Part shown: positions 1 through 46,498 of the stretch, piece after piece | Layout: every line of letters begins with the position of its first letter | Position numbering within the stretch: position 1 is the stretch's first letter | DNA from: a virus | Virus record (IMG/VR): IMGVR_UViG_3300010397_000057 | Location: 1-46,498 of that record | Reading direction: 5' to 3' (one strand) | Length of the DNA: 46,498 bases | The notes under the pieces: generated by a model | Told to the model about the DNA's origin: nothing | The model's database searches: none | Seen by the model: the letters and a program-made list of their open reading frames with translations, nothing else | Program-made: the position numbers and the translations under genes

Positions 1-68
1 GTCCTGAAACTTTTTCGATCTTGGATTTTTTCCGGGTTTCGTAACTCAGAGTGACATCCGCGCAAGTA

Positions 69-120
69 ACGCTGCGTAATCACTACTCTTGATCACTCAA
101 CTCGAATCACGCTGCGTGAT
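69..120. repeat. Two ACGCTGCGT repeats near the left end
   Basis: ACGCTGCGT occurs at 69-77 and again at 109-117, exactly 40 bp apart on the same strand. The second copy sits in a longer perfect palindrome, ATCACGC-T-GCGTGAT (106-120), which overlaps the stop codon of the HNH gene. The reverse complement of the motif is found near the right end (46417-46425). After joining the ends, all three copies lie between the HNH gene and terS, where terminase-binding or cos-processing sites are expected. The repeats are seen directly; the role is inferred. Bases 1-68 hold no gene I can support. Confidence 0.6.
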
Positions 121-427
121 CCTGCTTCGCTCCATTGCATGAGCGACACAGCACAGCAAGCAGGCCAGCCTCGCTACCCCCTGCTGCCACACCAACCACA
201 TGATCAGCAGTCAGGTCAGTAGCTGCATGCCCAGGCCTGCGCCACCCAGGGCACCAGTCCCCATGCTCAGCCCTGTGCGCGCGTACCACAGCAGCGCGCC
301 TGCGTTCCTCGCTGTAGCTGGCACGTGGCCTGCGCGTGCGCTTCTGCTGCAGCACCACACGCCTGTGGATGGGGCAGCGTGACTGGTCGCTCAGCGCACC
401 GCACTCGAGGCATGGCCTGCGTGGCAT
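107..427 (-). CDS. HNH endonuclease (end-proximal)
   Basis: 106-residue protein. An N-terminal CxxC pair (CLECG, residues 7-11) and a later CP..H pattern probably bind zinc. The HNH core follows: ADHVVGVAAGG (residues 74-84) with the catalytic-type histidine, then LCRSCNGAKQ (about 93-102). In HK97-type cos phages, an HNH protein next to the terminase stimulates cos cleavage. Here the gene is the last on the leftward strand, so in the circular form it directly precedes terS, which fits that role. A TGA lies two codons upstream of the ATG at 427, so the start cannot move further out. Confidence 0.85.
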   Translation of the reverse strand: MPRRPCLECGALSDQSRCPIHRRVVLQQKRTRRPRASYSEERRRAAVVRAHRAEHGDWCPGWRRPGHAATDLTADHVVGVAAGGSEAGLLAVLCRSCNGAKQDHAA

Positions 428-596
428 GGGTCACCACCTGCGTACGGGGGTGCAGCGGACGTGCTACCGGCGCTTCGTCGGTGGAGGGTCCGTCCTCGGC
501 GGCTTCTGCTGGATAGGAGGAGGCGACTTCGGCACGACAGGGCGTACCGGTGGGGGCTTCGACACGAGGCTCCGAGCGGTGGTCAGTCGGATGTGG
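428..596. other. Region without a confident gene
   Basis: This stretch between the end-proximal HNH gene and the next leftward gene is GC-rich. One leftward frame is open across it but has no ATG or GTG with a ribosome site. I see no terminator hairpin. It may hold a leader, or the remains of a small gene. Confidence 0.4.
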
Positions 597-809
597 TCAG
601 GCGGCGAGCCTGCGGTGGGAGCGTTGGGTCTTGCGGCGGGTGTCGAGCTCGGCTTCGAGGACGTCGTCGAGGTGGACGTCGAGGCCGCGGGTGCGCACCT
701 TGCGGTGGCCGTTGCTGGCCTGCCAGCCGCGGTGGATCCAGGACTTCACCACGTCGCGTGTGACGCCGGCGGCGAGTGCCGCGTCGGCTCGGGACACGAA
801 ACTGCCCAC
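597..809 (-). CDS. Small HTH DNA-binding protein
   Basis: 70 residues from a GTG at 809. This start is chosen because GGAGG lies about ten bases upstream, whereas the more distal ATG at 902 has no ribosome site. The sequence shows a helix-turn-helix of MerR/excisionase style: ADAALAAGVTRDVVKSWIHR, then a basic NGHRKVRT wing and a short acidic helix (DDVLEAEL). Proteins like this are common in actinophages as small regulators or excisionase-like factors. Its target is unknown. It is separated from the upstream gene by about 105 bases. Confidence 0.65.
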   Translation of the reverse strand: MGSFVSRADAALAAGVTRDVVKSWIHRGWQASNGHRKVRTRGLDVHLDDVLEAELDTRRKTQRSHRRLAA

Positions 810-914
810 CGGGTCCACACCTCCGAAGAGTTGTGATCCACAGTGGGCAGGAAGATCCGCGGCAAGCGTGACACGAGAACGTTGACGCGTCAAGCAACAC
901 ATGGGTTTGAGCCG

Positions 915-1160
915 CTACGAAGAGGGCAACGCCGGCCCGGCGGTCACCACCACACCCTCAACCACCGCCCCGTCCACAACCGTGCGCCGCCTCGTCGTGA
1001 ACCGCACCGCACCCGTGACCGGGTCGTCGAAGCGTGCGATCTCGCCGGGCGGGTCGAGGAGCAGACGCTCCGGCACCACGATCTCGCCGCCCGCAGCCTC
1101 GATCAGCGCCGCCACCGCCGAGAACGGGAACATGTACTCAGGCTCGGTCACGGTCGCCAC
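915..1160 (-). CDS. Hypothetical protein, 81 aa
   Basis: Starts at GTG 1160 with AGGA a few bases upstream and overlaps the end of the DUF6221-like gene by 13 bases. Mixed alpha/beta composition; residues 13-35 (AVAALIEAAGGEIVVPERLL) look like one helix followed by a strand. No recognised motif. The C-terminus is valine-rich. Function unknown; it is part of the same leftward transcript as its neighbours. Confidence 0.6.
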   Translation of the reverse strand: MATVTEPEYMFPFSAVAALIEAAGGEIVVPERLLLDPPGEIARFDDPVTGAVRFTTRRRTVVDGAVVEGVVVTAGPALPSS

Positions 1161-1507
1161 GCTTCCTGGTAGTCCGGGTGGTCGGAGAAGGGCAGGGCAA
1201 GGAGCTGAGCGACCTCTCTCGACGCCGACTCGGAGCCTTCGAACCAGGTCCAGCTGCTCTGCGTGCCGTCGACGACGTGGGCGTGCTTGGCCAGCAGCCG
1301 CCGCTTCGCCTCTACCTCGCGCAGTACGCGGGCAGGGTCGTGACGGGCGATGTGCCTGAGGCGCTCGATACCCAGGTCGCCCGAGTCGAACGGCTGGTCA
1401 TCGTGGAGGGTTCCGTTGCGCACCGTCCAGTCGCGGCTGAGGCACGCCTGCGCCGCCCGCTCGTCCTCGTCAACCCGCGCCTTGATGAACTCCACGATGT
1501 CGGTCAC
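1148..1507 (-). CDS. DUF6221-like protein
   Basis: 119 residues. The N-terminus (VTDIVEFIKARVDEDERAA) and the central HIARHDPARVLREVEAKRR match the pattern I know from DUF6221 proteins of actinobacteria and their phages: a helical protein with a conserved HDPARVLREVEAKR helix. No enzymatic role is established for the family. The start is GTG 1507, which overlaps the stop of the upstream HTH gene as GTGA and implies translational coupling. A longer in-frame opening up to 1645 is rejected because it overlaps the upstream gene wholesale. Confidence 0.8.
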   Translation of the reverse strand: MTDIVEFIKARVDEDERAAQACLSRDWTVRNGTLHDDQPFDSGDLGIERLRHIARHDPARVLREVEAKRRLLAKHAHVVDGTQSSWTWFEGSESASREVAQLLALPFSDHPDYQEAWRP

Positions 1508-1809
1508 GGCGCCATCCTCTCGGTCGAGGTGCCGCACGCCAAGCAGGCGTAGCCCGGCGGCGGACGGTCCAAGCACTCGGCGCACCCGGCAGCGAGCAGT
1601 ACCAGGCCCGGGTCGAGGCGAAGCGCAGCGCAGAGCTGCGCCCATAACAGCAGCGATGGGAGCTGGCGCGCGTTCTCGATGTTCGCGATGGCCGATCGCC
1701 CGGCGGTGGTCATGGCCGCCAGGTCGTCCTGGCTCAACCTCATCTCGCCACGGCGGATGCGAACCGCGTGCGCAACGGTCGCACGCAGAGTGCCCAGGTC
1801 AATCGCCAC
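1504..1809 (-). CDS. XRE-family HTH protein with Cys-rich tail
   Basis: 101 residues. Residues 12-65 form a Cro/CI-type HTH: helix AHAVRIRRGEMRLSQDDLAA, recognition region MTTAGRSAIANIENARQLP, then a closing helix. The C-terminus (AGCAECLDRPPPGYACLACG) has two CxxC pairs suggesting a small zinc ribbon. It is distinct from the immunity-region repressor at 17763 and lies deep in the early transcript, so it is more likely an early-gene regulator or a host-promoter antagonist. The target is unknown. Confidence 0.75.
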   Translation of the reverse strand: MAIDLGTLRATVAHAVRIRRGEMRLSQDDLAAMTTAGRSAIANIENARQLPSLLLWAQLCAALRLDPGLVLLAAGCAECLDRPPPGYACLACGTSTERMAP

Positions 1810-1810
1810 G

Positions 1811-2044
1811 TCACCCTGCCGCCTGATGCCGGGCAGCGTCGCGCGGCTCGTCGCAGAGTGCGCACTGCGGATTCTTCGGCTGCCACTCGTGGGTGATCGG
1901 CACCGGACGCCACGACGACTTCACGGCGGCCAGCTCCTGCTCCAGGAGAAAGATCCTCGACTCGGCGTCGCGCGCCCGGGCCTCCATGCCATCGCGGGCC
2001 GCCTCGGCTTCCTGGAGCCGCCAGCGCAACTGCTCCTTCTTCAT
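1811..2044 (-). CDS. Coiled-coil protein with CxxC
   Basis: 77 residues from ATG 2044, which overlaps the preceding stop (ATGA). Residues 1-45 are one charged heptad-like helix (KKEQLRWRLQEAEAARDGME and onward). The rest carries WRPVPITHEW and a CALC motif, which may bind a metal together with nearby histidines. No family recognised. Size and position fit a small accessory early protein. Confidence 0.65.
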   Translation of the reverse strand: MKKEQLRWRLQEAEAARDGMEARARDAESRIFLLEQELAAVKSSWRPVPITHEWQPKNPQCALCDEPRDAARHQAAG

Positions 2045-2724
2045 GCCGCCTCGCCTTCCTGTCGTCCCGCGTCCTGGACCACCCAGCCTGCATACTCTGC
2101 CGTCTCGAACGTGGACTTGCACCCGCCGCAGTACACGTGGTCCCCCGTGCGGCGGAGCTTCGAGCGGATCTCGCACCGCGGGCACGCCACCCCCACGATC
2201 AACTCCCCGTCGTCGCGTCCCAGACCCAGCGCGCCCCTCGCCCGGCGGTGGAGCGCGGCCAGATCGAGGACACCCTGCCAGCCGGGGACCTCCGAGCAGC
2301 GGTCGAGCGCACCGGGGTAGTCCCACATCGTCCCGGACGTCTGGGTGAGCCGGTCGAGGCGCGGCGCGAGGATCGTCACCGACTGCTGCACCGACCAGCC
2401 CGCCCGCACCCGCGGCGGCTTCCCGGACAGCCGGCACACGTCCCGGACGACGGCGTCCCAGGCGTCGGTGACGAACCAGATCTCCTGCTGCAAGTCGAGG
2501 GCGTCCTCGTTGATCGGTAGGGCGGCGTCGACACGGCGGGCCCGGGGCATGCCGTCACCGCGGCCCGATGTGCCACGAGGGAGGAGCTGCTCCAGATCGC
2601 GGTAGTCGAGGACCAGGGCCCGGACGTCGCGTTCCGCTGCCTCGAGGCACCAGAAGCACAACGGGAGCGTGTCGTCGGCCGGGTCGCCGTGCTCGTCACG
2701 GGCCAGGCAGTGAGCACCGGACAT
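2041..2724 (-). CDS. Zinc-ribbon protein, 227 aa
   Basis: Starts at ATG 2724, five bases after the upstream stop. N-terminus (MSGAHCLARDEHGDPADDTL followed by PLCFWC) has Cys/His pairs. The middle (residues 70-165) is helical, with WDAVVRDVCRLSGKPPRVR. The C-terminus has a clear zinc ribbon, CPRC (181-184) and CGGC (199-202). This layout is frequent in early actinophage proteins of unknown role and suggests nucleic-acid or protein binding. The longer in-frame reading up to 3060 would swallow the neighbouring gene and is rejected. Confidence 0.7.
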   Translation of the reverse strand: MSGAHCLARDEHGDPADDTLPLCFWCLEAAERDVRALVLDYRDLEQLLPRGTSGRGDGMPRARRVDAALPINEDALDLQQEIWFVTDAWDAVVRDVCRLSGKPPRVRAGWSVQQSVTILAPRLDRLTQTSGTMWDYPGALDRCSEVPGWQGVLDLAALHRRARGALGLGRDDGELIVGVACPRCEIRSKLRRTGDHVYCGGCKSTFETAEYAGWVVQDAGRQEGEAA

Positions 2725-2729
2725 GCAGA

Positions 2730-3119
2730 TCAACGCACCCACCTTCCCGCGGCCGGGTCCCACGACGCCTCGGCGACGAGCCGGTTCAGGTCCGGGCGAG
2801 CATCGGGAGTGCCGGCGGGGACGCGGGTCCACCGGCCCCAGCCGGGACCGGACTCCCACGTCGACCACCACCCGAACTCCTCGCACTCGGCTTCGCCGGG
2901 CCAGCGGCCGGACCAGACATCCGTGCCGCAGTCGTGTCCGTCCTCCTCCCAGTCGACGTCGACACCGCCGTTCGGGAGGATGCCCCGGACGACCATGCGG
3001 CCGCCCGGCTGGCACTGGATGCGCTGGGTGCCGTAGGTCATGCAGCGGGCGACGTCGCACCCCTTGTTGTGGCCGGTGCCGGGCGCCGCGCCGCAGTCCG
3101 GGCAGGTCGCGTCGTCCAT
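2730..3119 (-). CDS. Cys-rich protein, 129 aa
   Basis: N-terminal metal site CPDCG followed by GHNKGCDVARC (residues 6-26). A Trp-rich middle follows: DVWSGRWPGEAECEEFGWW (66-84), then GPGWGRWTRV. GAGAGGA lies eight bases before the ATG at 3119. Similar Cys/Trp-rich proteins occur in actinophage early regions, but I cannot name a family with a known role. Probably a cytoplasmic zinc-binding accessory protein. Confidence 0.65.
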   Translation of the reverse strand: MDDATCPDCGAAPGTGHNKGCDVARCMTYGTQRIQCQPGGRMVVRGILPNGGVDVDWEEDGHDCGTDVWSGRWPGEAECEEFGWWSTWESGPGWGRWTRVPAGTPDARPDLNRLVAEASWDPAAGRWVR

Positions 3120-3120
3120 C

Positions 3121-3174
3121 TCAGGTGTCCTCTCGGCGGTGGCAGACGGGCGAGGAGCACAGCAGCGTGGTCAC
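3121..3174 (-). CDS. Possible 17-residue micro-ORF
   Basis: A tiny frame, VTTLLCSSPVCHRREDT, starts at GTG 3174, overlapping the stop of the upstream gene as GTGA, and ends two bases before the next gene. It fills the only gap in an otherwise continuous chain of coupled genes and carries C.....CH. It could be a real micro-protein, or simply a ribosome-carrying bridge that keeps translation coupled. Chance is also possible. Confidence 0.3.
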   Translation of the reverse strand: MTTLLCSSPVCHRREDT

Positions 3175-3509
3175 GGCGTCGCTCCGGTCCAGGTGTGGCC
3201 AGGCAGCGGCCCGTAGACGTCGACGTGGCCGCCCTTGTGGCCGCGCTGCCGGTCGCAGAGCATGCCGTGGTGCTCGGCGTAGCAGATGAGCTGCGGCCGG
3301 TCCGGGTCGGGCGCGGCGCCGGGGTCGGGCGAGCGGCGCAAGAGCAGGGCGGCAGCGTCGAGGCCGACCGCGACGGCGGCGTTGTAGTCACCGCCGAGGT
3401 CGTGGACCCGGTCCGCCTCGCGTGCGAGTTCCCGGGCGGCCTGCTCGCGGCCTTCCTGCTGGGCGTCGTTGATGAGCTTCTCGATCACCGCCATCTCCTG
3501 CTCGCTCAT
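3171..3509 (-). CDS. Hypothetical helical protein, 112 aa
   Basis: ATG 3509 overlaps the upstream stop (ATGA). Residues 1-60 are a long helix rich in Ala/Glu/Arg (EMAVIEKLINDAQQEGREQA). The C-terminal half has ICYAEHHGMLCDRQRGHKGGH, a C/H-rich knuckle similar to those in small actinophage proteins. No function assigned. It is part of the early leftward operon. Confidence 0.65.
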   Translation of the reverse strand: MSEQEMAVIEKLINDAQQEGREQAARELAREADRVHDLGGDYNAAVAVGLDAAALLLRRSPDPGAAPDPDRPQLICYAEHHGMLCDRQRGHKGGHVDVYGPLPGHTWTGATP

Positions 3510-3769
3510 CCGTCCACCCCCAGCTCTCGGGCGATGGCCTGGATGGTCGAGCAGGGGTACGGCTCGTGGTGCACGTGCCCGCCGTCGTCGCAGTAGATGA
3601 TGCCAACGGCGCACACCGGCGGCTCGTCGGGCTCGTCCTCGAACAGCGGCACCGGCGCGTGCAGCTCGACGACGGCGCGTAGGGCGGCATACACGTGCTC
3701 GTCGCGGTCGGCGTCCCACGGTGTCGTCGGGTCCAGCTCGGCCACTAGCCGGGCGTGCAGGTCGCTCAC
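3506..3769 (-). CDS. Conserved actinophage small protein, 87 aa
   Basis: VSDLHARLVAELDPTTPWDA begins at GTG 3769. The pattern (N-terminal 'DLHARLVAELD', central 'ALRAVVELH', a Cys pair region and C-terminal 'STIQAIARELGV') recurs in Streptomyces-type phages and host genomes as an uncharacterised family. C53 and C60 with nearby histidines may bind zinc. The longer in-frame reading back to 3967 runs through a different gene and is explained by that gene's frame break. Confidence 0.7.
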   Translation of the reverse strand: MSDLHARLVAELDPTTPWDADRDEHVYAALRAVVELHAPVPLFEDEPDEPPVCAVGIIYCDDGGHVHHEPYPCSTIQAIARELGVDG

Positions 3770-3967
3770 CGGTCGCCCCCTTGCTCGGCTCGACGTTCGG
3801 ATGTCCGGCACTTCGAGCAGATGTCGCGCTCGCGGACACCCCCAGGGCAATTGCCGGTGCCGGAAACGGGCGCCGACCCCGCACCGGGCAGGCTCGTCGA
3901 CGCCGAGCATGAGGTGCCACGGTCCGTTGCCGAAGCACTTGCCGTACAGGCGCTTGATGGTGCTCAC
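3766..3967 (-). pseudogene. Cys-containing small gene with a +1 frame break
   Basis: The gene opens at GTG 3967 (GTGA overlap with upstream) reading VSTIKRLYGKCFGNGPWHLM. The downstream gene's GTG at 3769 overlaps a TGA in a different frame. The frame ending there reads RERDICSKCRTSERRAEQ, with a clean CxxC. The span is 202 bases, one more than a multiple of three. Removing one base from the G run at 3839-3843 (minus strand) joins the two halves into one 66-residue zinc-binding protein with intact coupling at both ends. This could be mutation, recoding or a base-calling error. Confidence 0.55.
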
Positions 3968-4209
3968 CGGTCGCTCCCCTCGGCCAGCCGCTCACGCCGC
4001 CAGCGGATGGCGTTACGCCCGTAAACCCAGCCGTAGGCAATCGCCGAGGCGATGAAGCCCCACTGGCGGGTGACGACCGCGTAGCCGATCCAGAGCGCCT
4101 GGGCGCCGAGGCCGACGAGCCAGCCCCACCAGAGCTTGCGACCGGCGATGTAGAGCCCGAAGATCCCGACCGCGGCCAGCACGGCGGACCACGCGAGTGC
4201 AGCGTTCAC
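3964..4209 (-). CDS. Small two-helix membrane protein
   Basis: 81 residues from GTG 4209 (GTGA overlap). Two hydrophobic segments: residues 4-21 (ALAWSAVLAAVGIFGLYI) and about 28-62, interrupted by Trp-rich turns (LWWGWLVGLG, ALWIGYAVV). The C-terminal tail RNAIRWRRERLAEGSDR is strongly basic and probably cytoplasmic. It resembles small membrane proteins found in early regions of actinophages. A holin role is less likely because the lysis genes are elsewhere; superinfection exclusion is possible. Confidence 0.65.
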   Translation of the reverse strand: MNAALAWSAVLAAVGIFGLYIAGRKLWWGWLVGLGAQALWIGYAVVTRQWGFIASAIAYGWVYGRNAIRWRRERLAEGSDR

Positions 4210-4742
4210 CGGTCGCTCCCCTCGGGCTGCTCGGCCAGGTCGAAGAGCCACAACGTCTTCGTGCCCGAGCTCGGTGATCCCGACGCCCGAGGGTCGGTCC
4301 ACGTCCCACCACCACCCGATCGACTATCAGTGGCTACTCGGGTCCAGCCGTCGAATCGGTAGATGCGGCCTTCGTGCCGGTCGTTGTTCGAGTAAGCAAC
4401 GGCAGCTGCTGGCGGCCAGTACGGCCATGCACGGGCGCCCACCTCACGCCACAGCCGGAGCGCTACGCGGGTTGCCCAGCGGGCGTCAGGTGCCGTGCAC
4501 AGCCTGGCCAGTTCGACGAGGGTGTCGCGCGGGCGGCCGGCGGCGGTGCTGCTGACCGTGCTGGCCGAAACGGCGACAGATACCGGCTGGCCCCGGACGA
4601 CGAGTGCCCAGTTCTGCGAGCCGAACGGACGGTTGTTGGGGCCGAGGTAGTGTCCCCAGGTGCGGAGCAGGACATCCGCTTCGCCATCGTCGATAGTGTC
4701 GAAGGCCACGACCGAGAGCGCGAGTGCCAGCTGATTACTCAC
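4206..4742 (-). CDS. Mom-like DNA-modification protein (GNAT-type fold)
   Basis: 178 residues. The architecture matches phage Mom-family proteins: an N-terminal strand pair around WALVVRGQPVSVAVSAS (45-61), a central helix RDTLVELARLCTAPDARWAT (72-91) resembling the 'R..LELSRLC' acyltransferase helix, and the signature AYSNNDRHEGRIYRFDGW (116-133), equivalent to the 'sYsD...GH.GtiYkaaGW' motif. In phage Mu, Mom modifies adenines and protects DNA from restriction. A comparable anti-restriction role is inferred; the substrate is unknown. GTG 4742 overlaps the upstream stop. Confidence 0.72.
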   Translation of the reverse strand: MSNQLALALSVVAFDTIDDGEADVLLRTWGHYLGPNNRPFGSQNWALVVRGQPVSVAVSASTVSSTAAGRPRDTLVELARLCTAPDARWATRVALRLWREVGARAWPYWPPAAAVAYSNNDRHEGRIYRFDGWTRVATDSRSGGGGTWTDPRASGSPSSGTKTLWLFDLAEQPEGSDR

Positions 4743-4909
4743 CGCACACCTCCCTCGCCCTGCTCGTAGAGGTCCGGCTCCGGCTGGCCGACCTTGTCCC
4801 AGCAGTGCTGGCACGGGCCGCCGTACGGGTCCTCAGTCGTGCCGCCGCACCCCTCGGGGCACCAGGCGAAGTCGACGCCCTCGGGGACGTCCGCGTACCA
4901 GCTAGGCAT
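4739..4909 (-). CDS. Zinc-ribbon mini-protein, 56 aa
   Basis: MPSWYADVPEGVDFAWCPEG at the start, then C..C-type spacing: CPEGCGG (17-23) and CQHC (33-36). A single small zinc ribbon occupies most of the chain, followed by an acidic tail. Start ATG 4909; the stop overlaps the Mom-like gene start. Unknown role, probably protein or nucleic-acid binding. Confidence 0.6.
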   Translation of the reverse strand: MPSWYADVPEGVDFAWCPEGCGGTTEDPYGGPCQHCWDKVGQPEPDLYEQGEGGVR

Positions 4910-5123
4910 GATCGGCCTCCTTGCCGTAGAGGTCCGGCTCCTCCATGAGGGCACCGGGGTCGTGCCGGCGGCGGGTCGTCGGCCAGCCACACGGCAGCGG
5001 CTCGGGCGGCCCGGGCAGGAGCAGGCCGTGTTCACGGAGCAGTCGCTGGTACGTCGCCTTGTCGTACAACGGCGTGCCGCCGCCTGCCTGCTGCCACAGT
5101 TCGTGAGCGGATGGCTTAACCAT
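4902..5123 (-). CDS. Hypothetical protein, 73 aa
   Basis: Overlaps both neighbours by eight bases, starting at ATG 5123 and ending at TAG 4902. The N-terminal helix MVKPSAHELWQQAGG is followed by LYDKATYQRLLREHGLLLP, an amphipathic helix. The tail EEPDLYGKEADHA resembles the end of the next gene (EPDLYEQGEGGVR), a small shared motif. No known family. Confidence 0.6.
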   Translation of the reverse strand: MVKPSAHELWQQAGGGTPLYDKATYQRLLREHGLLLPGPPEPLPCGWPTTRRRHDPGALMEEPDLYGKEADHA

Positions 5124-5913
5124 GGTCGGCCTCCTCGGCGGTCAGTGGGCTCGGCTCGGCGTGGAACGGGCAGTGCGGGTCGACCCGGCCGGGCACGTAG
5201 TGGTGCGCTCCCGGGTTGGTGCCGGGCGCTCCGGCGATGTCGACGCGGGCGCAGGTGCACACCGGCTCGACCACACCACCGGACGCGGGCCGGTAGGGGC
5301 ACGCGTCGTCGCCGCAGTCAGCCGGTGACTCGCACAGCTGGGCACCGCAGCCGCATACCGCGTGCCCATCGAAGGTGTAGACCCGGCCGCCGCAGCCGTA
5401 GCACCACATCGCACCCGGTTCGGGGCCGTAGTGGTAGCTCAGGATCTTGACCGGCTCGGGCTGCTCGGCGGGCTCCCAGGGGCCGACGAGGCGGGCAGTC
5501 GTCTGCCTGACGACGCGGCTGCCCGGCCGGGTAAGAGCAAACGAGCGAGCGTCCTCCTCGCTGCCGCACTTGTACTGTGGCTCGTCGCCGTGATCCAGCA
5601 CGACACCCCACAGGTGTTCGCGTTCCCAGCCCTCGGTGGCCTGGCGGCGGCCCTCGGCGAGGCCACGCTCGTAGGCGGCACGCTCGCGGTCGTGCAGGCG
5701 CCGGACGGCGGCGGCGAGGTGCTCGCCCAGCGTCGCCGCGTCGTGGTTGACGAACAGCCACTGCGCCATCCCTGCGGTCGCGAGGTCCGGCTGCTCGCCG
5801 TCGGTCACCATGGCTCCGAACGTGTCCAGAAGCGCGTCGAGGTTGGCACCGAGTTCCGCGAACGTCTGGTCGAAGCTCGCGAGCTGGTCGGGCGTGGGCT
5901 GGTCAGGCTGCAT
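5116..5913 (-). CDS. Cys-rich protein, 265 aa
   Basis: Start ATG 5913 is preferred over ATG 5949 because GGAGGA lies five bases upstream. The N-terminal half is helical with a charged coiled-coil segment (HDRERAAYERGLAEGRRQA). The C-terminal half is metal-binding in character: CYGCGG, then CGCGAQLC, CGDDAC, CTC and a final HCPFH. Together these suggest two or three zinc sites. It is the largest Cys-rich protein of the early region. No enzymatic motif is visible. Confidence 0.65.
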   Translation of the reverse strand: MQPDQPTPDQLASFDQTFAELGANLDALLDTFGAMVTDGEQPDLATAGMAQWLFVNHDAATLGEHLAAAVRRLHDRERAAYERGLAEGRRQATEGWEREHLWGVVLDHGDEPQYKCGSEEDARSFALTRPGSRVVRQTTARLVGPWEPAEQPEPVKILSYHYGPEPGAMWCYGCGGRVYTFDGHAVCGCGAQLCESPADCGDDACPYRPASGGVVEPVCTCARVDIAGAPGTNPGAHHYVPGRVDPHCPFHAEPSPLTAEEADHG

Positions 5914-5973
5914 CGGTTCCTCCGGTCTGGGTGCGCTGGAAAAGCTCATATGGGCCTCGCTTCGCTCGCGTGG

Positions 5974-6168
5974 TCACGGACGGTGCCCGAAGTGCCACGT
6001 CTTGCACGACAGGCAGCGGTACACGCCGAGCTGTCCCGTCACTGCGCCACGGTTCCGGGCCAGGGCGTGGATCGCGGCGAGCGCCGCCGCGCGGTTCGGG
6101 AAGCGCTGCTTCGGCCCGCACGTCTTGGCGTGGCGGCGCTGCTTGGCCGCACGGTTCTTGATGCTCAC
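5974..6168 (-). CDS. Small basic zinc-knuckle protein, 64 aa
   Basis: VSIKNRAAKQRRHAKTCGPK, a basic N-terminus, then a helix (NRAAALAAIHALARNRGA), then YRCLSCKTWHFGH with CxxC...WH..H. This CxxC-WHxGH knuckle is common among actinophage proteins of this size and probably binds zinc and nucleic acid. GTG 6168 overlaps the upstream stop as GTGA. There is a 60-base gap before the next gene. Confidence 0.65.
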   Translation of the reverse strand: MSIKNRAAKQRRHAKTCGPKQRFPNRAAALAAIHALARNRGAVTGQLGVYRCLSCKTWHFGHRP

Positions 6169-6332
6169 CGGCGTCTCGCCCGGTACGCCGAGTGCATCCG
6201 CGACAGCCGGCGGCGGCCGCGCCACGCGGCGATCTCCCGCTCTTGGCGATGCCGAGCAGCGGCGAGGAGCGCGGAGATCTGCCAGTCCGTCAGCTCCGGG
6301 CAGAAGTGGCGCATGAACTCCTCGGCGCTCAC
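6165..6332 (-). CDS. Short basic protein, 55 aa
   Basis: VSAEEFMRHFCPELTDWQIS followed by ALLAAARHRQEREIAAWRGR and a very Arg-rich tail. The beginning 'FCPELTDWQ..ALL.A' resembles the 'l.. f.P..lt.wQ...l' pattern near nucleotide-binding segments of terminases and helicases, but no P-loop follows, so that likeness is weak. Probably a nucleic-acid-binding helper. Confidence 0.55.
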   Translation of the reverse strand: MSAEEFMRHFCPELTDWQISALLAAARHRQEREIAAWRGRRRLSRMHSAYRARRR

Positions 6333-6985
6333 GGCAGCAACCGCTTCCACCACGGGCGGCGAGCTGGGCGCGCAACGTCGTCGGGCCACGGCTCGGCAGT
6401 GCCCCGGAAGACCTCCTCGCCCTCGACGAGCGCGCGGATCTCCCGGCTCGGGTCGGACCGCGCCTGCCGCATGGTCACCGTGAGCGGCGGTCCGGCGTCG
6501 GCGATGTCGGTCACCGGACCCCACGCCGGTGGCGGGACGCCATCAAGTCGAAGCGCTTCGACCTGCTTCCACGCCCCGTTGCGGTACTCCCACGGCACCC
6601 CGTCGATCTCGCACGAGGCGAGCCCCTGCCGGAGCACCTCGGCCCGGAACAGGTCACCGACCCGGTCCGGCCGTCCGCAGAGGTCCTCCCGGGTAAGCCA
6701 CGGCGAGGCCGGGGGCACGCGGCAGACGTCGCAGACCTCCACCGGCACGGCGGTGAACCGATTGCAGCGTTCGCAGCGGGGCTGCCGCGCGACGGCCTCG
6801 GCCATCATCGGCGAAAGCGGCACTCCGGCCGGTCCAGCAGCCACGTCAGGGACCGGAACCCACGTTTCGGTATCCGGCTCCACCTCCGGGGCTTCTGGGT
6901 CGTCCCAGGAGGCTCCGAACGGGTCGAAGCGGCGGGCGTTGCGGGCCATCACCTCGTCGATCCGGTCCAGGATGTCGTCGCTCAC
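6329..6985 (-). CDS. Hypothetical protein with CxxC pairs, 218 aa
   Basis: Begins VSDDILDRIDEVMARNARRF at GTG 6985, coupled to the preceding gene. Residues 70-91 include CERCNRFTAVPVEVCDVCR, two CxxC pairs making one zinc ribbon. After it comes a helical region (LTREDLCGRPDRVGDLFRAE). The C-terminal third looks like a small beta domain and ends with RRPWWKRLLP. No family recognised. It may be an adaptor in replication or transcription, judging only by position next to the replication gene. Confidence 0.6.
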   Translation of the reverse strand: MSDDILDRIDEVMARNARRFDPFGASWDDPEAPEVEPDTETWVPVPDVAAGPAGVPLSPMMAEAVARQPRCERCNRFTAVPVEVCDVCRVPPASPWLTREDLCGRPDRVGDLFRAEVLRQGLASCEIDGVPWEYRNGAWKQVEALRLDGVPPPAWGPVTDIADAGPPLTVTMRQARSDPSREIRALVEGEEVFRGTAEPWPDDVARPARRPWWKRLLP

Positions 6986-7269
6986 GCGCCCTCCTTCTCG
7001 TTGAGCTTTTGGGTTGCGGCGGCAGCCGCGAGACGGGCCTGCCGTCTGCCCCGGACGGTCTTCCCCCGCGGCACCGTCTCGACGTACCGCCATGTCCGGT
7101 CGGGCTTCAGGGAGCAGGTGTGGATCCGGAAGCTGAACCGGTCCGGGCCGTCGAGCGGGACGACGGCGACGTTCCGCTGCAGGTGGTGGACGTAGACCCA
7201 GGTGAGTGGCTTCATGCAGGTGGTGCAGTAGCGCGGGACCGGGTCGGGAAGGGCTTCGATCTGGATCAC
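6982..7269 (-). CDS. Cys/His protein, 95 aa
   Basis: Has YCTTCMKPLTWVYVHHLQRN (14-33), a CxxC with histidines about twelve residues later, typical of a small zinc finger, then FRIHTCSLKPDRTWRYVET. The C-terminus is a basic helix (RGRRQARLAAAAATQKLNEK). GTG 7269 overlaps the stop of the replication gene upstream. Likely DNA- or RNA-binding; function unknown. Confidence 0.6.
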   Translation of the reverse strand: MIQIEALPDPVPRYCTTCMKPLTWVYVHHLQRNVAVVPLDGPDRFSFRIHTCSLKPDRTWRYVETVPRGKTVRGRRQARLAAAAATQKLNEKEGA

Positions 7270-7790
7270 GACGCCTCCTCGACGACGCGGATGTGCCGGT
7301 TGTTGGCGGCGGGGAAGTCGCAGATGCGGCAGTGGCCGCTCATCTCGTCGAGGTCCGGCTTGTGCCGGCCTCCTGCACCTCTGCCCTTCCCCTCTCCTTT
7401 AGGAGAGGCAGGGGAAGGGGGCATCGTGACTGACGCGTCACGTAACGCGTTACTCACGTGTGACTCACGTGTAGCCGCCTTCTGGCGGAAGCGTTTCTGC
7501 CGGTCAGCGGCCTTTCGCTTCCGTTCCTCGATCTCCGCTTTGGTGGCGTTCAGAGGGAAGTACCGGGTGTCCCGGAAGCCGTGCTCCTCGACCGCCCACA
7601 GCCCAACCTCGACCAGCCGCCCGATCCACTCAGGTGTGCCGTACATGCGGGCGCGAGCGGTCGAGATGAACCCGTCCGTCTGCGCGTCCGCGATGTACGA
7701 GCCACAGCGCGAGTAGAGCCCGGCGGCCGCCGTGCCGACCGCGTCGATCTCAGGCCACTGGTGCCAGCCCTCGTCGAGCCAGTACGCCAC
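7266..7790 (-). CDS. Replication initiator / replisome-organiser-like protein
   Basis: 174 residues. The N-terminal 75 residues (WLDEGWHQWPEI, then GLYSRCGSYIADAQTDGFIS, ARMYGTPEWIGRLVEVGLW) follow the winged-helix pattern of actinophage DnaD/replisome-organiser-type proteins. A basic helix (AEIEERKRKAADRQKRFRQK) and a disordered Pro/Gly/Ser linker follow. The C-terminus has CRIC...H. The linker DNA contains a strong hairpin and iteron-like repeats, the same arrangement as lambda ori inside gene O. It probably recruits host replication enzymes. Start GTG 7790. Confidence 0.62.
   Translation of the reverse strand: MAYWLDEGWHQWPEIDAVGTAAAGLYSRCGSYIADAQTDGFISTARARMYGTPEWIGRLVEVGLWAVEEHGFRDTRYFPLNATKAEIEERKRKAADRQKRFRQKAATRESHVSNALRDASVTMPPSPASPKGEGKGRGAGGRHKPDLDEMSGHCRICDFPAANNRHIRVVEEAS
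7384..7472. other. Candidate replication origin inside the initiator gene
   Basis: A long hairpin (CCCTTCCC...TCTCC, loop TTTA, GGAGAG...GGGGAAGGG) spans about 7384-7420. Next to it lie the palindromes TGACGCGTCA (7431-7440) and GTAACGCGTTAC (7442-7453), then two direct copies of ACTCACGTGT (7452-7461 and 7463-7472) with an 11-bp period, one helical turn. All of this falls within the low-complexity linker of the initiator-like gene, where protein constraint is weak. The repeats are seen; ori function is inferred. Confidence 0.55.
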
Positions 7791-8080
7791 CTACGCCTCC
7801 TTCTTCAGCCGCTCGGCGGCACGCCGGGCTCGTTCCTTCTTGCGTTCCTGCGGTGTCATCCCGCCCCAGATACCGAGGAGCCCGGCGATCGGGACCGCGT
7901 AGTCCGCGCACTGCTTTTTGGCTTCGCAGCCGCGTGGCAGATCCGCTTCGCCCGGTCCCGCAGTTTCGCCCCTTCGTAGCCGGTCTCCTCGGGGAAGAAC
8001 TCGGCCGCGTCTTTGCCCTCACAGGCTCGTGGCGGCCACGACTCCAGCGGTGGCGCCCCGGCGTCCCGAATGGTCCTCAC
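7791..8080 (-). pseudogene. WhiB-like regulator with a broken frame
   Basis: The first part, from GTG 8080, contains ACEGKDAAEFFP and LRDRAKRICHA, carrying the first two Cys of a WhiB iron-sulfur cluster. The rest, in another frame, reads CEAKKQCADYA, then GLLGIWGGMTPQERKKERAR, with the last cluster Cys, the diagnostic GIWGG turn and the basic DNA-contact tail. The span is 290 bases. Removing two bases near 7929-7933 gives CHACEAKKQC, the canonical CX2CX5C. WhiB proteins are actinobacterial transcription factors also used by phages. Coupling at the 5' end is intact. It is either inactivated, recoded or mis-sequenced. Confidence 0.75.
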
Positions 8081-8295
8081 GCCGCCTCCCGGGCAGCTGC
8101 GAACGCCCGCCACCACGCCATGACCGGCAGCGGCAGGTTCGGGTCGACCATCGCCCCGAGGGTGCAGGTGAGCGCTTCCAGGTCGGTCCGGTCGAGGTGG
8201 CGGACGGTCCGGTGGGCGGCGGCGAGGTCCTCGCGCATGTCCATCGCGAACGTGATCGCCTGGGCGAGGAGCCGGTCCTCCTCTGCCGGGGTCAC
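8077..8295 (-). CDS. Hypothetical helical protein, 72 aa
   Basis: VTPAEEDRLLAQAITFAMDM begins at GTG 8295, overlapping the LexA-like gene stop. All-helical prediction. Conserved-looking elements are MREDLAAAHRTVRHLDRTD and a Trp pair near the end (VMAWWRAF). I have seen similar small proteins beside WhiB-like genes in actinophages, but no function is known. Confidence 0.6.
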   Translation of the reverse strand: MTPAEEDRLLAQAITFAMDMREDLAAAHRTVRHLDRTDLEALTCTLGAMVDPNLPLPVMAWWRAFAAAREAA

Positions 8296-8522
8296 CGCTG
8301 CACCACCCGCAGAGACCGGGCGATCGTCGTCTTCCACTGCAGCCGGCCGTCCCGCTCCAGCAGGACCAGGTGGTGGTAGGCGGCCGAGGGTGTTGCCAGG
8401 CCGACACCTCGCGCCACCTCGCGCACGGTCGGCGCGTATCCGTTCACCGTCCAGTAGTCGGTGATGAACTCGAGGATCGCGGCGCGCCGGCGGTCGCCAT
8501 TACGGGGTGTTGTCGCCTTCAT
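8292..8522 (-). CDS. LexA-type winged-helix DNA-binding protein
   Basis: 76 residues. Residues 12-70 match the LexA N-terminal domain: RRAAILEFITDYWTVNGYAP, TVREVARGVGLATPSAAYHH and LVLLERDGRLQWK (helix-turn-helix plus wing). There is no S24 protease domain, so it cannot self-cleave. It is a stand-alone DNA-binding module that could compete with host LexA or regulate early phage genes. ATG 8522 overlaps the stop of the SLOG gene. Confidence 0.75.
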   Translation of the reverse strand: MKATTPRNGDRRRAAILEFITDYWTVNGYAPTVREVARGVGLATPSAAYHHLVLLERDGRLQWKTTIARSLRVVQR

Positions 8523-8959
8523 CCGAGCACGTCCTCATCGGCGAGGTGGCGGGAGTCCATCGACGTCACCCCGGGCTCCCCGTACCGCCACACCCGCAGC
8601 GGGATGCCCTGCTCGGCTGCCAGCTCGGCGCAATGCGTCGCCCCGGCCGAGTCGTCGCGGATGAACGCCAGCGCCAAGTCGGCACCCTTGGCGACCATCT
8701 GCTCGTTGCGGACGATCCCGGCCCGCTTGCCGAACTTCTGCCACAGCGCCGGATGCCGCTCGGCGAGGATCAGCGTGGCGCCGCGGTACCAGCGGACCCA
8801 CTGATCGGCGAGCTCGTCGGCGCCGTTCGGGCAGGCGCCGTGAACGACCGCGACCATCGGGACGCCGGCCTCGATGGCCGCGTCGGCGACGGCTTGGAGG
8901 GCGAGCCGGGTCGTGGCCGCGTCGTCCCACGTGCGGCTGCCCGTCAAAATCACTCGCAT
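8519..8959 (-). CDS. SLOG / DUF2493-type nucleotide-binding protein
   Basis: 146 residues. MRVILTGSRTWDD at the N-terminus gives the Rossmann GSR motif. VVHGACPNGADELADQW (38-54) matches the 'HGga.GaD..a..wA' signature, and KFGKRAGIVRNEQMV (75-89) the 'GkkAGp.RN..M' motif of the YspA/cpYpsA-related SLOG family (DUF2493). Members are proposed to bind nucleotide-derived ligands and often occur in phages and conflict systems; no defined reaction is known. It overlaps the HNH gene by ten bases. Confidence 0.82.
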   Translation of the reverse strand: MRVILTGSRTWDDAATTRLALQAVADAAIEAGVPMVAVVHGACPNGADELADQWVRWYRGATLILAERHPALWQKFGKRAGIVRNEQMVAKGADLALAFIRDDSAGATHCAELAAEQGIPLRVWRYGEPGVTSMDSRHLADEDVLG

Positions 8960-9315
8960 GTCGTGTATCCGCCTTCCTCAGTGAGCAGGACCAGGCCGTG
9001 GACTGCGTGCTCGATCGGGACCTCGCGTGGATCGGCGCCGCGCCGCACGAGCAGCCCGAGGTCGTAGGACTCCTCCCGGTGCGACTCGACGTGCCCGTGG
9101 CAGCCCGTCACGCCGGAGCCGTGGAGCAGCAGGAGGTTCGCGGGGCCATGGGAGACGGGGTTGCGGTCGCCTCCCATGCCGGCCGGCCGGCGGTGGTGCA
9201 GGGACCAATCCCGGCTGCGCTCGCCGACGATCGGCAGCCCGCAGGACGCGCACCGGCCCTGGTCGCGCTCCTGGACGGTGGCGAGGGCTGCGGAGGTGGG
9301 GCGGATGCGTGTCAC
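8950..9315 (-). CDS. HNH endonuclease (internal)
   Basis: 121 residues. CASCGLPI (22-29) supplies the first zinc pair, WSLHHRRPAGMGG (37-49) the HH catalytic motif, then NLLLLHGSG and TGCHGHVESH (72-81), the N and third H positions. The order matches the classical HNH family, similar to those used as free-standing homing or nicking nucleases. Unlike the end-proximal copy it is buried in the early operon, so a role in recombination, host DNA cleavage or self-mobility is more likely than packaging. GTG 9315. Confidence 0.85.
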   Translation of the reverse strand: MTRIRPTSAALATVQERDQGRCASCGLPIVGERSRDWSLHHRRPAGMGGDRNPVSHGPANLLLLHGSGVTGCHGHVESHREESYDLGLLVRRGADPREVPIEHAVHGLVLLTEEGGYTTCE

Positions 9316-9584
9316 CGGAACCTCCTCGGGTGGACTTCGGTAACCGGTCCGGCGCGATGCCGTGCGGCCGCTGTCTGTTCCGCCTGCCGACGGCGCAGGC
9401 GCAGCGCCTGACGCATGTAGTCGTGCGTCTTGTATGTCGCCAGTTCGGCGACGAGACGGGCGTTCGCTGCCTCCAGCTCGGCGATCCGGTCAGCTCGGGC
9501 TTCGAGGAGTCCGTCTCGGAGGTCGATCTGCGCCTCGGCGTGCACGGCGAGGAGGCGCCTGCGGCGGAACCAGTCGCGGATCAT
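9312..9584 (-). CDS. Coiled-coil protein, 90 aa
   Basis: MIRDWFRRRRLLAVHAEAQI then a continuous heptad pattern (LRDGLLEARADRIAELEAAN) to about residue 52, followed by a basic region with LRLRRRQAEQTAAARHRA. The basic-amphipathic N-terminus could touch membrane or DNA. ATG 9584 overlaps the stop of the 449-residue protein upstream (ATGA). Unknown role. Confidence 0.6.
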   Translation of the reverse strand: MIRDWFRRRRLLAVHAEAQIDLRDGLLEARADRIAELEAANARLVAELATYKTHDYMRQALRLRRRQAEQTAAARHRAGPVTEVHPRRFR

Positions 9585-10930
9585 GGCGGCGGCTTCCGGT
9601 CCAGCACCTCGGTGACGTCGCCGAGCTGGCGCAGTTCGGCGAGGGTGGCGTCCCGGATCGTGTTGTCGGCGAGGGTGCCCTGCCGGTAGATCCGGCCGTT
9701 CATCAGCCGCCAGCGGCCGTTGCCGGCCACGTCGACGACCTGCGGCAGGGCGTCGGGCTCGTCGTCGAGCTTCGGCCAGGTGCGCTGCTCGCGCGGCGCC
9801 GGGGCCAGCTCGACCCGCACTTCGCGTTCGCGCTCCATGACGCGGATGTACGGCATGGTCTGCTCGGTCGTCATGTCCCGCCACGCGCCGGAACCAGTAC
9901 GGCTGGGCTCGTACCGTCGCCCGCTCTTCACGCCGATGAGCGCCACCGCCGCCTCGGGTTCATTCGACAGTCGCAGCACCAGCGGGTCGGGCTGCGCGGC
10001 ACGCTGTTCGGCCAGGTGTGCCTCACGCTGCTCACGCCAGGTCTTGCCGGTCACGTAGTCGCGCTTCAGGCGCTCGACCTCGGAGCGGGCATCGCGCAGC
10101 TCGGCGGCGGCCACGGCCGTGAGGCGCTTGATCTCGCCGCGGAGGTCGCCGTTCTCGCCGGTCATCCGCTCCAGCGCGGCGAGCGCCTCGTCACGCTCGC
10201 GGGTCACCTCGCCGATCTGGAAGTCCAGCTCTGCGTCGGTCGGCACGGGCTCCGGCAGGCTGACGTTCATGCCGTGCGTGGTGCACCACAACGTCTTGTA
10301 GTGAGACGGGGCCAAGTATTCCGGGCACGGGGTGCCGTCCACGTGCACCCACCCCTGCACGCCGAACGGGCTCGCCTTCGGCGCGCGGTCGCCGTCCGGG
10401 GCCGCGACGATGTACAGCGGTTGCCACGGGCCGGGGCGGTTGCAGCCGCACCGCGGGTCGTCATCCCGCGGTGCCTCAATGCTCCCCAGAGCCCGGCCGC
10501 AGCTGTGGATCCACCATGGCCATCCGTTCGGACCGCGCGCCTGCACGGGCTGCTGCGGCACGAGCGCGGCGAGCAGCGGGGACGCGACCTGCTGCGGCTC
10601 GGACTCGGCCGGAACGTCATCCGGCTCGGCGGACTGCTCGTGGGCACCGTGAGGCGCGACCGACCCACACACCGGGCAGGGCCCGATAGACCGCTCCGGC
10701 TCGGCGGGCTGCTCGCGCACGGCGGTCACCGTGAGCGCCCTGTCGCCTGCGCGCATGAGGCCGTACCCATCCGTGCCACAGCCGTCATGCAGGCAGGTGA
10801 CCTGCGCAGTCGAGAGGTGCCAGTGCCCCTTGGCGGTCAGTCGCCACGGCGAACCGGCGGCGCCCAGGATGCCGGTCACGTCGTCGGGGATGGGCTGGCC
10901 GGGCTGGATGACGGTGCCGATGGGGGTCAT
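9581..10930 (-). CDS. Large Cys-containing coiled-coil protein, 449 aa
   Basis: The largest early protein. The N-terminal part has scattered metal-binding motifs (CLHDGCG, CPVCGS, CGRALGS, CGC). Residues 240-305 form a coiled coil (ELDFQIGEVTRERDEALAAL, then LKRDYVTGKTWREQREAHLA). The C-terminal part repeats a W..LDDEPDALPQVVDVAG element and ends in LRQLGDVTEVLD. No catalytic motif recognised. Proteins of this mosaic type occur in early regions of actinophages with no known role. ATG 10930 overlaps the upstream stop. Confidence 0.6.
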   Translation of the reverse strand: MTPIGTVIQPGQPIPDDVTGILGAAGSPWRLTAKGHWHLSTAQVTCLHDGCGTDGYGLMRAGDRALTVTAVREQPAEPERSIGPCPVCGSVAPHGAHEQSAEPDDVPAESEPQQVASPLLAALVPQQPVQARGPNGWPWWIHSCGRALGSIEAPRDDDPRCGCNRPGPWQPLYIVAAPDGDRAPKASPFGVQGWVHVDGTPCPEYLAPSHYKTLWCTTHGMNVSLPEPVPTDAELDFQIGEVTRERDEALAALERMTGENGDLRGEIKRLTAVAAAELRDARSEVERLKRDYVTGKTWREQREAHLAEQRAAQPDPLVLRLSNEPEAAVALIGVKSGRRYEPSRTGSGAWRDMTTEQTMPYIRVMEREREVRVELAPAPREQRTWPKLDDEPDALPQVVDVAGNGRWRLMNGRIYRQGTLADNTIRDATLAELRQLGDVTEVLDRKPPP

Positions 10931-11280
10931 GCGGTCGCCTCGGACTTCACGACCGTGCCGCCGAGCGCCTTCGTCAGCTCGACGACGAGCTTCATGGTGG
11001 CGTCGATGCCGGACCAGCCGTAGCCGTCGTAGCCCACCGGCTCGCCGACCTGCTCGCCGTTGACGTGGACGATGAAGCCGCGACGGTCGTCGGCCTCGGC
11101 GAAGGTGACCTCGTCAGGCGTGAGCTGTTCGGTGTCGATCAAGATGCAGTCGGTGGTCTCGTCGTAGTCGACGCCCTCGACCTGGAAGGTCAGCGATCCC
11201 GCCTCGTCGCAGGGCACGTACACGATGACGTCGTTGTTGCGGCGCTGCTGGAGCAGGGCGATCAGCTCGTCGCGGGTCAC
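10927..11280 (-). CDS. Hypothetical protein, 117 aa
   Basis: MTRDELIALLQQRRNNDVIV begins at GTG 11280. Alternating hydrophobic strands (VIVYVPCDEAGSLTFQVEGV, CILIDTEQL, GFIVHVNGEQVGE) suggest a small beta-rich fold, ended by a helix (MKLVVELTKALGG). Strongly acidic overall, which is a feature of some DNA-mimic inhibitors, but that is only a speculation. No family recognised. Confidence 0.6.
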   Translation of the reverse strand: MTRDELIALLQQRRNNDVIVYVPCDEAGSLTFQVEGVDYDETTDCILIDTEQLTPDEVTFAEADDRRGFIVHVNGEQVGEPVGYDGYGWSGIDATMKLVVELTKALGGTVVKSEATA

Positions 11281-11654
11281 TGCTTTACCTCCGGTGAAGG
11301 CTCATGGATGGCACCGGCGAAGATGTCCACCCCGGCTCGGTACTTCGCGTATGCGTCCTGCCACTCGGCGACGAGGATCGAGTCGTCGAGGTCCTGTCCG
11401 GCCACGACCCGGGGAGCGGTCGAGAAATGCTCATCGAGGGGGTCGGGGGCGTCAGCCGCTCCGGCCGGGTACGGGTCGTGGTCCTCGGCTTCGGCGAGTG
11501 CTTTCGCGCACGGGTCGCCGATGACCTGGAGCCAGCGGCGCCGGCCGAGGCGCCGGTACAGCCATCCGCAGATCGCGTGCTCGTAGCAGAGCAAGGCGAT
11601 GAGCACGACGACGAGCAGGATCAGTAGGGCCCCGGTGAGCAGGATGCCGGTCAT
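11277..11654 (-). CDS. Single-pass membrane protein, 125 aa
   Basis: Residues 3-23 (GILLTGALLILLVVVLIALL) form one transmembrane helix at the N-terminus, followed by a basic stop (YRRLGRRRW), which predicts an N-out/C-in anchor. The remaining 85 residues are acidic and soluble. It could tether an inhibitor or assembly factor at the membrane. ATG 11654 overlaps the preceding stop. Confidence 0.65.
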   Translation of the reverse strand: MTGILLTGALLILLVVVLIALLCYEHAICGWLYRRLGRRRWLQVIGDPCAKALAEAEDHDPYPAGAADAPDPLDEHFSTAPRVVAGQDLDDSILVAEWQDAYAKYRAGVDIFAGAIHEPSPEVKQ

Positions 11655-12109
11655 GACGCACGACCCATCTGCCCGTAGCCGCGCGGCAGCGAATTCACGG
11701 TCAGCGCCAGGGACTCCAGCAGCTCCCCGACCCAGCGGCCCCGGACGAGCCCGTCGTCGATGGCGTTCAGCTCCTCCAGGGCGGCCCGGAACGCGTCCTG
11801 GTCCATCGAGGCGCGGGCGGCGATGAGCCGCCTCGACCACGCCAAGCCGGGGCGCGGGGCCTCGCCTTTGTCCATCGCCCCGGTGTCGACATTCCAGCCC
11901 ACGAGCCGGAACCGGCCGACGTCCTGGCCGCCGGTGGAGTGGTCAACGAACGTGTCGCACCAGGCGATCAACGCCGTGGTCAGGCCCTCGCTGCCGCACT
12001 CGGTGTTGAGCCGGGCGAAGACGCGTTCGACCTTGCGCCAGTCCTTCGCGAGAGCGGCGTGGTATGCGTCGCGGGCGAGTCGGACGGGCTTGCGGTTGTC
12101 CTCGATCAC
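11651..12109 (-). CDS. Hypothetical alpha-helical protein, 152 aa
   Basis: MIEDNRKPVRLARDAYHAAL at the N-terminus, then helices with WRKVERVFARLNTECG and LTTALIAWCDTFVDH. The tetratrico-like amphipathic helices suggest a protein-interaction scaffold. Host-encoded relatives exist in streptomycete genomes as I recall them, but without known function. GTG 12109 overlaps the upstream stop. Confidence 0.6.
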   Translation of the reverse strand: MIEDNRKPVRLARDAYHAALAKDWRKVERVFARLNTECGSEGLTTALIAWCDTFVDHSTGGQDVGRFRLVGWNVDTGAMDKGEAPRPGLAWSRRLIAARASMDQDAFRAALEELNAIDDGLVRGRWVGELLESLALTVNSLPRGYGQMGRAS

Positions 12110-12486
12110 GACTCCTCCTCACGGAGGATGGCCCGGGCCAGCGCGAGAATCGGATGAGGATCGTCCTCGTAGACGTCTCCCCAGCCCTCACGCTCGGCCG
12201 ACTCCAACAGCAGCGCGGCCTTGTCCAGCAGCTCGACCAAGGCCAGCGCCACCGGAGGGTGCATCAGGGCAACGAAGTCGGCGTGGGCCCGCGACAGGAA
12301 CCCCTCGCCGATGTACGCCGTGGTGTGCATGTCGGGGCGGTCGGCGACGACGTAGAGGGTCGCCTCGGCGTCGTCGTCCTCCTCGACGGTCCAGGGCGCG
12401 TCGGCGAAGAAGCCCACCTCGGCGGCGGCCGCCTCGGCGCGCTCGCGGAGCTTGGCTGCGGCTCGGCGCAGCAGGTCGGCGCTCAT
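12106..12486 (-). CDS. Hypothetical protein, 126 aa
   Basis: MSADLLRRAAAKLRERAEAA, FFADAPWTVEEDDDAEATLY and YVVADRPDMHTTAY, then HADFVALMHPPVALALVELL. The pattern 'LR.AA..LR..A....pW.v..........va...... adArfIA..hP..a.al...Le' recurs in many actinophage and streptomycete genes of unknown function. The 'HADFVALMHP' helix is the most conserved part. ATG 12486 overlaps the stop of the membrane protein upstream. Confidence 0.7.
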   Translation of the reverse strand: MSADLLRRAAAKLRERAEAAAAEVGFFADAPWTVEEDDDAEATLYVVADRPDMHTTAYIGEGFLSRAHADFVALMHPPVALALVELLDKAALLLESAEREGWGDVYEDDPHPILALARAILREEES

Positions 12487-12956
12487 CGGGCACCCGCCTT
12501 CGCCTTGGCGACCATCCGGTCGACGTCGCCTCGACTCCAGCCCTGGGTGAACGAGTCGATGTCGATCTGCGGCTGCTGGGCGGGGAGCATGACGGGCTTC
12601 TCGGTGACGGGCATCGGCGAGGTCAACGGGTCGAACCGCTTCGACTTGGGTGTCTTCGGCAGCTTCGCCGCGGAGTGCTTGGCCGGCCGCCGGTACTTCC
12701 GGGCGATGTCCCGCACTGTCGGCTTCCTCGGCTCCACGACCTTCGCCAGCTCGCCGGTCCGGTACTCCTGCACGATGGCGTGGATCTCCTCGGCGTGCTC
12801 CTGCTCGTCCGCGGTCAGCGGCTCGTGCTTGCGGGTATTCGCGTCGGCCTCGGACTTCGCCCGGCGCCGCTCCGTCTTCCCGCCGCCCCGGCGTGTCCAC
12901 GCGAAGGCGGCCACGCCGAGCAGGACGACGCCGAGGGTTATGAGGAAGTCAGCCAT
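12483..12956 (-). CDS. Membrane-anchored basic protein, 157 aa
   Basis: N-terminal transmembrane segment MADFLITLGVVLLGVAAFAW, then RRGGGKTERRRAKSEADA, so the bulk is cytoplasmic. Residues 45-75 are helical; the middle is very Lys/Arg/Pro-rich (KPTVRDIARKYRRPAKHSAA, KLPKTPKSKRFDP). The end carries IDIDSFTQGWSRGDVDRMVA. Possibly a membrane-tethered nucleic-acid binder. It overlaps the upstream gene by eight bases. Confidence 0.6.
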   Translation of the reverse strand: MADFLITLGVVLLGVAAFAWTRRGGGKTERRRAKSEADANTRKHEPLTADEQEHAEEIHAIVQEYRTGELAKVVEPRKPTVRDIARKYRRPAKHSAAKLPKTPKSKRFDPLTSPMPVTEKPVMLPAQQPQIDIDSFTQGWSRGDVDRMVAKAKAGAR

Positions 12957-13326
12957 CGGTCTTCACCTCTTCGGTCTTCTCGATGAGTTCCGGGTAGATG
13001 CCTTGGTCGAAGTCCTCGACGAAGGCGGAGACGGCGTCAGGGAGCGTGGTGTGCCACGGCACGGTCGACCAGTAGAAGACGTCCTCATCGATGCCGCCGC
13101 CCTGGTAGAACACGTCGGACGCTTCGACGAGCGCGTAGTCCAGGCCCGGCACGACGGTGAGCAGATACTGGGCGACGGGACAGGCGCCCTCGCAGTCCGG
13201 GGCGCCCCGGAACCCCAGCTCCTGCAACCGGATCGCGACGTCTTCGCTGCCGCCCTTGTCGAGCGCCGCGAGGGCCTGCTCGACACCCTCGACGGTCAAC
13301 GGGTAGGTGGGTAGGTCGGCGTTCAC
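12949..13326 (-). CDS. Hypothetical protein, 125 aa
   Basis: Begins VNADLPTYPLTVEGVEQALA at GTG 13326 (GTGA). The sequence includes CEGACPVAQYLLTVVPGL, with two Cys near a hydrophobic strand, and DEDVFYWSTVPWHTTLPDAV. The helix-strand mix and acidic character give no family. It belongs to the coupled early set between the SsgA-like gene and the membrane proteins. Confidence 0.6.
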   Translation of the reverse strand: MNADLPTYPLTVEGVEQALAALDKGGSEDVAIRLQELGFRGAPDCEGACPVAQYLLTVVPGLDYALVEASDVFYQGGGIDEDVFYWSTVPWHTTLPDAVSAFVEDFDQGIYPELIEKTEEVKTDG

Positions 13327-13502
13327 TCGCCCACCACCCAGATGTCGACCAGTTCGGCTGCTACTTCCCCCACCAGGTCGTCCTGCTCGGCCGGCGTGAG
13401 CGCGTCCCACTCGGCCCGGGTCATGCCGGTGGAGATCTCACCCCGGAAGGTCACGTTCTTGCTGGACGAGTAGCTGAGCATCACTTCGTCGCTGTCGCTC
13501 AT
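13323..13502 (-). CDS. Hypothetical acidic protein, 59 aa
   Basis: MSDSDEVMLSYSSSKNVTFR followed by MTRAEWDALTPAEQDDLVGE and a hydrophobic end (AAELVDIWVVGE). The second half, 'MTraEWdalt..eqddLv.eva.elvdi.v', is a recognisable helix pair seen in several actinophage small proteins. The stop/start junction with the upstream gene overlaps by one base (TGATG). Confidence 0.6.
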   Translation of the reverse strand: MSDSDEVMLSYSSSKNVTFRGEISTGMTRAEWDALTPAEQDDLVGEVAAELVDIWVVGE

Positions 13503-13783
13503 CACCGCTCTCCTCGCAGGACGGCCCGCCCGTAGTCGGTGAGCCTGTAGTGAATGAGGTGCTGGGACTCGCCGGGCTCCAGCGGCTCGGTGTCGTACCG
13601 GACCCGGATCCACCCGGCGCGGAGCAGTTCTTCGAGGCGCTTGGTGACGCGCATGCCGCTGCGTCGGTCGAACGCGGCCTTGGCCGGCGGCTCGTAGTAG
13701 ATGCGGCCCTTGCCCTCGGAGACGGCGAGGGTGAGCGCTCGACGCGTCCGCGTCACCGGGAGGCCGTTGACGATCTGGGTCAC
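13502..13783 (-). CDS. Winged-helix DNA-binding protein
   Basis: 93 residues from GTG 13783 (GTGA). RVTKRLEELLRAGWIRVRYD (46-65) and LIHYRLTDYGRAVLRGE form the recognition helix and wing of a MarR/PadR-like fold ('kRl.eLl.aGwir....hYrLT..Gr'). A strand with RIYYEPPAK precedes it. Probably a transcription regulator of early or host genes. The longer reading back to 14236 passes through another gene and is rejected. Confidence 0.62.
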   Translation of the reverse strand: MTQIVNGLPVTRTRRALTLAVSEGKGRIYYEPPAKAAFDRRSGMRVTKRLEELLRAGWIRVRYDTEPLEPGESQHLIHYRLTDYGRAVLRGER

Positions 13784-14236
13784 GGCATCTCCTTGGCGGC
13801 GAGGTCGCGGCCCTCGTCCAGCAGGAACTGCTCGGGGGTGAACACGGCCGACTGGATAGCCCGCGCGGACGGGGCGTACGGCCCCTGGAGGAGTGCGCTG
13901 ACGCCCTCGCGGATCGCGTACAACTCGGCGTAGGCGGACACGAGCTGGGCCTTGTAGCTGTCGATGAGCGCGTTGGTGGTGAACGCCGTGTCGCGATGCA
14001 TCTGCGTGATGATCGCCCCGACGAGCGGGGCTGAACGGCTGGTCGCCGGACGGCTCCGGGTCGGCGGGCGGGATGCGTCCGAACGGCGCCCCGCAGCCGC
14101 ACGTCTCGCCGGGCTCGATGCTGGCGTCGCAGCCCGCCTCGCGGTGGATGTTGATGCTGTGACCGCATCCAGCCGCGCATTGGAAGCCCTTGGGCGCCGG
14201 GAGTTTGTACGCCTTGCTGGGGTCGAAGGCGCTCAC
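13780..14236 (-). pseudogene. Cys-rich protein with a +1 frame break
   Basis: Reads MSAFDPSKAYKLPAPKGFQC, then CGHSINIHREAGC and GETCGCGAPFG in one frame, followed by PLVGAIITQMHRDTAFTTNA, then helical sequence to FLLDEGRDLAAKEMP in the +1 frame. The span is 457 bases, one over a multiple of three. Dropping one C from the CCCC run near 14027-14030 joins both parts (about 151 residues) with GTGA coupling preserved at both ends. Without joining, the second part starts at ATG 14001 and the first part has no stop of its own. Function unknown; zinc-binding N-terminus, helical C-terminus. Confidence 0.6.
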
Positions 14237-14619
14237 CGGGCACCACCCTGCAGCAGCTCCTGCAGCTCGGCGTCAGCGTCGAACTCGACCCGCTCCGAGC
14301 CGAACGGCACGGCCCGGTCGGTCCGGCGGAGGAACGCGTCGAGGTCCCGACGCCGGACCCGCATGACGGCGGTGCCGTCGGGGCTGGTCAGGTTGATCTC
14401 CACGGCGTCGCGGTCGGCTTCGACGCGCACCTCGTGCAGGCCAGGCAGGCGGCGGGCCAGGACGTCCCGGCCCAGCACCCACCGCACCGGCGGGTGGCCC
14501 GGAGCGAGGACGGTCATGGACACGTCGAGCGGCTGCTCGGTGTTGTAGACGAACTCCAGATTGCCGGCGCCGCCGAGGATCTCGTCGGTGAAGGGCACGC
14601 ACCGGGTGATGTAGGCCAT
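14233..14619 (-). CDS. SsgA-like (SALP) sporulation/cell-division regulator
   Basis: 128 residues, near the usual SALP length. LEFVYNTEQPLDVSMTV (21-37) matches the 'lrYd..DPyaV...F' strand, VRWVLGRDVLARRL (45-58) the 'veWvfaRdLL..Gl' helix, VEINLTSPDGTAVMRV the 'v.i.LsSPeG.A.l.....' strands, and LDAFLRRTDRAVPFGSE (92-108) the 'l..FL.rTd..VP.G.E' signature. In the host, SsgA/SsgB control septum placement by recruiting FtsZ during sporulation. A phage copy could alter host septation or development. The start is ATG 14619. Confidence 0.82.
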   Translation of the reverse strand: MAYITRCVPFTDEILGGAGNLEFVYNTEQPLDVSMTVLAPGHPPVRWVLGRDVLARRLPGLHEVRVEADRDAVEINLTSPDGTAVMRVRRRDLDAFLRRTDRAVPFGSERVEFDADAELQELLQGGAR

Positions 14620-14621
14620 GG

Positions 14622-14963
14622 TCAGGACTCCAAAAGCGCGGCGGCAACAGGGCCGGTGACGTACAGCTGGTACTCGTCGGGCGTGAGCACGACCCGGAGG
14701 GCGGCGTCACCGATGAGGAGCGGGTCTTCGGGGCTCCACGGCTGCCTGGTCCAGTCCGGTCCGGTGACCATCAGCCGGCGGCGGTGGGAGAACGGGGTGT
14801 AGGTCTCGCCGCCCTCGGCGGCGGCCGCGAGGTGCTCAGCGAACGCGTCCAGAGCAGCGGCACGGGACCGGAGCGCCCGGGCGTAGGTGCCGCCGTTGTC
14901 GGTTTCGGCGATGAACCACATGGGCGGGTTGTCGACGCCCTTGGTGCGGTCGAGGAAGGTCAC
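14622..14963 (-). CDS. Hypothetical protein, 113 aa
   Basis: VTFLDRTKGVDNPPMWFIAE starts at GTG 14963 (GTGA). Two halves: a helix-rich one (YARALRSRAAALDAFAEHLA), then beta-like sequence with HRRRLMVTGPDWTRQPW and LRVVLTPDEYQLYVTGPV. It ends two bases before the SsgA-like gene, so the two are probably made together. No family recognised. Confidence 0.6.
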   Translation of the reverse strand: MTFLDRTKGVDNPPMWFIAETDNGGTYARALRSRAAALDAFAEHLAAAAEGGETYTPFSHRRRLMVTGPDWTRQPWSPEDPLLIGDAALRVVLTPDEYQLYVTGPVAAALLES

Positions 14964-15565
14964 GACGTCACCGCCGCGATGAGCGCCTCGGCCTTCACGA
15001 TCTCGGCCCGGGCGTCCGCGATGCGCTCGGCGGCGTACTTGCCGCTGCGCGCCGCGACATCCGGCTGCTCGTACAGGGCGATCGTCTCCCGCGACCGGGC
15101 GATCTCGCCGCGGGCGGCCTCTGCGACCGCCTCGGCTGTCGCCCACTCCTCGTCGAGGATCGGTGCGCCGCCGTAGTAGAGCAGCGACGAGACGTAGCCG
15201 TGGACGGTGTTGAGGTGCATGTCCGCACGGCGGTCGTAGAACGCCGCCTTGTAGAAGACGCCGACCCGCTCGCGGCCCCACTCGTCGACGATCGTCGTGT
15301 GCATCGCGTGGTCGGTGCTTTCGCGCCTCCAGCCCTTCGGGAGGGTGGCGGGCCGGAACAGCGGGTCGTGCTGGTGGGGCTCGCCGAACGTGAAGCCCAG
15401 GCGAAGGAACTCGGGGTCGTCGCTGCCCTTCGTCGGCAGGTCGCAGGACTCGAGCACCTGCCGCTGACCTGCGGCCTCCATGCCTTCGATGTAGCCGGAC
15501 GGTCCGTCGGACATGGCGCCGAGGAGGTGGAGCATCGGGTCACGGCCGCTGGTGTTCTCGATCAT
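14960..15565 (-). CDS. Hypothetical protein, 201 aa
   Basis: Starts at ATG 15565, about eight bases after AAGGAG, inside a repeated leader element. The N-terminal half has MLHLLGAMSDGPSGYIEGME and CDLPTKGSDDPEFLRLGF. The middle has DEWGRERVGVFYKAAFYDRR, a strand-turn-strand. The C-terminus is a long helix (AEAVAEAARGEIARSRETIA). Found in actinophage early regions without known role. It shares its leader structure with the next gene upstream. Confidence 0.65.
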   Translation of the reverse strand: MIENTSGRDPMLHLLGAMSDGPSGYIEGMEAAGQRQVLESCDLPTKGSDDPEFLRLGFTFGEPHQHDPLFRPATLPKGWRRESTDHAMHTTIVDEWGRERVGVFYKAAFYDRRADMHLNTVHGYVSSLLYYGGAPILDEEWATAEAVAEAARGEIARSRETIALYEQPDVAARSGKYAAERIADARAEIVKAEALIAAVTS

Positions 15566-15632
15566 TCGGTACGCTCCTTGTGTCGGCGCCTCACTGCTGT
15601 CTGTCCGGGCATGAGTGAGGCGCTGGTCTACG
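15566..15632 (-). promoter_or_regulatory. Leader hairpin element, copy 2
   Basis: A perfect 10-bp inverted repeat, GCGCCTCACT (15586-15595) and AGTGAGGCGC (15614-15623) with an 18-base loop, is followed on the minus strand by AAGGAGCGTACCGA and the ATG. The same plan and much of the same sequence occur before the gene at 16233. Probably a start-associated stem-loop affecting translation or RNA stability. Confidence 0.6.
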
Positions 15633-15639
15633 TCTGGGG

Positions 15640-16233
15640 TCAGAACGGCCCGTCGTCGGACTCGTCGTCTGACGGGTCCACGGCCTGGATGAAGTCCTTG
15701 TCGGTGGGCAGCGCGTGCAGCGGCCAGCTGGCAACGAGGGCCACCGGGTTGTAATCGTCGCGGCGGGAGTCGTCCACGTCCGACCGGTTGGCGAAGCGGC
15801 CCTTCGAGTGCCGGGCGTTCTGGAAGCCCTGGTAGACCTCGAAGGTCTCCGCGTCGAAGTCGACGACGTAGCCCCACTCCGCGAACAATGAGTCGGCCGG
15901 GAAGCCCGAGGCGTCCTCGATCACACCGGCATCGAGCATCGCGGCGGGATTGCCCTGCGTGTGCCGCAGGAGCACGTACCAGTCGTCAACCTGCTGCGTG
16001 CCGACGCCGAGGTGCGCGTAGCTGCGCAGGCGCTCGATGCCCTCCGGCGAGGGCTTGGAGTCCGCCTCAACCACGCGCAGCTCGGCCGCCTGACGGCGCG
16101 CCCCGCCCAGGTGGGCCTTGCGCAGCCACCCCAGCACGTCCGCGCCGAGACCGTCCGGGTACGAGTCGGAGTGGTTGTAGGCGATCTTCTCGGTGCCGTC
16201 GACAACGAAGCCGACGAATCCACGAGTGCTCAT
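15640..16233 (-). CDS. Conserved actinophage protein, 197 aa
   Basis: MSTRGFVGFVVDGTEKIAYN and HSDSYPDGLGADVLGWLR at the N-terminus are characteristic of an uncharacterised family frequent in actinophages ('RG.vGfv.dG.ekiaYNH.DSYP.gLG..vl'). The fold resembles an N-terminal-nucleophile-like beta sheet, but this is only impression. The middle has DWYVLLRHTQGN and WGYVVDFDAETFEVYQGFQ. Start ATG 16233 has GAGGAAG about nine bases upstream, better than the ATG at 16251. Confidence 0.72.
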   Translation of the reverse strand: MSTRGFVGFVVDGTEKIAYNHSDSYPDGLGADVLGWLRKAHLGGARRQAAELRVVEADSKPSPEGIERLRSYAHLGVGTQQVDDWYVLLRHTQGNPAAMLDAGVIEDASGFPADSLFAEWGYVVDFDAETFEVYQGFQNARHSKGRFANRSDVDDSRRDDYNPVALVASWPLHALPTDKDFIQAVDPSDDESDDGPF

Positions 16234-16300
16234 CTGTACGCTTCCTCTCATCGGGCGCTCTCGCTGCTGGCCTAGTCACCGCGCGAGAGCGTCTGTCGTT
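16234..16300 (-). promoter_or_regulatory. Leader hairpin element, copy 1
   Basis: Inverted repeat CGCTCTCGC (16256-16264) and GCGAGAGCG (16283-16291) with an 18-base loop, then GAGGAAGCGTACAG and ATG 16233 on the minus strand. It matches copy 2 in stem size, loop length and the CAGCAG[CT]GAG.GCGCC and AGGA.GCGTAC blocks. A similar arrangement (stem-loop plus ribosome site repeated before several genes) is known as start-associated sequences in cluster K mycobacteriophages. Confidence 0.6.
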
Positions 16301-16351
16301 TGCCTGGGGAAGGCCGGCCCGCGGCGGGGAGGCTGACCGCGGGGCGGGGCT

Positions 16352-16816
16352 CTACGGCTGCGCCTGCTTGCGCGCCTCGACGGCCTGCTCGACCGTGATG
16401 GCGTCGTCGGTCATGTAGAGCAGCAGTTCGGCGGCGAGCTTCCGGTCGGCGTCGAACGCGTCAGCGACGCGCTGGGCGTTCGCGGCGCGAAGCTGCAGCC
16501 AGGCGAGGACGTCGTCGCGGACCGCGTGCCGGGCCTTGACGCGGCGGCCGGCGCCGAGCCGCCACACCGCGTCCATCGCAACGGTTTCGCCGGTGAGCAG
16601 GTCGAGCTGCTGGTTGTCGATCCGGGCGGCCGCCTTGTCATCAGCCCGGGCGGCGAGGGTCTCCGCGAACTCCAGCAGCAGCTCGGCGTTCGTGGTCTCG
16701 TTTGAGAGCTCGGCCACGATCTCGGAGATGACCTCGTCCAGATCGAACTGCTCGCCGGTGTCGGCGATCCGCGCGTACGCCTCGGCGGCGATCTTCTGGT
16801 AGCGCGAGTGCTTCAC
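16352..16816 (-). CDS. Helical early protein, 154 aa
   Basis: VKHSRYQKIAAEAYARIADT from GTG 16816, coupled to the upstream HTH gene. Entirely helical, with EQFDLDEVISEIVAELSNET, LLLEFAETLAARADDKAAAR, then a basic RRVKARHAVRDDVLAWLQLR. It could be a partner of the adjacent HTH protein in DNA binding or replication control. No family recognised. The gene is followed by a leader element. Confidence 0.6.
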   Translation of the reverse strand: MKHSRYQKIAAEAYARIADTGEQFDLDEVISEIVAELSNETTNAELLLEFAETLAARADDKAAARIDNQQLDLLTGETVAMDAVWRLGAGRRVKARHAVRDDVLAWLQLRAANAQRVADAFDADRKLAAELLLYMTDDAITVEQAVEARKQAQP

Positions 16817-17766
16817 GGCAGTTCCTGTCCGGTTTCCTGGAGGTGGTCGGCGAGGGTGTAGATCGTGCGAGCCAGCTCGCGCAGGGACTCGGGCGTGAAG
16901 CACTTCGCGACACCGGGCATGTCGCCGACCTTGTAGGCGCCGGGCAGGTAGACCTGCTCCAGCCAGGCCTCGGGGCCGCGACGGCCGATACCGGTCGTGA
17001 GCGCGGCGATGCCCTCGCAGAACCGCTGCGACGACCGCTCACGCAGCTCTCGGTGAGTTTTGGCCTGCTCGTCCTCGGCGGGCTGGTGAGCGGCCGCAGG
17101 AGTGGACACCCCTGACTCCTCCTGCGGCCGCTCAGCGACCGGCGGGGAGCCATCGCGGGACTCCACCTGCTCGGCCGGTGCGCTGCCCGAGGTCACCCCT
17201 GGCCTCTCGGGCAGCGCGCGGGACGGGACCGGAGCGGGCCGGCCGCCGTCCTTGTTGGTGTGGTCTTCGGTGCGCTGGCCGGCGAGGTGCGCGTCGATGT
17301 CTTCCAGCGCGGCGTGCATGGCGTCGACGGGGTCGGCGTCAGCCGTTTCAAGATCGGTCCCGCGTGCATTTGCACCGGGGGTGGATCTTGCGACGGTCGA
17401 TCGATCCACGCCGACCATCGCCGCGATCTCACGCTGAGAGCGCTGCTGCGCCTTCGGGAGCGCCTTCTGCTCCTCGACGACCTTCTCGATGACGGTCTTG
17501 GCGATCTCGCGGGTGGGGCGCATGCCGAGGCTCGCGCCGAGCGGCGCAACCCGCGCGTCCCACCAGTCGGCGAAGGTTGGGAAGCCGAGCTGGGTCCAGG
17601 CCTGGTTCGTCAGGATCCAGTCGAAGTCATCCTTCGCCTGGGCCATGCTGCGCAGGAAGCTCGCCTCGTGCCGGCGGGCCTGGGCGGCCGGGTCCTGAGC
17701 CGCGAGGCGCTCGGCCGCCGCGGCGCGCAGCACGGCGCCGGAGTAGGTGCTCTTCGGCTTGCTCAC
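16813..17766 (-). CDS. HTH protein, possible ParB-like or replication regulator
   Basis: 317 residues. Residues about 60-125 hold WDARVAPLGASLGMRPTREI and KAQQRSQREIAAMVGVDRST, a helix-turn-helix of the type found in ParB-related and phage regulatory proteins ('SqReIA..vGV..sTV.R'). The middle (130-240) is disordered, rich in Pro/Glu/Ala. The C-terminal 75 residues (RFCEGIAALTTGIGRRGPEA, PESLRELARTIYTLADHL) are helical. It is the second gene of the leftward transcript after the repressor, a place for an early activator or initiator. No ParB nuclease-like motif seen. Confidence 0.6.
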   Translation of the reverse strand: MSKPKSTYSGAVLRAAAAERLAAQDPAAQARRHEASFLRSMAQAKDDFDWILTNQAWTQLGFPTFADWWDARVAPLGASLGMRPTREIAKTVIEKVVEEQKALPKAQQRSQREIAAMVGVDRSTVARSTPGANARGTDLETADADPVDAMHAALEDIDAHLAGQRTEDHTNKDGGRPAPVPSRALPERPGVTSGSAPAEQVESRDGSPPVAERPQEESGVSTPAAAHQPAEDEQAKTHRELRERSSQRFCEGIAALTTGIGRRGPEAWLEQVYLPGAYKVGDMPGVAKCFTPESLRELARTIYTLADHLQETGQELP

Positions 17767-17987
17767 GCCGCCACGTCCTCGCCGACGAGGGAGGTCAAGG
17801 GGATCTCCAGTGCGTCGGCGATGCGCTGCACGTCTTCAAGAAGGAAGGGCGTCACCCCGGTAAGGCGGCGCTGAAGCCACAGGTATTGCTCGTCGATGCT
17901 CGCGGCCAGTGCGGAGGTCTTCATGCCGCGGCGCACCATCTCGATCCGAATCGCCATGACGACCCTCTCGGTCAGGCTCTGTCGCAT
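17763..17987 (-). CDS. XRE-type immunity repressor candidate
   Basis: 74 residues from ATG 17987, chosen because GAGAG lies seven bases upstream; an opening to 18062 exists. HTH residues: AIRIEMVRRGMKTSALAASI, then DEQYLWLQRRLTGVTPFLLE and DVQRIADALEIPLTSLVG. It is divergent from the Cro-like gene at 18090 with about 100 bases of shared control region, the classic genetic switch. A TTGACA box lies at 18018-18023 on its strand; a -10 match is poor, so transcription could be leaderless. It overlaps the HTH gene by four bases. Confidence 0.7.
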   Translation of the reverse strand: MRQSLTERVVMAIRIEMVRRGMKTSALAASIDEQYLWLQRRLTGVTPFLLEDVQRIADALEIPLTSLVGEDVAA

Positions 17988-18017
17988 GGACATACTCTCT
18001 TTCATCTCGTAACAGAT

Positions 18018-18085
18018 GTCAAGCCTGCGAAATACTGCACTGTCCGAAAGGGTGGCGTTCATGGCATGTCGTGATAGAGAATCAC
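18018..18085. promoter_or_regulatory. Switch control region with operator palindrome
   Basis: Between the divergent HTH genes. A perfect palindrome GTGAT-AGAGA-ATCAC (18071-18085) ends four bases before the Cro-like ATG, where a bound repressor would block its expression. TTGACA (reverse strand, 18023-18018) is a good -35 for the leftward gene. The palindrome is seen directly; occupancy by either HTH protein is inferred. Confidence 0.6.
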
Positions 18086-18089
18086 TGGC

Positions 18090-18479
18090 ATGACGACGCC
18101 GACCCGCGAGACGACAGCCCTGAACAAGGCTGTCGCGGCGCAGATCAGGTCACTGCTTGGAATCCGGATGATGCGGCAGGCGCAGCTGGCGGCCCGGATG
18201 GGAGTAACGGAGGTCTGGCTATCTCGCAGATTGCGGGAGGTCCAGGCGATGTCTCTGGATGACGTTGAACGTATCGCTCAAGCCCTGGAGGTTGCACCAG
18301 CCGAACTGATCGCCTCAGCCGTCAGGGGTGCCTGGCAACCTACGCTCCCAAGGGTCGCGCAGGCCGTTCGTCCCCCGGACCGCCGACCAAAGGACAAGCC
18401 CGGATCCGATCGCGCAGGGCACCGTACGCGGCGGAAACGCACCCTCACACCCGAAGAGATGTCACTGATTGCAGTGTGA
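18090..18479 (+). CDS. XRE-type Cro-like or second repressor
   Basis: 129 residues. HTH domain residues 15-75: AAQIRSLLGIRMMRQAQLAA, then MGVTEVWLSRRLREVQAMSL and DVERIAQALEVAPAELIA. It resembles its divergent neighbour in length and spacing of helices, and both have W-L in the recognition helix. The C-terminal 45 residues are basic and disordered (RPPDRRPKDKPGSDRAGHR). Located ten bases before int, likely in one transcript, so this regulator would be made with integrase. Confidence 0.75.
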   Translation: MTTPTRETTALNKAVAAQIRSLLGIRMMRQAQLAARMGVTEVWLSRRLREVQAMSLDDVERIAQALEVAPAELIASAVRGAWQPTLPRVAQAVRPPDRRPKDKPGSDRAGHRTRRKRTLTPEEMSLIAV

Positions 18480-18489
18480 GGATCACCCC

Positions 18490-19317
18490 ATGAATGATTT
18501 GATCGCGCTGCACGTCGCGCATCTCCGGTCGGCGGGCATGTCCCCCCGTACCGTCCAGGCGGCCGGGGAGGTACTCGGCCGATTGCACGACGCGCTCGCC
18601 GCCGGCGTTGAGTCGACCTCCCGTGCCGAGTTGGAGCACTACTTCGGCAACGAGAAGTGGTCGGCCGCGACCCGCGAGTGCTACTTCAACCACGCTCTGC
18701 GCTTCTACCGCTGGGCCACCGATGAGGACGTCGATCTCCTCGACCACAACCCGATGACCCGCATGAAGCGCCCCATAGCCCGCAAGGGCGAGCCGAGACC
18801 GCTCACTGACGAGCAGGTCACGGCCATCCTGACGAAGGCGGTCGACCCGTTCCGGCTGTGCGCGATTATCGCCCTGCACAGCGGCCTGCGGTGCATCGAG
18901 CTCGCCGGGCTGCACAAAGCGGACATCGGGCCTGAGCAGATCTACATCCGCCGCGCGAAGGGAGGCCAGTCCGCGACGGTCCCGTCGCACCCGGAGCTTG
19001 TCGAGCTGGTCCGTGACTTCCCTGACGGACCAGTAGTCGCCGCGGCCGGCGGCCGAGCCGACGCCCGGTGGATCTCGATCCGGTCCGCGGTCTACTTCTC
19101 CAGGTCACTGGGAATGCCGGGGGTGAGCCTGCACCGCTGTCGGCACACATTCGCGACCAGGCTGCGCGACCAGGGCGCCGACGCGTTCGTGATCAAGAAG
19201 GCGATGCGGCACTCCAGCCTCACCAGCACCGAGATCTACGTGGGCGCGTCGGACCAGGAGTGTCGCCAGGCCGTACGGGGCCTGGCGACACTCGTTGTCA
19301 CCCCGGTCGCCTGCTAA
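18490..19317 (+). CDS. int: Tyrosine integrase
   Basis: 275 residues, start ATG 18490 with GAGG eight bases upstream. N-terminal SAM-like core-binding domain residues 1-90. The catalytic domain shows R134 in ALHSGLRCIELAGL, K157 in RRAKGG, H215-x-x-R218 in SLHRCRHTFATR, H241 in AMRHSS and the nucleophile Y250 in STEIYVG. All catalytic residues are present. It lacks a long arm-binding domain, making it a short integrase. It would insert the phage at a host attB and excise it. Transcribed with the Cro-like gene; the terminator follows 22 bases later. Confidence 0.9.
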   Translation: MNDLIALHVAHLRSAGMSPRTVQAAGEVLGRLHDALAAGVESTSRAELEHYFGNEKWSAATRECYFNHALRFYRWATDEDVDLLDHNPMTRMKRPIARKGEPRPLTDEQVTAILTKAVDPFRLCAIIALHSGLRCIELAGLHKADIGPEQIYIRRAKGGQSATVPSHPELVELVRDFPDGPVVAAAGGRADARWISIRSAVYFSRSLGMPGVSLHRCRHTFATRLRDQGADAFVIKKAMRHSSLTSTEIYVGASDQECRQAVRGLATLVVTPVAC

Positions 19318-19398
19318 GACTTCGGAGCACGCACAGTATCGGGCGCCCACTGGCTCTTCGCGAGTGGGCGCCCGAAATTTACAGCAGGCCGGGGTCAT
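19318..19398 (+). terminator. Terminator between convergent genes; possible attP zone
   Basis: A perfect 13-bp inverted repeat, TCGGGCGCCCACT (19339-19351) and AGTGGGCGCCCGA (19363-19375), loop of 11, followed by AATTT on the plus strand. It separates int from the convergent resolvase-like gene and can end transcription from either side. Phage attachment sites often lie next to int; no tRNA-like core is visible here, so attP is not called. Confidence 0.75.
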
Positions 19399-19821
19399 TC
19401 ATTCACGCCGGCGAGGCCTCCGAATCCCGGCTCGACGCAGGTGGTCGAGGACGTCTTCGGTGTTGCCGCCGACCTCAGACGCTATGCGCTGAGCGGACCA
19501 GCCGAGGCGCCGGTAGAGGCTGGCGAGGATGGAGCGCGCGGTCATGTGGCCGCGCTGGTGACGGTGGACGTACTCGACGTGACCGCCGACCGCCTCGATC
19601 TCCCCGGTGAGTTCGCTGTCCCGGGTTCGGTAGGCGGCGACGACGACCTGAGCGTCGCCAGAGGCGATCGAGCGGGCCGCGTCGGCGGCCGTGGCCCCGA
19701 CCCGGAGGTAGCCTCCCAGCTCGTGCCCGTGGTGCTGGATGTACTCGAGGCAGGCCACGTCCTGTTTCGCGACGTCCACGCCTCCGGATTTCTGGATCAT
19801 GATCAGGGCCCGTACGCCCAT
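19399..19821 (-). CDS. Resolvase-like protein, truncated/degenerate
   Basis: 140 residues from ATG 19821 (GGAG nine bases upstream; a further ATG is at 19827). The N-terminal 90 residues follow the resolvase fold pattern: RALIMIQKSGG, VAKQDVACLEYIQHHGHELG, AADAARSIASGDAQVVVAAY. The C-terminus has a Hin-like HTH (LGWSAQRIASEVGGNTEDVL). The usual catalytic S/R context is poorly kept and a large recombinase domain is missing. It may be a regulator derived from a serine recombinase, or a helper of integration. Convergent with int. Confidence 0.5.
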   Translation of the reverse strand: MGVRALIMIQKSGGVDVAKQDVACLEYIQHHGHELGGYLRVGATAADAARSIASGDAQVVVAAYRTRDSELTGEIEAVGGHVEYVHRHQRGHMTARSILASLYRRLGWSAQRIASEVGGNTEDVLDHLRRAGIRRPRRRE

Positions 19822-19840
19822 GAGCATTTCTCCGATCTGG

Positions 19841-19919
19841 ACAGTTAACCGACCCGCAACGTGCGGGTTATCGCACCGTAACTGTCATGTAACCGACTGG
19901 CGATCATCCGGACGGATGA
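19841..19919. repeat. Cluster of inverted repeats between two regulators
   Basis: ACAGTTA (19841-19847) pairs with TAACTGT (19879-19885), enclosing ACCCGCA (19852-19858) and TGCGGGT (19862-19868). Further on, TCATCCG-GA-CGGATGA (19904-19919) is a perfect palindrome. They lie upstream of the resolvase-like gene and just past the end of the GntR-type gene. Either operators for the former or a weak terminator of the latter; there is no T-tract. Confidence 0.45.
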
Positions 19920-19930
19920 CCAGCCCAGCA

Positions 19931-20182
19931 TCAAACGGCCTGTTCGCCTGATTGTGGATGCCCACTCGGTGGATGTTCGGCCACGAACACTGCCTCGCCT
20001 GGCGAGCCGCGCACCCACCCACCCTTCCGCAGCTCACGCATGCCAAGCATGATCGTTGTCCGCTTCCAGCCCTGCGCCTGGTACTCAGTATTCGATGGAA
20101 GGCGTTCGCCGGGTGCCAAGACTCCGGAGCGGATCTGTTCGCGGAGCATCTCCGCAAATGCCTCATATTTGGGCACGGTCAT
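19931..20182 (-). CDS. GntR-family regulator (KorSA-like size)
   Basis: 83 residues from ATG 20182, with GGGAG seven bases upstream. YEAFAEMLREQIRSGVLAPG (5-24) then ERLPSNTEYQAQGWKRTTIM and LGMRELRKGGWVRG give the winged-helix of GntR regulators (helix, 'G.LPS...la..', recognition helix, wing). No effector domain. Stand-alone GntR domains of this type are known as KorSA-style repressors on actinomycete integrative elements. A five-copy operator array sits just upstream, so self-regulation is very likely. Confidence 0.75.
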   Translation of the reverse strand: MTVPKYEAFAEMLREQIRSGVLAPGERLPSNTEYQAQGWKRTTIMLGMRELRKGGWVRGSPGEAVFVAEHPPSGHPQSGEQAV

Positions 20183-20220
20183 ATGGCTACTCCCTGGGTC
20201 GCGCCCCAAGGAGATCACCG

Positions 20221-20281
20221 CCATGCCAACCATGTCAACCAGCCTACCGCCATGCCAACCTGGTTGTCATGGTTGTCATGG
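20221..20281. promoter_or_regulatory. Five-site operator array for the GntR regulator
   Basis: Half-sites CCATG(C/T)CAACC at 20221-20231, 20230-20240 and 20250-20260 point one way; GGTTGTCATGG at 20262-20272 and 20271-20281 point the other way. Adjacent copies overlap by two bases, giving a 9-bp period; the central pair (20250-20272) forms a near-perfect palindrome. On the minus strand the second site contains TTGACA, a -35 box for the regulator gene. Binding by the neighbouring GntR protein is inferred. Confidence 0.7.
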
Positions 20282-20606
20282 TGCGCTACGGTCTGTTCCG
20301 AGCCGCTCCCCCTGGGTCGCACTGGAGGGATTGGTTCCCCAGTCACCGGGGCGACGACCGCGGGTTCGTCAGACAGCTTCACGGCCGTCGTCTCGGTGGC
20401 CCCATCGCCGTCGAGGCAGAGCTCCATGGTCGAACGTCCGCAACCAGTCTCGATGGCACCCCGGCCGGCGTGAGCGGGAAGCGGGAAGGCGAGGCCCCGA
20501 CCGGCCCGCCTGGCCTCACCCGCTCGCGCCGGCCCCTGAACGCCGGAGCGGGCGCCTGCACTGGCTTGCGGGCCCCGCTCCGGCCTCCAAACGGAGGGTC
20601 GGCAAC
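20282..20606. other. Upstream region of rightward genes, no confident gene
   Basis: A leftward 70-codon frame (20215-20427) covers part of it but has no ribosome site, and its last third translates the operator repeats, so it is doubtful. The stretch probably holds the promoter and leader of the rightward gene at 20607. GGGAAGCGGGAAGG and several GC-rich repeats occur at 20477-20495. No clear terminator. Confidence 0.4.
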
Positions 20607-20972
20607 GTGAACACCGAGCAGCAGGCAGCAGTCCCCGCCGAGCCAGGCGAGATGCTCGACCTGGACCTCGCCACCGTCAAAGCCCGGCTCGTCGACGACG
20701 ACGACGGACGGATCGTGATCGCCCTCGAAGACGCGGACGGCGTGGCCTACCTGTCGGTCCGGGCCAACATCGACGCCGAGAGCGCCGTACGACGGCTCCG
20801 GCTCGCGCTGGAGCGGCTGGAGCCGGAGGTGCGCCGCCGGACGATCGGATACCGCGCGGAGCACATCCTGCTGACCGGCCCGACGCCGTGGCCGAGCCGG
20901 TCGTTGCCGGGGCCGAAGCCGAAGTTCTCCGGGCCCCGGCCGATCGGGGAGTTCCCTGCGGAGGGCATGTGA
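20607..20972 (+). CDS. Hypothetical protein, 121 aa
   Basis: VNTEQQAAVPAEPGEMLDLD from GTG 20607, with GGAGGG nine bases upstream. An acidic N-terminal part, then alternating strands (DGRIVIALEDADGVAYLSVR) and an Arg-rich helix (VRRLRLALERLEPEVRRR). The end is proline-rich. First gene of a rightward group beside the GntR regulator and possibly controlled by it. Its role is not known. Confidence 0.6.
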   Translation: MNTEQQAAVPAEPGEMLDLDLATVKARLVDDDDGRIVIALEDADGVAYLSVRANIDAESAVRRLRLALERLEPEVRRRTIGYRAEHILLTGPTPWPSRSLPGPKPKFSGPRPIGEFPAEGM

Positions 20973-21006
20973 GGGTGGGGTCACCCGTTCGGGGGATGCC
21001 CGCCTG

Positions 21007-21020
21007 CCACGCTAGCGTGG
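21007..21020 (+). promoter_or_regulatory. 14-bp palindrome before rightward genes
   Basis: CCACGCTAGCGTGG is a perfect palindrome. It contains TAGCGT, which could be a -10 element for the rightward gene at 21064, with a repressor site superimposed. A weak TTCGGG lies about 19 bases upstream as a possible -35. The palindrome is certain; the promoter role is a guess. Confidence 0.4.
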
Positions 21021-21063
21021 CATCATGAATGGGTCAGCAAGACAGCGACCCGAGGAGCCCGAG

Positions 21064-21294
21064 ATGCCCGCCTTTACCGTCGAGATCCAGGCCAGCAACG
21101 CCGACCAGTCCGTGTGGCAGGCGCTGCACCCGGCCGAGAACACCGAGGGCGACAGCGCCGAGACTGTGGCCGTCGACGTCGCGAAGCACCAGACCATCGC
21201 CGAGGGCGAGAACTGGCGGGTGTGCGTCTGGGAAGGCGCCGACGCCGACACGGGCGTGCGGGCGGTCGCCGAGATGTACGCCACCGACCTGTGA
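21064..21294 (+). CDS. Hypothetical protein, 76 aa
   Basis: MPAFTVEIQASNADQSVWQA from ATG 21064, preceded by GAGGAG at a spacing of eight bases; the in-frame ATG at 21025 has no such site. Beta-rich: TVEIQAS, WRVCVWEGADADTG, VRAVAEMYATDL. Small, probably a single sheet with one helix. Coupled (GTGA) to the HTH gene downstream. Confidence 0.62.
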   Translation: MPAFTVEIQASNADQSVWQALHPAENTEGDSAETVAVDVAKHQTIAEGENWRVCVWEGADADTGVRAVAEMYATDL

Positions 21295-21491
21295 TCCAGC
21301 ACTTCCACGAAGGCCGCCGCGTCGTCACCACCAAGGAGGCAGCGGCCCTGCGGGGCATCACCGAGGCGTCGATGCGCAAGGACATCCTCCGGCGCAAAGC
21401 GGCCGGCACGGTGACCGAGCTGCCCGCGATCGACGGCCGGACGCCCGTCTACTACCCCGAAGACCTCGGCATCCAGGAGGACACCCCGTGA
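21291..21491 (+). CDS. Small HTH protein, excisionase candidate
   Basis: 66 residues starting at GTG 21291 (GTGA overlap). RRVVTTKEAAALRGITEASM then RKDILRRKAAGTVTELPAID and PVYYPEDLG: a MerR/Xis-type winged helix in which 'TTKEAA.lrGit..smRk' is the DNA-reading helix pair. Size and fold fit an excisionase (Xis) that would direct the integrase to excise, although it lies 2 kb from int. Other regulator roles are possible. Confidence 0.6.
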   Translation: MIQHFHEGRRVVTTKEAAALRGITEASMRKDILRRKAAGTVTELPAIDGRTPVYYPEDLGIQEDTP

Positions 21492-21655
21492 AGACCATCG
21501 CCGAGTACGCCGAGAAGTTCCGCACCGAGTACCCGTTCCGGTACGCCATCGCCTTCGGTGAAATGGAAGGCGCCCTCACGGCCGGGGATGACCTGGTCGA
21601 GCAGATGCGCCTGCTCCAGGCCGCCCTGAAGCAGGTCGAGGACGAGCAGTCCTGA
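21488..21655 (+). CDS. Hypothetical helical protein, 55 aa
   Basis: VKTIAEYAEKFRTEYPFRYA starts at GTG 21488, coupled to the HTH gene. Two helices with a loop; the second (LVEQMRLLQAALKQVEDEQS) is amphipathic. It is the last gene of the rightward set and ends 13 bases before a terminator. No known family. Confidence 0.6.
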   Translation: MKTIAEYAEKFRTEYPFRYAIAFGEMEGALTAGDDLVEQMRLLQAALKQVEDEQS

Positions 21656-21668
21656 GACGCACAGAAGC

Positions 21669-21701
21669 GCCCCGCCCCTCCCGTTGAGGAGGAGCGGGGG
21701 C
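21669..21701. terminator. Bidirectional terminator
   Basis: GCCCCGCCCCTCC (from 21669) pairs, with one or two mismatches, with GGAGGAGCGGGGGC (ending 21701) around a short loop. It lies between the end of the rightward genes (21655) and the end of hicB (21726) and would serve both strands. Confidence 0.6.
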
Positions 21702-21725
21702 ACTGTCGTTCGCGGTGTGGAAGAT

Positions 21726-21974
21726 TCAGCAGGTGGCGAGGGTGAGCCGGGCGGGGACATGCGTTGTCGCGGCAGCCCGTTCGACCTGGAGCTCGGAGAC
21801 GGATGCCGGCTTTTCGCCCTCGGCAAGGTAGAAGCCGATCGCCTCAGCGAGCGCTTCCTGGAGTTCCTTCATGTTCCGGCCGGCCGCGAAGCAGCCGGGT
21901 AGGTCGTTGACCTCGGCCCAAATCTGATCGTCTTCGAAATGGACCGTCAGGTGCAGCACCCGTACGTCGGACAT
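21726..21974 (-). CDS. hicB: HicB-type antitoxin
   Basis: 82 residues. VRVLHLTVHFEDDQIWAEVN then DLPGCFAAGRNMKELQEALA and EAIGFYLAEGE match the HicB partial RNase-H fold ('...y.a.v.dLPGc.t.G.t..Ea..n..eAi..yl'). HicB binds and neutralises HicA and represses the operon. No separate DNA-binding domain is evident in the short tail. Start ATG 21974 with GGGAGGGGAA upstream; it lies 25 bases after hicA. Confidence 0.82.
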   Translation of the reverse strand: MSDVRVLHLTVHFEDDQIWAEVNDLPGCFAAGRNMKELQEALAEAIGFYLAEGEKPASVSELQVERAAATTHVPARLTLATC

Positions 21975-21999
21975 GTGACTTCCCCTCCCTCTCGCGCGC

Positions 22000-22224
22000 C
22001 TACTTCAAACCGGCCTGGGTCAAGATCCTGCTGGTCAGGCCGACAGCGTACTGTTCGCCGTTGCAGCTGGGGAGCGTGATGGGCCGGCATCCCTCCTTCT
22101 CCATCTTCACCACATGCTTGCCGCCGAGCGTGCGTTTCCACCCGTTTGCTTCAAGCAGCGCTTGCGCTTCGCGCTGGTTCATCGTTCTGGGTAGCTGCTG
22201 GCGCTTCTTGAACCACCGTGGCAC
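22000..22224 (-). CDS. hicA: HicA-type mRNA interferase toxin
   Basis: 74 residues from GTG 22224, supported by GGAGG five bases upstream. QREAQALLEANGWKRTLGGK then H37-VVKMEKEGCRPITLP: the double-stranded RNA-binding-like fold with the catalytic histidine in 'GGKH' (usually 'GGSH'). HicA cleaves mRNA and arrests growth. The toxin-first order is the usual one. In a temperate phage it could stabilise the prophage or exclude other phages. The N-terminal ten residues are basic. Confidence 0.82.
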   Translation of the reverse strand: MPRWFKKRQQLPRTMNQREAQALLEANGWKRTLGGKHVVKMEKEGCRPITLPSCNGEQYAVGLTSRILTQAGLK

Positions 22225-22295
22225 GTCGACCTCCGTCCCGTCCATAGGCGGAAGGCCCGAGCGAATCACAGTCCGTGTTCTGACGGCAACTCCAC

Positions 22296-22314
22296 TAACG
22301 ACTGTGAGTCGTAA
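22296..22314. promoter_or_regulatory. Inverted repeat upstream of hicAB
   Basis: TAACGACT (22296-22303), spacer GTG, AGTCGTAA (22307-22314): an 8-bp inverted repeat with one mismatch, about 70 bases before hicA. A likely operator for autoregulation. Another short repeat, GTCCG-AG-CGGAC, lies at 22344-22355. Confidence 0.5.
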
Positions 22315-22363
22315 CGGCGCACTTGTCCGAATTCGCGTCACCCGTCCGAGCGGACAAAACGAA

Positions 22364-22399
22364 ACAGCACCCGCCCGGCCGAAGCCGAGCGGGTGCTGT
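22364..22399 (-). terminator. Late-operon terminator
   Basis: A perfect 11-bp stem, ACAGCACCCGC (22364-22374) with GCGGGTGCTGT (22389-22399), loop of 14. On the minus strand the stem is followed by TTCGTTTTGTCC, a T-rich tract. This is a good intrinsic terminator for the leftward late (head-tail-lysis) transcript, insulating hicAB. The stretch 22400-22537 holds no gene I can support. Confidence 0.78.
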
Positions 22400-22537
22400 C
22401 GCGGACGACGGGGTTCCTGCGTGTGAGTGCGTTCAGCGTACCCGGGGGGCAGCTTCGGCCGCGTGGGGGCGCTTCTGTGTCAACTCTCGATTGACAGTAA
22501 CTGCCAGTCTGGCAGTTGCTGGTAGATCACTGGCAGA

Positions 22538-22699
22538 TCAGATCGACGACTGGAACCCGGCCACGGCGTCCTTCGGCTGCTCCATCTCCTTGCGCATCCG
22601 GTCGAGCAGCTCGACGAGGGCCGGGGACTGGGCGCGGAGCCGGGCGAAGGAGAGCTCCGCCGGGTCGGGCAGGGCGAGCGGCTCGTCGTCGGCGTCCAT
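22538..22699 (-). CDS. Small late protein, 53 aa
   Basis: MDADDEPLALPDPAELSFAR then LRAQSPALVELLDRMRKEME and a short end (VAGFQSSI). Acidic N-terminus and one amphipathic helix. The ribosome site is weak; a GTG at 22708 is the alternative start. Last gene of the late operon, after the holin candidate, so a lysis regulator or a head/tail accessory is conceivable. No family recognised. Confidence 0.5.
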   Translation of the reverse strand: MDADDEPLALPDPAELSFARLRAQSPALVELLDRMRKEMEQPKDAVAGFQSSI

Positions 22700-22718
22700 G
22701 CCGAGCACGGTACTCAGG

Positions 22719-22964
22719 TCAGGTCGTCGCCGGGGGCAGGACCTTGCGGGCCACCCAGGACACCGCCGCGGTGACGGCCGAGCGGGCGGCGAGCGCACCG
22801 ACGGCGAGCCAGTAGCTCTTGTCCCAGTGGACGTCGGCGAGCAGCGGGGTCACGGCGAGCAGGACGGCGGCGAGGATGTCGACGCCGATGGACTGGACGA
22901 ACGTCCGCCAGGCGCGGTTGCGGGCGTCGGTGGCGGCGTCCGCCGGAACGGGGAGTTGGGACAT
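22719..22964 (-). CDS. Holin candidate, 81 aa
   Basis: MSQLPVPADAATDARNRAWR precedes two hydrophobic segments: VDILAAVLLAVTPLLADV (about 28-45) and SYWLAVGALAARSAVTAAVS (50-69), with a short basic tail. Two-helix proteins with this soluble N-terminus are common next to endolysin genes in Streptomyces-type phages and are taken to be holins, forming the lesion through which the endolysin reaches the wall. GAGGAGGGG is upstream of ATG 22964. Confidence 0.68.
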   Translation of the reverse strand: MSQLPVPADAATDARNRAWRTFVQSIGVDILAAVLLAVTPLLADVHWDKSYWLAVGALAARSAVTAAVSWVARKVLPPATT

Positions 22965-22974
22965 GACCCCTCCT

Positions 22975-23029
22975 CGGGGGATTCAGGGAAACCGGCTCAA
23001 GCCTGAACGGCGAGCCGGGGGATTCAGGG
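22975..23029. repeat. Direct repeat flanking a hairpin
   Basis: CGGGGGATTCAGGG occurs at 22975-22988 and 23016-23029, 41 bp apart. Between them CCGGCTC (22992-22998) pairs with GAGCCGG (23012-23018). The element sits between the holin ribosome site and the promoter of the rightward mini-gene. It may regulate holin expression or insulate the two genes. Confidence 0.55.
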
Positions 23030-23057
23030 TTCACACCCGTTCGAACAGGTGTACGGT
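23030..23057 (+). promoter_or_regulatory. Promoter for the rightward mini-gene
   Basis: TTCACA (23030-23035), a 16-base gap, then TACGGT (23052-23057), fitting a sigma-70-type -35 / TAnnnT -10 pair. The ATG at 23066 is nine bases after the -10, so the transcript would be nearly leaderless, as is common in actinobacteria. Confidence 0.5.
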
Positions 23058-23065
23058 TTCGTCGC

Positions 23066-23212
23066 ATGGACGAGCAATGCGCAGCAACAAAGACCAGCCC
23101 GACCGCCGAGGGCGACGTCGAGGTGCGCTGCAAGAAGAAGCCGGGTCACGTCGAGGCGGGCGACCCGCAGCACGAGGGCAAGGTCGGGCCGTTTCCGGTG
23201 CGGTGGCGCTAG
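23066..23212 (+). CDS. Rightward 48-residue protein in the lysis region
   Basis: Reads MDEQCAATKTSPTAEGDVEV, CKKKPGHVEAGDPQHEGKVG and PFPVRW(R). The spacing of C, H and the 'GPFPVRW' ending resembles small conserved actinophage proteins. It is encoded opposite to the lysis genes, with its own promoter. Its TAG and the TAG of the leftward neighbour share the palindrome CTAG (23209-23212), so the two genes abut exactly. Function unknown; possibly lysogen-expressed. Confidence 0.65.
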   Translation: MDEQCAATKTSPTAEGDVEVRCKKKPGHVEAGDPQHEGKVGPFPVRWR

Positions 23213-23577
23213 TACCGGCCGTTCGCGGTCCCGCCGTCGACGAACGACCGGAGCCGCTCGATCGTGGCGGTCGGCTGCATGATCGCGCCGCGGAGGTTCC
23301 GCAGATCCCGGGCCAGCGCCTCCGCCTCCGCGCGGCAGTTGGCCAGCTCCCGGCGGACCTCCGCCACCTCCCGGCGCGCATCCGCCGACTCAAGCCGGGC
23401 CTGCCGTGTCTCCTCCTGGAACTCCTGCACCCACTTCAAGCTGGAGTCCGACAGCCGGTCCGCGACCTCGGCCTTCCGGCTCCGCCGGCCGGTGAACGCC
23501 TGCACCAGCACCGCCAGGCCGCCACCACCGAACAGCAGCGACGCGACCGTCACCAGCAGCTGCAGCCACGGGTTCAC
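23209..23577 (-). CDS. Membrane-anchored coiled-coil protein (lysis region)
   Basis: 122 residues from GTG 23577 (GTGA). One transmembrane helix, residues 5-27 (LQLLVTVASLLFGGGGLAVL), then RRSRKAE and a long coiled coil (EFQEETRQARLESADARREV, AEVRRELANCRAEAEALARD). It resembles lysis-region proteins of Gram-positive phages with holin-like or holin-modulating roles. Spanins are not expected in Gram-positive hosts. Confidence 0.6.
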   Translation of the reverse strand: MNPWLQLLVTVASLLFGGGGLAVLVQAFTGRRSRKAEVADRLSDSSLKWVQEFQEETRQARLESADARREVAEVRRELANCRAEAEALARDLRNLRGAIMQPTATIERLRSFVDGGTANGRY

Positions 23578-23972
23578 GCCGGACCTCGCAAATCCCGGCG
23601 GATCTGCTCCGCCCGCCACGTGTTCGCGCCCGCCCACGCCAGGCAGATCGCGCCGGCCAGCAACGCCCGCCAGCCGAGCGTCGCCACGGCCGCCGAATAC
23701 CAGATGAGCGCACCCGCGCCGATGAGCATGCCCGCCTGCTCCAGCTGCATCGCATACGGGCGGCGCAGGACGATCCCGGTCAACCCGAGCAGCCCGGAGA
23801 GGAGCAGCCCACCGGACCAGACGTGCAGCGCCCAGTCACGCAGCAGCGCTGCGAGAGAGTCCGGGGGCGGAGCGCCGATGGTGTAGGCCAGACCGACGAG
23901 CAGCGACACGACGAGCAGCAGCACCTCGTGCGGCCTGTGGCGGCCGCTCACCACGACCGTCCGGCCTTCCAT
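23574..23972 (-). CDS. Four-helix membrane protein
   Basis: 132 residues. Hydrophobic segments at about 17-33 (VLLLVVSLLVGLAYTIG), 50-68 (WSGGLLLSGLLGLTGIVL), 78-98 (AGMLIGAGALIWYSAAVATL) and 100-116. Both ends are basic (HRPHE and RRDLRGPA). It could be a second holin or antiholin next to the endolysin. It starts at ATG 23972, four bases after the endolysin stop, and overlaps the next gene. Confidence 0.62.
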   Translation of the reverse strand: MEGRTVVVSGRHRPHEVLLLVVSLLVGLAYTIGAPPPDSLAALLRDWALHVWSGGLLLSGLLGLTGIVLRRPYAMQLEQAGMLIGAGALIWYSAAVATLGWRALLAGAICLAWAGANTWRAEQIRRDLRGPA

Positions 23973-23976
23973 TGAC

Positions 23977-24696
23977 TCAGCTCTCGTCCGGCACGAACCG
24001 CAGAGCGGCGAGCTTCGCCGCCACCTTCCCGGCGAGCACGTCCAGGTCGGCGTCGGTCAGCGTGACCGGCCGCGGTGCGAGCAGCTGCCCGAGCGGGGAC
24101 CCTGCGGCAAACCCGGCCGCCTGCGGGGAGAGCTCGCCGATCAGCACGGCGCGCAGCCGGGCCTCATCGTGCAGGATGTCCCCGACCGTCCGGTCCACGT
24201 TGCCGTTCAGGGCCGTGCCGGTGCCGGGCACCTTGTCGCTGAGATTCACGTCTGCCACTCCTCCGATCGTGGCCCACGGCTGTTCGCCGTCGGCCCGCTG
24301 GTCGCCGACCACAGAGAGGTGGCCGTGCGTGAAGTGCTTGTCCGATCCGTCGTACGGCCGCCACACCCACGCGCCGTAGGAGCCGACAGCATGGTTGCTG
24401 AAGATCTGCCCGTTGCTGATGCCGTACTTGGCCCGCGGGTCGTGGTTCCGGCGGATGTCGTCCAGGACCTTGTGAGCGTCGAGCCCGAGGTCCGGGCGGT
24501 TCGGGAAGTCCGCCGCGGTGACGATCTGGCTGCCCCAGCCGGGGAAGTCGTGCGGCGTGTGGTCGGACGTCGGATCGTGCGCGGCGTCACCGATCAGGCC
24601 CCACTCGTCGGCGCCCGTCGCCGGCGGGGCCGCGCGCGAGCCGGTCTTCAGCTGCCGGTGCAGGACCAGCAGGGATCGTGCAGCTCTCCAGGCCAT
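23977..24696 (-). CDS. Endolysin, DD-peptidase / M15-like zinc hydrolase
   Basis: 239 residues from ATG 24696 (AGGAGG upstream). Domain at 30-135: DEWGLIGDAAHDPTSDHTPH with H46, IVTAADFPNRP with D63, and HFTHGHLSVV with H126. This is the H..D..HxH zinc pattern of the hedgehog/DD-peptidase superfamily used as phage peptidoglycan endopeptidases. WVWRPYDGSDKHF is typical of the actinophage version. The C-terminal 60 residues (ALRAVLIGELSP and a final helix) may bind the wall or oligomerise. It lies with the holin candidates, as expected for lysis. Confidence 0.75.
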   Translation of the reverse strand: MAWRAARSLLVLHRQLKTGSRAAPPATGADEWGLIGDAAHDPTSDHTPHDFPGWGSQIVTAADFPNRPDLGLDAHKVLDDIRRNHDPRAKYGISNGQIFSNHAVGSYGAWVWRPYDGSDKHFTHGHLSVVGDQRADGEQPWATIGGVADVNLSDKVPGTGTALNGNVDRTVGDILHDEARLRAVLIGELSPQAAGFAAGSPLGQLLAPRPVTLTDADLDVLAGKVAAKLAALRFVPDES

Positions 24697-24706
24697 GGCC
24701 ACCCTC

Positions 24707-25180
24707 CTACGACTCGGGTGAGACTTCGATGGAGCGGCGGTTGAACGTGCCGGTCCCGGCCGTGACCCGGTAGGTGATGCACGTGTTGTACGCCGTGCCG
24801 TAGGTCAGGCCGGAGATCAGCCGGTTGCCGTTGTGCTGGCACTGGTGCCCGGAGCTGGCGCTCTGCGGTGCCGACGCGGTGTTGTCGTCGCTCGCGAAGA
24901 CGACGGCGCCCGACCCGACTGTCGTGCCGGCCCGGACCTCGACGCTCGTGATCGTGAACGCCAGGCTGGTGCTGTTACGGCCGGTGCACGACCAGATGAC
25001 CGACACCTGCCCGGAGTACGGGGCGGTGAAGCTGACCCCCACGATCCCCGTGGTGGTCAGCGTGTTGACGTACGAGGTGCTGCTCGTCGTGCCGTCCGCG
25101 GTCGTGATGTCGCCGTTCCACACGGCCGGGATGTTGAAGTAGCTGGCCCGGATCTTCTGACCGGCCGCGTAGCTCGCCAT
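24707..25180 (-). CDS. Minor tail protein, beta-rich
   Basis: 157 residues. After MASYAAGQKIRASYFNIPAV the chain is Ser/Thr/Gly-rich with regular strands (VSFTAPYSGQVSVIWSCTGR, TVGSGAVVFASDD). The N-terminal 'aGqkirAs..N' motif is typical of actinophage minor tail proteins located after the tape measure, often in fibre or receptor-binding position. Two Cys (QCQHN, NTCITY) could form a disulfide. Confidence 0.7.
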   Translation of the reverse strand: MASYAAGQKIRASYFNIPAVWNGDITTADGTTSSTSYVNTLTTTGIVGVSFTAPYSGQVSVIWSCTGRNSTSLAFTITSVEVRAGTTVGSGAVVFASDDNTASAPQSASSGHQCQHNGNRLISGLTYGTAYNTCITYRVTAGTGTFNRRSIEVSPES

Positions 25181-25189
25181 CGGCCCTCC

Positions 25190-27925
25190 TCACTTCGCGA
25201 AGATCGGCGGGTTCCACAAGGCCACCGCGGCGCCGGCCGCCTGGGCCTTGGACACCGTGTTGACCGAGCGGGTGACGGTGAACTCCTGCGGGTTGAGCAC
25301 CGCGAAGTTGTCGAAGACGAAATCGACCGGGGCGGTGTTGGTGTTGCCGGTCATGAGCCGGCAGATGCACCCCACGGTGGTGCCCGTCTGCAGGTCCGAA
25401 TTCGACGCCTGGTAGACGAGCTCCCACCGCGGCTCGGTCGCGCCGTCGGCGTAGACCTTCGCCCGGATGACGTCGTTGTCGTCGATGTCCGCGACCAGGA
25501 TCCGGTTCACGGACGTCGAGTGCGTCGTCGCCGACAGCTGCGACGCCAGCTGCACGTTCGCCCCGGCGATCTTGGAGATGACCCGCAGCGTCAGTGACGA
25601 ATCGGTGCCGATCTGCACGTCGATCCAGTACAGGTTCGATGCATCCGCCCGGCGGAGCATGACGCCCCAGTTGATGCCCGCCCCGGTCGGTGTGACCCCG
25701 ACCGTGTTGTACACCCGCACCCGCTGATACGGGGCATAGCCCATGTCGAGCGCGATGTGATGCTCCGTGTTGATCGCGGACACCGAGATGTGGGCCAGCC
25801 CGGCCGCGTTCGAGAACAGCGACGCGGTGCCCGCCCCGACGCTCCATGCCTGGCCGCTGTCCGCGGTCCCCCAGCCGCTGGATGCGGCCGGGACGAACGT
25901 GTCCCGGACCATCGAGGTGATGTTCGTCGCGGTGACCCGCTCGCCAGCAATGCCGACGTCGAGCGGCAGATCATCGGCGACGGTCGTCCACACTTCGGAG
26001 CCGCCCGAGGTGGTGGCCACGTACAGCGTGCCCGCGGTGGCGGTGGCGGAGGCGATCAGTGCGGAGCCGCCGGTGTCGAAACGGCCGACGAACTCGCCCG
26101 TGTCGCCGGTGTCCGCGGCGAAGACCGCGACCCGCCACGGCGCGTACGGGCCGGTGTTCGCCTCGACCCGCCACGACGTGGCGTCCCACACCTCGTTCGC
26201 GCCCTCGAGCGCCATGTCCAGCGTGCCCGGCGGGTACTGGGCAGGCAGGTTGTCGCACGTCATCCGCTTGCCCGGGCGCATCGCCAGCCACGGCGCCCAC
26301 AGCTCCGGATGGTCGATCAGCTGCAGCACCAGCCCGGGGACGCGCATCTCCTCGACGGTGCCGAGGTTGACCCGCCAGCCGGCCTCGTCGACGAGCTGCG
26401 TGTCCAGGGCAACGTTGACCGTCGCCGCGTCCGCGTAGACGACTCCGTTGTTCGCCGCCACATGCTCGGTACCGACGACCGTCTGGGAGCCGCCGGCGAG
26501 CCGGGACACCGTCCACTGATTCCGGACCCGCTGATCGTCCTCGGTCGGGGAGAACGGCAGTTTCACCTGCTGCCGCCGGGTGTCGAGGGCCATCGTCGCC
26601 GCGAGCGACATCCGGTCCTGCGCCGCGGTGTAGGTGATGCCGGCGTTGAACCCGTCGTAGAGCAGGCCGCCGTCGACGGTCTCGCAGTCACGCAGGATCG
26701 CCAGGGCCGTCGCGATCGCCTGCGGGCCCATCGTCGCGGTGCCCGACGTCGAGGACACGCTGGCGGTGATGCCCTCCTCGGCGGCGATCCGGGTGATCCG
26801 CGCCCCGGCCGTCTCACCGACATAGGCGGTGAACGCCTCGTACGGGTCGATCGCGGAGGCGAACGGCGCCCACACGACCAGGTGCGCCACGGACGGCGCG
26901 GACTCGTCGGCGATCCCCGTGGGGTTGATGACCGCCTGCTTCACCGCGCCGAGGGTCGTGGTCGTGATCAGGATGGAGTTCGCGGTGCCGTTATCGATGG
27001 TGATGACGACGTTGAGCCCGCCGCCGATCTGCTCGCCGGTGACGACGATGTTGTGCCACTGGCCGTCGTCGACCGCGACGTTCGTCAGCAGTGGCCCGCC
27101 CGCCGCGCCCGCCGCGGTGATCCACTGCAGGTACAGGCCACCGTCGACGAGCTGGGAGACGTCGATCTCCCACGTGGCGATCGTCCCCAGGGTCTGCCAC
27201 TGCAGGACCGCGTTGAACGCCCCAGCGTCCAGCGCGTTGCACTTCACCGAGAACTCGACCCGCCAGTCGTTCGGCGACCCGCCCGATGGCACGGCACCGA
27301 CCAGGGTGCCGCCGACGCCGTTCGCCGAGAACGTCGGCACCGCCGCCGACCCGGGCGGGCCCGCGGCGGAGGCAAACGCCACGTACGTGCCGGGCTTCAC
27401 GTACATCGCCGTGCCACCAGCGACCGCCGATTCGGCGCGCACCGCCGCCACGCCGTCCTCGAGCGGCCAGTAGGCGACCGGGTTCGTGCGGGGATAGCAG
27501 CGGCGCATCGGCGACTCCAGCGCCGGCACGCCCTGACCCAGCCGGCGCAGAATCCCGGACGCGGAGACGAGCACCTCGGCGATGCTGTCGTTGCCCTCCG
27601 GCCACACCGGCACGATCTCGTCGGCGTAGCCCTGGAACCGCTGCGTGTACCCGGTTCCCGGGTTCATGGAGATCCGCACCGGCGTCTGCCGGCGCACGTT
27701 CGGGTAGTAGATCGACGACGGGTGCCGCGGCGAGAACCGGCTGTCGACGTTGTCGAGGCGGAACCCGACCCGCGTGGGCTGCGTCTGCTGCCCCTCGTCG
27801 GCCGCGCCGAACATGAGCCGGACCTCACCGCGGGACCGGGCGGACACATCCGTCCAGGACCACGTCGCAGGATCAGCGGTCAGGTCCGCCCCGAACGCGA
27901 ACTCGATCCGCGAGGCGATCGTCAC
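25190..27925 (-). CDS. Large minor tail protein with lectin-like domains
   Basis: 911 residues. The N-terminus (IEFAFGADLTADPATWSWTD, RVGFRLDNVDSRFSPRHPSS) follows the pattern of actinophage minor tail proteins that form the distal tail/baseplate. A concanavalin/LamG-like domain lies about 190-340 (DWRVEFSVKCNALDAGAF, GQWHNIVVTGEQI). A second beta domain, about 660-880, has NLYWIDVQIGTDSSLTLRVI. These probably bind wall carbohydrate. It starts at GTG 27925 overlapping the tape measure stop, and it likely acts as Dit/Tal combined. Confidence 0.78.
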   Translation of the reverse strand: MTIASRIEFAFGADLTADPATWSWTDVSARSRGEVRLMFGAADEGQQTQPTRVGFRLDNVDSRFSPRHPSSIYYPNVRRQTPVRISMNPGTGYTQRFQGYADEIVPVWPEGNDSIAEVLVSASGILRRLGQGVPALESPMRRCYPRTNPVAYWPLEDGVAAVRAESAVAGGTAMYVKPGTYVAFASAAGPPGSAAVPTFSANGVGGTLVGAVPSGGSPNDWRVEFSVKCNALDAGAFNAVLQWQTLGTIATWEIDVSQLVDGGLYLQWITAAGAAGGPLLTNVAVDDGQWHNIVVTGEQIGGGLNVVITIDNGTANSILITTTTLGAVKQAVINPTGIADESAPSVAHLVVWAPFASAIDPYEAFTAYVGETAGARITRIAAEEGITASVSSTSGTATMGPQAIATALAILRDCETVDGGLLYDGFNAGITYTAAQDRMSLAATMALDTRRQQVKLPFSPTEDDQRVRNQWTVSRLAGGSQTVVGTEHVAANNGVVYADAATVNVALDTQLVDEAGWRVNLGTVEEMRVPGLVLQLIDHPELWAPWLAMRPGKRMTCDNLPAQYPPGTLDMALEGANEVWDATSWRVEANTGPYAPWRVAVFAADTGDTGEFVGRFDTGGSALIASATATAGTLYVATTSGGSEVWTTVADDLPLDVGIAGERVTATNITSMVRDTFVPAASSGWGTADSGQAWSVGAGTASLFSNAAGLAHISVSAINTEHHIALDMGYAPYQRVRVYNTVGVTPTGAGINWGVMLRRADASNLYWIDVQIGTDSSLTLRVISKIAGANVQLASQLSATTHSTSVNRILVADIDDNDVIRAKVYADGATEPRWELVYQASNSDLQTGTTVGCICRLMTGNTNTAPVDFVFDNFAVLNPQEFTVTRSVNTVSKAQAAGAAVALWNPPIFAK

Positions 27926-30039
27926 CGGGGCTGCCTCCCCAGTGCCAGCTGGGCGTCCCCGCCCCAGTTCGTGCGGATCTCCGTCCGGAACTCGCGGAGC
28001 AGCGACTGCACGAGCGGGTCGCCACCGAGGAGGGTCACCTGCACCGAGAGCGGGCGGTTGCCGGTCGGCGAGACGGAGAAGCCGTAGTTGTCGCCCGCGA
28101 CCTGGGCCAGGCCCATCGCCCGGGACTGGGAGATACCCCGCAGCGGCAGGTAGAGCTCGCCGCCGGTGGCCGGCTCGCCGAACAGGACGGTGCCCGGGTT
28201 GCTGGGCGGGACGATCATGCCCTCGGCGGCGTGGTAGCGGATGCCGCCGGACAGGTAGTTGTCGCCCTGGTTCCGCGAGTTGCCGGTGGAGGGCCGGCCT
28301 GTGGTCTCGTTGAAGATCTGGTTGTGGACCCGGACATACACGTCCTTGTCCTTGAGGCCGGCCATGAGCCGCAGGGTGTGGTCCAGGTTGTTGATCGCGG
28401 CGGTCAGGCCCTCGATGGCGATCGTTGTGTTCACCGTGTCGGGGATGCTGCGGTACTTCCCGATCAGACCGTCGATCTCCTGCTGGGTCAGGCCTGCCTG
28501 GCGGAGCTGCTTCTCCAGCGACGCGGTGTTGGCGTCGTAGGAGGCTGCCGCGTCCTCGGCGGACATGCCAGCGGCGACCTGCGCCTGGTACAGCTGCATG
28601 TTGGCGGTCACCGAGGCCAGCACGGACTCGCGGTTGGACTGGCCCTGCTTCGTGTTGATGTCGAGTGCGTCGGCGTGCTTCTTGAGCGTCTTGGCGTTCT
28701 CTTCGAACGTCTCGCGGACGTGAAGCTGCGACTCGGCGACGCTGAGGGTGGCCTGGTCGATGTCCATCAGGGCGGTGAAGATCTTGCCGGTCATCGACGC
28801 CGCGAGCTTGTCCGACGACACTGTGGTCGCGTTCATCTTCGCCTGCAGCAGCGTCAGGTCCTCGCCCTGCTGGTTGAAGGCGTGCCCGGCCGCCTCGGCG
28901 GCCTGACGCAGACCGAGCTGGGTCTGCTGGAGATGTTTCGTCCTATCGTCGGCCTCGCCGAGCAGCGAGACCGGGATCGTCATCCCGCCCGACGCGATCG
29001 CTGAGACGATCGGGTGGTCCTGGATGAACGAGTACGCCTTCTCGGCGCCCTCGACGATCCCGCCGAAGCCGACGATGACGTACGAGATCCCCTTGGTTAG
29101 GTCATTGAGGGCGGCCGCCCCACCGTCGGCGCCGTCGGCGATTTCGCTCATCGCGTACCCGGTGGCCGTGCCGAGTCGCTCCATGCTGTCGGCCAGGGCG
29201 TTCACCGCGGGCTCGCCCTTGTCGACGAGCGCCTCGACGCCGTGGATGATCCCAGTGGTGAAGCCTTCAAGGCCACCGACCAGCGGCTCGACGTACTTCT
29301 GCGCCTGGTCGAACAGTTCGCTGAGGTGCCACGACCGGACCATCGGCCCGATCGTCGACAGCGCGTGCAGAGTGTCGTCGGTCAGCGGCCGGGTCGCGTT
29401 GACGAACTCGGCCTGCAGGTCGTTCAGCGTCCGGGACCACGCGGACTGGAACCGCTGTGGGTCGCCGAGGATCGCGCCGACGATGCCGATGCCGGCCACA
29501 CCGAACCCGGTCGCACCGGCGAGAGCACCGCCGACCGCGGCGACGAGCGGGATGGCCAGGCCGGCGCCGATGGCACCTCCGACGGCCATGATGCTCGGGC
29601 TGCCGGAGGCCGACTTGAGGCCGTCCTCGACGCCGAACTCGATGCTGTCGGCGACGCTCTTGCGAACCTTCGTCAGCGCGGCGAGGCGGCCTTGGGCGTC
29701 GCCGAGCTTTTTGAACACGTCGACGTCGCCGGTCTTCTGGAACTCGTCGGCAAGCTTGCGGACCTCGGCGCGGGACTCGCGGAGCCGGGCGTCGAGGATC
29801 GACAGCTTCATGCTCTTGGTCCCGATGTCGCCGATCTTCTGGCCGGCGGCGTCGGCCTCGCCGCCGAGCAGCTTCATAGCGGCCGCGGCCTTCGCCGCGT
29901 CCGGTGGGATCTTGTCGAGCTCCCGGTCGAGCTTGGAGACCTTGTCGCCGAGGTCGTCGGTGGCTTTCTTCGCCGACTCGACCGGCGCGACGAACTTCGC
30001 GACGTCGGCCTCGAGGGCGACGCTGACCTTCCGGCCCAT
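27922..30039 (-). CDS. Tape measure protein
   Basis: 705 residues. The N-terminus MGRKVSVALEADVAKFVAPV is the typical beginning of actinophage tape measures. Long coiled coils follow (DDLGDKVSKLDRELDKIP, LRESRAEVRKLADEFQKTGD). A very hydrophobic segment spans 150-192 (GGAIGAGLAIPLVAAVGGAL), and a second amphipathic region about 290-350. Its length sets the tail length; by the usual 1.5 Angstrom per residue, about 105 nm. No lytic domain seen. GGGGGTG is upstream of ATG 30039. Confidence 0.88.
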   Translation of the reverse strand: MGRKVSVALEADVAKFVAPVESAKKATDDLGDKVSKLDRELDKIPPDAAKAAAAMKLLGGEADAAGQKIGDIGTKSMKLSILDARLRESRAEVRKLADEFQKTGDVDVFKKLGDAQGRLAALTKVRKSVADSIEFGVEDGLKSASGSPSIMAVGGAIGAGLAIPLVAAVGGALAGATGFGVAGIGIVGAILGDPQRFQSAWSRTLNDLQAEFVNATRPLTDDTLHALSTIGPMVRSWHLSELFDQAQKYVEPLVGGLEGFTTGIIHGVEALVDKGEPAVNALADSMERLGTATGYAMSEIADGADGGAAALNDLTKGISYVIVGFGGIVEGAEKAYSFIQDHPIVSAIASGGMTIPVSLLGEADDRTKHLQQTQLGLRQAAEAAGHAFNQQGEDLTLLQAKMNATTVSSDKLAASMTGKIFTALMDIDQATLSVAESQLHVRETFEENAKTLKKHADALDINTKQGQSNRESVLASVTANMQLYQAQVAAGMSAEDAAASYDANTASLEKQLRQAGLTQQEIDGLIGKYRSIPDTVNTTIAIEGLTAAINNLDHTLRLMAGLKDKDVYVRVHNQIFNETTGRPSTGNSRNQGDNYLSGGIRYHAAEGMIVPPSNPGTVLFGEPATGGELYLPLRGISQSRAMGLAQVAGDNYGFSVSPTGNRPLSVQVTLLGGDPLVQSLLREFRTEIRTNWGGDAQLALGRQPR

Positions 30040-30109
30040 GCCACACCCCCGGAACGGTTCGGATGATCAGCGGAGGGTGAGACTGGCGTCACTGCGTCAC
30101 ACTGCGGCG

Positions 30110-30715
30110 GTGACCACCGACACCCCCGCGCCCACGCCGCCGCGGCACATGAGCCCCAAGGTCGCCCTGCTCGCCAGCCTCGGCGCCGCGACCGTGCTCA
30201 CCGCGGGCGGATACCTGTACACGACTTACATCGCGCCGCCACCGGCGCCGGCCGCCGTGGCGACCACCGCGTCGCCGACCCGAGCCCGCACCCCGGAGCT
30301 GGTGGCCACGCCCGGCGCCCCGCCGGTCGTCGACCGGACATGCTCCGACTCGGCGGACTGGGATCGCGCCGGCGGGACGACGCTCATCGACGCCTACATC
30401 AACAACCAGGACAGCGGGAACATCAACGCCGCGACCCTGCAGAAGGACTGCCCGCAGTTCCTGCCGAAATGGCAGCAGGCCCAGGGCGGCATCCCCAGCG
30501 GAGTCACCTCGGCGGTGCCAGCCGACGTGAAGCCGGGCACCTACGAGACAACCAGCGCCGACCTCGACAGCTGCTACTGGGAGCGCTCGAAGAATGGGAA
30601 GATAGTCGACAACAGGCTCATCACCGCGTCGACGGTCAAGCAGCGCGTGACGATCAAAGCCACCGACGACACATTCGTCAGCCGCGGCTGCGGAAGCTGG
30701 GTTAAGGCCGCGTAG
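30110..30715 (+). CDS. Rightward membrane-anchored secreted protein (moron)
   Basis: 201 residues, GTG 30110 (or ATG 30149). A short basic start, one membrane helix (VALLASLGAATVLTAGGYLY), a Pro/Ala-rich linker, then an exported domain with four Cys. The end, VKPGTYETTSADLDSCYWER and FVSRGCGSWVKAA, matches a domain common in actinobacterial secreted proteins ('PGtY...... CyW.R....... GCGsW'). It lies opposite to the tail operon between chaperone and tape measure, and its stop overlaps theirs by 14 bases. Likely expressed from the prophage and altering the cell surface; exclusion of other phages is possible. Confidence 0.75.
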   Translation: MTTDTPAPTPPRHMSPKVALLASLGAATVLTAGGYLYTTYIAPPPAPAAVATTASPTRARTPELVATPGAPPVVDRTCSDSADWDRAGGTTLIDAYINNQDSGNINAATLQKDCPQFLPKWQQAQGGIPSGVTSAVPADVKPGTYETTSADLDSCYWERSKNGKIVDNRLITASTVKQRVTIKATDDTFVSRGCGSWVKAA

Positions 30716-31612
30716 GCCGCTGCGGCACCCGGTGGATCAGTGAGCCGGGATAGGGCTGGTCACCGTAACGGTCGTGCGACCGGCCGAACCCCACACAGCG
30801 GAAACACTGCAGCGCCAGCTCGGCCTTGTATTTGTCCTCGTACTCCGGCTTCGTCGTCACAGCCAGGTTGCCGCCGCAGCCCGGGCACCGGGTCTCCCGA
30901 TACAGGCCCAGGGCCAGCATCCAGGCCTGCTCGGTCTCGTCCCACTCCGGCTCCGGCCGGGACGAGACCAGCACGCCCCGGTGGTACTCGTAAGACGTGG
31001 CCGGCTCCCAGCCGCGGAACCGCTTCAGGCTGATGCCGAGCCGTTCCGCCGCCTCGACTTCAGCCCTGAGCTCGGGGTCGTCGTCGAGGCGGCGGGCAGA
31101 AAAGACACGTCGACCTTCGACTGGTTGAGGTTCCACACTTTGGTCGTGACATCGTCCCACTGGCCGTCGGTGAACCGCTCCTCGATGAGGACCGTCATCG
31201 TCTCGTCGTCGAGCTCCGGGCTCACCAGCGATGCACGGATGAACGGCTCCCAGAAGTCATCGAAGTTGATCCCGTACCGCGCGTCCTGGATGTGCTTGGC
31301 CTCGATCTGCCCGTCGTCGTTGCGGCGCGGCGGGTACAAGTCCCGCAGCGCCTTGAACTCGGGCTTCGGCAGCGCCTGGAACAGCAGCGTGACCGTCTTC
31401 GCCTCGACCTGCTCGAGCAGGTCGGCGACTCGCTGCTCGAGCTCGGGCGCAACGGCGCCGGCCGAAAGCGAGTCCCGGACGCCGCTCTTCGCCTTGTCGC
31501 GCTCGGAGACGGCCCGCTCGTACTCGTCGACCAGGTCGGGGTCCATGCAGTGCGGGTACGGCAGCGTGCGGGGCTTGCCGCCGCGGATGAGTGCTGCAGC
31601 GTCGGTGGTCAT
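30702..31612 (-). CDS. Tail assembly chaperone, frameshifted long form
   Basis: The downstream frame, from about 31100 to TAA 30702, reads SARRLDDDPELRAEVEAAER and continues to a zinc ribbon (CPGCGGN and CFRCVG). It has no start of its own. A -1 shift on TTTT (plus-strand AAAA, 31100-31103) in the short form gives one protein of about 302 residues. This gpG/gpGT arrangement just before the tape measure is general in long-tailed phages and makes a minor, extended chaperone. The exact shift codon is inferred. Confidence 0.7.
31025..31612 (-). CDS. Tail assembly chaperone, short form
   Basis: 195 residues from ATG 31612. MTTDAAALIRGGKPRTLPYP, HCMDPDLVDEYERAVSERDK, VTLLFQALPKPEFKALRDLY and FDDFWEPFIRASLVSPELDD are typical of gpG-like chaperones, which coat the tape measure during tail assembly and are not in the virion. 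The last 25 residues are after the frameshift site and read SRRRNGSASA-like noncoding sequence. It starts two bases past the previous stop. Confidence 0.78.
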   Translation of the reverse strand: MTTDAAALIRGGKPRTLPYPHCMDPDLVDEYERAVSERDKAKSGVRDSLSAGAVAPELEQRVADLLEQVEAKTVTLLFQALPKPEFKALRDLYPPRRNDDGQIEAKHIQDARYGINFDDFWEPFIRASLVSPELDDETMTVLIEERFTDGQWDDVTTKVWNLNQSKVDVSFLPAASTTTPSSGLKSRRRNGSASA

Positions 31613-31614
31613 GC

Positions 31615-31932
31615 TCACCGCCCGCACGTCGGGCAGGGTGGGGTGAGCCACCGAGCGACCTGAGAGTCGGGCTTGACCGTCATGGGAACGGTGACGGTGT
31701 GGGTAAGGCAGCGGGTGTCGTCGAGCGGGTCGGTCTGCTGACGGCCGTCGGCGGTCAGCGTGAACATCCGCAGCGTCAGCTGGCCATCCCTGAGGGAAGG
31801 ACGTTCACCGGCAGGCACGTGGTTCGGCTCGATGCCGTTGGCGCGGAGCCAGCCGAGTAGCTGGTCGCGAAACACGGGTTCGTCGCGCGCCAGCAATTGC
31901 ATGTAGTCGTCGTCGGGAAGGTCTCGTTGCAT
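31615..31932 (-). CDS. Hypothetical tail-region protein, 105 aa
   Basis: MQRDLPDDDYMQLLARDEPV, RDQLLGWLRANGIEPNHVPA and MFTLTADGRQQTDPLDDT, ending in CPTCGR. The C-terminal CxxC may bind zinc. It sits between the tail tube gene and the chaperones, where many actinophages carry a small protein of unknown role. The start ATG 31932 lies just downstream of an intercistronic hairpin. Confidence 0.62.
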   Translation of the reverse strand: MQRDLPDDDYMQLLARDEPVFRDQLLGWLRANGIEPNHVPAGERPSLRDGQLTLRMFTLTADGRQQTDPLDDTRCLTHTVTVPMTVKPDSQVARWLTPPCPTCGR

Positions 31933-31949
31933 TGCGGTGGCCCGTTCCT

Positions 31950-31989
31950 GGTGGCCCGGCGGGTTGGAGGAAGGACGGCCCGGGCCACC
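31950..31989 (-). terminator. Intercistronic hairpin after the tail tube gene
   Basis: GGTGGCCCG (31950-31958) pairs with CGGGCCACC (31981-31989) around a 22-base loop. It lies between the tail tube gene and the next, and it has no T-tract. It may attenuate transcription or protect the 3' end of the abundant tube mRNA. Confidence 0.5.
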
Positions 31990-32014
31990 GGATGCCGTCC
32001 TCCCAGACTGCGGA

Positions 32015-32494
32015 TCAGGCGACAGCCGCGCGGAGGTTCGGCTGGCTGGAGATCGTGAACGGCATCTCCCACTTCTCGATGCTGTTCGCGGTCGGCTGGA
32101 GCCGCTTCTCCCGGCCGCACGTCACCGGGTACACCTCGATCAGCTGCGAGGAAGCCCACGCCGTCGTGCACAGCACGCCGCGGCGGATGACGATGAACCC
32201 GGTCACGTACTTCGTGAACGTGTTGAAGATCGTGTCCGTGGCCGTCTGCTTCTTGAACCGCAGCGCCGTGCCCGAGAACGAGTCCCGGCCCGGATACGTC
32301 GTGTCGAACTGCCCCGACAGCGGCGTCGTCGGAATCACCGCCGACGTCGCCTCGAAGCCCATCAGGCCGTCGTCGGTGATCGTGTCGTGCAGCAGGATGC
32401 CGGCGTTGAGCTCGGTGGTCGTCGGCAGCGCGATGTTCGCGATGGCCGACGCGAACGCAACGCGGGTGTTGCCGTCGGCGAAGACATCAGCCAC
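32015..32494 (-). CDS. Major tail (tube) protein
   Basis: 159 residues from GTG 32494 (AAGGAGAG upstream). MADVFADGNTRVAFASAIAN, then LPTTTELNAGILLHDTITDD, GLMGFEATSAVIPTTPLSG and RDSFSGTALRFKKQTATDT follow the tail tube pattern of actinophages ('l..p.t.pt..ElnaG..l...it..g...'). It polymerises into the tail tube. Position before the chaperone/tape-measure block agrees. Hairpins flank it on both sides, fitting its need for high expression. Confidence 0.85.
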   Translation of the reverse strand: MADVFADGNTRVAFASAIANIALPTTTELNAGILLHDTITDDGLMGFEATSAVIPTTPLSGQFDTTYPGRDSFSGTALRFKKQTATDTIFNTFTKYVTGFIVIRRGVLCTTAWASSQLIEVYPVTCGREKRLQPTANSIEKWEMPFTISSQPNLRAAVA

Positions 32495-32729
32495 GGTCGC
32501 TCTCCTTCTTCTCCGCCGCGGCGGACTTCTTGGCCCGGGTAGCAGAAGACCCCGCCTCGGGCGGGGTCTCGGGGTCTTGCAGGACGGGATCGTGCAGGCG
32601 GTCCGGCTCCGGCGGCGGGCCGTCGACGGGCTCCCAGCCCTGCGCCAGCCAGTACGGATCGGCGGGCAGCTGGGCGTAGTGGCCGGTGCCGGCGTGATAC
32701 ATCCACGGGTGCGGGTTCATCGTGGTCAT
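32487..32729 (-). CDS. Hypothetical tail-region protein, 80 aa
   Basis: MTTMNPHPWMYHAGTGHYAQ, then LPADPYWLAQGWEPVDGPPP and a charged, disordered tail (RAKKSAAAEKKESDRG). The first half could bind a tail protein; the second is flexible. It overlaps the tube gene by eight bases, so its translation may deliver ribosomes to that gene. The tail coding region contains a strong hairpin (32547-32569). Confidence 0.6.
   Translation of the reverse strand: MTTMNPHPWMYHAGTGHYAQLPADPYWLAQGWEPVDGPPPEPDRLHDPVLQDPETPPEAGSSATRAKKSAAAEKKESDRG
32547..32569 (-). promoter_or_regulatory. Strong hairpin upstream of the tail tube gene
   Basis: AGACCCCGCC (32547-32556), loop TCG, GGCGGGGTCT (32560-32569): a perfect 10-bp stem with a 3-base loop, inside the preceding small gene and about 55 bases before the tube start. 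It could be an RNA processing or stabilising element that raises tube mRNA. Confidence 0.5.
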
Positions 32730-32736
32730 CGCGGCC

Positions 32737-33072
32737 TCAGAACTTGATCAGGTCGTAGGTGACGCCGGTCAGCGCACCGGAGAACGTCACGGTGGCCACA
32801 CCGGCGCTGTTGACCGCGCCCGGCGGGACGTAGATGTATCGGACGCCCGTCGACGGGCACGCGACCGCGGTGACCGTGCCGGGGTTGCCCTGCGCGGTCA
32901 CGTTCGGGTCGAGGACCGCCACGTTCGTTGCGGTGCCGGTCGTGACGACCCGAAGGACGCAGCCGCCGCCGGGGATGATGTCGTTGGCGGAGATGGTGTC
33001 CGAGGCGGTCGGTGTGTACGGCGCGGGCGTCGTCCCGGTCGTCAGCACCGATTGGGCAGCATTCAGCGTCAT
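32737..33072 (-). CDS. Beta-rich structural protein, 111 aa
   Basis: MTLNAAQSVLTTGTTPAPYT at the N-terminus, then strands CVLRVVTTGTATNVAVLDPN and VRYIYVPPGAVNSAGVATVT. Small Thr/Val/Gly-rich beta fold, in keeping with a virion decoration or tail accessory protein. 'GvatVtFSgal.gvtY.li' at the end is found in several actinophage structural proteins. It lies between tail terminator and tube genes. Confidence 0.65.
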   Translation of the reverse strand: MTLNAAQSVLTTGTTPAPYTPTASDTISANDIIPGGGCVLRVVTTGTATNVAVLDPNVTAQGNPGTVTAVACPSTGVRYIYVPPGAVNSAGVATVTFSGALTGVTYDLIKF

Positions 33073-33099
33073 GCCAGTCCCTTCAGGACGTCGCTGTGG

Positions 33100-33519
33100 T
33101 CAGGAGGTGGCGCGAAGCCGGTAGGACTGCACGGCGGACATCACGGTCGTGCCGGTGATGTCGTCGCGGACTGGGGGCTGGCTTTCCTCGAGGCGGATGC
33201 GTCCGCAGGAGAGGCCAGGGATCGTGGGGCTGACGTCGAGCAGCTGGGTCCGTGCGCGTTGCGCGCCGGCCCGGGCGGACGCGGCTGTGTCGCCGACGGA
33301 GTGGACGATCCAGCGGACCTCGCGGACCGAGGACCGGCCGTTGACGGCGTTGTCGAGGTCCTCGGACGGGTAGCCGATCGAGGTGTAGACCACCCAGTAC
33401 GGCCGGGCCGCGCCGTTGGGTACGGCCCCGTCGTAGACCGGCCACACCGGGGTGAGCGGGTCCGCGGCGAGCAGGTCGAGACCCGCCTGTGTGAGCGCCT
33501 GGTCGAGGCCGTCGGTCAT
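33100..33519 (-). CDS. Tail terminator protein candidate
   Basis: 139 residues. MTDGLDQALTQAGLDLLAAD, LTPVWPVYDGAVPNGAARPY, WVVYTSIGYPSEDL, then VREVRWIVHSVGDTAASARA and AQRARTQLLDV. The order helix, P.YdG.vP....pYvv, sheet, 'h.vg.....a.....r.r..LL' is that of gpU-like tail terminators in actinophages. It would cap the tail tube and join it to the head. ATG 33519 overlaps the upstream stop. Confidence 0.75.
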   Translation of the reverse strand: MTDGLDQALTQAGLDLLAADPLTPVWPVYDGAVPNGAARPYWVVYTSIGYPSEDLDNAVNGRSSVREVRWIVHSVGDTAASARAGAQRARTQLLDVSPTIPGLSCGRIRLEESQPPVRDDITGTTVMSAVQSYRLRATS

Positions 33520-33938
33520 CCCGGATCCACCTCGGGCCCGTCGACGTAGCCGCCGGTCAGGAGCTTCTCCCCGAGGTCTTCCATGTAGCCGTAGAAGGTG
33601 GCTTCCTCGAGGGAGAGCCCGGGGTCGAGGTGCGGGATGGGTGCGTTGTTCGCCGAGCCGAGCTCGAGCAGACGGCCGAGTCCGCCCTGGAGCTTCTCGG
33701 CCTTCGGTCCGATCTCGGCCGAAACGACGGTGCCGTGGGCTTCGACGTCGTAGCTGATCGCGCGCGGATAGTGCGGCAGGTAGTTGCGCTTCGACCGTTC
33801 GCGGATGATCCGCTGCGCTTCCCGTTTGACCTGCAGCGCGCCCTTCCCGACGATCTTCTTCGCGTCGGGGACGGCCCGCTTCCACGCCTGCTGCAGCTCC
33901 TCGGAGAGTTCCTCGAGGCCGGTGGCTTTCGCACCCAT
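33516..33938 (-). CDS. HK97 gp10-like protein
   Basis: 140 residues. LEELSEELQQAWKRAVPDAK, ALQVKREAQRIIRERSKRN, then the sheet HGTVVSAEIGPKAEKLQGGL and LGRLLELGSANNAPIPHLDP, with the family's 'G.Lg.lLE.Gs.......P' signature. Proteins of this class act as head-tail joining or neck proteins. The gene order (closure, gp10-like, terminator, tube) is standard. It overlaps the upstream gene by one base (TGATG). Confidence 0.82.
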   Translation of the reverse strand: MGAKATGLEELSEELQQAWKRAVPDAKKIVGKGALQVKREAQRIIRERSKRNYLPHYPRAISYDVEAHGTVVSAEIGPKAEKLQGGLGRLLELGSANNAPIPHLDPGLSLEEATFYGYMEDLGEKLLTGGYVDGPEVDPG

Positions 33939-34333
33939 CAGCCGCTCACCTCGACCATCGGGAAGCGACGGGCGGTCAAGTACGTCTGGTGCGACGGGCC
34001 GCGGAGCTGGAACGTCCGGCCGGCCAAGTCGAGGTCGAGGACCGACGAGACCACGGTGACGAGGTCGTCGGGCTGGACACCCGTCACGGCCACCGGCACG
34101 TGCAGCTCGAGCTGGCCAACGAACACCGACGCCTCACCGACGACGGTCGGCGACGAGGCCGGACTGGCCTGCTTGATCTTGGCCTTGCCGGTGTAGACGG
34201 TCGTGTAGGTCGGGGTGACCGCGCCGGTCTCCCCGTCGGTCGTCGTGCCGGTCTGGTGCTGGACGGTGACCGTGTCGGGCATGTCCTGCTCGGCGCGTTG
34301 CCGGCCGCGGAGCGCTGTCGTGTACGCCGACAT
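33938..34333 (-). CDS. Head closure protein (DUF6093-like)
   Basis: 131 residues. MSAYTTALRGRQRAEQDMPD then DTVTVQHQTGTTTDGETGAV, VTPTYTTVYTGKAKIKQ, and VSSVLDLDLAGRTFQLRGPS. This agrees with DUF6093-type proteins of actinophages, placed as the head-completion or stopper protein: N-terminal helix, then a beta barrel. It follows the connector and decoration genes. Confidence 0.78.
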   Translation of the reverse strand: MSAYTTALRGRQRAEQDMPDTVTVQHQTGTTTDGETGAVTPTYTTVYTGKAKIKQASPASSPTVVGEASVFVGQLELHVPVAVTGVQPDDLVTVVSSVLDLDLAGRTFQLRGPSHQTYLTARRFPMVEVSG

Positions 34334-34342
34334 GCGACCTCC

Positions 34343-35092
34343 TCAGCACGGCTCGTCGGTGACCCCCGTGTCGGGCCGGATGGTGATGCCGGTGTCCGAG
34401 GCGGTGATGCCGGTGTACGGGCGGGTCGTGGTACAGCTGTGCGCGACCGCCTCGGCGGGCGTGCGGAACAGCGCCACCGTGCCGCCGTACCGCGGCCGCG
34501 GATTGTCGACGACGATCGGCCCGGCCGTGACGAGCACCGGCGGGTCGGCGAGGGTGCCGCGGCTGAGCGCGACCACCGCACCGGGCCGGCGGGAGGCGGG
34601 GACGACGACAAGCGGGCCTGATGTGGCCGCGTCGTACAGCGACCCGCGGAGCAGCAGCGCGGCGCCGGGCCGCGGCTTCGGCTGATAGGTGGCGACGAGC
34701 GGCTGCGGCGTCGCGGCTGCTGCGACGACCACGTCCTCGAGGGAGGACCGGAACAGCTGGACGGTCGCGACCCGCTGTCGTGCCGGCTGGGCCACGACGA
34801 GCGGTGGTGGTGTGGTGAGGACCGGGTCGTCGGCCAGCGTGCCGCGGATCGTGATGGCCGAGCCGGGCCTGGGCCGCGGCTGAGCCGTGATGACGAGCGG
34901 GCCGGGTGTGAACGCTGTGGGAGGCGGGGCCGTGTCCTCGGTGGAGGCGCGGCTGGTGAACGCCACCCCGACCGGCCGTCGTGCCGGGCGGGCGACGACG
35001 ATCGGTGCCGGGGTGGTCAGGACGGGGTCGTCGGCGAGGGAGCCGCGGGTCAGGATCGGGACGTTCGGGATCGACCGGCCGACGATCGCCAC
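34343..35092 (-). CDS. Protein made of seven tandem repeats
   Basis: 249 residues. Units of about 30-36 residues share the pattern P-[LI]-V-V-x3-P-x-x-R-P-G-x-x-V-x-L-x-R-[GS]-[ST]-L-x-D-x-P-V-L-T-T-P. Clear examples: LTRGSLADDPVLTTPAP, ITIRGTLADDPVLTTPPP, LLLRGSLYDAATSGP, VALSRGTLADPPVLVTAGP, with two divergent units (FTSRASTED and QLFRSSLED) alternating. The end is Thr-rich with a final Cys. It sits between connector and closure genes, so it is probably a virion surface protein. Extended, solenoid or fibre-like shape is inferred. No family recognised. Confidence 0.7.
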   Translation of the reverse strand: MAIVGRSIPNVPILTRGSLADDPVLTTPAPIVVARPARRPVGVAFTSRASTEDTAPPPTAFTPGPLVITAQPRPRPGSAITIRGTLADDPVLTTPPPLVVAQPARQRVATVQLFRSSLEDVVVAAAATPQPLVATYQPKPRPGAALLLRGSLYDAATSGPLVVVPASRRPGAVVALSRGTLADPPVLVTAGPIVVDNPRPRYGGTVALFRTPAEAVAHSCTTTRPYTGITASDTGITIRPDTGVTDEPC

Positions 35093-35099
35093 GGCTCAC

Positions 35100-35801
35100 C
35101 TACCAGGTCGACGCGCGGATCGCTGCCGGGCCCGGGCCGACGATCGGCTGCGGCGTCACTGCCGCCGGTGCAGCCCCGGCCGACTTGATCGCCAGGGAGA
35201 AACTCACGCCGGGCTTCGTCGCCGGGGTGATGCTCGACCACGTCTTCGCGCCGGTCGCGGAGCCGGAGGCCAACTGCTGGTAGGCGGTGGCCAGCGCCTG
35301 GAAGCCGCCCGCGACCTGGCCTTGGCCGAGGTCCGTCGTACTGGATGGGTCGGTCTCGACGAGCGTCGTGCCACCGCACGCGGCGGACATGACGACGATG
35401 AGCAGGTCGTCGGAGCCGGTCGGCGTGACCGTCGGGCTGTCCATGTTGCCGGCGTTCGGGCCGGCCGTGCCGACCGCCTGGACCAGGGTCGGCGTGGTGT
35501 CAGCGCCGGTGACCCGGACCATCACCGCGGCGACGTCAGCGCCCGAGCTGTAGGGGAAGTCGTACGTCGATGGCTCGCTGCCGGCGACCTTCGTCCACAG
35601 CTTCCCGGTGACGCTGCCGCCGTTCGCGGAGCTCGTCGCCGTCCAGCCGGCCGGGGCCGTCAAGTTGGCGATCACCGAGTCGCCCTGGGCGATGGCGAAG
35701 ACGAGCAGGTCGCCGGAGGCCGTGGAGGCCGGCAGGCTCGCCGTGAGCGGGCTGGCTGCGTCTTCGCTGTAGTGGGTGGCCGAGGCCACGGTTGCGGCCA
35801 C
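35100..35801 (-). CDS. Beta-sandwich structural protein, 233 aa
   Basis: MAATVASATHYSEDAASPLT then SGDLLVFAIAQGDSVIANLT, LTAPAGWTATSSANGG and SDDLLIVVMSAACGGTTLVE. This pattern (p..p.gDlLv..v.......it.P.GWt....) is a jelly-roll-type domain seen in phage decoration and surface proteins. The last 20 residues (TPQPIVGPGPAAIRASTW) resemble a unit of the repeat protein encoded just downstream, so the two may have exchanged sequence or interact. Confidence 0.68.
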   Translation of the reverse strand: MAATVASATHYSEDAASPLTASLPASTASGDLLVFAIAQGDSVIANLTAPAGWTATSSANGGSVTGKLWTKVAGSEPSTYDFPYSSGADVAAVMVRVTGADTTPTLVQAVGTAGPNAGNMDSPTVTPTGSDDLLIVVMSAACGGTTLVETDPSSTTDLGQGQVAGGFQALATAYQQLASGSATGAKTWSSITPATKPGVSFSLAIKSAGAAPAAVTPQPIVGPGPAAIRASTW

Positions 35802-35823
35802 GGGCCACCCTCCCCGCGGCTGC

Positions 35824-36138
35824 CTACAGGACGGCGCCCGTCAATTTCTGCGCCTCGAAGAAGAAGTTGTTGACCGAGGGGACGGTCGTCGTGCCGAACG
35901 CGACGTTGTTGAGCGTGTTCAGCGACGTGAACGCCGCGCGGAACGACGTCACCTCGGCCTGCAGATACGTCCCGCCGGGCAGCGAGCCCGTGAGGTAGGC
36001 GTCGTTGGGGATGATGTTCGTGTTGTTGAGCAGCGCGTTCATCCACACGGCCTGCCGGAACGCGTCGCGCAGATTGACGACGATCGTTCCCATACGCACG
36101 TCGAGGTCGGGCTTCGCCAGACTGAATCCCATGCTCAT
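35824..36138 (-). CDS. Hypothetical head-tail region protein, 104 aa
   Basis: MSMGFSLAKPDLDVRMGTIV then VNLRDAFRQAVWMNALLNNT and YLQAEVTSFRAAFTSLNTLN. Helical with a small strand. Its order in the module, between beta-rich structural proteins, points to a virion or assembly protein. No family recognised. Two bases separate it from the upstream gene. Confidence 0.6.
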   Translation of the reverse strand: MSMGFSLAKPDLDVRMGTIVVNLRDAFRQAVWMNALLNNTNIIPNDAYLTGSLPGGTYLQAEVTSFRAAFTSLNTLNNVAFGTTTVPSVNNFFFEAQKLTGAVL

Positions 36139-36139
36139 A

Positions 36140-36595
36140 TCAGCAGCGCTCGAACCACATCGTGGCGTTCACGTTCACAGCCGCCGGGGCGGTGCAGCGC
36201 AGGCCGATCAGGTTCGACACGGCCGTGTCCGGCGAGGTGCCGAGCGGGAAGTCGTAGACGAGCGTCCCGCCGTTCGGGGTGAGCGTGAACCGGTCGACGA
36301 GCGTCGGCGTGGTCGGCTCGGCGGAGTAGTTGTACTTCGTCGTGAATCCGGCGGTGATGCTGCGGCCGTAGACCTGCACGACGGTCCCGGACGTGCCGGT
36401 GCCGTCGGTGGTCCACGTGACGAGCTCGACCACGACCGGGACGGCGGAGGCGGTGACGCCGTCGAAGCCGATCCGGTACTTGATCAGGTCCACGCCGAAC
36501 TGCGCCGGCGCGATGACGCTGAGCACGGTCTTGGCGGTCGCCGCGGAGAGCGCCACAGCGGCGCCGACCTCAGCGGTGTATCCGGCCTTGGCCAT
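36140..36595 (-). CDS. Beta-rich structural protein, 151 aa
   Basis: MAKAGYTAEVGAAVALSAAT, LIKYRIGFDGVTASAVPVVV and TLVYDFPLGTSPDTAVSNLI. The pattern 'l.....ktvl.v.ap.....l..y.igFdG....a.Pv.v.l...' is that of small beta-barrel proteins seen in actinophage head regions, possibly surface decoration. It ends with a Cys. 48 bases without a gene precede it. Confidence 0.68.
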   Translation of the reverse strand: MAKAGYTAEVGAAVALSAATAKTVLSVIAPAQFGVDLIKYRIGFDGVTASAVPVVVELVTWTTDGTGTSGTVVQVYGRSITAGFTTKYNYSAEPTTPTLVDRFTLTPNGGTLVYDFPLGTSPDTAVSNLIGLRCTAPAAVNVNATMWFERC

Positions 36596-36643
36596 CGGGA
36601 TACTCCCTCATGTCGAAGAGGCCGGAACGTCGGCCGCGGTGAA

Positions 36644-37018
36644 TCACGTTGTGAGCGGGTCGGTGACGGGCACGGCAGTCCAGTGCCAGTCCCATGCGGG
36701 GAAGTCGTAGAGCGGTGTGCCGGCCGAGCCGTACGAGGTGCGGGCCTCGGCCAGGATGTCCGTGCGGCGGGCCCGGTCCCACGACACGTTGTGGTCGTCG
36801 GTGCTTTCGGAGGCGGCGCCGTCGGGGTTGCGGAACGCGATCGCGGCCAGCTCGATCGCCCAGCCGAACAGCCGGTCGTCGACGGTGTCGAAGCTCGTCT
36901 GCCCGGTCGCTGACATGAGCCAGCCGGACGCGACACGCCGAGCCACCACGGCGCTCGACGTGTCGACGTCCTGCTGCAGGTAGGAGGCGAACTCTTCGAT
37001 CGTGAACAGGTCCGCCAT
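36644..37018 (-). CDS. Head-tail connector (gp6-like)
   Basis: 124 residues. MADLFTIEEFASYLQQDVDT, then SAVVARRVASGWLMSATGQT and LFGWAIELAAIAFRNPDGAA. All-helical N-terminus with the 'LvTleelA.yL..dvd.......l...a..wl..atg' pattern of actinophage head-tail adaptors. It would sit under the portal. The DHNVSWDRARRTDILAEART helix closes the fold. Confidence 0.78.
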   Translation of the reverse strand: MADLFTIEEFASYLQQDVDTSSAVVARRVASGWLMSATGQTSFDTVDDRLFGWAIELAAIAFRNPDGAASESTDDHNVSWDRARRTDILAEARTSYGSAGTPLYDFPAWDWHWTAVPVTDPLTT

Positions 37019-37027
37019 CCCGACCTC

Positions 37028-37489
37028 CTAGTTGCCGTACTTCGCGCGGAGGTCGCTCTGGGACAGACCGCCCTCTTCGACGGCCTTCGTCTCGTCCTCC
37101 GAGGCGCCCTGCGACGCGGCGTAGGCCGCCCAGTCGGCGCGGGACGCGTTGCCGCGCGGCTTCCCGCCCGCCTGCGCGGCGTCGACAGCGGCCTGGGCCC
37201 GGTCGACGCGTTCGGCGATCGTCGCCGCCGCGGCCGGCTGCTCGGTCACCGGCACGTTCGGCGGCTCACCCGGGACCGGGGTCCCGGCCGGCACGGCGAC
37301 GTGCTCGCCGGCGAAGCTGTCGGCCTCGACGAGGTAGCCCTTGCGGACCAGCCGCTCGACGTCCTCGGGGTTGGCGTTCGGCGGGACGGGCGCACCGGCG
37401 TAGTAGCCGAGCAGCACGTCACCGCCGGAGACGGGGTCTGCGACGCGGAACGTGACGTACGCGGCGAGGACCTTGTATTCCGTCGTCAC
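37028..37489 (-). CDS. Hypothetical virion-region protein, 153 aa
   Basis: VTTEYKVLAAYVTFRVADPV starts at GTG 37489, overlapping the capsid stop (GTGA). The first 60 residues look like a small beta barrel with LGYYAGAPVPPNANPEDVER. A Pro/Val linker and a coiled segment (AERVDRAQAAVDAAQAGGKP) follow. The end, SRADWAAYAASQGASEDETK and LSQSDLRAKYGN, resembles the small helical domain ('..dWv.yA...G.....a....k.dLi..yG') found in many phage head proteins after the capsid gene. Confidence 0.68.
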   Translation of the reverse strand: MTTEYKVLAAYVTFRVADPVSGGDVLLGYYAGAPVPPNANPEDVERLVRKGYLVEADSFAGEHVAVPAGTPVPGEPPNVPVTEQPAAAATIAERVDRAQAAVDAAQAGGKPRGNASRADWAAYAASQGASEDETKAVEEGGLSQSDLRAKYGN

Positions 37490-38409
37490 GACGTCACCCC
37501 CGTGATCTCCTGGCCCGCGCCGGTCTCCTGCACGACGGGGACCGTCTTGCGGCGGCCCTGGAGATCCCAGGCGTCGATGTCGTCCTTGCGGATGCTCTTG
37601 ACCTGCACGGCGAGGTCGGCGATCGAATAACCGGGCGCGCCGTCCATCTCGTCGGCCATGCCGCCCAGGGCCTTCGAGTCCAGGACGAAGCACGACGTGG
37701 CCACCGGCAGGTTCGGCGTGACGATCACCTTCAGGCCTGCGACCTGCTCGACCTCGCCGGTGTAGACCGGGTTGTCGGTCGTCTCCCGGCGCCACAGGTT
37801 CGAGATGACCGTGTCGACCATCATCGACATGTAGCCGAGGTCCGACACGACGAGCGTGTCCGGGTCGTAGCCGAGGTTGCGGGCGCGGATGATCCGCTTG
37901 GCGTTGAGAATGTCGTTGAGGATCTTCGGCGAGCCCGCGTCCCACTTGCCGAGCGTCGCCGTGTCGGCGAGCGCCGAGCCGATCGCCGACATGGTGATCG
38001 AGTCGACCTGCGAGATGATCGAGTTGATCACCTTCTGCATGGCCCGGTCGACGGCCGCCTGGCCGTACACGTTGCGGGCGATCTCCTCGTCGGTGATCCG
38101 GACCTTCTGGCCCCACTTCGCGACCGCCGCGAGGGCGGCGGTGCCGGTCGGCATGTTCGCGAACGGGTACTCAGACCCGGCCGAAACCGACTCGACGGTG
38201 CGGTCGGTGACGAAGGGCTCGGTCTGCTCGTACAGCACGGCACCGCCGCTGGAGCGGAACCGCTGCGTGAGCAGCTGGTCGGAGACGAACCGCAGGTCCT
38301 TGAAGTCGCGCAGGCGTCGCTTGATCGACTCCGGCGAGTTGAGGAACCGGCTGATGGCCAGGGAATCTCCCGTGAGGACGGGAGCCCCGGCCGGGTAGGT
38401 GCCAGGCAT
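37486..38409 (-). CDS. Major capsid protein
   Basis: 307 residues. DSLAISRFLNSPESIKRRLR, FVSDQLLTQRFRSSGGAVLY, EPFVTDRTVESVSAGSEYPF, then AKWGQKVRITDEEIARN, LVVSDLGYMSMMVDTVISNL and VEQVAGLKVIVTPNLPVATS. This order matches the HK97-fold capsid proteins of actinophages: N-arm, E-loop region with 'vaeg.EyPf', long spine helix, P and A domains. 'dwG....itdEe' is characteristic. A protease precedes it, as does the decoration gene. Confidence 0.88.
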   Translation of the reverse strand: MPGTYPAGAPVLTGDSLAISRFLNSPESIKRRLRDFKDLRFVSDQLLTQRFRSSGGAVLYEQTEPFVTDRTVESVSAGSEYPFANMPTGTAALAAVAKWGQKVRITDEEIARNVYGQAAVDRAMQKVINSIISQVDSITMSAIGSALADTATLGKWDAGSPKILNDILNAKRIIRARNLGYDPDTLVVSDLGYMSMMVDTVISNLWRRETTDNPVYTGEVEQVAGLKVIVTPNLPVATSCFVLDSKALGGMADEMDGAPGYSIADLAVQVKSIRKDDIDAWDLQGRRKTVPVVQETGAGQEITGVTS

Positions 38410-38429
38410 GGACTATCTCCTCTCGGGGG

Positions 38430-38819
38430 TTACCGGCGGCCCTGGAAGCGGACCTTGGCGGGGGCGGTAGCGCCGGTCACGGCGGTGCCGATCAGGGTGC
38501 CGGCCGCGGAACCCGCAGCGATCGACGTGGCGACCGGGTCGACCTGGCCGGACGCGGCGGACTGGATGCCGCCACCGGCCGAGATGTTGTTGGCCGAGAC
38601 GATCTCGTGGATGACACCCTCGAGCGGCCAGACGGACACCTTGGCGCCGGACGCGGCGTCGTGGGCGAAGACGCCCGCGACGATCGTTGACGCGGCGCCG
38701 GCAGTGGCGACGGTGCCGGAGCCGGACCAAACGGCCAGGGTGCCGCCGGTGACGGCGCCGGAGGTCGTCGACGTCCACGGAACAGCGCCGCCAGTGACGA
38801 CGGGTGTGTAGTCGCCCAT
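38430..38819 (-). CDS. Head decoration protein (DUF2190-like)
   Basis: 129 residues. MGDYTPVVTGGAVPWTSTTS, VTGGTLAVWSGSGTVATAGA and VFAHDAASGAKVSVWPLEGV, then GTAVTGATAPAKVRFQGRR. The 'GdYtPv...g..vt.tasaavtgGqlV' pattern and the barrel-like strands fit DUF2190-type proteins placed between protease and capsid, which bind the capsid lattice. The ribosome site lies in the preceding gene's tail; two bases separate them. Confidence 0.78.
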   Translation of the reverse strand: MGDYTPVVTGGAVPWTSTTSGAVTGGTLAVWSGSGTVATAGAASTIVAGVFAHDAASGAKVSVWPLEGVIHEIVSANNISAGGGIQSAASGQVDPVATSIAAGSAAGTLIGTAVTGATAPAKVRFQGRR

Positions 38820-38820
38820 G

Positions 38821-40440
38821 TCAGCCCACCTTCTGCTTGCCGTAGAGCGCCGCGTAGATCTCGTCGGCCTCGGTCTCGCCGTCGGCGTAGCCGGACTCCT
38901 CGACCGGGATGACGCCGGCCTTCAGGCTCGCGATGACCTCGCGGGTGCCCTCCGGGTCGGCGTTCCACAGCCGCACCCAGTGCGGCTTGCGGGTCGGCCC
39001 GAACTTGCCCGCCTTCACCGCCGCGGTGATGATCTGGTCCCGCTCGCCGTCGCGGTGCCGCTGCGCCTCCGCCTCGAGGCGCTTGAGGCGGTTCTGGCCC
39101 TCCTCGTACGCCGCCGCGTCGATGCGCAACATGCCGGGCGCGTCCTTGGCCGAGGCCGCGACGGGCTCCGGCGCGGCCGGGACGAGGTTCGCGGCGGCCA
39201 GAGCCGACCGCACCTCGTCGTCGGAGGCGGTTGGCGGAAGGCCGCATGCCTCTCGGATCTTTGCCGGATCCATGCCGGCTCCTTCCTGCTGCTTGGGTTT
39301 CTCCGCCTCCGGGGCGGGAGCTGAGGCCGCGATGAACGCGGCGGGTGCGCCTGGGGCGCGGGCGACGATCCGGGCCGACGCGGCGATGCCGAGGGCCTGT
39401 GGGAGGTCGCGGAGGGATCGGAGCGAGGAGATGCCGGGCGGTGTGACGCCGAGCAGGGCCAGGCCGTCGATGACGAAGCTGTACTTCTCGCCGTCTGCTT
39501 CGAAGTCGGTCCAGCCCTCCACGGACCGGTCCGGCCAGGCGGTCGGGGCGGCCGCGGCGAGCCAGTCGGGCATGCCGGTCACGTCGCCGATGAGGACTGG
39601 GACGTCGCCGTCGTCGACGACGCGGAGGTTCCCGAGCCAGCCCAGGGCGGGCTCGCCGTCGCCGGCGAACCGCGGGTCGGCGTGGCCGAGCTTGATCGGC
39701 GCGCGGTAGCCCGGCCGGCCGGCGTGGCGGGCCGCGTCGCGGATCATCTCGGGCGTGAACGTCTGCTCACCGCTGGCCAGTTGCCATGTGCCGGGCCGGA
39801 CCAGTTCGATCCCGAGGAGCTCCCCGGCTTCGACCCGGCCGGACGCCTTGACCTTCGGCTTCCGTTTCGGCGTCGGCAGTGTCTTCAGCCGGGCGATGAA
39901 CGCCGGGTCGACGATGCCGGTCGGGTTCATGCCGAGCTTCGTCTGCGCGGCCTTCACCGCGGCGGTCGTCAACGGCCCGAACTCGCCGTCGGAGCGGAGC
40001 TTCTTCCCCGCCCCGTCGGTGAACCCGAGCCGGTTCAGCTCGCCCTGCAGCGACTTGACCCGCGGGTCCGGCTCGCCGTAGCCGGTGCCGGTGACGCCGT
40101 CGAAGCCGAGCTGCCCGTCCGGGATCTTCCGCCGGGGCTGTGCCGGTTTCTGGCCTGGCTTCTTCTGGGCGGGCTTCGACGGTTTCTTCGTGGACTTCGA
40201 CGAGTCGCCGCCGCTGGTGGTGGTGAACTGGCCGCCGGTGGAGCTGCCGGCCGGGGCGTGCGGGTGCGAGCCCGGCTCGTACGCCGCCTCGACCCGCTCC
40301 TCCTCGTCGTCCTCCGCCTCGGCTTCGTCGTCCTCGGCTTCCGCTTCCTCGAGGTCCTCGTCGTCGCCGGGTTCGGCGTCCTCCTCGTCGTCGAGTTCTT
40401 CTTCGTCGAGGTCTTCCGCCTGGTGCAGGGCATGCGTCAT
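38821..40440 (-). CDS. Capsid maturation protease/scaffold with peptidoglycan-binding domain
   Basis: 539 residues from ATG 40440 (GGAGG upstream; ATG 40458 is also open). Residues 8-50 are almost only Asp/Glu/Ala. HPHAPAGSSTGGQF (59-72) precedes a Lys/Pro-rich linker. Residues 125-185 (DPRVKSLQGELNRLGFTD, LTTAAVKAAQTKLG) form a PG_binding_1-type domain. Residues 205-345 (APIKLGHADPRFAGDGEPAL, DRSVEGWTDFE, LALLGVTPPG) match Mu gpI-type phage proteases. The C-terminal 145 residues are a helical scaffold-like part. The extra domains are unusual for this protein. Confidence 0.78.
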   Translation of the reverse strand: MTHALHQAEDLDEEELDDEEDAEPGDDEDLEEAEAEDDEAEAEDDEEERVEAAYEPGSHPHAPAGSSTGGQFTTTSGGDSSKSTKKPSKPAQKKPGQKPAQPRRKIPDGQLGFDGVTGTGYGEPDPRVKSLQGELNRLGFTDGAGKKLRSDGEFGPLTTAAVKAAQTKLGMNPTGIVDPAFIARLKTLPTPKRKPKVKASGRVEAGELLGIELVRPGTWQLASGEQTFTPEMIRDAARHAGRPGYRAPIKLGHADPRFAGDGEPALGWLGNLRVVDDGDVPVLIGDVTGMPDWLAAAAPTAWPDRSVEGWTDFEADGEKYSFVIDGLALLGVTPPGISSLRSLRDLPQALGIAASARIVARAPGAPAAFIAASAPAPEAEKPKQQEGAGMDPAKIREACGLPPTASDDEVRSALAAANLVPAAPEPVAASAKDAPGMLRIDAAAYEEGQNRLKRLEAEAQRHRDGERDQIITAAVKAGKFGPTRKPHWVRLWNADPEGTREVIASLKAGVIPVEESGYADGETEADEIYAALYGKQKVG

Positions 40441-40484
40441 CGCCCCCACCTCCTTCACAGGTGCGCGGGGTTGACGGGGGTTGG

Positions 40485-40664
40485 TCAGTCGATGGCCGCC
40501 CGGCTGCGGATCGCCGCGTAGGCGTCAGCGGCCGGGCCGGTCAGGTCGTCAGCGGTGTCAACGCCCGGCTGCTGGGCGCCCTCGATGAGTGCTTGCCGTT
40601 CGTCGAGGCTGGCTTTGCCGACCCGCATGAGCAGCGCGATGCGCTGCATCGCCTCGGGCGTCAT
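40485..40664 (-). CDS. Hypothetical protein, 59 aa
   Basis: MTPEAMQRIALLMRVGKASL followed by DERQALIEGAQQPGVDTADD and a helical end (AADAYAAIRSRAAID). Helical throughout. ATG 40664 overlaps the portal-fusion stop (ATGA), so it is coupled to it. By analogy it could chaperone or neutralise the C-terminal enzymatic domain of the fusion; nothing in its sequence proves this. Confidence 0.6.
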   Translation of the reverse strand: MTPEAMQRIALLMRVGKASLDERQALIEGAQQPGVDTADDLTGPAADAYAAIRSRAAID

Positions 40665-43600
40665 CCGGCCTCCATCGTGATCGCGCCCCGGTTGAGCACG
40701 ATGTACTGGCGGGCCTTGCTCTGCCGTTTCCGGCCGCCCTCGTGGATGGTGTAGCCGTCGTCCATGTTGTCGACCTGGATGACGTCGTAGCCGCGCATCG
40801 TCGCGTACCGGCCGTTGTCGTAGACCCAGTCCTCGACGTCCGGTGGGAGCCGGTCCCGGTTCGCTTTCAGCCACTGCTTCCGCTCGGCTTCGAGTTTCCG
40901 CATCGTGATCGTCTTCGCGCCTGGCCGCAGCGCAACCCGGACCGTGGCACCGTCGCCGAAGCTCTCGGCGTCCGGGTCGGCGGTGTCCGACCGGCTGCTG
41001 CGGCCGAACCGGTCCGCGACCCGCTTGTCGACGGAGAAGTAGATCCCGTTGCCGTAGTAGCCGTTGCCGTAGGCGAAGTCCGGGTCGTCGCGCATCGCCG
41101 CGATCTGCGCCTCCGCGGAAATCCCGGACTCGTGGGACCGGACACCACGGAACAGTTCGACCCCGCCGCCCTTGACGGCGTCGTCGACGGAGCCGACTTC
41201 GGGCAGGCCGTAGCCCTGGTCCCGGGTCAGCTGGGTGAGGATGCCGTCCCGGGGGTCGTCGAGGCCGTAGGCGACCTGGAGCCGTCCGTGCCGGGGGTCT
41301 CCGCCGTTGACGTCGCGGATGATGTCGTCGACGATGTCCCGGCCGGCGGCGAGCCGGCCGCGAGCCGACCGGCCGGGTTCCGCGACCGCTGGCGGAGCCG
41401 CCTTGCGCGGCGTCCGCTTCCGGGCCGTCGGAGCCGTGTTGAACCCGAGTTTGTCCCGGAGCAGTTCGGCCGTCTTGCGGTCGTCCGGCTCGGCGGTTTC
41501 GGCCATCGACCGCAGCTCGCGGCCGATCTCCTCCCGCTCGGCGGCGGTGAGCTGCCTGAGGTCGCTCTTCTCCAGGCCACTCAGGGCGGAGAGGACGTCG
41601 AAGTCCTCGTAGCCTTCCTTGCCCAGCACGTCGCGGACCTTGGCGAGCCGCTCCGCCCGGGCGGGCTTGGCGCTCGGCGTCCGCTTCCGGGGCGCCGCCG
41701 GAGCTGGTGCCGGGGTGGCCGCCTTGCCGCCGAGGTCGTCGATGAGCTTCTTGGCGATCGAGTCGCGGCTTTCGCCGCGGGTCAGTGTGATACCGGGCCG
41801 CTTCGAGGCCGCTCGGCGCAGTTGCTCCCGGTCGAAGTCCGCGAACGGGTCGCCCTTGCCGCCGCCGGCGCGGTGGGTCTCGATCGCCGACTTCAGCTTG
41901 TCCACTGTGGAGCGGAACTTCCCGCCAGCACCGCGCGGGTGCTTCTCGTCGAAGTCGGGACCTGCGGCCGCCCGGACCTCGCCGTGCAACTCTGCGAGCG
42001 CCAGGATCAGCGCCTCGATCAGCTCTTCCCGCTCGGCGGCCTCGTCGTCGACATCTGCGGAGGCGTGGACGTTGCGGTGGTCGCCGGGCCAGTAGCCCCA
42101 GCGCAGGTGGAACCAGGCCGCCGCGGTCCGCTTGGCCATGCCCTCGGCAAGGTACTTCCGCAGGTGGCCGAGCAACTCGGTGAAGGTCTTCCACTTCGCC
42201 GCGCCCTCGCCGTACACCCAGTAATGCTTGAGCTCCTCACCACCCGGGTGCGTGTCGACCCCGGCAGCCGCGGACACCGTCTCCGGCGGCTGCGGGCCCC
42301 GCAGCTCACCCTCGATCCGGGCCAGCTCCTTCAGCAGGCGCCGCGCGCCCTTCGGGTCGTACCTGACGCCGTCGCTGTCCGGGTTGGTCCGCACCTCGAG
42401 GTTCCACGACGCGGGGTCATCGTCGGTGAGGAAGATGCCCCAGGTCAGGTCTGCGGTGTCCCCGCCGCCGATCGCTTCACCACTCGCCACCGGCTCGGAA
42501 CCGAGGAGCTTCGGGTCGGTCGGCGCCTGGCCGGAGTTCCACGCCTTGTCCGCGTCACGCGCAGCCTGCTTCGCCTGCTCGACACCCGACTCCAGACGTG
42601 TCCGGAGCTTCGTGACGGTGTCGGTGTCGAGGATCGCCGTGTCGCTGCCGTCCTCCCAGTCGCCCTTCCAGTCGTTGGACTCGTCGGCCGGGGTGACGCC
42701 GAGCCGGACCTCCGGCCCGTACTCCTTGGAGAAGACCACCACCCAGTTCAGGTCGGCGAGCTCGTCCTCGTCCGAGAGGCGGTCGCTCGACCCGAGCCGG
42801 TCACCAGGGTCGAGGGGTACGACGTCGTCGATGCCGAGCCCGTCGGTGAAGTCCGGGAGGCCGGGCCCGGGGATGCCGTCGCCCCACTCGCCGTTCGGGT
42901 CCCGCTTCTGGGCAGGGTTGTACTTCGCGGTCACGCCGCGCCGCGGCCGCCGGCGAGCCGGCCGTGCCGCGGCCACGGACTCCGCGCCCATCGGCGTCGC
43001 CTCAGGCGGCGTCGGCGCGGTCTGCCCGGGCGGCGGGGTCGCCGTCGCCGGGTCCGCCGGCGGGAGACCGTACTGCTGCCGGGACGTCTCCTCGAGGACC
43101 TGGTCCGGGTGGATGATCCCGGCGTCGACGAGGGTCTTCAGCGCCTGCGCTGTCGCCGCCTGCTGGGAGCCGATCTCGTCGAAGACCAGCCTGGGTGCGG
43201 GTTCGTCCTCACCGAAGTTCAGGTCGACGAGGTCTTCGATGACGTGCTGCGTCGTGACGTCCGCGATCTGCATCGCGAGCGTCTGGAGGCTGTAGACGAA
43301 GAAGTCCGCGAAGGTGGAGCCGAGCGCCCACGAGCCGGTCTGCGTGCCGAGGTTCAGGAAGTGCGCGAGGGCGGCCCGGGCGATCTGCTCGTCGTGGTAG
43401 CGGATCGCCGGGTCAGCGTCGGGCAGGGTGCCCTCGACGCCGCGGAGGACGAGGTCGGCGCCGAACGGCACCGCGGAGCCCGCGGCCTCGCCGGCACGCC
43501 ACAGGGTGGCCATCGACTTCCCGGCCGCCATGTCCCCCGGGCTCGCGCCCTCCTGGGCCTTGTACAGCGGGATACCCATCCCGTTGCGTTCGATCGTCTG

Positions 43601-44350
43601 CGCCTGGACACGGAGCAGCCGGTCTTTGAGCAGCCAGTTCTTGTACGCGGGGCGGAGGATCGACTGGCCGAGCCAGTTCCCGCCCTCGCGGTTACGGACG
43701 TAGGCGACGAGCCGGTCGACGGGGATGCGCTGCGGGGAGCCGTTCTCCGACGTCCACCGCTGCTTGATCCACTCCAGGCCGCCGTCAGCAGCAACCTTGA
43801 TCTCGTCGATCGTCGACGGCATCCGCGGCGCCAGCTTCTTCAGGTGCGCCTCAGTGCCCGCGTCGTTCACGCTGTACACCTGCTCGAAGAACATGTGCCC
43901 GAACGGCAGCGACAGCAGCGCGAGCCGCAGGTGGTCCGGCCAGGAGAACTTCCCCTTCGTCCGGACCGGCGCCTTCCCCGGGCCCTTCCCGACGATCGGG
44001 AGACCCATGTCGGTGGCGACGAACTTGACCACGGTGGCGCGGGCGCCGTTGGGGTCGATGCGCCACGGCGTCCGCCGGATCGGCAACGACACCGCTTCGA
44101 GCAGCGAGGTTACCTGCGCGTCGGTGCGGCGCATCTGGTCGTAGACGGCGACCGACCGGGGCCACTGCAGTTCCGGGGTGGTCTCGCCCTCGTCGAACAG
44201 CCACCACTGGCTGAGGGTCGCCTGGGCGTAGCCGATCTCCCCGCGGGACGCCACCTGCGGCTTCGTCGCCGCAGCCTCGACCCGCTGCGGCATCCCGGGC
44301 AACTCGATCTGCATCTGCGTCGACACGGCCGCCCGCCCTTCGGTGCTCAC
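40661..44350 (-). CDS. Portal protein fused to a long extension ending in an ADP-ribosyltransferase-like domain
   Basis: 1229 residues, over twice a normal portal. Residues 40-430 are a DUF935/Mu gp29-type portal (YAQATLSQWWLFDEG, RRTDAQVTSLLEAVSLPIRR, QSILRPAYKNWLLKDRLLRV). KYNPAQKRDPNGEWGDG (475-491) opens the extension; 520-690 contains two related acidic modules (LADLNWVVVF, TADLTWGIF). DEKHPRGAGGKF lies at 801-812, helical segments at 830-1010. Residues 1030-1229 have VELFRGVRS (1064-1072), YGNGYYGNGIYFS (1094-1106) and RQYIVLNRGAI (1214-1224), the pattern of ADP-ribosyltransferase folds. It could be delivered with the DNA. Start GTG 44350; no strong ribosome site. Confidence 0.72.
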   Translation of the reverse strand: MSTEGRAAVSTQMQIELPGMPQRVEAAATKPQVASRGEIGYAQATLSQWWLFDEGETTPELQWPRSVAVYDQMRRTDAQVTSLLEAVSLPIRRTPWRIDPNGARATVVKFVATDMGLPIVGKGPGKAPVRTKGKFSWPDHLRLALLSLPFGHMFFEQVYSVNDAGTEAHLKKLAPRMPSTIDEIKVAADGGLEWIKQRWTSENGSPQRIPVDRLVAYVRNREGGNWLGQSILRPAYKNWLLKDRLLRVQAQTIERNGMGIPLYKAQEGASPGDMAAGKSMATLWRAGEAAGSAVPFGADLVLRGVEGTLPDADPAIRYHDEQIARAALAHFLNLGTQTGSWALGSTFADFFVYSLQTLAMQIADVTTQHVIEDLVDLNFGEDEPAPRLVFDEIGSQQAATAQALKTLVDAGIIHPDQVLEETSRQQYGLPPADPATATPPPGQTAPTPPEATPMGAESVAAARPARRRPRRGVTAKYNPAQKRDPNGEWGDGIPGPGLPDFTDGLGIDDVVPLDPGDRLGSSDRLSDEDELADLNWVVVFSKEYGPEVRLGVTPADESNDWKGDWEDGSDTAILDTDTVTKLRTRLESGVEQAKQAARDADKAWNSGQAPTDPKLLGSEPVASGEAIGGGDTADLTWGIFLTDDDPASWNLEVRTNPDSDGVRYDPKGARRLLKELARIEGELRGPQPPETVSAAAGVDTHPGGEELKHYWVYGEGAAKWKTFTELLGHLRKYLAEGMAKRTAAAWFHLRWGYWPGDHRNVHASADVDDEAAEREELIEALILALAELHGEVRAAAGPDFDEKHPRGAGGKFRSTVDKLKSAIETHRAGGGKGDPFADFDREQLRRAASKRPGITLTRGESRDSIAKKLIDDLGGKAATPAPAPAAPRKRTPSAKPARAERLAKVRDVLGKEGYEDFDVLSALSGLEKSDLRQLTAAEREEIGRELRSMAETAEPDDRKTAELLRDKLGFNTAPTARKRTPRKAAPPAVAEPGRSARGRLAAGRDIVDDIIRDVNGGDPRHGRLQVAYGLDDPRDGILTQLTRDQGYGLPEVGSVDDAVKGGGVELFRGVRSHESGISAEAQIAAMRDDPDFAYGNGYYGNGIYFSVDKRVADRFGRSSRSDTADPDAESFGDGATVRVALRPGAKTITMRKLEAERKQWLKANRDRLPPDVEDWVYDNGRYATMRGYDVIQVDNMDDGYTIHEGGRKRQSKARQYIVLNRGAITMEAG

Positions 44351-44361
44351 ACTGGAGGCGG

Positions 44362-45966
44362 TCAGAACCCGATCGTGAACAGGTCACCTTCGGAGCGTCC
44401 CGTTGATGGGACGTGGTCGACCATGGGCGGCGGGTCAGGCGGCCGGACCGGCTCGCCGGCCAGGAAGGCCGCCCGGTCCACGGCCATCACCGCGGCGACC
44501 GCGAGGTCGATGCGGCGCTGACTGTGCTTGTGCTCCTTGTAGATCCGGGTCCCGCGGGAGTCGGCCTTCAGCACCGCGTTGTCGAGGTGCCGGGCCAGGC
44601 GCAGGTCGCCGGAGTGCGTCAGGGTGCCGTTCATGACGGCCTCGTAGAACCGGGTCGTGGCTGGCGTCATGCGGGCCGGTGACTGCGGGAACTCGACCAC
44701 GGGGAGGCCCTCGGCCTCCAAGATTTGGTATGTCCGCGCCCAGCGGAACGGGTCGCAGGCGAGCTCGCGGACCTGCCAGCGGCGGCACGCGGCACGGATC
44801 GAGTCCTCGACGTCGGCGATCGGCACCCGCCAGTCGCCGCTGTCGTCGAGGGGTTTCTCCCACAGCTCGACCACGTCGACGTGCAGCGGGTTCGCCACCG
44901 ACACGACGACCAGTGCGGTGCAGTCGCCGTTGAACGACCCGTCGAAGCCGAGCACCACGTCGGTGCCGGGTTCGATCGGCTCGCCGCCCTCGCAGTCGTC
45001 CCAGGCGCCGGCCGGCAGCCACGCCGAGGACGTGTTCACCCACTGGTTGCAGCGTTTCGTCCGGAACTCGTTCTCCGGCGTCTTGACCACCGCGGAGGCG
45101 AGGTCCTCGACCGAGACGAGGTCGCCGATGCCGGGGTTCGCCTCGCGCCAGGTTGCCGGGTCGCGGTGGTCGGCGTCGGCCTTGCGCGGCTCCCACCAGG
45201 CCATGAAGAACGTCGGGTCGACGAGCTCGCCCCGGGCGATCCGCACACCCAGCTGGTACAGGCCGTAGCACAGCGACTCGGCGCCGCTCGCGTCGAACTT
45301 CACGCCGGCGGTGGTGATCCCGACCATGAGCGGCTCGACCCGGGCGCCCTGCGCGAGGGCCATGACGTCCCACAACTCGCGGTTCGGCTGGGCGTGGACC
45401 TCATCGAACAGCACCAGGTGCGGGTTGAGGCCCTCTTTGGTGAACGCTTCCGCGCTCAACGCTTTGTAGATGCTGCCGGTGTCCGGGTATTCGATGACGT
45501 CGCGGTAGACCTTGAGGATCGACGACAGTTCCGGGTCCATCTTGACCATCTGCCGGGCCGTGTTGAACACGACCTTGGCCTGGTCCTTGTCGGCCGCGCA
45601 GGAGTACACCTCGCCGCCCTGCGGACCCAGCACGAGACCGCCGAGGCCGAGCGTCGACCCGACACCGGACTTGCCGTTCTTCCGTGCCACGCCGAGCAGC
45701 GCCTGACGGTGCCGATACCGGCCGTCGGCGCGGCGGGCCAGGGTGTGCGAGACGAGATTGCGCTGCCACGGCCGGAACCGGATCAGCTGGCCGGCCGGGG
45801 CGGCGAGGGAGTCCTTGTCGACGCGGCAGACGGCCTCGCCGAAGTCGGTGAACAGCGGCCCGTCGCCGCGGGCGACGTCCTCGGCCGGGACCGGCGTGAG
45901 CCAGCGCGGCGGCCAGGAGTCATGCGTTGTGGCGGCGCTCGAGGAGCTTGTCGAGGGCGGAGACAC
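44362..45966 (-). CDS. terL: Terminase large subunit
   Basis: 534 residues. RFRPWQRNLVSHTLARRADG precedes the ATPase: Walker A GVARKNGKSG (92-101) and Walker B LVLFDEVH (184-191, D188/E189). The nuclease domain starts at VVLGFDGSFNGD (338-348, D342), with the last acidic motif near DLAVAAVMAVD. A phage lambdoid/HK97-type motor that cuts and pumps DNA into the head. GTG 45966 has GGAGG six bases upstream; it overlaps terS by 47 bases. Confidence 0.92.
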   Translation of the reverse strand: MSPPSTSSSSAATTHDSWPPRWLTPVPAEDVARGDGPLFTDFGEAVCRVDKDSLAAPAGQLIRFRPWQRNLVSHTLARRADGRYRHRQALLGVARKNGKSGVGSTLGLGGLVLGPQGGEVYSCAADKDQAKVVFNTARQMVKMDPELSSILKVYRDVIEYPDTGSIYKALSAEAFTKEGLNPHLVLFDEVHAQPNRELWDVMALAQGARVEPLMVGITTAGVKFDASGAESLCYGLYQLGVRIARGELVDPTFFMAWWEPRKADADHRDPATWREANPGIGDLVSVEDLASAVVKTPENEFRTKRCNQWVNTSSAWLPAGAWDDCEGGEPIEPGTDVVLGFDGSFNGDCTALVVVSVANPLHVDVVELWEKPLDDSGDWRVPIADVEDSIRAACRRWQVRELACDPFRWARTYQILEAEGLPVVEFPQSPARMTPATTRFYEAVMNGTLTHSGDLRLARHLDNAVLKADSRGTRIYKEHKHSQRRIDLAVAAVMAVDRAAFLAGEPVRPPDPPPMVDHVPSTGRSEGDLFTIGF

Positions 45967-46384
45967 GCTTCACCTCCGCGACGCCGAGCCGGGCCCGGGC
46001 GGTCGGGTTGAAGCCGAGCACGGACAGGGCCGCGTCGAAGCGTTTGCCGAGGGTCGCGAGGGCCCCGGCGTCTTTCGGGTCGGAGGTGGCCCGGTAGCGG
46101 CGGCGAGCGACGGCGAGGTCGTCGGCGACCTGGCAGGCCTCGATGACGGAGGCCATGTCGCTGTCGGGCGAGATCCAGGTGATGGCCCGCGCCCAGATCT
46201 GCTTCCAGAGTTCAGCGCCGTCGTGCTCGATACCGGCGGGGAGGTCGGGGATGCCGTCGGCCATCGGCAGGGCGACGACCTCGCCGAGGATCGGGAGGGG
46301 CCGGCCGTCAGCTTTCTTCGTGCCGCCGGCGCGGCCGGTGCGGCGGTGATGTTCGAGGGGGGCGGGTGGGCGTCCGGCAGGCAT
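45920..46384 (-). CDS. terS: Terminase small subunit (P27-like)
   Basis: 154 residues from ATG 46384, preferred over the GTG at 46414 because GGAGGG lies six bases upstream. MPAGRPPAPLEHHRRTGRAG, PDLPAGIEHDGAELWKQIWA, then ITWISPDSDMASVIEACQVA and FDAALSVLGFNPTARARLGV match the P27-type small terminases ('..lg..g...W..i......w....D...l..lc.......r......lGl.P..R..lg'). It recognises the packaging site, which should lie just upstream and across the genome junction. Confidence 0.85.
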   Translation of the reverse strand: MPAGRPPAPLEHHRRTGRAGGTKKADGRPLPILGEVVALPMADGIPDLPAGIEHDGAELWKQIWARAITWISPDSDMASVIEACQVADDLAVARRRYRATSDPKDAGALATLGKRFDAALSVLGFNPTARARLGVAEVKRVSALDKLLERRHNA

Positions 46385-46414
46385 GCAACCCTCCGCAACC
46401 TCACTCAGCGTCAC

Positions 46415-46465
46415 TCACGCAGCGTGACGTTCGGGGGTAGCGGCATGTAACTGGTGACGCCCAGT
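46415..46465. repeat. Right-end palindromes, candidate cos-proximal sites
   Basis: TCACGC-A-GCGTGA (46415-46427) contains ACGCAGCGT, the reverse complement of the two repeats near the left end. ACTGG (46450-46454) and CCAGT (46461-46465) form a second small hairpin. They lie upstream of terS, in the last 85 bases. The remainder to 46498 holds no gene. Terminase recognition is inferred. Confidence 0.55.
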
Positions 46466-46498
46466 GAGGCCGAATTTCATGCAGGCGTGTGTGGGCCA

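Follow-up and report, generated by a model that had tools for sequence, protein, structure and literature searches.

In lambda and the lambdoid phages, the replication origin lies within gene O, where inverted-repeat iterons occupy the middle of the initiator gene and adjoin the region that is opened (PMC7466680). Likewise, gp38 of phage SPP1 binds direct repeats in its own gene 38 (oriL), next to an unwinding element (PMC6316719), so that the principle of an origin within its initiator gene is already known. Repeats within the O-like gene of Pseudomonas phage MD8 were taken as support for lambda-like replication (PMC8508860), and for the mycobacteriophage RepA prophages Miko and Jeeves the authors suggested a lambda-like position of the origin, within repA or adjacent to it (PMC7157519). 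In PLE, a satellite of Vibrio cholerae, the DNA-binding domain of the initiator RepA was shown experimentally to covary with the iterons, the pair being exchanged as a module (PMC8263062). Mapped origins are, to our knowledge, not available for most actinobacterial phages.

The stretch of DNA analysed here (the window) is a virus record of 46,498 bases with integrase, portal and terminase genes. The original prediction, made from the sequence alone, placed a lambda-like origin in 89 bases of a putative initiator gene on the basis of a strong hairpin, palindromes and two direct repeats with an 11-bp period. All of these elements were found at their predicted positions (Table 1), and the origin reading is largely supported by the comparisons below, in the absence of any replication, binding or depth data. 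We therefore regard these 89 bases as the likely core of a lambda-like replication origin inside its own initiator gene, with iterons that would be read by the protein segment following the winged helix. The locus shares with lambda and SPP1 the repeats inside the initiator gene, with MD8 the use of such repeats as an argument for lambda-like replication, with Miko and Jeeves the suggested position of the origin, and with PLE the covariation of an initiator part with the iterons. It differs from lambda in that its protein matches no O-like PHROG, in having no evident counterpart of the AT-rich flank of the lambda iterons and in that, in phages of the window type, the iteron class follows the segment after the winged helix. 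SPP1 belongs to a different host group, the relevant sections of PMC8508860 describe for MD8 neither a motif nor a tract, and neither a hairpin nor a specificity segment, and the proposal for Miko and Jeeves concerns prophage plasmid replication from an unmapped site. In PLE the origin is noncoding and the RepA_N domain itself covaries, unlike the window type, in which it is not the winged helix that does so.

Table 1. Features of the putative origin and of the initiator gene in the window.
Feature	Positions	Strand	Remarks
Initiator gene	7266..7790	-	Starts with GTG and encodes 174 aa: a winged helix, then a basic helix, the iteron-coding linker and a short C-terminal part
Winged-helix domain, residues 3-81	7548..7784	-	AlphaFold2 pLDDT 93; nearest solved folds also winged helices
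Basic helix proposed to read the iterons, residues 84-114	7449..7541	-	Helix in model; columns 94-106 carry the iteron-class signal
Module core codons DRQKRFR, residues 96-102	7485..7505	-	F101 is the code position; column and comparison evidence
Half-site copy ACACGTGAGT	7463..7472	-	First direct repeat, minus-strand reading; ACTCACGTGT of the original prediction
Half-site copy ACACGTGAGT	7452..7461	-	Second direct repeat (ACTCACGTGT), 11 bp further
Palindromic iteron GTAACGCGTTAC	7442..7453		Aligned with GTCACGCGTGAC in the nearest relative, L009
Palindrome TGACGCGTCA	7431..7440		Aligned with TCACGCGTGA in L009
Last half-site GTCACG	7425..7430	-	Sequence
Pyrimidine-rich tract CCCCCTTCCCCTGCCTCTCCT	7401..7421	-	In the place of the relatives' CCCGA/CCCGT tract; position only
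Hairpin, TAAA loop on coding strand	7384..7419	-	Inner arms 7391-7398/7401-7408; outer arms 7384-7393/7410-7419

The product of the initiator ORF matched the profile of PHROG 2447, 'replication initiation protein', with an E-value of 3e-23 over residues 5-121, that is its N-terminal half, and otherwise only the three related families 1882, 30000 and 3926. A PHROG profile search gave no match to the O-like families (345 and 678), and a Pfam search returned nothing at E-values up to 1, so that the criteria for Phage_rep_org_N (PF09681) and DUF1376 (PF07120) were not met. In an AlphaFold2 model (pLDDT 93) a long basic helix comes after the winged helix, and the closest solved structures were winged helices, including those of the plasmid initiators 4pt7, 4pta and 5kbj, with Z-scores of about 6 and up to 7.3. 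Sequence search of solved structures yielded no believable relative, Foldseek alone gave E-values above 0.3, and membership of the winged-helix class rests on the fold alone. The predicted encoding of the repeats in the linker of a winged-helix protein was thereby upheld; this linker is disordered, rich in a few residues, and makes up most of the C-terminal part of the short gene. The predicted lack of a phage polymerase, helicase and primase also held for the ORFs scanned, which were not all ORFs of the window, suggesting that host proteins would be used. Elsewhere in the window, a Phage integrase family protein (PF00589; 18469-19317, plus strand) indicates that the phage is probably temperate, and close to the initiator gene lie a gene for a YspA/cpYpsA-related SLOG-family protein (PF10686; 8519-8959, minus strand) and, after it, one for an HNH endonuclease (8950-9315).

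Half-sites of the form CGTKAC/CGTKAG occurred six times in a 123-nt stretch of the gene; 2000 synonymous recodings averaged 0.76 and never reached six. This cluster is the densest of any 60 nt in the window, the next best containing three half-sites. Perfect 10-bp palindromes numbered 95 in the window and neither of the two in the linker is rare singly; it is the clustering of palindromes, not any single one, that is remarkable. Paired GTNACG with 4-nt spacing was absent from the window. The criterion of several binding-site-like repeats within an initiator gene, as in lambda, is met, without binding data.

Comparison with other genomes showed that the repeat element is under selection at the DNA level. 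When 2.9 million viral contigs were scanned with paired GTCACGCGTGAC, 79 were found to carry it, nearly all in or beside phage initiator genes, whereas a scrambled palindrome of equal composition gave none. The ORFs holding the pair belonged to DUF1376 (47 ORFs) and to primosomal, replication-initiation, O-like, DnaD-like and replisome-organizer PHROGs, so that some of the motif-sharing proteins elsewhere do match O-like families, and DUF1376 proteins have both module and iterons in common with the window type. Among 33 distinct initiator ORFs, the palindrome began 38 times at codon position 3 and 33 times at position 1; 11 of these ORFs used both positions, and in the remaining frame the palindrome would include a stop codon. 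It also occurs, in differing frames, in Gordonia phage Bizzy and in phages Gudmit and phi1_186001. Related half-sites were thus kept in relatives in other reading frames and sometimes outside the gene: the iterons lie beyond the stop codon of the winged-helix ORF at five loci (L011, L038, L064, L226 and L158), and at L025 they precede the gene by 176 bp. Conservation of the repeats despite an unconserved linker protein, which the original prediction had itself proposed as a test, was accordingly met. In the nearest relative, L009, whose protein is 69% identical to the window initiator, GTAACGCGTTAC is replaced by GTCACGCGTGAC and TGACGCGTCA by TCACGCGTGA, each palindrome being changed on both sides. 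Among 84,980 species genomes of bacteria and archaea, the paired palindrome was present on 17 contigs, which came from Actinobacteria and from Alpha-, Beta- and Gammaproteobacteria; about two thirds of the matches lay in initiators. Paired GTCACGCGTGAC also occurs, unexplained, outside recognisable initiators in actinobacterial chromosomes or contigs (L094, L096, L101, L102, L104 and L105), and motif pairs are present in a 1759-aa ORF with acidic/Arg repeats and no evident initiator (L066:2883-8162, plus strand). Searching with the phage_rep_org-like protein from L028 returned only L028 itself.

To define the layout independently of the motif, 78 homologues of the Bizzy initiator were collected by peptide pattern. 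Unsupervised counting of 6-mers in their linkers found CCCGAC at least three times in 36 (1.2 expected), GCGTGA in 14 (0.17 expected), GAAGCA in 14 (0.07) and CGTGAC in 12 (0.41). On the coding strand the iterons come first, then a CCCGA/CCCGT tandem tract, then a hairpin. The tract was present in 57 of 75 non-redundant loci as against 18 of 981 control windows, occurred in all three frames and on one strand (three reversed), and had a unit of 5 nt, not a multiple of 3; it is followed in the relatives by a dip in GC content (0.55 versus about 0.67). When hairpins were anchored on the loop alone, often TRAC or TAAA, without requiring pairing, at least seven of eight outer pairs were formed in 14 of 76 cases compared with 1 of 1088 elsewhere, with unlike stems. 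The order was the same in DUF1376 homologues, where the tract unit is 7 nt long (CCAGACA/CCAGTAA), likewise no multiple of 3, and the hairpin loops are TGAC. Comparison thus shows a layout common to many phages of two bacterial phyla. Neither this three-part layout outside lambdoid phages, nor non-triplet tracts, nor the TRAC-loop hairpin was described in the literature searched, which covered few subscription papers. The sequence of the tract varies widely, and other tandem tracts, some with units that are a multiple of 3, were seen in the corresponding position in L212, L231, L239 and L240 (CCAGTT, GAGGTA, GAGAGA and GAGACA units). In L224, L225, L232, L238, L138 and L157 a winged-helix N-terminus is joined to an HNH-like domain replacing the linker, and the iteron element is seemingly missing at its usual place.

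The window hairpin occupies the same place as the TRAC- and TAAA-loop hairpins of the relatives. Its DNA fold is far below that of dinucleotide shuffles (z -5.6), its energy is ordinary given the encoded peptide (-33.0 versus -31.3 +/- 3.3 for synonymous recodings), and the gene strand also folds well as RNA, with a z-score weaker than that for DNA. In the original prediction the hairpin was lumped with the repeats; it is more probably a separate third element, distinct from the iterons. The window is without a 5-nt tandem repeat tract, and no obvious AT-rich stretch was evident near its iterons. GC skew had been proposed as a check: the cumulative G-C minimum lies at 8750, 1.3 kb from the repeats, and is shallow and confounded by gene direction. 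Whole-window skew was rejected as too weak for placing an origin. These features, namely a hairpin no stronger than the peptide predicts, the missing tract and AT-rich stretch, the short C-terminal part and the weak cumulative skew, are the points in the window that speak against the origin reading.

In order to find the protein part that goes with the iterons, iteron classes, assigned by word counts with a few loci relabelled by eye, were compared with alignment columns. The class signal fell at window residues 94-106, with z-scores of up to 18 at residues 97-102 (18 at both R97 and R102), and was near 0 for the recognition helix of the winged helix. Among the 40 loci whose segment and iterons could both be placed in types A to D, the two matched in 39, and iteron class changed often on the winged-helix tree. 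Partial Mantel tests of iteron similarity gave 0.32 (p 0.001) for the module and 0.00 for the winged helix; the corresponding values for the DUF1376 family were 0.40 (p 0.001) and 0.17 (p 0.006). Later-searched genomes agreed by eye. In modules of the ERQRRxR type, all 22 loci with Tyr or a small residue at x had GTCACG, and 8 of the 10 with a bulky x (Trp, Phe or His) had GTAACG or GTAGAC (Fisher 4e-6, uncorrected for kinship). The window, with F101 and GTAACGCGTTAC, and L009, with Ala and GTCACGCGTGAC, fit this rule, the central palindrome changing from GTAACG to GTCACG. The module classes and the x rule are post hoc, having been set after seeing the data. Comparison in two families shows that iteron class tracks the short segment after the winged helix rather than the winged helix; that DNA specificity itself resides in this segment is likely, as an inference without binding data.

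By analogy with lambda and SPP1, several initiator copies would bind the iterons (half-sites GTNACG/CGTNAC and CGTGAG), the basic helix after the winged helix presumably reading the bases. The complex would then open the DNA near the asymmetric tract and the hairpin and recruit host helicase and polymerase. Possible roles are strand-specific landing or opening for the tract, and signalling of priming or loading for the hairpin. What comparison shows is the conserved DNA element, the layout and the association of class with segment; binding, opening, helicase loading and initiation are inferred. The original proposal that the protein binds its own gene and recruits the host replisome hence remains an inference, with specificity now assigned to the segment after the winged helix.

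Could the repeats be an operator, through which the protein controls transcription of the early operon while replication starts elsewhere? Intragenic binding sites can repress, and the window gene is short with a C-terminal part that is mostly linker; however, the families are annotated as replication initiation or primosomal, a conserved tract and hairpin adjoining the iterons are no operator feature, and the lambda and SPP1 origins lie in this very place, which makes an operator very improbable. That the linker peptide is selected for low complexity and the DNA repeats are a by-product could be suspected from its disorder and the dominance of few residues. This is contradicted by the about equal use of two frames and the frame changes, by tract units of 5 and 7 nt and by extragenic copies, and with no synonymous recoding reaching the half-site count it is virtually ruled out.

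Mere co-transfer would mean that module and iterons move together only through being adjacent, and that some other region of the protein, or a different protein, reads the bases. It is favoured by the module adjoining the iterons in almost all loci and by the frequent class changes on the winged-helix tree. Against it, L025 keeps an ERQ-type module (DRQRNKRAR) although its GTCACG iterons are upstream of the gene, and the submodule RQxRWR recurs with GTAGAC/GTCTAC in two families (L216, a gammaproteobacterial-class genome; L222, an actinomycete-class genome; and the viral contig L181). We consider co-transfer alone unlikely; linkage of neighbours remains the main alternative to a segment-iteron code and may possibly explain part of the association. 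Finally, the hairpin might act as RNA, in stability or translation of the initiator mRNA, and not in the origin, a possibility supported by the good RNA folding of the gene strand. Its place after iterons and tract is kept across families and the RNA z-score is the weaker one, so that this is unlikely, though not excluded.

Returning to the origin reading with a specificity segment, a bolder version is one towards which we lean only slightly: several unrelated N-terminal initiator families of Actinobacteria and Proteobacteria would have exchangeable reading segments after the winged helix (ERQRRxR, RERMRxxR, EAGRxGG, GNHxRWH, KRSANARW and GKxGGRPKK), each paired with a specific iteron that mostly lies a few codons further along the gene, keeping reader and site together during exchange, and within one type a single residue would be associated with one half-site base. 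No description of the motif, the tract or a segment-to-iteron code was found in the literature searched, most subscription papers being outside its scope. If the reading is true, the origin of many phages and prophages could be read from the initiator gene, and the odd linker peptides PTRPDPTRP, VTRD/SRVT and QTPDTRHQTPDT would be explained as DNA signals. Proteins could be matched to DNA sites from sequence, the protein-to-site code would be testable by segment exchange, and origin parts would be available for phage-based vectors in laboratory strains of Streptomyces and mycobacteria. Within class D (L111, L131, L141, L149, L161, L178, L180 and L182), the segment GNHxRWH goes with CCGATC iterons and, followed in several cases by CxxC, resembles a small zinc-binding module.

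Follow-up and report, generated by a model that had tools for sequence, protein, structure and literature searches.

Why would a phage carry a gene for an SsgA-like protein (SALP)? In Streptomyces, SsgB together with SsgA brings FtsZ to septum sites. The SALP family has been described as exclusive to filamentous actinomycetes, where its members serve FtsZ recruitment and spore development. A first-pass annotation placed a SALP gene at positions 14233-14619 of a 46,498-base IMG/VR virus record, here called the window. These coordinates are correct; the annotation gave no strand, and the gene lies on the minus strand, with its ATG at 14619 and its stop ending at 14233 (Table 1). Below we ask whether the gene product is a SALP, what carries it, how it compares with other SALPs, and what it may do for the phage.

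The window encodes a genuine SALP

When searched against Pfam-A, the window protein has a single significant match, PF04686 SsgA (E=3e-17, 62.8 bits against a cut-off of 25), which covers protein residues 22-109 and model positions 4-98 of 98. The score and coverage of this match exclude a chance resemblance, and the family assignment made in the first-pass annotation is upheld; the SsgA-family signature that it claimed, FLRRTDRAVPFGSE, is indeed found in the protein. A sequence search of the PDB returned 6SLC (E=2.8e-13) and 3CM1 (T. fusca SsgB, E=1.9e-6) and no other matches; 6SLC is S. coelicolor SsgB (PMC8061694), despite the misleading label 'SsgA' given to the molecule in the PDB entry. 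A PHROGs search with the same protein gave nothing significant. SALPs are typically ~130-145 residues long and 30-50% mutually identical (PMC3814722); the window protein, with 128 residues, is marginally short, and its identity to cellular SALPs is ~29-46%.

The gene itself shows the signs of a working reading frame: a GGAG Shine-Dalgarno-like sequence stands 5' of the ATG, the stop overlaps the start of the next gene, and the GC content by codon position (0.78/0.46/0.93) is of the coding type in a genome of 70% GC. Sequence comparison thus confirms a genuine SALP encoded by an intact-looking gene. The protein is a new member of the family; phage SALPs as such were already known, since the ssgA gene of phage Dagobah was reported in 2020 (PMC7650747; cited in PMC10117723). 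The statement that SALPs are confined to morphologically complex actinomycetes, repeated in the first-pass annotation, fits the cellular family, which has been so described (PMC3814722), but it does not extend to phages: the Dagobah SALP is published (PMC7650747), and many more phages have one. These cases limit the old distribution rule, not the membership of the family.

Relationship to cellular SALPs

In a cellular sample of about 690 genomes, the best-scoring match to the window protein is a Streptomyces-type SALP (46% identity, 60.7 bits). SsgD, the best NCBIfam match (equivalog NF052496), was rejected at 44.5 bits against a cut-off of 185, and so was orthology with SsgB, which would call for near identity to the SsgB of one host genus: Streptomyces SsgB, the other nearest cellular sequence, is 43% identical to the window protein, with no supported grouping. 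A maximum-likelihood tree built from 43 SALPs puts the window protein on a long branch with no supported neighbors; none of the three homes considered at first pass (SsgA, SsgB or a phage clade) receives support. A single clade of phage SALPs was not recovered in this tree, nor was it rejected (AU p=0.371). On these comparisons, neither SsgA nor SsgB nor SsgD is orthologous to the window protein.

We aligned the window protein with 42 other SALPs and numbered residues as in S. coelicolor SsgB. Equivalents of W51, R55, V115, P116, G118, E120, D125, D127 and L130 are kept, and these include the residues of the alpha2-alpha3 lock of SsgB (R55, V115, G118 and E120). In SsgB, the kept residues hold helix alpha3 or belong to the C-terminal stretch itself; SsgB altered at 115, 118 or 120 gives tilted septa and binds SsgA less well, and its E120G form still binds FtsZ (PMC8061694). 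Differences from SsgB are found at Y35 (Leu in the window protein), L57 (Val), L96 (Val) and L97 (Met); the SsgB changes Y35H and L57P abolish sporulation (PMC8061694). The G69-D70 site is His-Glu, in a shortened loop, whereas Asp is present in 42/42 and Gly in 41/42 of the other aligned SALPs, a Gly-Asp motif that is an empirical SALP trait and not a formal family criterion. Because this motif is lost and positions 35 and 57 hold Leu and Val, an SsgB-like assembly may be impaired.

The SsgB fold has seven strands and three helices. A two-sequence AlphaFold model of the window protein, of low confidence (pLDDT 57), has a similar order of strands and helices, and a Foldseek search with this low-confidence model returned SsgB entries at all of ranks 1-8, though with weak scores (E of about 0.01-0.1, TM of about 0.3).

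Carrier phage and host

The window encodes a terminase large subunit, a major head protein, a Mu-type portal, a tape measure, tail proteins, a tyrosine integrase and Cro/C1-type regulators, and on account of these genes we read it as a temperate tailed phage. The SALP gene is therefore phage-borne, as the first-pass annotation had it. The 1,229-residue protein at 40661-44350 (minus strand) has a Mu-type portal start and a C-terminal FRGVRS ... GNGIYFS stretch resembling an ADP-ribosyltransferase domain by eye; its Pfam matches are to portal only. A HicB-like and HicA-like pair, both slightly below the Pfam cut-off, lies at 21726-22341 (minus strand), and at 8292-8959 (minus strand) a YspA/SLOG-family protein adjoins a protein with a LexA-type DNA-binding domain. 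No tRNA that would mark an attachment site was found in the window, and a promoter scan of the window was uninformative.

The window terminase is closest to those of Pontimonas phage phiPsal1 and phiC31/TG1-type Streptomyces phages. Among cellular genomes, a capsid relative (66% identity) was found in Micromonospora tarensis alone, and the conserved early gene at 15640-16251 has a relative (49%) in 1 of 300 genomes of the Micromonosporaceae. A single SALP was seen in each of these two genomes, and Micromonospora has been reported to have a single SALP (PMC3814722). Judged from these distant relatives, the host is probably a sporulating actinomycete of the Micromonosporaceae.

Two developmental regulators, the SALP and a WhiB-like protein, had been counted on this phage at first pass. 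A WhiB-like gene does exist, with WhiB positions 32-63 at 7839-7934 (E=1.2e-6, record search), but positions 6-33 lie just upstream in a different frame (E=0.05), which weakens the point. The split reflects either a broken phage gene or an assembly error, which leaves the count of two functional developmental regulators insecure. The two families are linked on a Pseudonocardia plasmid, where a SALP is fused to a WhiB-like protein (PMC3814722).

Table 1. Features of the window and SALP genes of Loccivirinae phages
Feature	Position	Strand	Basis
SALP, 128 aa, PF04686	14233..14619	-	Pfam-A, PDB sequence search, residue alignment
Small gene directly upstream of SALP in operon, no family matched	14622..14963	-	family search
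Early gene (start estimated); 47% relative near SALP of prophage G044	14960..15571	-	comparison with G044
Conserved early gene, common to G039-G044	15640..16251	-	comparison with G039-G044
Two early genes, common to G039 (16352-16903; 16813-17766, the latter with weak HTH matches)	16352..17766	-	comparison, profiles
Small genes downstream of SALP (~13998-14236, 13780-14001, 13502-13793)	13502..14236	-	ORFs
WhiB-like gene, split over two frames	7794..8080	-	WhiB profile
Cro/C1-type HTH regulator, likely repressor	18090..18479	+	profile
Tyrosine integrase	18469..19317	+	profile
Major head protein	37486..38409	-	profile
Portal protein (Mu type), long C-terminal extension	40661..44350	-	Pfam portal matches
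Terminase large subunit	44362..45966	-	profile, sequence comparison
Loccivirinae SALP genes	L003:2929-3300, L004:2929-3318, L005:2956-3333, L006:3001-3381, L192:2501-2887, L193:2501-2875		

The SALP gene occupies a variable slot in the early operon

The SALP gene belongs to an operon in which adjacent genes abut or overlap. The idea that it belongs to the core genome of such phages was rejected, since no SALP occurs in 38 records whose capsids are related to that of the window (identity of up to 90%; many of the records are fragments); as these capsid relatives do without it, the SALP appears dispensable. Between the window and five compared capsid relatives, similar DNA is found almost exclusively in the structural module.

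The early region has other relatives, and the nearest of them differs in the content of the slot. The record G039 matches the window in the genes at 16813, 16352, 15640, 12949 and 12483 and in their order, but the small genes in the stretch after its 15640 relative are different ones, with no SALP among them; the window gene at ~13502-13793 resembles, by eye, a G039 gene at the other edge of this slot. In G044 (71 kb, UViG_2930556935_000001), relatives of the 15640 gene (55%), of the SALP (38%) and of the 14960 gene (47%) occur within 5 kb, with the SALP between the other two, and in G042 and G043 a SALP lies ~8 kb from the 15640 relative. The layout of G039 compared with those of G044, G042 and G043 leads us to describe the SALP as exchangeable early-operon cargo that recurs in a related gene neighborhood.

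Two neighbors in these records are worth recording. A G044 protein (L115:4120-5010) with a signal-like N-terminus and no Pfam or NCBIfam match adjoins the 15640 relative, and a TROVE-domain (Ro60-like) protein (L118:10-903) lies directly upstream of the G042 SALP. Scans of IMG/VR and GTDB contigs with the window SALP alone found no close relatives, and neither did IMG/VR scans with the Dagobah SALP and a small SALP alignment; diverse phage SALPs, once aligned, varied too much to serve as a scan query.

SALPs in other phages

With the Dagobah protein and then the Sham protein as query, SALPs turned up in large Streptomyces phages, in 38 records from 29 phages; their annotation there is 'hypothetical protein' or is missing. 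Four representative proteins pass the Pfam SsgA cut-off, as do Wakanda, BillNye and Faust in record searches. All the records checked for taxonomy but one, which has no family, belong to the Loccivirinae (Stanwilliamsviridae), known as lytic phages. A close Lsr2-like protein (at least 48% identity) was found in these 38 SALP records and in no others, so that the SALP is universal in this Loccivirinae-type set; its gene lies ~1-1.5 kb upstream of the Lsr2-like gene. No SALP was found in Karimac or Coruscant, both of which belong to the sister subfamily Boydwoodruffvirinae. In the 43-SALP tree the Loccivirinae proteins form one clade (support 99/96), and their dN/dS is 0.04-0.31 over eleven pairs: these SALPs are under purifying selection. 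A human-faeces 'Bacteriophage sp.' record with a SALP (MT838510, L007, UNVERIFIED) was set aside, as its genes look like a fragment of a bacterial chromosome.

A literature search that covered few subscription papers found no paper naming the Loccivirinae genes as SALPs, and no experiment on any phage SALP. New here, then, are the SALPs in the 38 records (29 phages) of Loccivirinae-type phages and in three further IMG/VR phages, one of them in the same gene neighborhood as in the window. The lineages concerned (Loccivirinae, Dagobah, the window phage and G042-G044) might have taken up a SALP independently or anciently, and might use it as a selected tool for controlling host FtsZ in vegetative hyphae, with an effect on phage production and not on sporulation; we regard this wider reading as rather doubtful.

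Proposed role

What could the SALP do for the window phage? The reading that we tentatively prefer is that this exchangeable cargo acts with or against host SsgB to shift FtsZ rings and septa to the benefit of the phage. In its favor are the Pfam and SsgB matches, the kept lock residues, the operon and variable slot, and the purifying selection on the Loccivirinae SALPs. The SALP would be produced in the early phase of infection or in lysogens. Having the alpha3 lock of SsgB but altered loops, it could insert itself into SsgB trimers or act as a competitor for SsgA, SsgB or FtsZ; recruitment of FtsZ, and the placement or formation of septa, would then be altered. The simplest benefit would be a hypha held undivided and phage-productive, a direction of effect that is a guess. 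Streptomyces development contains infections and limits phage spread (PMC10117723), and phage-encoded sporulation-like sigma factors reduce spore yield in Bacillus (PMC9429907), a case that by analogy would support the undivided hypha. Counting against this reading are the lost Gly-Asp motif, the Leu and Val at positions 35 and 57, the lack of a SALP in the capsid relatives, and the action of several SALPs not on septum siting but on the spore wall, the separation of spores or the condensation of DNA (PMC8061694). A block of sporulation, interference with septation and entrapment in spores, the last two put forward in the first-pass annotation, are likewise guesses, as the sequence gives no direction of effect.

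The SALP might instead promote septation, mycelial fragmentation or the remodelling of the wall where cells divide, and so aid phage release or the carriage of prophage into spores, which would include entrapment. Raised SsgA expression affects mycelial fragmentation and SsgA activates cell division (PMC3814722), some phages speed up Streptomyces sporulation (PMC10276819), and the window phage is temperate, with an integrase. We nevertheless consider this unlikely: the Loccivirinae conserve the SALP yet need no prophage carriage into spores, and early sporulation may be a defence of the host (PMC10276819).

It is quite improbable that the gene is neutral cargo, a host SALP acquired by chance and drifting unused in the variable slot. 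Drift would suit its accessory location and its absence from the 38 capsid-relative records, the lost Gly-Asp motif and long branch, and the frame-split WhiB-like gene elsewhere in the early region; but the frame is intact, with coding-type codon positions, a ribosome-binding site and operon overlap, the alpha2-alpha3 and C-terminal residues are kept despite at least 54% divergence, and SALPs recur in unrelated phages. Less probable still is a phage-internal job for the SALP fold, unrelated to septation, such as nucleic-acid binding, which to our knowledge has been demonstrated for no SALP. It would be in keeping with the likeness of the SsgB fold to the guide-RNA/ssDNA-binding MRP1/MRP2 and PBF-2 (PMC3814722), with the Lsr2-like DNA-bridging genes near the Loccivirinae SALP gene and with the TROVE/Ro-like neighbor of the G042 SALP, but SALP neighbors vary between phage groups.

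If phage SALPs do alter division, as in the reading that we prefer, tampering with the division of host cells may be routine among phages. Conservation of a SALP across a group of isolated, culturable Streptomyces phages makes the steering of development or division by phages directly testable in ordinary laboratory strains.

Comparison with known systems

The closest known protein of determined structure is SsgB (6SLC, 3CM1), with which the window protein shares the same domain, 43% identity over ~100 residues, and the residues of the alpha2-alpha3 lock and the C-terminal helix; it differs from SsgB in the shortened loop of the GDVRVWP motif, the loss of Gly-Asp, L57V and Y35L, and in being phage-borne. 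The Streptomyces-type SALP G601:C9 is of the same family (46%) and resembles SsgA by eye, but the window protein is not its orthologue and has no supported grouping with it in the tree. The SsgA-family gene of Dagobah (MT711977, HUN42_00031) likewise encodes a phage SALP, ~35% identical to the window protein, but in another phage with other neighbors, with a longer C-terminus and with Gly-Asp kept. The Loccivirinae SALPs (Stanwilliamsviridae; for example Sham gp205 and Comrade gp209) are also phage-encoded and lie above the Pfam SsgA cut-off, whereas they form a separate supported clade, belong to ~130-kb Streptomyces phages, lie near Lsr2-like genes and are 21-30% identical to the window protein. 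The G044 SALP keeps Gly-Asp and stands in a partly different gene order, yet it is 38% identical to the window SALP over 116 residues and has relatives of the window genes 15640 and 14960 on its two sides.

What the first reader, a model, noticed from the sequence alone, without database searches (positions are those of the whole stretch)
40661..44350. Portal fused to an ADP-ribosyltransferase-like effector
Seen: a 1229-residue frame with a DUF935-type portal (40-430), repeated acidic modules, and a last 200 residues with VELFRGVRS, GNGYYGNGIYFS and RQYIVLNRGAI. Known: T4 packages Alt, an ADP-ribosyltransferase that is injected and modifies host polymerase; MuF-type toxins are linked to head genes. 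Inferred: this portal carries its own effector, twelve copies per particle, either cleaved off by the adjacent protease or presented inside the head. The coupled 59-residue gene downstream could be a chaperone or immunity factor.
Basis: partly seen in the sequence, partly recalled or inferred. Interest (0 to 1): 0.78.

Follow-up and report, generated by a model that had tools for sequence, protein, structure and literature searches.

The report
Phage portal carrying a swappable enzyme
This phage's DNA-entry gate protein carries at its tail a predicted ADP-ribosylating enzyme that is exchanged between phages together with a small partner gene, which fits a weapon packed in the virus head and probably delivered into the host: a known kind of strategy, with a new enzyme family and an apparently inseparable new partner.

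Summary
The 1229-residue frame is real (40661-44350, minus strand): a Mu-type portal (68-428), about 570 residues of linker modules, then a C-terminal 229-residue domain. With 35 sequences AlphaFold2 models that domain well (pLDDT 87); Foldseek matches it to PARP catalytic domains, a cyanophage ejectosome protein and phage 'PolyVal ADP-ribosyltransferases'. The fold is an ADP-ribosyltransferase (ART), but its signature is R-Y-x, not R-STS-E: R1068 is invariant, Y1104 replaces STS, and the third site (Q1215) varies. No Pfam model matches it. Only a minority of related portals are extended, and they carry different effectors (this ART, ADPrib_exo_Tox, zeta toxin, NUDIX, kinase-like). The same ART also ends MuF, minor-capsid and other proteins. 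The 59-residue gene, overlapping by ATGA, belongs to a family present in 32 of 36 ART loci and 0 of 75 others; 26 of 26 loci found by that gene alone have the ART just upstream. Against its closest relative, only linker, ART and small gene are replaced. V-x-A motifs before modules suggest cutting by the head protease. ART-portal fusions are already described ('polyvalent' effectors); this ART family, its partner and the cassette exchange appear new. Delivery, activity and the partner's role are inferred.

The parts
40661..44350 (-). portal-effector fusion ORF, 1229 aa
43067..44149 (-). portal domain, residues 68-428 (PF06074; DUF935/Mu-type)
   Evidence: E 2.1e-58; closest named phages: Gordonia phages, 62% identity over residues 22-429
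41351..43060 (-). linker modules, residues 431-1000, with YNPAQKRDPNGEWGDG and HPRGAGGKF motifs, PHROG 6439 module and V-x-A sites
40664..41350 (-). ART-fold domain, residues 1001-1229; R1068, Y1104, Q1215
40485..40664 (-). partner gene, 59 aa, overlapping the fusion by ATGA
   Evidence: family hit 2.4e-11 with a model that includes it; reverse search 26 of 26 loci
40468..41715 (-). exchanged cassette (end of linker + ART + partner): no DNA similarity to L003 here, 82-83% identity on both sides
38821..40458 (-). head maturation protease / scaffold with PG_binding_1; candidate processing enzyme
   Evidence: V/I-x-A sites listed
44362..45966 (-). terminase large subunit (context)
37486..38409 (-). 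major capsid protein (context)

Best explanation
The gene encodes a portal protein whose C-terminus, which in known portals points into the head, has been extended into a polyvalent effector ending in an ART-fold enzyme. The portal ring would carry up to twelve copies into the procapsid. The neighbouring assemblin-type maturation protease probably cuts at V-x-A sites between modules and frees the enzyme inside the head, from where it enters the host with the DNA and most likely mono-ADP-ribosylates (or otherwise consumes NAD+ against) a host target early in infection. The overlapping 59-aa gene is its dedicated partner, most likely an inhibitor that keeps the enzyme quiet in the producing cell, less likely a folding or loading chaperone. 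ART and partner move as one cassette between phages and between carrier head proteins. Shown: the fusion, the fold by prediction, the linkage, the cassette exchange, the carrier switching. Inferred: packaging, cleavage, injection, catalysis, target, the partner's role.
For: Fold: pLDDT 87.2, pTM 0.86; Foldseek PDB hits are a cyanophage ejectosome protein and then almost only PARPs, prob up to 0.97; viral hits E 8.6e-14 downwards, including several annotated ART-PolyVal / PolyVal ADP-ribosyltransferase; profile versus PDB sequences also ranks tankyrases first, weakly, E 0.015-0.017. Related portals carry other effectors: ADPrib_exo_Tox in L044 and L015, Zeta_toxin in L050, PI3/4 kinase in L006, NUDIX in L004. 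The ART is also found C-terminal to MuF (L107) and Phage_min_cap2 (L110). Nearly the same ART (185 of 220) and partner (48 of 58) sit on a DUF935-type portal in L032 and on a PG_binding protein next to a different portal in L096. Partner linkage. Exchange as a unit. V-x-A[AS] 58 seen versus 23.5 expected in extensions, depleted in portal cores; 24 of 28 module starts have V-x-A within 12 residues upstream versus 11.5% at random.
Against: Foldseek E-values against PDB are only 3e-3 and TM-scores about 0.33, so the ART match is remote. The catalytic Glu position is variable (E 9, Q 2, N 3, A 15 of 35), so some members may be inactive or work differently. The module starts are partly homologous to one another, so their V-x-A sites are not independent; AA.V is also enriched in extensions (z 4.7), and there is no clear V-x-A site directly before the ART in the window (nearest strict one at residue 792, RLAAGRD at the boundary). 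No virion proteomics. The window's own partner is the most diverged of its family.
Confidence: 0.68

Rival explanations
1. The ART acts on NAD+ itself (NADase or NAD+ phosphorylase, as in RES-type toxins) rather than modifying a protein; delivery is the same.
For: The triad R-Y-x with N at the third site in some members resembles the R-Y-N described for the RES family (PMC9503650); a dedicated partner gene is also what toxin-antitoxin ARTs have.
Against: Structure hits shown are PARPs and ART-PolyVal proteins, not RES toxins; NUDIX domains next to the ART in giants suit ADP-ribose metabolism but do not decide between the two.
Confidence: 0.25
2. The partner is a chaperone or loading adaptor, not an inhibitor: it holds the ART and brings it into the head.
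For: In L105 and L106 the ART is not fused to the portal and the partner domain is instead the N-terminus of a larger protein with a CxxC...HPNCHC tail like that of MuF proteins (by eye); partner domains are also N-terminal parts of larger proteins in L084, L096 and L100.
Against: Most partners are free 54-79 aa proteins while the ART is already tethered to the head protein, so a loader is not needed there; no Pfam match for the MuF-like tail.
Confidence: 0.35
3. The extension is structural (head filling, DNA or scaffold binding) and the ART fold is a degenerate, inactive relic.
For: Third catalytic position variable; linker modules are shared with non-effector extensions.
Against: R, G and Y positions are invariant or nearly so in 19 non-redundant copies; the extension is missing from most relatives; the partner gene is retained with every cassette; unrelated toxin domains occupy the same place.
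Confidence: 0.12
4. Assembly or frame artefact joining two genes.
For: Metagenomic contig.
Against: At least seven independent contigs have the same DUF935-portal + ART fusion in one frame, and ART fusions end within 2-5 residues of the domain in all of these but L045.
Confidence: 0.01

Closest known systems
Phage polyvalent proteins (Iyer et al. 2017, PMC5512222) and head/portal-fused ARTs and NUDIX domains (PMC9503650)
   Same: Multidomain virion-linked effectors with disparate enzymes; fusions of effector domains to portal or MuF are explicitly described, ARTs included; injection is inferred there too.
   Different: Their polyvalent ARTs are described as H-Y-D and the Alt clade as R-S-E; this family is R-Y-x, is missed by Pfam ART-PolyVal except one member weakly (E 0.049), and has an apparently obligate small partner gene that I did not find described in the passages read.
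MuF polymorphic toxins of temperate phages (PMC5576092)
   Same: Head-associated N-terminal carrier, exchangeable C-terminal toxin, ART among the toxins.
   Different: Carrier is the portal itself; the same ART occurs on MuF in L107.
T4 Alt
   Same: Head-packaged ART.
   Different: Alt is a separate internal protein of the R-S-E clade; this one is fused to the portal with a PARP-like tyrosine.
PARP / tankyrase catalytic domains
   Same: Predicted fold and the GxFGxGIYFA motif.
   Different: R instead of H at the first site, Q or others at the Glu site, about 12% identity.

Membership tests
ADP-ribosyltransferase superfamily | ART fold | tested here: met
   Predicted only; remote similarity to solved structures.
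ADP-ribosyltransferase superfamily | NAD+-dependent transferase activity | not testable with these tools
   Needs protein.
R-S-E ARTs (Alt, MuF-type exoenzymes) | R, STS and ExE motifs | tested here: not met
   R1068 invariant, but no STS (GNGIYFS with Y1104) and no ExE. No PF03496 hit for this domain.
H-Y-[EDQ] ARTs (PARP, ART-PolyVal) | H, Y, E/D/Q at three positions | tested here: not met
   First position is R in 35 of 35; Y in 33 of 35; third E or Q in 11 of 35.
ART-PolyVal PF18760 | Match above the gathering score | tested here: not met
   Best E 0.049, 14.8 bits versus 31.2, in L032 only; window none.
Polyvalent proteins of phages | Several domains of unlike biochemical activity in one virion-linked polypeptide | tested here: met
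   Portal + linker modules + ART in the window; portal + NUDIX + ART in L004, ART pairs and SAP in L032 and L045. The window itself has only one enzymatic domain recognised.
Polyvalent proteins of phages | Packaged and injected | not testable with these tools
   Inferred from fusion to head proteins.
Polymorphic toxins | Conserved carrier, variable C-terminal effector, cognate downstream gene | tested here: met
   That the cognate gene gives immunity is not tested.
DUF935 / Mu-type portal | PF06074 match over the full model | tested here: met
   2-335 of 336, E 2.1e-58.

The most novel reading that the evidence does not exclude
The portal of this phage lineage is a polymorphic-effector platform: exchangeable C-terminal enzymes, each freed in the procapsid by the head protease at a V-x-A code, with the R-Y-x ART always paired with its own inhibitor, so that phages trade ART-inhibitor cassettes the way bacteria trade toxin-immunity pairs.
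Probability: 0.4. Interest if true: 0.78.

Novelty: new variant of a known kind. Interest (0 to 1): 0.6.

Why it matters
It names a previously unmodelled ART family of virions and a small partner family that travels with it. If the partner is an inhibitor, it gives a direct handle on how phages make toxic virion enzymes without harming their own production, and a ready-made test of whether portal-borne effectors are cleaved and injected. The V-x-A sites make the processing step testable by virion mass spectrometry.

Tried and rejected
Direct sequence searches with the window domain alone found nothing (phage records, viral contigs, genomes, Pfam, PDB). Single-sequence AlphaFold2 failed (pLDDT 34); the alignment of 35 solved this. 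A nine-sequence alignment was too divergent for collection scans; a three-sequence subset worked. First Pfam scan of extensions used wrong frames, redone. Assembly artefact rejected by independent contigs. R-S-E (Alt-like) assignment rejected on motifs. The partner model does not extend to the genes after the diverged ARTs of L107, L109, L110 (scores near zero). Lysogeny could not be judged: the ten other window ORFs scanned gave no integrase or repressor, but these were chosen by length, not a full annotation.

Full report
The frame is as described. ORF 40661-44350 on the minus strand is 1229 residues without interruption. Its portal domain is certified by Pfam (PF06074, residues 68-428, E 2.1e-58) and PHROGs, and it sits between the large terminase and the head maturation protease and capsid genes. 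The nearest named phages, Gordonia phages such as Dorito, share 62% identity with residues 22-429 but have a 445-codon portal without the extension.

The C-terminal 229 residues alone match nothing by sequence. A search with the portal domain brought 308 relatives, of which the best 80 were kept. Most stop within 110 residues of the portal; about twenty have extensions of 240-1708 residues. Several of these end in the same domain as the window: L003, L004, L019, L023, L032 (twice) and L045 (twice). A search with that domain gave 30 viral loci and one Clostridiales MAG locus, making an alignment of 35 sequences.

With this alignment AlphaFold2 gave pLDDT 87.2 and pTM 0.86, against 34 without it. 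Foldseek against solved structures lists a cyanophage A4 pre-ejectosome chain and then nearly only PARP1, PARP2, tankyrase and other PARP catalytic domains, at probability up to 0.97 but E-values of 3e-3 and above and TM-scores near 0.33. Against viral predicted structures there are 35 hits below 1e-3, the best 8.6e-14 to uncharacterised Caudovirales proteins, then several named ART-PolyVal-like or PolyVal ADP-ribosyltransferase and a capsid protease/MuF fusion of Microbacterium phage Schubert. The profile against PDB sequences ranks tankyrases first at the GxFGxGIYFA motif, weakly. Together these support an ART fold.

Active site: R1068 and G1069 are invariant in 35 of 35; Y1104, in the place of the PARP tyrosine, is in 33 of 35; Q1215, in the place of the PARP glutamate (QYIVLN against NEYIVYD, from memory of PARP1), is E in 9, Q in 2, N in 3, A in 15. 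So the family is neither R-S-E nor H-Y-E by its letters. R-Y-N is reported for the RES family (PMC9503650). Variation at the glutamate is known in mono-ART PARPs (own knowledge), so I favour mono-ADP-ribosylation, with NAD+ breakdown as a rival.

The same portal family carries other effectors in the same place: ADPrib_exo_Tox above its cut-off in L044 and L015, Zeta_toxin in L050, PI3/4 kinase in L006, NUDIX before the ART in L004. The ART domain in turn ends unrelated carriers: MuF (L107), Phage_min_cap2 (L110), NUDIX giants (L085, L091), a LigT/2H-type protein (L084), a PG_binding protein (L096). In L105, L106 and L109 it lies in a gene separate from the portal. L032 and L096 share the ART at 185 of 220 residues and the partner at 48 of 58, on different carriers.

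In the window it is 59 aa and starts inside the stop of the fusion (ATGA). In nearly all ART loci a protein of this family, with a consensus near M-x-P-x-x-x-RRLG-x-x-x-G-x-x-x-V-x-P-x-ER-x-x-I-x-x-A, starts at the same point. A model built from these hits 32 of 36 ART loci and none of 75 loci without the ART; the loci had been fetched by ART or portal, and the model was trained on the same genes, so I also searched the other way. Two scans with partner alignments gave 26 loci (some are contigs already known), and in all 26 the ART ends within about 20 bases upstream, including 7 contigs that the ART search had missed. ART and partner distances correlate (Mantel r 0.88, p 0.0002), which co-inheritance alone could give.

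Window and L003 differ in an instructive way. Their DNA is 82% identical from the end of the terminase to about residue 885 and 83% identical from 40468 through the protease, with nothing in between that passes as homologous DNA; the portals are 91% identical in protein, the ARTs 32%, the partners 20%. L019 and L023 show the same (portal 94%, ART 48%, partner 46%). So the cassette of linker end, ART and partner is replaced as a unit.

Processing: V-x-A[AS] is seen 58 times in extensions against 23.5 expected, and is depleted in portal cores; 24 of 28 module starts have V-x-A within 12 residues upstream against 11.5% for random positions. Sites also lie in the protease protein and before the portal domain (RVEAAATKP, residue 24). 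This resembles the V/L/I-x-A|S sites of herpesvirus assemblin, the fold to which phage head proteases belong (own knowledge). Caveats: the modules are related to each other, alanine-rich linkers inflate such counts (AA.V z 4.7), and no strict site lies right before the ART.

Prior art: polyvalent proteins with portal fusions of 2H, PBECR and InPase domains (PMC5512222), ARTs fused to head or portal proteins and NUDIX fused to portal (PMC9503650), MuF toxins (PMC5576092). The concept is therefore known. I found no description of this ART family, the partner family or cassette exchange on portals in the passages read and searches made, which is not proof of absence.

Noticed in passing
L105:409-2667: A PF04860 portal carries a topoisomerase IB catalytic core at its C-terminus (PF01028, E 6e-15), next to a separate ART gene.
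   Followed up: no
L096:2312-4777: A portal interrupted by an apparent intein (LAGLIDADG_3 and Hint-like matches), next to the ART gene.
   Followed up: no
window 42889-42933 and 41905-41949, and portal extensions of many loci; L109:4367-9160: A recurring short motif, YNPxxxRDPxGxW or HPRGxGGKF, in extensions (31 seen, 9 expected) but not in portal cores; in L109 several successive small head-region genes start with a version of it (YNPNHxxxGRF). Possibly a head-targeting tag.
   Followed up: partly
L045:5727-6140 and L113:3001-3162: The partner gene lies in another frame inside an ART ORF that does not stop but runs on; nested gene, frameshift or sequencing error.
   Followed up: no
L107:9501-10538; L109:6283-7095: Next to the diverged ARTs lie a zeta toxin and an ADPrib_exo_Tox gene, so effectors cluster in this head region.
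   Followed up: no
window 38821-40458: The maturation protease carries a PG_binding_1 domain (PF01471, E 4.6e-16) and a very acidic N-terminus.
   Followed up: no
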